A DNA stretch of 35,216 nt, taken from assembly GCA_028820595.1 (NCBI GenBank), contig JAPPIP010000124.1:1-35216 (forward strand). The letters run 5' to 3'. Each line of letters starts with the position of its first letter. The stretch's first letter is position 1. This document shows positions 1 through 35,216 of the stretch, in pieces. Source of the DNA: Nitrososphaerota archaeon. Lineage in GTDB: Archaea > Thermoproteota > Nitrososphaeria > Nitrososphaerales > Nitrosopumilaceae. The notes beneath the pieces were generated by a model. That model had not been told where the DNA came from. It searched no databases and was given only the letters and a program-made list of their open reading frames with translations. The position numbers were made by a program, and so were the translations under genes.

Positions 1-211
1 CACATTTTCCTAATTTTGAATGAACATATCAGTCATGCAGCTTGGTTCACACATTATAACATATGCAGCAATGCAGTTCTGCCGCTTGACAGATCCATCA
101 AGTTCCAAAACTTTTGATCGACACTACACAGTACAAACATCATAATAAAAATGCCAAAACGTATTGATGGTGCCGCGACGACCCGGAGGGATTCGGCAGG
201 GTGTACCACCG

Positions 212-340
212 GCGCAGCCTGTGGAGACGGCATTCTCCGTCATCAAGGAGAGGTTCGGCGCGGTCTCCCGCGCAAGGACACTTGCCATGCGGAAGCAGCA
301 GCCCGTCCTCAAGTGCGCCTGTTACAACCTCGTCGCCTAG
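212..340 (+). pseudogene. C-terminal remnant of a DDE transposase (IS5/IS4-like)
   Basis: Frame ending with TAG at 338-340 reads ...AQPVETAFSVIKERFGAVSRARTLAMRKQQPVLKCACYNLVA*, resembling the C-terminal 'VE..FS.IK..FG...R.R' block of DDE transposases; no upstream domain is present. Confidence 0.45.
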
Positions 341-570
341 ACTCCCCCGCCGGCAGGGCTAGTCACACCCGGCGCATGCTGCGCACAAACCGTTGGCTGC
401 AACACGAAATCCGGGATTTCCACGCGCCGGCCTCCCGGATCGGCGGGAATTCCAGCATCTCCGCACATCCAAACGCGTCAAAATGAGCATAAATCTGGGG
501 CAGAAAAGTTCGAACTGGCATCTCTGAACTGCTTGCAAATACATAAATTCGTAGAAGAAGCCGCACCTTC

Positions 571-753
571 ATGGCAACTCACGGTTCACTCACAAAGGCG
601 GGCAAGGTCCGCGGCCAGACCCCCAAGGTAGAGGGCCGCAAGATTGTCGGAACGAGCTCCAGCCTCCGCAACAAGAGCAACTTTAGGAAGCGGTTCGTTC
701 TTGGAAGATTTCCGGGCCAGAACAAGCCGGGCCAGAGAAGGCGGAGGCGCTAG
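571..753 (+). CDS. Ribosomal protein S30e
   Basis: 60 aa, MATHGSLTKAGKVRGQTPKVEGRK...NKPGQRRRRR; the HGSL.(K/R)AGKVRGQTPKV motif is characteristic. Confidence 0.93.
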   Translation: MATHGSLTKAGKVRGQTPKVEGRKIVGTSSSLRNKSNFRKRFVLGRFPGQNKPGQRRRRR

Positions 754-863
754 GCCCCTGTGCGTGGCGCGCCAAGGCGTGCCACGTCATACGGCACCGC
801 CGGGATGATTCGGATACGCCGCCGATTACGAAACAATATCTAGGAGATTGCCACAGTGAAGAA

Positions 864-1913
864 ATGCAAGGGAGCGTCGGACAGGCCGCCGGAATCGACC
901 ATCGGCGGGCGGCGCCTGTCGTCGTTCTGGCGCTGCTTGCGGCAGCCGGCGGCATTGCCGTGGCTGCATCTGTTGACGGGGGCGCGTATGCGCAACAGCA
1001 GCAAGGCGGCGAGCGCCTTGAGTTTTACACCAACAGCAAGGTGTACGCACCGGACCACAAGCTCCAGGTGTACGGCATAGGGCTTCCAGAGGAGACCCTC
1101 ATCGTGCGCCTCTTTGCGCCGGACGGTTCCATTGCAAAGTTCGATCAGATTACCACCGATCCGGACGGCGCGTTTAACTATGATCTGCTGATCTGGCCGC
1201 AGCCGTCTTCCAGCTTTTCATACGGGACGTACGCGGTGGAGGCCATCAGCACGGCACAGAACGGCGCGTCGCGCATAATAGACGTGAGATTCTCCTCGAC
1301 GTCTGATCTAGTCGACGTGCCGGTGGAGCGCTATATCAACACGCTGGTCTTTGCGCCGGAGACGGCCGCCATCAACCAGCCGTTCCGGGTGTTCGTGCAG
1401 ACCACCAGCGACGGGCTGCTCATTGGAAACGACCCGTCGGATCTATTGGAGAGCACGCACGTGCACCTGCCGTCTGGCGCATACGTGCCGCTTTCCGAAT
1501 CATTTGAGACGCTGCACCAGGGCCTGTACTTTGTAGAATACGTCCCGACAGAAGAGGGCACGCACATATTCCACGTGGTGGCCTTCAACCGCGGGACCAC
1601 GTCGCACGGCTCGGCCGCCACCAACGTACTGAGCCAGGATCTGGGCGGAATCTCAGAGCAGATAATCTCACTCAACAGGATCCTGGACGAGACCTCCGAG
1701 GAGCTCGACGTGCTAAAGTCCGAGATAGAGGGGTTCGACTCGACGCTTGACCAGGCAAGCAGCAAGATAGACGAGAGCACGGGAACCATATCCACGTCGG
1801 TGGCCTTTATAAGCGAGGCATCCTCGCAGCTCAACTCGCTCCTGTTTCCGATTATAGCCTCGATCGGGATCATCGTGGCGCTCCAGATTGCAATACTTGC
1901 ACGCCGCAGGTGA
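864..1913 (+). CDS. Secreted/membrane-anchored protein with beta-rich extracellular region and C-terminal TM helix
   Basis: 349 aa; N-terminal hydrophobic segment VVVLALLAAAGGIAVAA, coiled-coil-like region, C-terminal LFPIIASIGIIVALQIAILARRR. Confidence 0.75.
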   Translation: MQGSVGQAAGIDHRRAAPVVVLALLAAAGGIAVAASVDGGAYAQQQQGGERLEFYTNSKVYAPDHKLQVYGIGLPEETLIVRLFAPDGSIAKFDQITTDPDGAFNYDLLIWPQPSSSFSYGTYAVEAISTAQNGASRIIDVRFSSTSDLVDVPVERYINTLVFAPETAAINQPFRVFVQTTSDGLLIGNDPSDLLESTHVHLPSGAYVPLSESFETLHQGLYFVEYVPTEEGTHIFHVVAFNRGTTSHGSAATNVLSQDLGGISEQIISLNRILDETSEELDVLKSEIEGFDSTLDQASSKIDESTGTISTSVAFISEASSQLNSLLFPIIASIGIIVALQIAILARRR

Positions 1914-1928
1914 CAGCTCACGGTTATA

Positions 1929-4900
1929 ATGCCCGGGGGCGTTATCGTCCGTATGACTGCAAGAGACTACCGCGCGGGCGCCGCGGCAGCCTGCGCCGCC
2001 GTGGCCGTGCTGGCGGTGATGTCGGGTGCGGTGGCAGCGGCGGGGGCAGTACCAGGACTGATGCAGGGTCTGGGGCCCCTTGGCGCATACGATCCGTGGG
2101 CGGCGTACGGGACGGGCCCGGCCGCCGGCTCGGCCCTTGCCGCATCCCCCGCGTACGACGCGTCCCCATACAAGACGGCCGCCGCATCGTCCCCGGCGCC
2201 GCCATGGGCTCCGTCCTGGAGCATATTCTCAGAGGAGCCACCCGGGTGGCTTTGGCAAGGTTCGGACGCCGTGGGAACCTCCGCATATCGCGGGACTTAC
2301 GACTCTGCAATTATCAGGTTTGTCCCCGGATCCCTTGATGACAGCGCCGGCGGAAGCTGGGCGGACGGGGACAGCCGCCGCTACCTGGTCTTTGGCGACG
2401 GAAGCTGGGCGGATCGCGGCAATGCAGCGTCATCCGCATCACCGTTGGCACACTCAGCGCCATCATCGCCGTCCCCCGCCCAACCCCGCACGCTTCAGGA
2501 CGGTGCGGTCCAGCGGCCCGGCGGCGGATTTTTCACGACTGCCACACTGCACCCCGAGTCCGCATCCGATCTCTCCTCAAGGGGGTTCGTGGTAATCCCC
2601 GACAGGCCGCTTGACTTGCACGCGCCGCCCGCCGCCCCGGCAGGTTATACCACAGGTATGCCAGGCCTCAAGGAAGCCCCGCACCTACACGTTACGTCCG
2701 GCTCCGGCGGATCCGGCAGCGGGGACGCAACTGGCATGCTCGACATAGTGGGACTGGGAGCCGGCGGAGTGGATGGCGTCGGCATCGCCGAGAAATACGG
2801 AGCCACGGGCAGCGGCGTTACCATCGCCATCGTGGATACGGGCGTGGACTTTTCAAACCCCGACATTCAGCACGCGCTTGCAAGGGATCCCGCCACAAAC
2901 CATCCCGTCATGCTCGATCCCGACGGGCAGGGCATAGTCATAACCAACAGCACGTTTTATGCGAGCATATCGGACAGCGGCACGATCAGGAGCCATGCAG
3001 GGGAAGTTCCGGAGGGGTTTGACTCTGTCGTGTACGTGGCCGAAGATGGCGGCGTCTATCTGGATATAGAACAGGGCGGCGGGGGAACCACCATACCGGT
3101 GTACAACTCGCTCTACCCGCAGATCGGAAGCGCCCCCGTACTGAACGGGACGCTTGAGCACGACATGCGGATAGGACTCGACGACAGGGACTACATACGC
3201 TCGCAGAGCGGTGCGTACAGGCTGGGCGCGATATTCCAGATGGGCGCGCCGGGACTCGGGGACGGGCAGCCTGCCAAGATCCAGGTGGTGCCGGTTTTGG
3301 TGGTCGACTCCTCCCGGCCGGGCGTGTATGACACCATAATACCGGACATGAGCACCTCGTGGCAGGACTATACCCGCGGGCAGGACGCCCCAGAACTGGA
3401 CTTTGACTTTACAGACGAGCGCCCCATCGTACTTGGAAGCGGCGGGGAGTTTCTCTCGTACGACTCAGACGGGGACGGGACGGACGATTATACGGCAGGG
3501 ACGGCCGGGGCGAGGGTGCTGGACGTATTTGCCGTAATGAACAACACGCTGACGTCACACCAGAACGAGGCGCTCGGGGCGGTCAACGGGACGCTGCTTC
3601 CGGGACTCGACCCCGACGGCCGGTTCTTTGGCGTGATGAGCGACTACGAGGGGCACGGCACGGCGAGCTCCGCCACGATCGTGTCGGCGGGCAAGATGGC
3701 GTACGACATCTACAACGACACGAGCAGCTACGTCATAGGGGGCGTGGCGCCAGACGCGCGCATACTCCCGATAAAGGCGCTCTGGCTGGGGGACGCGCTG
3801 TACGGCTGGCTCTGGGCCGCCGGCTTTGACAACGAGGGCTCCGCGTGGTCGTACTCCGGGGCCCCGCGGGCCGACATCATATCGAACAGCTGGGGCGTCT
3901 CGGCGTTTCCAAACGTGGGCGCCGCGCCGGGCCATGACATGCTCTCCCTCGTAGTCGACATGCTTTCCGTGCCGCGCTCCTTTGATGACAGCTATCCCGG
4001 GGTGGTCGTCGTGTCTAGCGCCGGCAACTCGGGTCACGGGTACGGGACGCTCGGGACGCCGGGCGCGTCCTCCTTTGGGATATCTGCAGGAGCCAGTACG
4101 AACAACGTCTTTGTGGGGTACGGTCCCTTCAAGGACCAGCCGAGGTTTGGAGGCAGCGGCGGTGGCGGCGGCGAAGATAACGGCACCGGTACGACCGACC
4201 CCGCCCCGCGCTCGCACCACCGCGGACACGTGGTAGACTTTAGCGGCCGGGGCCCCGGCATAATCGGAGACGTCAGACCCGACATGGTCAGCGTTGGTGC
4301 GTACGGCTTCGTGCCCCGCAGCATGATGGGCGCGTCCCAGAATGCAGACACGCGTGACCCGTTCACGCTGTTCGGGGGGACCAGCATGGCTGGGCCCGCG
4401 ATAGCGGGCGCGGCGGCCGTGGTCATGAGCGAGATGACGGAGAGCCAGATCGATTACGACCCGTTTGTGATAAAGAACATCCTGATGTCCACCGCGCGCG
4501 ACATGGGCAACGATCCGTTCGTGCAGGGCGCGGGCCTCGCCGACGCGGGGGCCGCCCTAAGGTTCGTCCACAAAGAGGGCGGGATCTTTGTGGTGCACAA
4601 TGACGACTCCTATCAGAATATACGCGGCATGCTCCGGCCGGCGATATCGTCCGCAAACATCACGGACACGGGGATAGGCAAGTTCGACCTTCCCGACCGC
4701 GACATACCCATGACCGCGTGGTTTGCGGGCCACCTGCAGCCCGGCTCGAGGTCCACGGCCACGTTCACAATCGAGAATCCGGGGCCCGATGCAGTCGACG
4801 TGTCCATATCGCCGCAGAAGATGTCGCTTGTGAGTCACGCAAGTCTCAACGGCACCACCGTACCGCGGCAACAGGATCCCGTACTCAACGATACCGACGC

Positions 4901-6602
4901 GTACATTCCAAACTACGTGAGGCTCGCCGACGTGCGCCCCGACGAGGGCCTTGCGGGCCTGTTCGGCGATGGAAGGACGATTCCTGCCGACGCGTCGCTG
5001 CTTGTACTCAGCGTCAACTTTGCATTCTCCGATTTCATGAACATGTCCGCCGACGTGTACGCCGATGACATAGGGATAGCCTCCCTGTACCTGTACGACT
5101 GGGTTGACAGAGACGGGGATCTGGAGATAACGAGTGACGAACTTCTGCTTGTGACGCGGGGCGGCTCGTGGGGTACGACGCAGGAGATCCGAGTGTCGGA
5201 TCCTGCCGACAAGTTTGAGGGCGTTCCGATGGCCGGAATATATCCGGTGCCGCTCAGATACTCCTACTGGGTGGGGCCCAACGGCGCCAACGCGACGGCG
5301 CTGGACTATACGGTGTCTGCAAGCTATTACGCGAGGGAGAAGTGGGAGGACGTCTGGCCGGCGCTGCCCTCGGTATCCGTCCCGCCGCAGGACTCAAGGC
5401 AGGTTGACGTCACGCTGATCATACCCGACGATGCAGGCGCGGGCATACACCACGGGTTCGTCGCCTTTGAGGGCGATCACCATGCTGCAAACGTGCCGGT
5501 GTCGTTTGCAGTAACGCCTGTCATACAGGATGCGGGCTCCCGGATCGTCTTTGGCGGCGGAGGCGCCCTGGCAAACGCGTCAGGATCCGGGACGGCGGAG
5601 GCATCCCCGCCATACCCGGACGTCACGTACTCCAACGGCCATACGAGGGGCGCCTTTGACATGGTGGGGCGCTACATGGCCGGGGACTGGCGGCACCACC
5701 ACTTTGAGGTTGCAGACCCGGCCATAAGCGCGGCCTCGGTCAGGATATCCTGGGTGTCGGAAGACACGAGCGTGTCTGCATTCGTGGCCGATCCCGCGGG
5801 CCGCATAATCCAGACAAACGTCCCGTCCGGCGTCTTCGGGCACTTTCTCGACTGGCCGTCAGTCGACTGGCTTGGCCGCACGCCGTTCAGCGAGGGCGGG
5901 GGGTTCTATCCCGTATCCGGTGGCACGGAGGGCGCAACGTCCACGTTCATGACGGTTCCAATCAATGGCACCGGGACGTACGCCATAATGACCCACACGA
6001 CCCTGTACGGGGGAGACTCGGTCACAGAACCCGTAGGCATAGAGGTCAGATTCTATGGCGGTGGTGTGGGTGATGAGGGTGATAGATATAGCGACAACGG
6101 CGCAAGGCACAATACCGGCAGCTCCGGGCCTGGCACGGGCGCCGGCCCGATGGATCCCGCCGACGGCGCAGACAGCGGCGATAACTATAGTCACGATCCT
6201 GATGCTGCGCAGAAAGACACAACTAAGGACGGGGCGGCCACGGACGGTGGGGCGGCACCCGCACCGGCATCCCCGCCCGAATCTGCTGCCCACGACACTC
6301 AACTGCCTGCTGCAGACGACATAAGCCAGCCTGCTGCAGGCTCATTGTCTGCAGTAACCGCCAGAGAGGCCGGCCCCGGGTTTGGTACGGGCGCCGTAGC
6401 TGGTTTGGTGGCGGGCGCCGCCATAACGGCCGCGGTTTTCATAGTGATCAAAAGAACCGGGCCGGCATCAGTGAGGCCAGCGCCGCCTAATGCTGATGTT
6501 GCCGGCGCAGTGCATGGCAATGGCAATGACAGCCGCCGCAGTGGCCACACCGGCGGCGACGGCGACGGCGACAACAAGAACGCCAGATACGGCGCGCTCT
6601 GA
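1929..6602 (+). CDS. Large secreted subtilisin-like (S8) serine protease with C-terminal TM anchor
   Basis: 1557 aa; catalytic motifs VDTGVDFSNPD, GHGTASSATI, GGTSMAGPAIAGAAAVV; N-terminal hydrophobic segment and C-terminal AVAGLVAGAAITAAVFIVIKR. Confidence 0.93.
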   Translation: MPGGVIVRMTARDYRAGAAAACAAVAVLAVMSGAVAAAGAVPGLMQGLGPLGAYDPWAAYGTGPAAGSALAASPAYDASPYKTAAASSPAPPWAPSWSIFSEEPPGWLWQGSDAVGTSAYRGTYDSAIIRFVPGSLDDSAGGSWADGDSRRYLVFGDGSWADRGNAASSASPLAHSAPSSPSPAQPRTLQDGAVQRPGGGFFTTATLHPESASDLSSRGFVVIPDRPLDLHAPPAAPAGYTTGMPGLKEAPHLHVTSGSGGSGSGDATGMLDIVGLGAGGVDGVGIAEKYGATGSGVTIAIVDTGVDFSNPDIQHALARDPATNHPVMLDPDGQGIVITNSTFYASISDSGTIRSHAGEVPEGFDSVVYVAEDGGVYLDIEQGGGGTTIPVYNSLYPQIGSAPVLNGTLEHDMRIGLDDRDYIRSQSGAYRLGAIFQMGAPGLGDGQPAKIQVVPVLVVDSSRPGVYDTIIPDMSTSWQDYTRGQDAPELDFDFTDERPIVLGSGGEFLSYDSDGDGTDDYTAGTAGARVLDVFAVMNNTLTSHQNEALGAVNGTLLPGLDPDGRFFGVMSDYEGHGTASSATIVSAGKMAYDIYNDTSSYVIGGVAPDARILPIKALWLGDALYGWLWAAGFDNEGSAWSYSGAPRADIISNSWGVSAFPNVGAAPGHDMLSLVVDMLSVPRSFDDSYPGVVVVSSAGNSGHGYGTLGTPGASSFGISAGASTNNVFVGYGPFKDQPRFGGSGGGGGEDNGTGTTDPAPRSHHRGHVVDFSGRGPGIIGDVRPDMVSVGAYGFVPRSMMGASQNADTRDPFTLFGGTSMAGPAIAGAAAVVMSEMTESQIDYDPFVIKNILMSTARDMGNDPFVQGAGLADAGAALRFVHKEGGIFVVHNDDSYQNIRGMLRPAISSANITDTGIGKFDLPDRDIPMTAWFAGHLQPGSRSTATFTIENPGPDAVDVSISPQKMSLVSHASLNGTTVPRQQDPVLNDTDAYIPNYVRLADVRPDEGLAGLFGDGRTIPADASLLVLSVNFAFSDFMNMSADVYADDIGIASLYLYDWVDRDGDLEITSDELLLVTRGGSWGTTQEIRVSDPADKFEGVPMAGIYPVPLRYSYWVGPNGANATALDYTVSASYYAREKWEDVWPALPSVSVPPQDSRQVDVTLIIPDDAGAGIHHGFVAFEGDHHAANVPVSFAVTPVIQDAGSRIVFGGGGALANASGSGTAEASPPYPDVTYSNGHTRGAFDMVGRYMAGDWRHHHFEVADPAISAASVRISWVSEDTSVSAFVADPAGRIIQTNVPSGVFGHFLDWPSVDWLGRTPFSEGGGFYPVSGGTEGATSTFMTVPINGTGTYAIMTHTTLYGGDSVTEPVGIEVRFYGGGVGDEGDRYSDNGARHNTGSSGPGTGAGPMDPADGADSGDNYSHDPDAAQKDTTKDGAATDGGAAPAPASPPESAAHDTQLPAADDISQPAAGSLSAVTAREAGPGFGTGAVAGLVAGAAITAAVFIVIKRTGPASVRPAPPNADVAGAVHGNGNDSRRSGHTGGDGDGDNKNARYGAL

Positions 6603-6630
6603 TCCGGGTTCCGGGTGCGCGCCAATCCGC

Positions 6631-7362
6631 TTAGTTTGTCTTGATTCTCACAGCGTCTTGGCTCTCACATACCGCATAATTGCGCAGCACCGTGTCAATG
6701 CAGTAATGCGCCGAATCCGGCGAGATTTTTCGCCGCACCGCCGAATCCCTGGTATGCCCGAATATCTGTCTCGTGTGCGGTATGTCCACAAACTCGCCAT
6801 AGTCGCACCATATCAGGCCGCCCACGCTGTTGGGCCCGCCCCTGCTGCGCCCGGCCTCCAAAAACGGGTGCGGGACGCTCACGTCCGACGCCCCGGCAAG
6901 ATCCTCTGCTGCGCGGCAGAGGACATCCTGCACAGTCTCCGATTCGGTCCTGCGCTGCTGCACGTACAACTTGTTTGAGAATCCGGCATGAGTGCACAGC
7001 CACCCGGTACCCGCCGCCCCTATCCAGTAATAGAGGCGCAGCTTGGCCCAGTCTATCCCGTACGAGTCGATGACGCGCCGCTTGGCATCCGAGTACCCGC
7101 TGCACCTGTAATCTGCATTGCCCGTCATATAGTGCAGGTCGTGGTTCCCAAGCAGGTGTATCCTGCCGCCCTCCTCACCGTCGTACTCTAGAGAGCGCGC
7201 GAGCCACCCTGCGGTCCGTTCCGCCATCTCCGGACCGTCGCCAAAGTCGTCAAAATAGTCGCCCAGAAATACAGTCAGGTCAGGGCGCTCCCGGCTTATT
7301 ATCTCCTCTGCCGTCTGATACCGGTGGTGTATGTCCGGTATGACGAGGGTCTTTTTCCCCAT
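6631..7362 (-). CDS. Calcineurin-like metallophosphoesterase
   Basis: ORF 6631..7380; likely start MGKKTLVIPDIHHRY; motifs PDIH, GDYFDDFG, LLGNHDLHY, CTHAG, FGHT. Confidence 0.85.
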   Translation of the reverse strand: MGKKTLVIPDIHHRYQTAEEIISRERPDLTVFLGDYFDDFGDGPEMAERTAGWLARSLEYDGEEGGRIHLLGNHDLHYMTGNADYRCSGYSDAKRRVIDSYGIDWAKLRLYYWIGAAGTGWLCTHAGFSNKLYVQQRRTESETVQDVLCRAAEDLAGASDVSVPHPFLEAGRSRGGPNSVGGLIWCDYGEFVDIPHTRQIFGHTRDSAVRRKISPDSAHYCIDTVLRNYAVCESQDAVRIKTN

Positions 7363-7519
7363 GGCGTGCCTGCGGCACATGGGCTAATACCTGTTTGCCG
7401 CATCCCGTGCGGCAGTACCCCGGGATCAGCGCGTACTGCCGATACACCGCCGCATGGAAATGCGACGGTTCTAGTACCGTACCCATCAAATAGATATCTT
7501 TATTATACCGTACTTTTTT

Positions 7520-8770
7520 ATGCCACATATGGAGGACATGAAACTCAGCAGCTTGGAGGGCGTCGGCCCAGTTACAACACGCAAGCTGTCTGATGCGGGA
7601 ATCCACAACGTCATGGATCTCATAGTCCGCGGCCCCGTCGAAATCTCGGAGATAACCGGGATGGAGAAGGACACCGCAGAGAAGATCGTCAACAAGGCCA
7701 GGCAGCACCTGGTCGACGGCGGCAAGCTGGCCGGGGACTTTGTGAGCGCAAGCGAGATCTACGATAACAGGCAGAAGATCGGGCGTATTACGACCGGTAC
7801 CGACTGCCTCGACTCCCTCTTTGGCGGAGGACTTGAAACCCAGGCACTTACCGAGGTGTACGGCGAGTTTGGATGCGGCAAGACGCAGTTCGCCCACACC
7901 ATGTCGGTGATGGTCCAGAGATCCAAGGAGGAGGGGGGACTCGAGGGCGGTGTTCTGTACATAGACACGGAGAACACGTTTAGGCCCGAGAGGATCGTCT
8001 CGATTGCAAAGGCCCACGGCATGGATCCCCTGCAGGTTCTGCAGAACATTACCGTGGCGCGCGCGCACAGCAGCTCGCACCAGACGCTGATTCTGGAGAG
8101 CGCGGGTCCGGTAATCGAGGCAAACAACATCAAACTGATTGTTGCAGACTCGGCAGTCGGGCTGTTCCGTTCCGAATACCTCGGACGCGGGACCCTATCA
8201 AACAGGCAGCAGAAGATCAACCATTTCGTACACCTGCTGTCCCGCTATGCAGAGATCTACAACTGCGCCGCAATTGCAACCAACCAGGTCATGGCATCCC
8301 CGGACGTCTTCTTCGGGGATCCGACCCGGCCCATAGGCGGAAACGTAGTCGCCCATACGAGCACCTACCGGATCTACTTTAAAAAGGCCGGCAAGAAGCG
8401 GATCGCCCGCATGGTCGACAGCCCGCACCATCCAGAGGAGGAGGTACTCTTCGCCCTGGGCGAGGCAGGCGTAATGGACCTCGAGGATGCAGAGGCCGCG
8501 GCCAAGACAAGAAAGACAAAGTCTGCTACCACCGCGGCCGTGGCGACCACCGCGGCAGTGGCAAAACCCGAGGATGCGGCGCCTGCCGATCCCAAGGCAC
8601 CCTCTCCTGCTGCCGCCTCCAAGGCCAAGGCTGCCCCCGCCAGAAAGGCAAAATCTGCAAAGACCGCAGACGATGCCGCCCCGGCAACGGAGTCCGCAAC
8701 GGACGCCCCGGAGGCGGCCGACCTTGACGAGGAGATAGACCTCACAGATGTAGAGCTCTCCGACGAGTAG
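7520..8770 (+). CDS. radA: DNA repair and recombination protein RadA with extended Ala/Lys-rich C-terminal tail
   Basis: HhH domain (LEGVGPVTTRKLSDAGI), Walker A GEFGCGKTQ, LIVADSAVGLFRSEYLGRGTLSNRQQKI, ATNQVMASPD..F; ~80-aa low-complexity tail ending in an acidic segment. Confidence 0.96.
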   Translation: MPHMEDMKLSSLEGVGPVTTRKLSDAGIHNVMDLIVRGPVEISEITGMEKDTAEKIVNKARQHLVDGGKLAGDFVSASEIYDNRQKIGRITTGTDCLDSLFGGGLETQALTEVYGEFGCGKTQFAHTMSVMVQRSKEEGGLEGGVLYIDTENTFRPERIVSIAKAHGMDPLQVLQNITVARAHSSSHQTLILESAGPVIEANNIKLIVADSAVGLFRSEYLGRGTLSNRQQKINHFVHLLSRYAEIYNCAAIATNQVMASPDVFFGDPTRPIGGNVVAHTSTYRIYFKKAGKKRIARMVDSPHHPEEEVLFALGEAGVMDLEDAEAAAKTRKTKSATTAAVATTAAVAKPEDAAPADPKAPSPAAASKAKAAPARKAKSAKTADDAAPATESATDAPEAADLDEEIDLTDVELSDE

Positions 8771-8994
8771 CTTCTATTCCTTTTTTTTCTTTTCTTCAAA
8801 GACGCGGAAACCGCCGTCCGCGCCAGGACAGGCCCGGCGAGCTGCCGCCTTCTTGCACGGCGGCCTGGGGGCGGCCCGAGACCATACCCGTAACACTGCT
8901 GTCAGGCAATGGAAACCGGCGGAGCCTGCGACAACTGCCGGCGCGAGGGCCTGCAGGTATACTAGATTAAATAGGGTTCCGAGCCCGCCCCTGC

Positions 8995-9297
8995 ATGGCA
9001 ACCAAAAAGTCGCACGGCCGCTCCCACGGGTTCAGGCACAAGTCCCGCTCCGTCATGAAGAAAAGGGCGCCCCGCGGCGTGTCATTTCTGTTGCGCGAAT
9101 ACCAGACGGGACAGCAGGCGCTCGTCATAATAGACCCGCGGCAGCACAAGGGGCTCCCACACAGGAGATACCACGGCAAGGTCGGGGTCGTAACTGAGGT
9201 GGGCCGGAGGGCCATAACGCTTGACGTAAAGCTTGGGAACAAGACCAAAACCTTAATCACTAGGCTGGATCACATAAAGCCGTTCGGTGTGTCGTAA
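8995..9297 (+). CDS. Ribosomal protein L21e
   Basis: 100 aa; HGFRHKSRSVMKK..., DPRQHKGLPHRRYHGKVGVVTEVGRRAI. Confidence 0.93.
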   Translation: MATKKSHGRSHGFRHKSRSVMKKRAPRGVSFLLREYQTGQQALVIIDPRQHKGLPHRRYHGKVGVVTEVGRRAITLDVKLGNKTKTLITRLDHIKPFGVS

Positions 9298-9626
9298 TGG
9301 AAGAGGTACAGGACAGGCAATCCATCTCGCTTGCAGAGGTAAAGGAGATACTCGGCAAGGTTGAGCCGGAGGACATGGACCAGATACAGCGCTGGACGTT
9401 TGACTATGTCTCAAAATTTGCCACTACGGACTCCAAGAATGCGGCGGAGATGAAGAAACTCCTCATCAAGGACTGCAGCCTCACGGAGGACGAGGCAGTT
9501 GAGATTGTGAACATCAAGCCCACCAGCATGGCCGAGCTGCGCTCATTTACGTTCGGATGGAAAAAGCTCATACTTGCAGAGACCTTGGAGAAGATGCTCA
9601 AGATAGTACGAGAGCGCTCCTCCTAG
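9297..9626 (+). CDS. rpoF: DNA-directed RNA polymerase subunit Rpo4 (RpoF/Rpb4-like)
   Basis: 109 aa; SLAEVKEIL...RWTFDYVSKFA...EAVEIVNIKPTSMAELRSF; the archaeal L21e-Rpo4-DUF655-KsgA order supports the call. ATG overlaps the preceding stop. Confidence 0.85.
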   Translation: MEEVQDRQSISLAEVKEILGKVEPEDMDQIQRWTFDYVSKFATTDSKNAAEMKKLLIKDCSLTEDEAVEIVNIKPTSMAELRSFTFGWKKLILAETLEKMLKIVRERSS

Positions 9627-9752
9627 TCCGGGTATGATGACGGTGATTATAGCATGATTGCGTGCCGGCGGCAACAATAACCGTGGCGGTGGCGGCAGTA
9701 GTTGGTGAAAAGGATTGCGTCAGCTGCTTTCTAATCTGGGGGCAGGTTCGCG

Positions 9753-10322
9753 TTGAACACCGACCCGCCAAAGACAAGAACGTACGAGGAGTATGCGTAC
9801 GTACTTGGCCCCACGCGCCGCGGCCGCTCATCCGTCGTCAGGGGCAAGGAGGGCACGATAGTAACGGCAGTGGGCGAGAACAAGCTCACGCTGCTGGAGC
9901 TGCTTGGCGTGCCGGGATCCGGGTTTGCAAACGGAGAGAGGCTCCGCATCGGCAAGACCGGCAGGACAAAGGTGGCATCGGTTCTGGGAAAGATCTCATA
10001 CGAGATGCTGTCAGAGTCCGCCAAGAACGAACTGCAGGGGGTGATAACCACGATCGTGACAAACAACGAGCAGAAATTTGTATCGTACCTCAACAATGCC
10101 GGCCCGATAACCCCCCGCGTGCATGCGCTGGAGCTGATACCCGGCATAGGCAAGACATACATGAACGCGATGCTTGACGAGCGGGAGCGCCAACGGTTCG
10201 AGAGCTATGCGGACCTGCAGGAGCGGGTGGGCCTCAGCGACCCTGTCGGGCACATAGCCGAGCGCATAGTGTCTGAGATGAGCGGCCGGAGCCGGCGAGT
10301 CAACATATTTGTAAAGAGGTAG
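9753..10322 (+). CDS. DUF655 family RNA-binding-like protein, TTG start
   Basis: 189 aa; EEYAYVLGP, HALELIPGIGKTYMNAMLDER, VNIFVKR; conserved synteny upstream of ksgA. Confidence 0.85.
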   Translation: MNTDPPKTRTYEEYAYVLGPTRRGRSSVVRGKEGTIVTAVGENKLTLLELLGVPGSGFANGERLRIGKTGRTKVASVLGKISYEMLSESAKNELQGVITTIVTNNEQKFVSYLNNAGPITPRVHALELIPGIGKTYMNAMLDERERQRFESYADLQERVGLSDPVGHIAERIVSEMSGRSRRVNIFVKR

Positions 10323-10488
10323 GCGCCCGGAAATGACGCCGACTGCAGCCACGACCGCCGCATTGCACGGTTCCCACACAAATCAGCCCCCCAATAGTCA
10401 GGGCACGTACCCCGGGCGAAGGGCAGGACCGGGCGGTCCCGTCAGCGGCACGAGGGGCGGCAGTGACGGCAGCGGTCGCCCCGACATG

Positions 10489-11451
10489 TCTGGAGGTCGC
10501 GGCTACAGGACGGTCGGAAGCGTCCGCCAAAAGAAGGGCATGGGGCAGCACTTTCTGGTATCCAAGGGCGTGGCCGAGCGCATAGTCTCTGCTGCCGGGA
10601 TCAGGGACGGCGAGGCGGTGTTTGAGCTGGGGACTGGGCGCGGCATCCTGACCGGCCTGCTGTGCAAAAGGGCCGCCCGCGTGGTCTCCGTGGAGCTGGA
10701 CCGGGAACTGGCAGACGAGACGCGCACGACGCTCTCAGGGTTTGGAAACCTGCAGGTCGTGCGGGGCGACGGGCTCGGTCCTGCGAAGGGGAGAAACGCG
10801 GCAGACAGCCACTCTACGGTATCCACCTCTGACTGCGCCGTCTTTGTATCGAACCTGCCCTACTCGCGCAGCCGGCGTGCGGTGGAGCAGCTTGCATCCT
10901 CCGGCTTTGAGCGCTGCATCGTAATGGTCCAAAGGGAGTTTGCGTCAAAACTGCTCGCGGGCGCCTCGCCCCGCGTGGAGAAAAGCCACCGCGCCGGTGA
11001 CGACCGCGGTGGCCCGCACGCGCGCGGCAGGAGGCGCGCAATCAGCGTGGTGGCCCAGTACTGTTTTGAGATACGCGCCATAATGGACGTTCCGGCCTCC
11101 TGCTTTGAGCCCAGGCCCGGGGTGGATTCGGTGGTTCTCGCGATGGTTCGAAGGCGCACGCTGGAGGGCGCCCGGATCTCCATGATCAACCGCATCTTCT
11201 CATACAGGCGCAAGCGGATTTCCACTCTGGTAGGTATGATCTGCGGTGGCGGCGGCGATGGCGGCGGCGGCGATGGCGGCGGCCACAGGGGCCACGGCAG
11301 GGACGCCAACGGCCACATATCCGGCCGCCGGCTGCATGCAGACGGCACACGTGGCGAGGTATTCGACAGCTCAGACAGGCCGCTGCGCCTCGACGACCTG
11401 TCCGTCCAAGACGTGGTGGATTTGGCGGACTCTGTGCTTGCAAGGGTGTGA
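10489..11451 (+). CDS. ksgA: Ribosomal RNA adenine dimethyltransferase (KsgA/Dim1)
   Basis: KKGMGQHFLVSKGVAERIV, FELGTGRGILTGLL, VVSVELDRELA, VSNLPYSRSRRAVE, VQREFA. Actual start uncertain; ORF is open from 10333. Confidence 0.85.
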   Translation, partial: SGGRGYRTVGSVRQKKGMGQHFLVSKGVAERIVSAAGIRDGEAVFELGTGRGILTGLLCKRAARVVSVELDRELADETRTTLSGFGNLQVVRGDGLGPAKGRNAADSHSTVSTSDCAVFVSNLPYSRSRRAVEQLASSGFERCIVMVQREFASKLLAGASPRVEKSHRAGDDRGGPHARGRRRAISVVAQYCFEIRAIMDVPASCFEPRPGVDSVVLAMVRRRTLEGARISMINRIFSYRRKRISTLVGMICGGGGDGGGGDGGGHRGHGRDANGHISGRRLHADGTRGEVFDSSDRPLRLDDLSVQDVVDLADSVLARV

Positions 11452-12072
11452 GTGATGCCGGGCGCGCCACGTGACTCTGCTGCAAGCCGCGCGCGGGAGG
11501 GACTTCCGCCCGCACGAATGAGGCCCGTGGTGGAGCAGGACGAGTACCCTCCGTCGGAGGACACCTTTTTTCTCGCAGACTACATAGAACGCGCATCCAG
11601 AGGTTTGACGGCCTTGGACGTTGGAAGCGGCTCCGGGTACATCACGAGGCTGCTACGCGACTCATTCGAGTTCGTGGTGGGGACCGACATCAACTGCGGG
11701 GTGCTCCGGAACCAGTCTGGCGCATACCGCACGGAGAACCTGGTATGCTGCAGCGGCTCTGACGCGATACGCGCAGAGTTCGACCTTGCAGTGTGCAACC
11801 CCCCGTACCTTGCGACGGATTCAGTCACGTTCGAGTCGACTGACGGGGGGCCGGGCGGCCTGGAGGTGCCTGCCCGCATACTGGACTCTGTATACGGCAA
11901 CGTGCGCCCCGGCGGCAGGTTTGCCATCGTAACCACCACGCTCTCTGACTATGACGGCCTGATGAGGCACGCCATGGTGGCGGGCTTTGCCGACGCCCGC
12001 ATCGTGGCAAGAAAAAAACTGTTCTTTGAGGAGCTGCTGCTGGTGGAGTGCTCAGTGGCAGCGGGCGCCTAG
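11452..12072 (+). CDS. HemK/PrmC-like methyltransferase (likely release-factor glutamine methyltransferase)
   Basis: 206 aa; YPPSEDTFFLADYI, LDVGSGSGYITRLL, FDLAVCNPPYL. Confidence 0.85.
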   Translation: MMPGAPRDSAASRAREGLPPARMRPVVEQDEYPPSEDTFFLADYIERASRGLTALDVGSGSGYITRLLRDSFEFVVGTDINCGVLRNQSGAYRTENLVCCSGSDAIRAEFDLAVCNPPYLATDSVTFESTDGGPGGLEVPARILDSVYGNVRPGGRFAIVTTTLSDYDGLMRHAMVAGFADARIVARKKLFFEELLLVECSVAAGA

Positions 12073-13103
12073 CGGCGCAGAGACTCCTTTGCCTTTGCGC
12101 ATATGGCGTCTGCCATCTGGGTGGTCTTTGCGTCGCCCCCGATGTCCCACGTTACGGTTCTGCCCTCGTTGACCACCGACTCGGTGGCGGCAAATATGGC
12201 ATCGGCGATGTCCACCTCACCAAGATACCTTGCCATCCACGCCCCCGAGCATATGGCCGCGACTGGGTTCACGACGTTCTGGCCCGCAAACTGGGGGGCG
12301 CTGCCGTGGGCCGCCTCGAACATTGCAAAGCGGTCGCCGATGTTTGCAGAATAGATGAGTCCGATTGACCCCACGAGCCCGGATGCCAGCTCGGATACGA
12401 TGTCCATGAAGAGGTTCGTGCTGACCAGGACCGCTCCGTTGAACTGGGCAGGGTTGACCACAAGCTGCTGCATTATGTTGTCGATGTAGATCTCGGAGAG
12501 TTCCATCTCCGTGTTGAGTACGCCCCGCTGCGCCGCGTCCCAGAATATCCCGTCAGTCTCCTTTAGGATGTTTCTCTTTGTGATCGCGACCATCTTCTTC
12601 ATGTCGTGGTCAGACGCCCACTTGACGGCGGCGTTTATGATGCGCTCGCTGCCCTGTCTCGTTATCTTCCTGATTGCAATGGCCGTATCCTCCGTTATGC
12701 GGGCCTCTATGCCGGTATAGAGTCCCTCTGTCGCCTCCCTAAAGCAGACGCAGTCAAGCCCGGCGTCCGGCGAGAGCCGGCTGTACGTCTTGGTGGGCCT
12801 AATGTTTGCGTACAGATCAAACTTTTGCCGCAACGTGACGGCCACGCTTCTCGGGGCGCCGGGCACGGGTATCGTCGTGGTGGGCCCCTTGAAGCAGGCG
12901 TCTGACTCCTCCAGTATCCCCATGGTCGCGTCTGGTATGCACGACTTGTCCGCCCTGCCGTTTCGGTCCCACTGCTCCGAGCCGGCCTCGCACATTACAA
13001 TCTCCGCCTGGAGGCCGCACTCTCCGACCACCATGAGCATGGCGTCCACCACCTCAGGTCCTATGCCGTCGCCCTTCATCACGGCCGCAGTCTTCGTGCC
13101 CAA
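12069..13103 (-). CDS. Isocitrate/isopropylmalate-type dehydrogenase (probably isocitrate dehydrogenase)
   Basis: 344 aa; GDGIGPEVV, LYANIRPTKTY, REATEGLYTGIE, ITKRNILKETDGIFWD, FEAAHGSAPQFAGQNVVNPVAAI. Confidence 0.9.
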   Translation of the reverse strand: MGTKTAAVMKGDGIGPEVVDAMLMVVGECGLQAEIVMCEAGSEQWDRNGRADKSCIPDATMGILEESDACFKGPTTTIPVPGAPRSVAVTLRQKFDLYANIRPTKTYSRLSPDAGLDCVCFREATEGLYTGIEARITEDTAIAIRKITRQGSERIINAAVKWASDHDMKKMVAITKRNILKETDGIFWDAAQRGVLNTEMELSEIYIDNIMQQLVVNPAQFNGAVLVSTNLFMDIVSELASGLVGSIGLIYSANIGDRFAMFEAAHGSAPQFAGQNVVNPVAAICSGAWMARYLGEVDIADAIFAATESVVNEGRTVTWDIGGDAKTTQMADAICAKAKESLRR

Positions 13104-13459
13104 GTCATGCTGAAACGAGCGCGATATTATTTAATCCTTTGAAGCTGCGGCCATGCCGCGCGGCAGAAGGGACGGGCGCGGCAGCGCGGCCGGCTGTGTG
13201 CATACGAACCAGGCGCGGCCAGTCGGCACCCAAGATTGGACCTGTGAATTTCTGTCCCGGCGCAACCTTTGAGGCGGGCCGCGCTCCCGGCATTCCCATT
13301 TTTTTATTGCGTGTCCTCTAGTTGGCCGCCTGCAGCGTGCCTGCTGCTTCGGGTGTCCATGTCTGGAGGGAGGAGGGAGGAGGGACGCCTTCGGCGGCCT
13401 GCGCTATGGCCGCCCCATACGGCCTATAGGACGTGTTTAATACCATCCTTCTGCCAGAT

Positions 13460-14263
13460 ATGATTGTGAAGATTGTCCAGATCTCTGATCTGCATGTGGG
13501 TTCCCAGTTCCTTCCAGAAAAGTTCGAGGCGTTGGTCTCCGAGGTCAACGGCATGCGGCCGGACGTCATTGTCATTACGGGCGACCTGACAAACGAGGGG
13601 CTGGTCAAGGAGTATGAGAAGGCAAGGTCGCTGGTCTCAAGGTTTGACGCCGGCAAAATAATTGCCATAAGCGGAAACCACGACTACCGCAACACGGGTT
13701 ACCTGCTCTTCAGAAAATACTTCCCCTTCCAGTCGGTCAACGAGCTTGGCGACAACATTGTGCTGATAACAGTGGGCACCGCTCGTCCTGACAGGAACGA
13801 TGGCGAGGTGGGCTACCGTCAGAACCTGTGGATTGAGCGGACCCTGCAAAAGTACGCCAAAAAGACAAAGATTGTGGCAATGCATCATCACCTGATAGCC
13901 ATTCCCGACACGGGATCCGACCAGCTAACGGTGGTGGACGCCGGCGACGTGCTGAGGACGATCCTTGAGACCGGCGTCGATCTCGTCTTGTGCGGGCACA
14001 AGCACAGGCCTTGGATGTGGGCTTTTGGCGGGCTGACCGTGGTCAACGCAGGCACTGCCACATCCGAGCGCGTACGAGGACTGTTTGAGAATACATACAA
14101 CATAGTCACGATAAACAACAAGACGAACAAGGTGGACGTGGACCTCAAGATGGTAGGAGGCCGCAGGGTACCGCTCAAAGACGTTGTAAGGAACTACGCC
14201 CAGTTTCACGAGGAGTACAGCATCACCCCGGCCCGACTGCCGGAGCGGGGAGAATCCGAATGA
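13460..14263 (+). CDS. Metallophosphoesterase (cyclic-nucleotide phosphodiesterase-like)
   Basis: MIVKIVQISDLHVGSQF, VITGDLTNEG, SGNHDYR, MHHHLI, CGHKHRPW. Confidence 0.88.
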   Translation: MIVKIVQISDLHVGSQFLPEKFEALVSEVNGMRPDVIVITGDLTNEGLVKEYEKARSLVSRFDAGKIIAISGNHDYRNTGYLLFRKYFPFQSVNELGDNIVLITVGTARPDRNDGEVGYRQNLWIERTLQKYAKKTKIVAMHHHLIAIPDTGSDQLTVVDAGDVLRTILETGVDLVLCGHKHRPWMWAFGGLTVVNAGTATSERVRGLFENTYNIVTINNKTNKVDVDLKMVGGRRVPLKDVVRNYAQFHEEYSITPARLPERGESE

Positions 14264-14318
14264 GAACGCCGCTGCCGACAGCATCAATTTAATTGTGCGG
14301 CTTGGCGTCTTCCTGCGT

Positions 14319-14402
14319 GCGGGGATCGCCTAGCCCGGTAGGGCGTGGGATTGCTAATCCCATGTTCGAAAGAACTCGGGGGTTCAAATCCCCCTCCCCG
14401 CG
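14319..14402 (+). tRNA. tRNA-Ser(GCU)
   Basis: Acceptor GCGGGGA/TCCCCGC, anticodon arm TGGGA-TTGCTAA-TCCCA (GCT), variable arm TGTTCGAAAGAACTC, T arm GGGGG-TTCAAAT-CCCCC, discriminator G. Confidence 0.95.
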
Positions 14403-14403
14403 C
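14388..14403 (+). repeat. attL core: ATCCCCCTCCCCGCGC (tRNA-Ser 3' end)
   Basis: 16-bp perfect direct match with 32272..32287; tRNA 3' end adjacent to an integrase gene. Confidence 0.85.
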
Positions 14404-14451
14404 TCCAAACAGGGCAGAAATGCTTAAAATCAATACGCGCGTACAGATATC

Positions 14452-15630
14452 ATGGACGCGCAGATGCCAAAGACGCTCGACACGGAGTGCGAGTCGGTCC
14501 GGCAGTTCCTCAAGGGGTTTCACAGCGAGGCCACAAAGGAGTCGTACTCGAAAAAGCTCTCCCAGTTCCTGCACCGGTGCGGCATGACGCCGGACCAGCT
14601 GCTCGCCGGGGCGCGGGGCAGCCCGGCGTCGGTGCAGCGGCTCATCATAGACTATGTCGAGGAGCGCAGAAAAAAAGTGTCCGGTTCTACGATAAACCAG
14701 ACCGTCGTGGCGCTAAAGCACTTTTTTGAGATGAACGACGCGGAGGACGCCATATCGTGGAAAAAGATAGCAAAGATAATGCCGCGCGTCCGCAAGACCG
14801 GCAGCGACCGCGCCCCGACCATCCAGGAGATAAGGCAGATGATGGAGTCCGCGGACACCCGGATCAAGTGCATCATCCTGACGTGCGCCAGCTCCGGGAT
14901 AAGGGTGGGCGCGTTTGAGGGCATGCTCTGGGGGGACGTGACCCCGGTGGCAGGTACGGACGGCGGGGGCGTCAGGGCCGCGCGCATCGTGGCGTACAGG
15001 GGATCCGCGGAGCAGTACGTCACGTTCGTGACGCCGGAGTGCTACGAGATGCTGCTGAGATACCGTACGATGCGCGAGGAGGCAGGCGAGAGGGTGACCG
15101 ACGCGTCGCCGCTCATGCGCGACGCCTGGGACTCTCACCCGTACCGCAAGGCCGGGGAGAAAAAGGATCCAGCAGTGGCCACGCCGCTTGCCCCAAAAAC
15201 CATATCCAACATGATGGGCAAGTTTCTCAAAAGGATCAACATGCGGAACAAGCGGCACGCCGACGCGGCGGCAGGGCACGAGTTTAAGCAGATCCACGGG
15301 TTCCGCAAGTACTTCAAGACCAACGCCGAGCGGACCATGAAGACCATCGACGTGGAGAAGCTGATGGGGCACGCGGAGAACTATTACAAGCCGTCGGAGG
15401 AGTATCTGCTTGGGCAGTATGTCGCGGCGGTGCCGAACCTGACCATATCAGAAGAGGCCGAGCTCCGGAGCACAATCGAAAGGCAGGCCGCAATAAGCGA
15501 CAGAAAGGTGGGGGAGATCGAGCGGGAGAACGAGGATCTGCACGAGCGCCTTGCCAAGCTTGAGAGCAGCTACGCGTCGGTGCGGGAGATACTTGAGAAC
15601 GTCCTGCTCTCAAAGACCGGGGGCCGCTAG
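14452..15630 (+). CDS. Tyrosine recombinase/integrase
   Basis: 392 aa; catalytic pattern R (SSGIRVGAFEGMLW), HGFRKYFKT, LMGHAENYYKPSEEYL; C-terminal coiled coil. Confidence 0.92.
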   Translation: MDAQMPKTLDTECESVRQFLKGFHSEATKESYSKKLSQFLHRCGMTPDQLLAGARGSPASVQRLIIDYVEERRKKVSGSTINQTVVALKHFFEMNDAEDAISWKKIAKIMPRVRKTGSDRAPTIQEIRQMMESADTRIKCIILTCASSGIRVGAFEGMLWGDVTPVAGTDGGGVRAARIVAYRGSAEQYVTFVTPECYEMLLRYRTMREEAGERVTDASPLMRDAWDSHPYRKAGEKKDPAVATPLAPKTISNMMGKFLKRINMRNKRHADAAAGHEFKQIHGFRKYFKTNAERTMKTIDVEKLMGHAENYYKPSEEYLLGQYVAAVPNLTISEEAELRSTIERQAAISDRKVGEIERENEDLHERLAKLESSYASVREILENVLLSKTGGR

Positions 15631-15773
15631 GGCCCGCGGCGCCGGGGCCTGCACGCGGCGTTCCTTCTCCCAGGATTTGGACGCATATTGCCTGCCGTGG
15701 CCGGCGCAAAGCCCCCCCCCCGTGCCCGCCTGCCACGTTCATTTGGCGTTATAAGCAGAGGCGCGCGTACTGT

Positions 15774-15959
15774 GTGATGAAACGCAGGGCCTCGATCTCG
15801 ATTTCCAGCGACGAGATCGCGCTGATCAGATCCAAGCTGGCGTCCATGGGCGTACAGCTTGCGGATCTCAGGGTGGCACTGGGGGCCCAGCAGGCCCGCG
15901 TGCGGGAGGCGCTCCTGGGCCTTGGAGACAGGCGCGGCGGGGCACGGAACGGTTCCTGA
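15774..15959 (+). CDS. Small hypothetical protein
   Basis: 61 aa, MMKRRASISISSDEIALIRSKLASMGVQLADLRVALGAQQARVREALLGLG; plausible helical composition only. Confidence 0.35.
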   Translation: MMKRRASISISSDEIALIRSKLASMGVQLADLRVALGAQQARVREALLGLGDRRGGARNGS

Positions 15960-16164
15960 TTGTGCCCGCGGACGCGCCCGCCGCCTCCGAACATGGCGCT
16001 GACGAGGGCATGGCAATGCCGAGTGACAGCCGCGTATTGATCCGAGGGACTGCATACGGCATGTCCCGCGTGATGTCATGATCAACGCATGGCTGGCGAA
16101 CGACCGCCTGCTCCATCACGAACGATCCGGATGCAGGTGCGAACGCATGGCTGGCGAACGTGGG

Positions 16165-16210
16165 GTTACCCGCAAACTTTCATAGAACTCTATGAAAGTT
16201 TGCGGGTAAC
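16165..16210. repeat. Perfect palindrome A1, 22-bp arms, 2-nt spacer
   Basis: GTTACCCGCAAACTTTCATAGA-AC-TCTATGAAAGTTTGCGGGTAAC. Confidence 0.95.
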
Positions 16211-16378
16211 TGCCGCGGCCGGAGCCGCCGCACACGCACGGGCAGGAAATCCGACAGTAGGCGCCCCGTACGCTTCCGGCCCTAGCGCCGGCACGCGGGC
16301 GGCGGGCCTGCCGCATGCCCGCGGGCGCCTGCGCAGGACTCATGGACGCGGAACCGGCCCTCCGTGACAGGCGTACCT

Positions 16379-16412
16379 GTCAAAGGTGACAAAGAAATCT
16401 TTGTTTGTACGT
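16379..16412. repeat. Degenerate copy of palindrome B
   Basis: GTCAAAGGTGACAAAGAAATCTTTGTTTGTACGT; left arm matches 17124.., right arm diverged. Confidence 0.6.
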
Positions 16413-16589
16413 TTGCCGCCGTCCGTTCCGGTCTGCCCGTAGTCCGGCCGACGAGGAGGGGGGCCATGCAGCAGACGGAAGACGGCGCCTAGCAGAAGGG
16501 GTCGGCACCTCCGTCCATCCACCGCCCGGGCAGCGTCACGTACGGTTCCAGGGCCCAAGGGTGCGGCAACATGGCCTGTGCGCGCGGCA

Positions 16590-16635
16590 GTTACCCGCAA
16601 ACTGTCATAAATTTTTATGACAGATTGCGCGCATC
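16590..16635. repeat. Partly decayed palindrome A2
   Basis: GTTACCCGCAAACTGTCATAAA-TT-TTTATGACAGATTGCGCGC; inner arms pair with one mismatch, outer arms degraded. Confidence 0.85.
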
Positions 16636-16811
16636 TGCCACGGCCAGCGGCGCCGCACGCACACGGACAGGAAGTCCGGCGACGGGCGCCTAGGTGTCTC
16701 CGGCCCTAGTCGGCGCACGCACGGCGGGCCTGCCGACGCCCGCGGGAGGCAGGACGGGCCGACGGGACCGGGGGCGCAGCGCGTGCCAGGAGGCAGTGGC
16801 TACCGCCGCCA

Positions 16812-16853
16812 TACCCGCAAACAATCATAGAGCTCTATGATTGTTTGCGGGTA
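16812..16853. repeat. Perfect palindrome A3, 21-bp arms, no spacer
   Basis: TACCCGCAAACAATCATAGAG|CTCTATGATTGTTTGCGGGTA. Confidence 0.95.
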
Positions 16854-16860
16854 ACTGCCG

Positions 16861-16951
16861 TACACACTCAGGTCGATTGAGACGTTGTGCCTAAAATTTC
16901 AGAACTCAGAGCACATTCAGGCATGAGTTCCGAATCGACCTGAGGGTGTAC
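16861..16951. mobile_element. ~91-bp MITE-like insertion with 18-bp TIRs and 8-9-bp target duplication
   Basis: TIRs TACACACTCAGGTCGATT (16861-16878) and AATCGACCTGAGGGTGTA (16933-16950), one mismatch; flanked by TAACTGCCG at 16852-16860 and 16952-16960. Confidence 0.65.
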
Positions 16952-17123
16952 TAACTGCCGCATGCCCGCGGCACCGCACACGGACAGGAAACCGGCGGTG
17001 AGGGCCCCGCGTGCTTCAGGCTCTGACTGATACGCGGGCGGCGGGCCTGCCGCATGCCCGCGGGCGCCTGCGCAGGCCGCCGCAGGGTACGGAACCGGAC
17101 ACTCTCCCGTGACAGGCGCAACG

Positions 17124-17159
17124 GTCAAAGGTGACAAAGAAATCTTTGTCACCTTTGAC
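17124..17159. repeat. Perfect palindrome B1, 17-bp arms, 2-nt spacer
   Basis: GTCAAAGGTGACAAAGA-AA-TCTTTGTCACCTTTGAC. Confidence 0.95.
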
Positions 17160-17366
17160 ACCTGCCGGCGCCAAGCGGCGCGCCTAGCCCCTTGGCGTCG
17201 GCCGCGGGCATGAGCCAGACCCTGCGAGCAAGAACACCCAGATTTTCCCAAGATTTGCGCGTGCGGCCCGGTCCATGCTTGATTCGCACATGACGGGCAC
17301 GCTGACGACCCGACCGGACCGCCCGCCCTTGCACGTCGTGAAAAACCCGCCTTTTATACATCCCGT

Positions 17367-18215
17367 GTGCATGATGGCATGCTAAGGGTGGGGCTTGACA
17401 TCGGGACCGGCTTTGTAAAGTGCGTCTCGGATCACGGGGCCGTCCGGTTCCCGTCGCTGTACGTCAAAAGGACGCACGGGGACTGGGCCGACGCGGACTC
17501 CGAGGCCATCGGGGAGAGGGCGGCCGGGATGCTGCACACTGCGGGGGCCGCCACCGTGCGGCCCGTCGTGCGCGGGAGGCCCGACCCCAGGTACCAGAAG
17601 CAGGTGGAGATGCTGATCCGGGAGGCCGTGTCTAGGGTCAGGGTCGCGGCGGGCCGCGCCGCGGACTGTAATGAAAAGGCCAGGATGGCCGTGGGCCTGC
17701 CGTACGAGGCCTCAGACTGCCGGGAATCCATATCCAAGATGGTCAAAAGGTGCGTCCCCGCCGACCGGTGCGACGTGGTGGCCCAGGCAGTCGGGACGCT
17801 GGTTGACATGGACAAGGGCACCGGCATGGTGGTATCCATCGGCCAGGGAACCAGCGAGATCGTGGTTATAGAGGACAACCAGGTGATCGACGGGGAGAGC
17901 TCCCGGTGGGCCTCGGAGTTCATCACCCGAAAGATAGGCAAGTTTGCGCACCTGGACACGGACGCGCTGCACCGGCGCCGGGAGACGTGCAAGAGGTACG
18001 CCAAGGTGCTTGCGGCAAACCTCGCAGACGAGATAACGGACATGTCCGCGGGATACGGCCACGCGTACGATATCATACTCTCCGGCGGCGGGTTGCTCAT
18101 CCCGGGCGTGCGCGACGAGCTGGAGTCGAGGCTCAAGAAGAGGTTCAGGATCAGCGTGCCGGCCGACCCCGTCATGAGCAACGCGACGGGCCTCTACAAG
18201 CTACTGGTGGAGTGA
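17367..18215 (+). CDS. Actin-like ATPase (ParM/archaeal actin-like family)
   Basis: 282 aa; phosphate-1 VGLDIGTGFVKCV, phosphate-2 VVSIGQGTSEIVVIED, adenosine motif DIILSGGGLLIPGV. Confidence 0.82.
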   Translation: MHDGMLRVGLDIGTGFVKCVSDHGAVRFPSLYVKRTHGDWADADSEAIGERAAGMLHTAGAATVRPVVRGRPDPRYQKQVEMLIREAVSRVRVAAGRAADCNEKARMAVGLPYEASDCRESISKMVKRCVPADRCDVVAQAVGTLVDMDKGTGMVVSIGQGTSEIVVIEDNQVIDGESSRWASEFITRKIGKFAHLDTDALHRRRETCKRYAKVLAANLADEITDMSAGYGHAYDIILSGGGLLIPGVRDELESRLKKRFRISVPADPVMSNATGLYKLLVE

Positions 18216-18246
18216 CTGCTGCGATGTATCCGGAATACGGGAGGGC

Positions 18247-21200
18247 GTGCGGCTGATGGGCTCGAGGCGCTGGCGCCTGGCCAACCGCAAAAAGCCCGAG
18301 GGGCAGCTGGGAAAGACGAGGCATTTTCTTGCCTCCACGGCCGAGGACGGCAGGCTGGCCGCCTGTTCTATCTCGATACCGATTAAGATGGACGAGAAGG
18401 CGGCCATACTGGCGGCAGGCGACCTTGCCGGCACCCGCACGCGCAGCTTCGAGGTGTGGTGGGACGCGGCGGACAAGAGGATGGAGTTCGTACTGGCCTC
18501 GGACAGGGGGGACCTGGACGCCTACAAGCAGGCGTTCCTCAACATGTACCCCAACGCGGCGTTCTCCGCAATGGAGGAAACGGAGCCGGGCTGGTTTGAC
18601 GCGGCGCGGCCGGACTGCCAGATATTTGACGTGGGCACGTACCACGGCCACTACTCGTCGGTCTTTGACAGAGCCAGGGCGCACCGCCTCATGACCCGGC
18701 TGGCGCGCACCGTGCAGCTGTCAAGGCACGCCTGGATACAGTTCGTCTTCCGGCGCCACCCCTTTGCCTCCTTTCTGCGCAACCACGTGACCCGGCTCGA
18801 CAACAGGAACCTCGAGATCGGCCGCGGCAACTACCTCAGCACGGCCGAGCTCCTGACGCTCTCGGACAAAAAGCCCCACGAGCACCCCGAGGCCGGGTAC
18901 GACTTTGCCAACAACTACGCGGGCCTCCAGAAGCACGCCACGCTCAAGATGCAGTCCGCGCAGGTCATGATGAGCATCCGGGGCGTCATGGCATGCGAGC
19001 GCGAGATCGACCTCAACTTTGACGAGATAGAGTCCCTGCCGGTCGAGAACATATTCTCGGGGCACGAGCACCTGACAAAGTTCCGGTACAGGCACCGGGA
19101 CTTCTGGGACGAGAAAAAGCCCGGCCAGGTGGAGGTCAGGATAACTGACGGCGGCGACGGCGGCAGGCGCTACCCGCGGATGGACGTGTTCGGGCGCAGG
19201 CTGCTGCCGGACCCGGACAGGCTGCTCGGCAGGGCCCTAGGGCGGTACTTTGACAAGGGCCTGCTCGGCGGGTACCGTAACCGCGACCCGCTGCCGTTCC
19301 TCATACTGAACCTTTCTGAGATGCCGCTGTTCGTGCATTTGCCGGACCCCGTCACCACCCCGAATGCAAGGGCCACCCGGGGCGTGACGATCCCGTCGGA
19401 GCCGTCCCAGAAGGCGGGCTCGCCCCTGGGGTTCTTCCGTCCCGGGCGGGACGGGCCGCGGTGGGGCGCCACGGCGCCCTCCAAGGACGCGGACGCGGCC
19501 GTGATATCGCCGGCGGACCTCGCCACCCACGTATACGCGGTCGGCGCGTCGGGCTCGGGCAAGACCTCGCTTGTCAGGGTCATCGCAAAGCACCTGGAGG
19601 CGTGGAATGAGAACGAAACCATGCGCAACGCGTTCATCTACGTCGACCCGAAGGGGGACGACTCGCACAAGTTCGTCAGGCAGTGCGCGGCCGCCTCCCT
19701 GTCGGAGGGGCGCGTACACTTTCTGGACCCGCAGCAGACCAAGTTTTCGATAAACCCGCTCGAGCTGCCCGAGCACTCGCCGTGGGAGCGCGAGGAGGTA
19801 GTGTCCAGGCACGTCGGCTACTTCATGAAGACCATCGAGGAGTGGTACCAGCAGTCGGCAAGCTACGTGCAGATGGAGCGCATTTTCCGCGCCCTGCTGT
19901 TCTACATATATGTGAAACACGACGCCCCCACCTTCCTTGACATACACCACATCATCCTCAGGCTGCAGGACGCGGGGCAGGACGCCATGCCGGAGATCAT
20001 CCGGGCGTACGGCGCGCCCGAGCCGGAGATGAGGCAGGCGCTCGACAGCATCGCCTCCTTGAAGGGCGATGCGTTCATGCCGCTGCTCAACCGCATAGAG
20101 CAGTTCGCGACCGACCCCGTGCTCAGGCGCATGTTCTCGGTGAGACGGGGCACGGTGGACTTTGCCGAGCTCACGAGGCCGGGGCACCAGACGATAGTCA
20201 GGATATCGCCGCTGAACATCCCCCACCACGTGCAGCCGCTCGCCATGCAGGCGTTCATACTGAAGCTGTGGTTTGCAATCCAGGAGCGCGCCAACCGCAC
20301 GCCCGACGAGTCGGAGCGCACCCAGGTGGTGCTGGCGCTCGACGAGTTCCAGATTGTCAAGGATCTGCAGGTGCTGCAGCTGATGCTCGAGCAGGCAAGG
20401 TCGCTGGGGCTCGGGCTCGTGCTGGCCCACCAGACCACCGAGCAGATAAGCGACAAGCAGCTGGGGCTCATCACCGGGAACTCTGGGACGCAGCTGGTGG
20501 GCAGGGTGAACGGCAAGGACGCGGCCCGCATGGCGCAGATCTGGGACCCGCAGTTCCAGAGGGAGCTGGGGCAGCAGCTCTCGAGCCAGGAGTACTTTCA
20601 CTGGACGATCCGCGAAAAGGCGCCGCCCGGGCAGGAGCAGTCCCCGCCCGCCCAGTTCTGGCTTGCCAGGCCGCCGGAAATGGTGGTTGCGGACGCCGAA
20701 TACGACAGGTACGTCAGGGGGCAGCTGGCCAAATACGGCGCCGGCATCGTGGGCCCAAACGCCATGGCGCAGGCGGCCCGCGAGAGGAGCAGATGGCTTG
20801 AGAGCATAACAGTCGAGCTCCCGCCCAGGCTGGAGTGGGGAATCATGTGCCAGCTGCTCAGAAACGGGGAGATGCAGCAGGGGCAGCTTGCGGACCGGCT
20901 GGAGGTGCAGAACCGCGACGAGGTCGCCGCCGCCCTCCGGGGCATGGAGGACAAAGGGCTGGTCGGGCGCGCAGGCACGGTGCGCACATCTCCGTATACG
21001 CTGTCAGAAAAGGCGGCCCGGACGTACCTTGGGTTTGACCACACGGAGGTGGGCTCGGCGCCGGACGTTGCGGAGGTGGCGCAAAAGGCGGTCGCTGCAT
21101 ACCTCAAGCGCGGCTTGTTCGTGACCATGGCGTCGCAGCGCATCAAAAAGGGCGCCGACCGGACCGACCTGGTCGCGTACGACTACACCAAGGAGATCCC

Positions 21201-21396
21201 GATATCCGTAGAGATCGAGTCGGTAAGCGAGGTCCAGAGCCACCCAGAGCACGTCAGGTACAACATGACAAAGTGGGCCAAGATGGGCTTTGCCGAGTGT
21301 CACGTCTGGTCCAAGAGCCCTAGGATAAAGGACATCAGGGACCGGCTGGACGTGGAGCAAAAAAAGAGGGTCTTTGTGATGGTCATCTCATCCTGA
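18247..21396 (+). CDS. HerA/VirB4-TraG-like ATPase with wHTH and possible PD-(D/E)XK-like C-terminal domain
   Basis: 1049 aa; Walker A GASGSGKTSLV, Walker B VVLALDEFQIV, LAHQTTEQIS, wHTH-like WGIMCQLLRNGEMQQGQLADRL, C-terminal DRTDLVAYDY...ISVEIES. Confidence 0.82.
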   Translation: MRLMGSRRWRLANRKKPEGQLGKTRHFLASTAEDGRLAACSISIPIKMDEKAAILAAGDLAGTRTRSFEVWWDAADKRMEFVLASDRGDLDAYKQAFLNMYPNAAFSAMEETEPGWFDAARPDCQIFDVGTYHGHYSSVFDRARAHRLMTRLARTVQLSRHAWIQFVFRRHPFASFLRNHVTRLDNRNLEIGRGNYLSTAELLTLSDKKPHEHPEAGYDFANNYAGLQKHATLKMQSAQVMMSIRGVMACEREIDLNFDEIESLPVENIFSGHEHLTKFRYRHRDFWDEKKPGQVEVRITDGGDGGRRYPRMDVFGRRLLPDPDRLLGRALGRYFDKGLLGGYRNRDPLPFLILNLSEMPLFVHLPDPVTTPNARATRGVTIPSEPSQKAGSPLGFFRPGRDGPRWGATAPSKDADAAVISPADLATHVYAVGASGSGKTSLVRVIAKHLEAWNENETMRNAFIYVDPKGDDSHKFVRQCAAASLSEGRVHFLDPQQTKFSINPLELPEHSPWEREEVVSRHVGYFMKTIEEWYQQSASYVQMERIFRALLFYIYVKHDAPTFLDIHHIILRLQDAGQDAMPEIIRAYGAPEPEMRQALDSIASLKGDAFMPLLNRIEQFATDPVLRRMFSVRRGTVDFAELTRPGHQTIVRISPLNIPHHVQPLAMQAFILKLWFAIQERANRTPDESERTQVVLALDEFQIVKDLQVLQLMLEQARSLGLGLVLAHQTTEQISDKQLGLITGNSGTQLVGRVNGKDAARMAQIWDPQFQRELGQQLSSQEYFHWTIREKAPPGQEQSPPAQFWLARPPEMVVADAEYDRYVRGQLAKYGAGIVGPNAMAQAARERSRWLESITVELPPRLEWGIMCQLLRNGEMQQGQLADRLEVQNRDEVAAALRGMEDKGLVGRAGTVRTSPYTLSEKAARTYLGFDHTEVGSAPDVAEVAQKAVAAYLKRGLFVTMASQRIKKGADRTDLVAYDYTKEIPISVEIESVSEVQSHPEHVRYNMTKWAKMGFAECHVWSKSPRIKDIRDRLDVEQKKRVFVMVISS

Positions 21397-21751
21397 GCTT
21401 TTCCATCCGGCTGCCGCTGCTGCCGCTGCTGCCGCTGCTGCCGCCGCCATCACCGGGCCCGTCCCTGGCCAGGGCCTTGGCAAGGGCGTCCATGTAGCCG
21501 GCACCGTCATCCTCCTCCTCCCGTGGCCCGTTGTACCTGTCAAGCGCGGCAGAGTCCCTGTCGGCCTCCGCCACGTCCCTCTTGGTGATGCCCGACTCGA
21601 CCGGCTTGATGATGACCTTGTTCTTTGACACGGCGAACCTCACGTACTGGTTCTTGCGCATTCCGAGCGCGTGGGCTATCTGCGCCGGTATGGTCACCAT
21701 GTACGAGCCCTGCCTGAACTGCACCCTTCTCTGGATGTCTTCCATGTCCAT
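21383..21751 (-). CDS. AbrB/SpoVT-type DNA-binding protein with Ser-Gly linker tail
   Basis: MDMEDIQRRVQFRQGSYMVTIPAQIAHALGMRKNQYVRFAVSKNKVIIKPVE; start chosen at 21751 because the upstream part of the ORF is the iteron translation. Confidence 0.8.
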   Translation of the reverse strand: MDMEDIQRRVQFRQGSYMVTIPAQIAHALGMRKNQYVRFAVSKNKVIIKPVESGITKRDVAEADRDSAALDRYNGPREEEDDGAGYMDALAKALARDGPGDGGGSSGSSGSSGSRMEKLRMR

Positions 21752-21792
21752 GCAGTACGGGCCCGCGTATGCATAAAAGGCGGGAAAAGCAC

Positions 21793-21942
21793 GCATGATC
21801 TGCATGAGCCGCCGGTTTCTACATGCATGATCCGCATGTACGGCATGCATGATCTGCACTTTCGGGGTTTTCGGCCATGCATGATCCGCATGTACGGCAT
21901 GCATGATCCGCATGTACGGCATGCATGATCCGCATGCGGGCA
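21793..21942. repeat. Iteron-like array, 22-bp unit ATGCATGATCCGCATGTACGGC
   Basis: Exact copies at 21823-21844, 21877-21898 and 21899-21920; diverged copies near 21793, at 21845 and at 21921. Confidence 0.92.
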
Positions 21943-22253
21943 CCGTCCCGACCGCCGCGCCGTGCCCGTCCCCGCGGTCAGATAATTTCGCATTTACTCA
22001 TAGACTAACAAAACGAACCAGCTCACGCGCAACCGGAAGATCACGGGGGCCGCCTGGCGGCGGCCCCTCCCGCAAGCAGTCGGGCCTGGCGGCCCGACTG
22101 TCCGAGAAAAATCATGGCCGACCGGCAACCTGTCGGCGGCCCTCATTCCGTACCGGCCTCCACTACTAGTCCTGGCCTTGACGGCGGCATCCTGGCAATC
22201 TTTCGGGGCCAAGGTACCGGGGCCGGCAGCGTCAGGTACTTCCCCGTGGCCAT

Positions 22254-22291
22254 GGTCAAAACAATCAAAGATTTCTTTGATTGTTTTGACC
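22254..22291. repeat. Perfect palindrome B2, 18-bp arms, 2-nt spacer
   Basis: GGTCAAAACAATCAAAGA-TT-TCTTTGATTGTTTTGACC. Confidence 0.95.
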
Positions 22292-22475
22292 CCTTGTTCT
22301 ACCCACTCCACTAGGCCGCTCACGGGCACAACAACGACGTTCACACGGGCATTGTCCGATCTGTCACCTCCGGTCCGGCGGCCTGCTCCTCCCCGAATCT
22401 ACTATGGGACTAGCCCACGCGCTTCTAGAGGTCCAGACCGTGGCATTCGTATGGATCGATACGTGAATTTGGAAC

Positions 22476-23131
22476 CTATTTCACATACGCTTCCAGTCCC
22501 GTCTTTGTTGGAGACCAGTTCTTTGGCTCAAACTCTTTTGGCAATTGAGATACCAGACGGTCGGATTCCGCCCCCACGTACGCCAGCCTCTCTATGATGG
22601 CGCGCACATCCTTGCCGGACACACCCTGAAGGGGATAATTCTCAATCCCGCTCTCCTTGTCCACCGTATGGCCATACCGGTCTACGAACCACCCAAGCGG
22701 CGTCCTACCGTTGACGCGGTACTCGCATACTGGCAAGTTTTCGTACACTGGCACATCGTCGATTATCAGGACGTGTTGGTTCTGGCCGCCTGTGATGTTC
22801 TTGGCCGCGTCTTTCTTCTGTCTCCCCCACCTGATCCTGCGCGGCGAGTCAGGTATGACGTTTACGGGCTTGCCCAGATCGTACCGCTTGCAGGTCTCGT
22901 ATGACAGGTGTAGATCCGCCAGCTCCTTGCCTGTCTTTGAGAACGCCCAAAAGTCAGGGGCCATCGGGATGTGGGGGAGTTCACGCGTGAGGTTGTTTGC
23001 GTATTTCTTACGGTATCCGGGGGAGTGTAACAGCCCGTACACGTAATAGAAGACATCCTCTTTGGTAATCGCATTGTCGCTGTACTGCGCTTTGTATTCC
23101 CCTAGGGCATAATCCGTGATGTTGTCTACCA

Positions 23132-23135
<4 letters not shown>
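22476..23135 (-). CDS. C-terminal (putative target-recognition) part of single-chain restriction-modification enzyme as a separate ORF
   Basis: ORF continues to 23255, but likely start MMVDNITDYALGEYKAQY... at 23135 overlaps the upstream stop (ATGA); contains FYYVYGLLHSPGYRKKYANNL...DFWAFSKTGKELADLHLSYE, typical of this family. Confidence 0.8.
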
Positions 23136-27337
<4,202 letters not shown>

Positions 27338-27804
27338 ACTTGATCATGTCCATTCAGGCAAGACGGCCTCATATGCGTGACCTAAAAGATTACTATAAAC
27401 AGCTTTCCACCGCAGAGACCCGCCCGGATTGGGCAGCAACTGGAATGAAATCCGAGCGTCCAAGTGTTTGCAAGTCGCAACGGTCGATTCCAATGCAGTC
27501 GCTCAGCCCCCGGCGCCTGCGCCAGTTGGTAGGTGGCAAACTTGACGCCTAATTTTGGGAGAGGATTGAACGGTTACGATTACAGATTGGTCTTGGATCA
27601 TTCTACGAATACTTGGTCGCGTGCATCCGTCAGTCCGATTGAACTTGTTGTTTGCGTGCCTCTGAGCCGATTTGAAGGGTTCTGATGTCCCGCACACTGT
27701 ATGGGGAATCACGACAAAAACCATTCTATCTTACGAACCTCTGCAGGTTTGACGTTTGCTGGAAAAATGATCCATTTAAGAATGGGCTCGATCGTATAAG
27801 GCGC

Positions 27805-29136
27805 ATGGGTACGGAGAAAAAGTTTCGAGATCCAATACATAAATTCATACACGTCAGTTCCGAGGAATTAAAGATCATAGACACCCCTGTCTTTCAAAGG
27901 ACGCGCAACATCAAGCAGCTGAGCCTGGGATACTATGCATACCATGGAGCAGAACATTCGCGCTTTGGCCACATGCTGGGCGCCATGCACGTTGCCGGTC
28001 TGGCATATGACGCCATTCAGAAGAACACTGCAAAACTGGGAGAGGATCTTGCTTATGAAGATATAGACAGAAAAACACTGAGGGCCGCGGCACTTTTGCA
28101 CGACGTTGGCCATGCCCCGTTTTCCCATTCCTTGGAAAGCCTTTTGGACGCTAGCCATGAAGCGTATTCAAAAGCCCTTGTAAAGACATGCTATGAGGAC
28201 ATTTTGCGAAAATCGGACATAGACACGCAAACAGTCAACGAGCTGATTGACGGGTATTACACAAATAAACCGCACCTCAGCAAACTCGTCAGCGGCCAAC
28301 TGGACGTGGATAGGCTCGACTATCTGCTGCGGGACTCGTATTATGCGGGCGTCTCGTACGGGCGGTATGATCTGGAACGAATTATAGATCAGCTGGCAAT
28401 TGTGGACGGCAAGTTTGTGGTATTGGAGGGCGGGTACGAGGCGGTGGAACAATTGGTTTTTTCCAGGTACCAAATGTACCAACAGGTTTACTTCCACAAG
28501 ACAAAGAGATCCTTTGAGCTTATGCTGTGGAAGTGCAGCGAGATTATGAAAGAAGACGGACTGCTGCACTATCCCAGCATAAAGGAGCTGGAGGAAGGAG
28601 AGGACGGAATTCAGGAATATATAAAACGCGACGACAGGTGGTTTTTGAACCAAATCTTTAATGCAAAAAATCCCAAGGTGGTGCGCATTGCAGACATGAT
28701 TAAGGCCAGAAAACCGTACCTGGAAACGTACTCTCCACTTTCTAACAGAAAAAAGAGCGCCCGAATAAAAGCCGAGCCCAACAATTCCGTGGATGCGCTG
28801 GAGGTCGTTCAGAGTGCGCTGCACAAGGCCCTGCCTAGCTTGGGTATCGAACGGCACGAATTTTTAACAGACGACTTGTCTAGATCGCCGTACAACCTCA
28901 TGCCTGATTACAACATCTCAGACGGGGACGACGGCGAGGGCGGCAGCATCTTGGTGTACTATAAAAACAACCGGCTTGCGGAGCCAATAGAAAAAAGATC
29001 CCACATGGTCTTTACCCTGGCAAAAAACCAACCGTTTATGATACGCGGCTTTGTGACGCCTGAAAAATATGACACTGTAAGAAAGCATTTGGAAACGCTC
29101 AGCTATGTCTTGCCGAAACGAGGCAGTCCCAGCTAG
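27805..29136 (+). CDS. HD-domain phosphohydrolase (SAMHD1/dNTPase-like)
   Basis: MGTEKKFRDPIHKFIHVSSEELKIIDTPVFQRTRNIKQL..., HSRFGHMLG, LLHDVGHAPFSHSLE, DVDRLDYLLRDSYYAGV. Confidence 0.88.
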   Translation: MGTEKKFRDPIHKFIHVSSEELKIIDTPVFQRTRNIKQLSLGYYAYHGAEHSRFGHMLGAMHVAGLAYDAIQKNTAKLGEDLAYEDIDRKTLRAAALLHDVGHAPFSHSLESLLDASHEAYSKALVKTCYEDILRKSDIDTQTVNELIDGYYTNKPHLSKLVSGQLDVDRLDYLLRDSYYAGVSYGRYDLERIIDQLAIVDGKFVVLEGGYEAVEQLVFSRYQMYQQVYFHKTKRSFELMLWKCSEIMKEDGLLHYPSIKELEEGEDGIQEYIKRDDRWFLNQIFNAKNPKVVRIADMIKARKPYLETYSPLSNRKKSARIKAEPNNSVDALEVVQSALHKALPSLGIERHEFLTDDLSRSPYNLMPDYNISDGDDGEGGSILVYYKNNRLAEPIEKRSHMVFTLAKNQPFMIRGFVTPEKYDTVRKHLETLSYVLPKRGSPS

Positions 29137-29566
29137 AATGTCAAAAAAAAAAGCCTCGGTCATGGCGCGGACACTGCCAGATCATGCATGCCTGATTGTT
29201 GTAAATGGCGCACACCTGTGAAAGGTTGACGCGCTTCGTGCCAATTGAAACCAGGCTCACAAGCGGCACGCGGGGCGCGGATATGCACAAAGAAACGGTG
29301 CACGGGCTGGCATCTCCCGCCTAATGCCTGTCGGGATCTGGCCTTGGGCTTGGAGAGGTGCCGGCCCGTGCGTCTCTGCCGTCAGAAGATCGTGCGGTGT
29401 CATGCATACCACCTGCCGCGGTGCGGCCCCGGGGACCGGCGGTGCCCGCAGGGAGACGTCAGTGCCTGCTGAGGGGGGCTGGTGCTAGAAAAGGAAATAT
29501 AGCAATGCCGTCTAGATACCGTACTATGGGGCGTTGCCGTATCTTGCTGCGGGGGGCTAGCTGGCC

Positions 29567-30130
29567 GTGATGATGGCATCCAACACATCAATAGTGCTGA
29601 GGCTGATTCAAAAGGCCGCGGCAAACCAAAAGACAGCCGCAAGGGGCATGCCCGGCAAGAAGGCGCTGCAGAAGAGTGTATATCTCTTTAACCTAGAGCA
29701 CGGATACTTTAACTTCAAGTGGGCCGACTATGGGCCGTTCAGCGCCGAGGTGCAGCAGATCGCGCATGACCTAGCATACTGCGGCAAGATCAACATACGG
29801 GAAATACCAACCAAAAAAGAGGGCGCCGTTATCCAAAGCATGCAGTATGTGAAAGACTTTGGCACGCTTGAGAACTTTCCATCGGACATGGACGCGACGC
29901 TTGAGCGCATTGTGGGCTTTATAGAGGGAAGAAAGCCCAGAGAACTCGAACTGCTTGCATCCGTCCACTATCTGGCGCAAAGGCAGCTGCAGCAGGCGGG
30001 CACATACGATACTGAATCCGTACACCAACTGCTCTCAAAACTAAAACCGAGTGCCGGGTTTACCTTGGGCGATGTCGGCGAGGCCCTGCAGGCGTTGAAG
30101 GCGGGCGGATTCTCACTCGACTTGGAATGA
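29567..30130 (+). CDS. YwgA-like protein of unknown function
   Basis: 187 aa; KKALQKSVYLFNLEHGYFNFKWADYGPFSAEVQQIAHDL resembles the YwgA/antitoxin-like fold families; adjacent to an HD protein. Confidence 0.55.
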   Translation: MMMASNTSIVLRLIQKAAANQKTAARGMPGKKALQKSVYLFNLEHGYFNFKWADYGPFSAEVQQIAHDLAYCGKINIREIPTKKEGAVIQSMQYVKDFGTLENFPSDMDATLERIVGFIEGRKPRELELLASVHYLAQRQLQQAGTYDTESVHQLLSKLKPSAGFTLGDVGEALQALKAGGFSLDLE

Positions 30131-30523
30131 CTGCAGGCAGGCGGCCAAAGTCAAGTTCTAATTCAAGCGCAGGCATGCCGTTGTCATGCGCGGGGCCAAA
30201 CGACCCGGGATGTTTTGCGCGGCCATGCTGCCTGCAGGACGCAACCCGGTCGGTGCCACGACCCAGATTCCAGGTACGGAATCTGCTCGATTTTAGCGGG
30301 CTCGGGCAGAGTTGTGACACCAACCAGTGCAACCAAATAATTAACAGGGTGCCGGTTTGTACATGTATGTCGGTTGCAAAAACCCCGGCATGCATACTGG
30401 CCGGGCGCGGCCTGGCAAATACGGCATGGAAAACGTACTCTCCCGACATGTACCATACGGATCCCCCGTCCGAATTCGGACATATCGACTAGATTGTATG
30501 GAAAACACTGTATATGTCTGGAT

Positions 30524-31069
30524 ATGTATAACAAAAAAATGAAAATATGCAACCAATGCAATGCCGAAAAACCTCCGCACATGTTTTCCCGAGAAATGAG
30601 CTGCGGGGATGTGACACGTCCGGTTTGCAAGGCATGTGTAAAACAACAATATAACAAAGCATACTATGCAAAACACAAAGAGGCACTAAACGAACAGAAC
30701 CGAAAGCGCTGGCGCGAGAATAAAGAGAGGTACGCCGAAGGGCACGCGCAGTGGTGGGAAGAACACGGGGAAGAACAGAGAGAAAAGGTCAGGGAACGCG
30801 GTAAGATTAGACGACAGCAGGAAAAAACCGACTTGTTTGGGCTGTTTGGGTACGACGCATGTAAACAGTGTGGGTTCGCAGACATGGACTCGCTACAGTT
30901 CCATCACATTCACAACGACGGACATAAGGATAAGAAATTACATAGGGGGCATCACATCTCATACTATCTGAAGAACCCACAACAGGCAAAAGACAAACTT
31001 CAGATTCTTTGCGCCAACTGCAACAACAAAAAAGACAGGCAATTAAGACGGACGGGTGGTGAGCAGTAG
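30524..31069 (+). CDS. HNH-like endonuclease with N-terminal zinc-ribbon-like Cys pairs
   Basis: MYNKKMKICNQCNAEKPPHMF...VCKACVKQ...CKQCGFADMDSLQFHHIHNDG...LQILCANCNNKKDRQ. Confidence 0.75.
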   Translation: MYNKKMKICNQCNAEKPPHMFSREMSCGDVTRPVCKACVKQQYNKAYYAKHKEALNEQNRKRWRENKERYAEGHAQWWEEHGEEQREKVRERGKIRRQQEKTDLFGLFGYDACKQCGFADMDSLQFHHIHNDGHKDKKLHRGHHISYYLKNPQQAKDKLQILCANCNNKKDRQLRRTGGEQ

Positions 31070-31932
31070 TGCAGTCAGATGACAAAGCGCGAGATAAAAA
31101 GAACAAATATGCGGCTACGTGGTATGCAAAAAACAAAGAACGCGTTAGCGAGAAAAACCGTAACCGATATCATGACGATCCTGAATACCATCAACGCAAG
31201 TTGCAGACGAACAGGCGCTGGCTCGACAGACACAGGGACGAAAAAAATGCACGGGAGAGAGAGCGCCGACGACTCCGAGATGGCGACCCAGACAAGCGCT
31301 CTGCATACTTGGCAAAAAGAAAAACGGAGTACGAAAGACGCAAGGACATCATAAGCCAGAGGCGCCGCGAACGTTACAATGAGGACCCCGAAAAGAGCAG
31401 AAAACAGAGTCGGATGCAATATCAGAAAAACCGCAAGAAGATACTAGAGAAGGATAAAAAACGCCGGAACACGGATCCGACATACCGTGAAAAAGTAAGG
31501 ATAAAGAACAAAAAGTCTGGAAAAAAGAGCCGCGACACGGCACGGCAAGAGATATTCGAGATCTTGGGCGGCTCGTGTTCCGTGTGTGGACATTCAGATA
31601 TGAATTCATTTGACGTAGACCACATTCATAATGATGGAGCTGCGGACAGAAAACGTCTTGGTGGACGTGTCTGGAATTACTACGTGAATCATCCGGACGA
31701 GGCAAGACGTAAGGTGCAAATTTTGTGCTCAAACTGCAATGCCAAAAAGGAGATGGTGCTGCGCCGCCTGCCTGCTGCAGTCTACAAATGGTTTGCGTGT
31801 CCGACGAACGGCGCCGGTAACATTCCGTATGTGGTTTACGCGCGCATGCATGCCAACAACCTAAAGACGATGTCGGTTGCAGAATCCACCAAAGTCGTAG
31901 ACATTCTGAAACACACACTAGGCCTATCTTGA
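31069..31932 (+). CDS. Second HNH-like protein (paralog), highly charged N-terminus, GTG start
   Basis: 287 aa; CSVCGHSDMNSFDVDHIHNDG...VQILCSNCNAKKEMV; start overlaps the previous stop (TAGTG). Confidence 0.72.
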   Translation: MQSDDKARDKKNKYAATWYAKNKERVSEKNRNRYHDDPEYHQRKLQTNRRWLDRHRDEKNARERERRRLRDGDPDKRSAYLAKRKTEYERRKDIISQRRRERYNEDPEKSRKQSRMQYQKNRKKILEKDKKRRNTDPTYREKVRIKNKKSGKKSRDTARQEIFEILGGSCSVCGHSDMNSFDVDHIHNDGAADRKRLGGRVWNYYVNHPDEARRKVQILCSNCNAKKEMVLRRLPAAVYKWFACPTNGAGNIPYVVYARMHANNLKTMSVAESTKVVDILKHTLGLS

Positions 31933-32271
31933 GTTAGAACCTTGTACGTCCTGTCGACAATCATGAATTGGGCGGCAGATTGATTGCAATCAGTTAATCT
32001 TGTCGAGTTCCGACTTGGCTGGCTTCTGACCTTTGTGCAGGGCTCAGACTCTGTCGGCATCTGTGTGATGAGGCGATCCGACTCGATATCATTCGATGGG
32101 GCCCCGGCAGACATCGCGGGGCGAATTAGGAAACATGGTTTCTGCGCCGGAACCTTATTTGGAGGGGGTGTCAAGGTAGAAGTGCGATCCCGTGACTGGC
32201 ACCGCCGCGCGTCGCGGCTCCATCATGCAAAGTGAACGGAATGGCGGGTTTTCCCTACATGTACACTTTAG

Positions 32272-32287
32272 ATCCCCCTCCCCGCGC
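32272..32287 (+). repeat. attR core: ATCCCCCTCCCCGCGC
   Basis: Perfect 16-bp direct match to the tRNA-Ser 3' end at 14388..14403; outward context TTTAG vs TTCAA retains partial similarity. Confidence 0.82.
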
Positions 32288-32324
32288 CTTTTTTCATGTA
32301 TCCCACTTTACAGCAATCAGTGTG

Positions 32325-32756
32325 TCACCCAAACTTGACAGGTATGCCGCGACGCTCAAATTCCGCAGTCACAGAATCATAAACCGAGCGCGCTGCAGAC
32401 TCGGCCCCGACCGCATCCTCGCGGGTGGGCTCGGGCCAGTCACCCGGATATCTGGCGTTAACTGTCCAAGCGGTCAGCTCGTACAGATCCTTGTGTTCGT
32501 TTTTTACGGCCCAGCCTTCCGGAAGCATGTCAAGCAGAGTATCCAGATCATGGGTACGTGGAAAGCGAATTTCTTCCAGGACAAGCGCGGCTTTTATGGC
32601 CTTTTCTGCAGTCTGTTGGCACAGCCAGCAAGCATGCGCGGGTGCGCTCGGTTCGGAATTTATCAAGCGAAGCGCCAATGCAACGTCACTGTTGGAATAT
32701 CGCAGCCAGCGCAGCGCTACATTTTCTACCTTGGAATTATCCTTTTTCATAGACAA
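32325..32756 (-). CDS. HEPN-domain protein (putative toxin)
   Basis: 143 aa; ALRWLRYSNSDVALALRLIN...ACWLCQQTAEKAIKAALVLEEIRFPRTHDLDTLLDML. Confidence 0.85.
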   Translation of the reverse strand: MSMKKDNSKVENVALRWLRYSNSDVALALRLINSEPSAPAHACWLCQQTAEKAIKAALVLEEIRFPRTHDLDTLLDMLPEGWAVKNEHKDLYELTAWTVNARYPGDWPEPTREDAVGAESAARSVYDSVTAEFERRGIPVKFG

Positions 32757-33054
32757 TCTTTCCTTCTCGAAGAGCCTCGTAGGCTATGGTCCCCACCACG
32801 TCCCCCTCCCGTTCGATCTCGCCGGGGGTGACCGCTATGATGTCTTTGCTGACTGGCACGTCCCTCAGCGAACGCAATATTTCTACCGTAGTCCGGTGTT
32901 TGTTTGGAATGTGGTTCAGCACGACCATCAGATCCACGTCACTTGACTCGTTTGTATCGCCGCGCGCCTGGGAGCCGAAGAGTATGACGCAGTTTGGCTG
33001 AAATCGCTTGACTATGCGGTCAACCATGACGGATATGAGTTCAGCGGTAGCCAT
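32737..33054 (-). CDS. MNT-type minimal nucleotidyltransferase (putative antitoxin)
   Basis: 105 aa; CVILFGSQARGDTNESSDVDLMVVL (GSxxRG..SDxDL); overlaps the HEPN gene by 20 nt. Confidence 0.9.
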   Translation of the reverse strand: MATAELISVMVDRIVKRFQPNCVILFGSQARGDTNESSDVDLMVVLNHIPNKHRTTVEILRSLRDVPVSKDIIAVTPGEIEREGDVVGTIAYEALREGKIVYEKG

Positions 33055-33351
33055 GCGTTATCATCCCTTCGTATTTCGGCGCCGACGTTGACGCGGCCCG
33101 CCCTGCCAGTCCTGAGAACTCCGGCCAGATCAGGGAGGAACCATTGCAGCCCCGGGCCTCTTGGGCATGTCCCTTTTGATCACGCGTGTGGCAAAGTCGA
33201 CGGGCCGATTCCTTGGCGCCCCACGCATCAGAATCAAGTTTGGCCACCGTGTCTGCCGCCGCGGATACTTCTTCCTGCACAAGCGCGCGTATCATGCGGT
33301 GTGTAGATGTCCATACCGTAAATCTCTTGTCCCTTTTTGAAGACAACCTGT

Positions 33352-34350
33352 TCACTCTCTAGCGGGATCCCGCGACGGCGTAAAAAAGTCATTCCCGTTG
33401 TATTCGTCGGCGCACGACTCAAAGAGGCGCGTGTATGCGCCCTCCTCACAGACAGACTCGAATGACCTGAGCATCTCATCCTTGATGTCGCCGTTGCGCT
33501 CAAGAACGCCGCCGAAAATCTCGCGCTCCGGAAGCCTGTCTGACTTTACGCAGTTGCATCTCTGGCATGCCAGTACGCAGTTGTACGGAACGGTGGAAAA
33601 CACGTAGTTGTACGGTATGACGTGGTCTATGTGCTGGCAGCGGCCGCTGTCAAGCCGCTTCTGGCAGTAAAAACACCGGGATCCGTGCTTTGCCTGTATG
33701 AAATCCCGCATCTTGCGCGACAGCTGGATGCGCCCCGCAATCTCGCAGTCCACCTTATTTGCTATGCTAGGAGTCGAGCGGTCCACCCTTTCCAAATATT
33801 TTGTCAGAACGTTGTTGATACCCTTTCTCAGTATGGTCCTGTGCCTGCGCATGAACTGAACTATCTCCTCATCAAATGATATTGCGTTTGGCGCCGTCCT
33901 TTCATAGAATTTCGGCATGTCCGTGAGCAGGTACCGCAGCGGCTGTGGCTTTATGCTTTTGGCGATCACTTTTTTTCTAAAGTCCGCCATCTCGTCTCCT
34001 GCAAGCTCCTGTACGGTCGGGGGTTTTTTGCGACCTCTGTGGCACTTTTCTATCATTCTCACAATGTTGGCATCCTTCGGAGACTGGGACTGCCTCATCT
34101 TAAAGCTATACTTCATGTCCCAGTAATACTTTGCAAATCTTGCCGCAACAAAGTTCAGATCCACAATAAGCCTACCGTCTTTGCGCTCAAGCCATTCCCT
34201 GCCGACTAGTCCGTCACTCCTTTTGGGATCATCAAGGTCTCCTATGTCTAGGAGGGAGCGCAAGAGTATGGGCTTGTACGTGCTTGACATTTTTACTCGT
34301 TTGGTGAAGAACTCCTCAAACATCTCAAGATAGCCAGTTGTCATTTTCAT
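33352..34350 (-). CDS. HNH endonuclease family protein
   Basis: 332 aa; CFYCQKRLDSGRCQHIDHVIPYNYVFSTVPYNCVLACQRCNCVKSDRLP. Confidence 0.85.
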   Translation of the reverse strand: MKMTTGYLEMFEEFFTKRVKMSSTYKPILLRSLLDIGDLDDPKRSDGLVGREWLERKDGRLIVDLNFVAARFAKYYWDMKYSFKMRQSQSPKDANIVRMIEKCHRGRKKPPTVQELAGDEMADFRKKVIAKSIKPQPLRYLLTDMPKFYERTAPNAISFDEEIVQFMRRHRTILRKGINNVLTKYLERVDRSTPSIANKVDCEIAGRIQLSRKMRDFIQAKHGSRCFYCQKRLDSGRCQHIDHVIPYNYVFSTVPYNCVLACQRCNCVKSDRLPEREIFGGVLERNGDIKDEMLRSFESVCEEGAYTRLFESCADEYNGNDFFTPSRDPARE

Positions 34351-34387
34351 ACTATTGCGTGGTAGATAATAAAGCGTTTTGACTAGT

Positions 34388-34489
34388 CAGTAACCATATG
34401 TGGCAGGCAAGGCACGACAAGTTCGGAAATCAGATGACACGGGCCGTGATCGGCGCAGGGCCAAAATGCAAACAAACAGATTAGGGATC
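34388..34489 (+). repeat. Left 102-bp perfect inverted repeat
   Basis: CAGTAACCATATGTGGCAGGCAAGG...AACAGATTAGGGATC; exact reverse complement of 34985..35086. Confidence 0.93.
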
Positions 34490-34969
34490 CTTCACGATCC
34501 TGCCCCTGTACCTGATCAACTGCTTGTCGCCCACTGTCTTTTCGTCGGGCACATAGCACCCGGCAATATATCCGCCCCGGAGCAGGTCGGCCAGTACGGC
34601 CGCGTCCACCCTGTCGGTCTTCTTTTTTGATTCCGCAATCCGCTTGGTCGCAAGCGGGTTTGAGAGCATGACGTCCAGTCCCAGCTTGTCCGTGAGGAAC
34701 CTGTACATGCCGTACCACACGGAGGACGACTCCATCACGAATCTTGAGTCTGCCGGAAGCTTGGAGAACGCCCTTGCAACGGCCGCCCGGTTGCACTCCA
34801 CCCTCTTGTTCTGGAGGATCCTCCCGCCCGGATCCATCAGCGCCACCTGCATGAACTCCTTGTGCAGGTCAATCCCGACGAAGAGTTCCGGACTGCCGCC
34901 GGAGGCCTCCGTACAGACTGTCCCGACTGTCCGTGCCTTCTTCGCCCTGCCCGCACCGGCATCTTTCAT
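34481..34969 (-). pseudogene. Truncated IS110-family transposase (N-terminal DEDD domain only)
   Basis: MKDAGAG...ELFVGIDLHKEFMQVALM, FVMESSSVWYGMYRFL, KKTDRVDAAVLADLLRGG; ends at a stop inside the left inverted repeat, with no C-terminal Transposase_20-type region. Confidence 0.85.
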
Positions 34970-34984
34970 ATGTCCACTTTTTTC

Positions 34985-35086
34985 GATCCCTAATCTGTTT
35001 GTTTGCATTTTGGCCCTGCGCCGATCACGGCCCGTGTCATCTGATTTCCGAACTTGTCGTGCCTTGCCTGCCACATATGGTTACTG
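34985..35086 (-). repeat. Right 102-bp perfect inverted repeat
   Basis: GATCCCTAATCTGTTTG...CCACATATGGTTACTG; exact reverse complement of 34388..34489. Confidence 0.93.
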
Positions 35087-35216
35087 GACTAAAGCCAATC
35101 CTTATGAGCATGGGCATGACAGATGCATTCAGCAGCGAACTTGCCAACCTGAGAGGAATTGGGTTCTGTCAAGTTAACGAGTCCTAGATAGGGCGGCAAA
35201 ACGGATCTTCTCCGAA

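Follow-up and report, generated by a model that had tools for sequence, protein, structure and literature searches.

A candidate actin-based partition module with an AbrB-fold adaptor in a probable tRNA-Ser-integrated element of a thaumarchaeon

The thaumarchaeal element found in the window, that is, the whole stretch of 35,216 nucleotides that was analysed, probably carries a type II-like partition module with the ParM-ParR-parC anatomy, in which an AbrB-fold adaptor replaces the ribbon-helix-helix ParR. This reading draws on the gene content, the fold of an actin-like protein, the recurrence of the locus, the association of the actin gene with small partners, the conservation of a C-terminal tail and the position of an iteron array (Table 1). 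The actin-like protein would polymerise with nucleotide and push or pull DNA copies apart. The AbrB-fold protein is predicted to bind the iterons ahead of its own gene, leading both to a partition complex and to self-repression, and its C-terminal tail may dock on the actin filament, as the ParR C-terminus of plasmid R1 does. Such a module would prevent loss of the excised or replicating form of the integrative element, and the neighbouring ATPase would be a VirD4-like coupling protein of these elements' conjugation machinery.

Table 1. Features of the element within the window
Feature	Positions	Strand	Remarks
tRNA-Ser(GCT), probable integration site	14319..14403	+	ARAGORN; Rfam tRNA 57.9 bits
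Tyrosine integrase	14452..15630	+	PHROG 1/216 integrase 5e-12/1.5e-8; Pfam Phage_integrase 6.5e-4
Small conserved ORF, 61 aa, after integrase	15774..15959	+	Homologue at equivalent place in contig C138
46-bp perfect palindrome, type A, arms 22	16165..16210		Core identical to copy in contig C124
Imperfect type A palindrome, arms 15, 1 mismatch	16596..16629
42-bp perfect palindrome, type A, arms 21	16812..16853		Identical copy in contig C51
Type B palindrome (GTCAAAGGTGACAAAGA...), arms 17	17124..17159
TATA-like box of actin gene (ttttata)	17352..17358	+	~25 bp from ATG 17379; read from sequence
Actin-like ATPase, ~278 aa from conserved start, proposed partition motor	17379..18215	+
FtsK/HerA-class ATPase, VirD4/TraG-like coupling protein	18256..21396	+	Winged-helix region; conserved C-terminal alpha/beta domain
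AbrB/MazE-fold DNA-binding protein, proposed ParR-like adaptor	21383..21751	-	Acidic/Gly-Ser linker; C-terminal tail SRMEKLRMR
Iteron array, 22-bp unit GGATCATGCATGCCGTACATGC (AbrB strand), proposed centromere	21789..21941		Directly upstream of AbrB TATA box
Additional perfect palindrome, arms 18	22254..22291		5 kb off the palindrome field

The cassette of actin, ATPase and AbrB genes is probably carried by an element integrated at the tRNA-Ser gene. The integrase gene starts 49 bp downstream of the end of this tRNA, and close copies of the integrase are present in two other contigs of the same genome (C128 and C138). The 61-aa ORF had no match in Pfam or PHROG. No second tRNA-Ser 3' end (att site) was found in the window or in the fetched relative loci, and the far end of the element would therefore lie beyond the contig or have been lost. 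From the gene set of thaumarchaeal integrative and conjugative elements (ICEs), the window ORFs include the integrase and the VirD4-like gene; VirB4, TFIIB and prepilin peptidase were not found among the window ORFs scanned, and the contig ends at 35216. Several members of the VirB4/VirD4/TFIIB/prepilin peptidase set are present in the relatives in G021 and G026.

Pfam (MreB_Mbl, 6.5e-11), PHROG (691 'partition protein', 9.6e-12) and structure prediction concur with the actin-like identity proposed in the initial annotation. The AlphaFold2 model (pLDDT 88, pTM 0.87) gave MreB, MamK and actin as its best Foldseek matches, and EutJ and FtsA were weak sequence matches. The ORF opens at GTG 17367, the conserved start being ATG 17379; by analogy with archaeal leaderless promoters, the TATA-like ttttata motif is a putative promoter box of this gene. 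Across 13 homologues the nucleotide motifs are invariant, as is one Gln, read from the sequence as the counterpart of actin Gln137. At the position of the MreB phosphate-2 Asp, all 13 carry Ser or Asn, and nucleotide hydrolysis may thus differ. The protein is about 55 residues shorter than MreB, with the gap between query residues 194 and 205, where MreB has subdomain IIB, so that filament contacts may also differ. AlfA of Bacillus plasmid pLS32 is likewise short and without subdomain IIB. The genome holds four copies of the actin-like gene, and no homologue was found in viral contigs or PLSDB plasmids.

The ATPase ORF opens at GTG 18247, and ATG 18256 is the start favoured by conservation, which leaves 31 or 40 bp after the actin stop codon (18215) and not the 'few bp' first reported. 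This close linkage suggests co-expression and perhaps contact, as for R1 ParM with TraD; ParM of R1 binds both TraD and TraC (PMC4949242). The Walker A (GASGSGKTS) and Walker B (LALDEF) motifs are conserved. The protein had been called HerA/VirB4-like; it does belong to the FtsK/HerA class, but the match to TrwB_AAD_bind (1.5e-7, 31.1 bits against a cut-off of 20.5) and the much weaker one to DUF87/HerA (1.2e-3) indicate a coupling-protein-like ATPase rather than HerA proper. It is thus best read as a VirD4/TraG-like coupling protein, part of the transfer machinery. Its AlphaFold2 model (pLDDT 62, pTM 0.42) is too poor for a fold assignment, and the sole Foldseek match below 0.001 was Sulfolobus HerA. 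The C-terminal domain (RTDLVAY...IEIES) might represent a nuclease-like domain that has degenerated.

Beyond the ATPase gene, the AbrB-like protein and the 22-bp iterons described at the outset were both recovered. The protein matched Pfam MazE/AbrB at 2.7e-5, above the cut-off in a whole-genome search, and its fold by Pfam is therefore AbrB/MazE and not the ribbon-helix-helix of ParR. Its gene is convergent with the ATPase gene, and the ORF stays open to 21943, through the iterons. After a variable linker, a short C-terminal motif is present in 15 of the 17 actin-linked AbrB proteins and in none of 15 control AbrB proteins; this motif, [LMI][DEA]x[LFM] within the last 10 residues, was defined on the same proteins tested and has a background rate of 3.9% of ORFs. 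The stricter form [LMI][DE]x[LFM] was found in 10/17 actin-linked AbrB proteins, against a background of 2.2%. Contig C124 has a tailed AbrB gene and iterons without actin, and contig C83 has the ATPase, the tailed AbrB and iterons, also without actin; the latter locus is immediately next to a ThiF gene and appears to be a remnant.

The iteron array is made of 2.8 perfect 22-bp copies together with degenerate ones. Each of the ten ATPase-linked tailed AbrB genes has a tandem array at its promoter, compared with 17 of 287 other genes, and most array periods across elements are close to a multiple of 11 bp (22, 33, 44, 55). The repeat units mostly differ from element to element, as expected if co-resident elements (there are the four actin copies here) need separate partition specificities. 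In AbrB genes without an ATPase (L142-L145), paired AAAACCATATGGTTTT-like sites occupy the corresponding promoter place.

The initial annotation had set the palindrome field upstream of the actin-like gene beside the repeat centromere of type II partition. The field, with four near-perfect palindromes, is real: none of five mononucleotide-shuffled versions of the window contained a palindrome at the threshold used. The arms of the 16812 palindrome differ from those of the 16165 copy at matching positions, meaning that symmetry is preserved, and the type B palindrome has a half copy at 16378-16404. Members of the same family lie beside integrases and also in elements that lack actin (contigs C124, C51 and C15 of the same genome), and the Rfam search gave sub-threshold matches only, so the palindromes were dropped as the leading centromere candidate. 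Since they are integrase-proximal and common to actin-less elements, and since the iterons accompany the tailed AbrB gene, the iterons are the likely centromere as predicted from sequence. Iterons ahead of the gene for a DNA-binding protein can also be a plain operator.

Recurrence of the actin-ATPase pair, set beforehand as a test that could refute the idea, was found at about ten thaumarchaeal loci. The tighter unit is the actin gene with a small partner, either the AbrB protein (17 loci) or an unrelated protein of about 95 aa (13 loci). In a survey of 34 actin loci from genome contigs, nearly all of those with sequence on both sides had one of these proteins near the actin gene; no recognisable partner was found in the actin group L057, L058/L137, L059. 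Each partner type occurs in two separate clades of the actin tree, which points to partner exchange. About ten loci (L117, L119, L124, L125, L142-L145, L147) have actin and AbrB without the ATPase, and most ATPase loci without actin are devoid of tailed AbrB and iterons. On this distribution the ATPase was dropped as a component of the partition core, as it is not constant in the module. What stands of the proposed 'segregation or DNA-transfer system' is thus a probable segregation module of actin, adaptor and iterons beside an inconstant transfer ATPase.

Partition and transfer might also be joined in a single machine, an extension that we consider unlikely. AbrB on the iterons would tie the DNA to the actin filament and, by operon coupling, to the VirD4-like ATPase; the filament would deliver double-stranded DNA to the channel for relaxase-less archaeal conjugation, and the AbrB fold would represent a new class of actin adaptor, swapped elsewhere for the unrelated ~95-aa one. 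Also unlikely is a system for transfer only, where the AbrB-bound iterons would be an origin of transfer (like TraM/TrwA at oriT), the tail would recruit the VirD4-like ATPase and the actin would assemble or position the channel. Such a role fits the adjacency of actin, ATPase and AbrB genes in C39, C114, C59, G021 (three times) and G026, the prepilin-peptidase-family gene just upstream in G021 and G026 with TFIIB/ParB-like genes close by, and the actin-less set retained in C83; it does not fit the actin-AbrB loci that lack the ATPase, nor the actin-less ATPases of G013, G018, G010 and C92, which are without tailed AbrB and tandem iterons.

AbrB proteins often serve as regulators or antitoxins, and the iterons lie immediately upstream of the TATA box, so that the AbrB protein could be an ordinary autoregulator and the iterons its operator, with the actin-like protein acting separately in positioning or replication of the element (as AlpC does in phage CGP3) and their linkage reflecting simple gene clustering. 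We regard this as improbable, given that the actin-AbrB association extends across families, the common tail is absent from other AbrB proteins, another small protein substitutes for AbrB beside actin in other clades, and the arrays, at 60-200 bp, are longer than a simple operator would call for. An actin fold without filaments, in the form of an ASKHA ATPase of the PilM/FtsA/EutJ kind in a pilus-like conjugation apparatus, is very improbable. The replaced phosphate-2 Asp, the weak matches to EutJ and FtsA and the prepilin-peptidase and pilin-like genes upstream at several loci would suit it; however, the best sequence and fold matches are polymerising actins, and at some loci (L117, L125) none of the genes near actin was recognisable as a pilus gene.

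If the partition module is confirmed, it extends the ParR-like adaptors by a class with an AbrB fold, accounts for the persistence of these elements in slow-growing ammonia oxidisers, and makes available both a compact archaeal actin for study and a relaxase-free system in which physical coupling of partition and conjugation is testable. Thaumarchaeal ICEs were previously described without an actin motor, and the open-access literature searched gave no previous account of an actin-based partition system on an integrated element of archaea. The ICEs of Krupovic et al. 2019 (PMC6563490) are from the same host group, and cassette-bearing relatives likewise have a VirD4/TraG ATPase, TFIIB and ParB-like genes and prepilin peptidase; the main text there mentions neither actin nor AbrB, and the sequenced part of the window element differs by the three missing genes.

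An actin-type partition system on an integrative and conjugative element is known in srpMRC of the SXT/R391 family (PMC4489591), which is bacterial, has an adaptor, SrpR, related to ParR, and is not known to share an operon with a coupling-protein gene. AlpAC of Corynebacterium phage CGP3 (PMC5539076) also combines an actin-like protein and a DNA-binding adaptor on an integrated element; both AlpAC and AlfA are bacterial, have other adaptors and showed no close sequence relation in the searches made. With type II systems such as ParMRC of plasmid R1, whose ParM proteins have a closed beta-barrel subdomain (PMC12270681), the module shares the actin-fold motor with a small DNA-binding protein nearby, the linker between the adaptor's DNA-binding domain and its C-terminal tail, and the repeat array in the promoter region, with repeats that differ between elements. 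It departs from ParMRC in its archaeal host, in an adaptor of AbrB/MazE fold, not ribbon-helix-helix, whose gene is convergent here and often has the coupling ATPase gene between it and the actin gene, and in an actin with a replaced phosphate-2 Asp and some 55 residues missing at the place of MreB subdomain IIB.

We think it fairly likely that these archaeal integrative elements carry a new variant of type II (ParM-ParR-parC) partition, in which filament formation, DNA binding and docking are predicted. The initial annotation of the motor gene as actin-like was borne out: the protein matched MreB_Mbl (6.5e-11) and PHROG 691, 'partition protein' (9.6e-12), with weak matches to FtsA and ALP_N, and its good AlphaFold2 model (pLDDT 88, pTM 0.87) had MreB, MamK and actin as top Foldseek ranks. 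The nucleotide-site motifs GLDIGTGFVKCV, QAVGTL, IGQGTTEI and SGGGILIPG are kept across the alignment (13 homologues). When aligned with MreB, the phosphate-2 Asp is replaced by Ser or Asn, and about 50 residues are absent after query residue 194, the site of subdomain IIB in MreB; AlfA likewise has no subdomain IIB. A TATA-like box and a conserved start suggest, at the sequence level, a leaderless transcript. Named matches of the family come from Nitrosopumilaceae, Nitrosotalea and other Thaumarchaeota, and the source genome (about 2.0 Mb in 140 contigs, the window being C39) holds four copies. A divergent actin-like gene (35% identity) occurs in three related genomes (loci L057, L058/L137 and L059), where its neighbours look chromosomal and no partner protein was seen beside it. 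The thaumarchaeal actin-AbrB pair is also borne by a contig labelled uncultured gammaproteobacterium (L119, CATQGX010000001.1), which is probably misbinned.

Ten AbrB proteins linked to this type of ATPase or integrase have in common an AbrB domain, a variable linker (acidic or Gly/Ser) and a terminal tail, for example SRLEKLKMK. A nearby AbrB protein with a comparable terminus (PLDKLRL, MLDGLRM, MEGFRM, SLADLQY) is also found at actin loci devoid of the ATPase. A loose terminal motif was present in 15 of 17 actin-linked AbrB proteins versus none of 15 others (ORF ends, 3.9%) and a stricter one in 10 of 17 versus 2.2%, counts that are descriptive since the motif was chosen after the data were seen and the sequences are related. 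At 13 other actin loci, an unrelated protein of about 95 aa (MLTKSERRF...), starting at the actin stop or just past it, takes the place of AbrB. In the tree, where some supports are modest, AbrB and the protein of about 95 aa each turn up in two distinct actin clades. Such swapping of partners next to a motor that stays the same would be expected of an adaptor.

Among AbrB genes of the ATPase-linked type, 10 of 10 that encode the tail carry a tandem array at the promoter, versus 17 of 287 other genes at the same loci. The arrays lie immediately upstream of the AbrB TATA box, with periods mostly of 22, 33, 44 or 55 bp; the L142-L145 group of loci has a pair of AAAACCATATGGTTTT-like sites where arrays otherwise sit. 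The units mostly differ from element to element, and such distinct repeats would permit independent partition, given four actin copies in one genome. Another family of tandem repeats, with a 13-bp unit (GGCTCGGCGTCTT-like), occurs beyond the AbrB iterons in elements of genome G021, and lies between AbrB and actin in its contig C54.

The element starts at tRNA-Ser, up to which chromosomal genes extend, since a tyrosine integrase begins 49 bp beyond it; its opposite end was looked for and not found before the contig ends at 35216. The palindrome field, previously assigned to the partition system, is real and above chance expectation, and its symmetry is kept, as two copies differ at matching positions in both arms. 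A partition role is no longer the favoured reading. The family recurs in C124, C138, C51, C15, C59 and two other MAGs, directly follows the integrase in C39, C124, C138 and L122, and in C124 accompanies integrase, AbrB and iterons with actin and ATPase absent. We infer instead a cis site for integration, excision or replication of the element. The window also bears a type ISP restriction-modification gene split between two frames, which may be phase-variable through slippage because (CT)21 lies within its coding region near the frame switch, a HEPN-nucleotidyltransferase (MNT) gene pair in typical toxin-antitoxin layout and, at the contig end, an IS110-family transposase whose ORF start is also present inverted.

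Coordinates of features in the window and at related loci
Feature	Sequence	Position	Strand
tRNA-Ser	window	14319-14403	
TATA-like box	window	17352-17358	
Actin-like gene (conserved start 17379)	window	17379-18215	
Type ISP gene	window	22476-27337	-
(CT)21 dinucleotide repeat	window	23286-23327	
HEPN-MNT pair	window	32325-33054	-
Inverted IS110 ORF start	window	34400-34630	
IS110 transposase	window	34481-35074	-
Split ATPase paralogue	L045	3425-6657	
Split ATPase paralogue	L046	11449-14658	
Split ATPase paralogue	L047	15190-18411	
13-bp repeats	L051	6330-6394	
13-bp repeats	L052	32-88	
13-bp repeats	L053	9745-9832	
13-bp repeats	L040	1-83	
13-bp repeats	L054	9017-9196	

The proposed pairing of actin with a HerA-like gene does recur, so the lack of recurrence that would have refuted it is not what was seen: the two genes are neighbours in C39, C114, C59 and C138 of the source genome, in three G021 contigs and in genome G026, and MAG p16x60bins.31 has the pair on two contigs; at L127 the gap between them is 5.7 kb. 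The neighbour of actin is indeed an ATPase, but VirD4-like is preferred to the HerA/VirB4 label, because TrwB_AAD_bind is its top Pfam match and exceeds the cut-off, with the HerA domain weaker, and its Walker B reads LALDEFQ versus LLDEAWR in the VirB4-like ATPase of C51, which adjoins TFIIB/ParB-like genes. It includes a winged-helix region and a strongly conserved C-terminal domain; its structure model was poor. In three paralogues of the source genome a stop or frameshift near residue 400-415 splits the gene into two ORFs, the halves being otherwise open. In G013, G018, G010 and C92 the ATPase stands without actin beside it, and a tailed AbrB accompanied by tandem iterons is likewise absent; the ATPase is therefore taken as a neighbour that belongs to the transfer machinery. 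C83 is an exception: a ThiF gene occupies the expected actin position, so that, judged by gene order, the locus looks like a remnant.

A putative functional link between this transfer machinery and the actin module is plausible. In relatives the cassette adjoins prepilin peptidase, TFIIB-like and ParB-like genes, as in the ICEs of PMC6563490, for which the authors found no relaxase and proposed transfer of double-stranded DNA; an actin-type partition system is used by SXT/R391 ICEs (PMC4489591).
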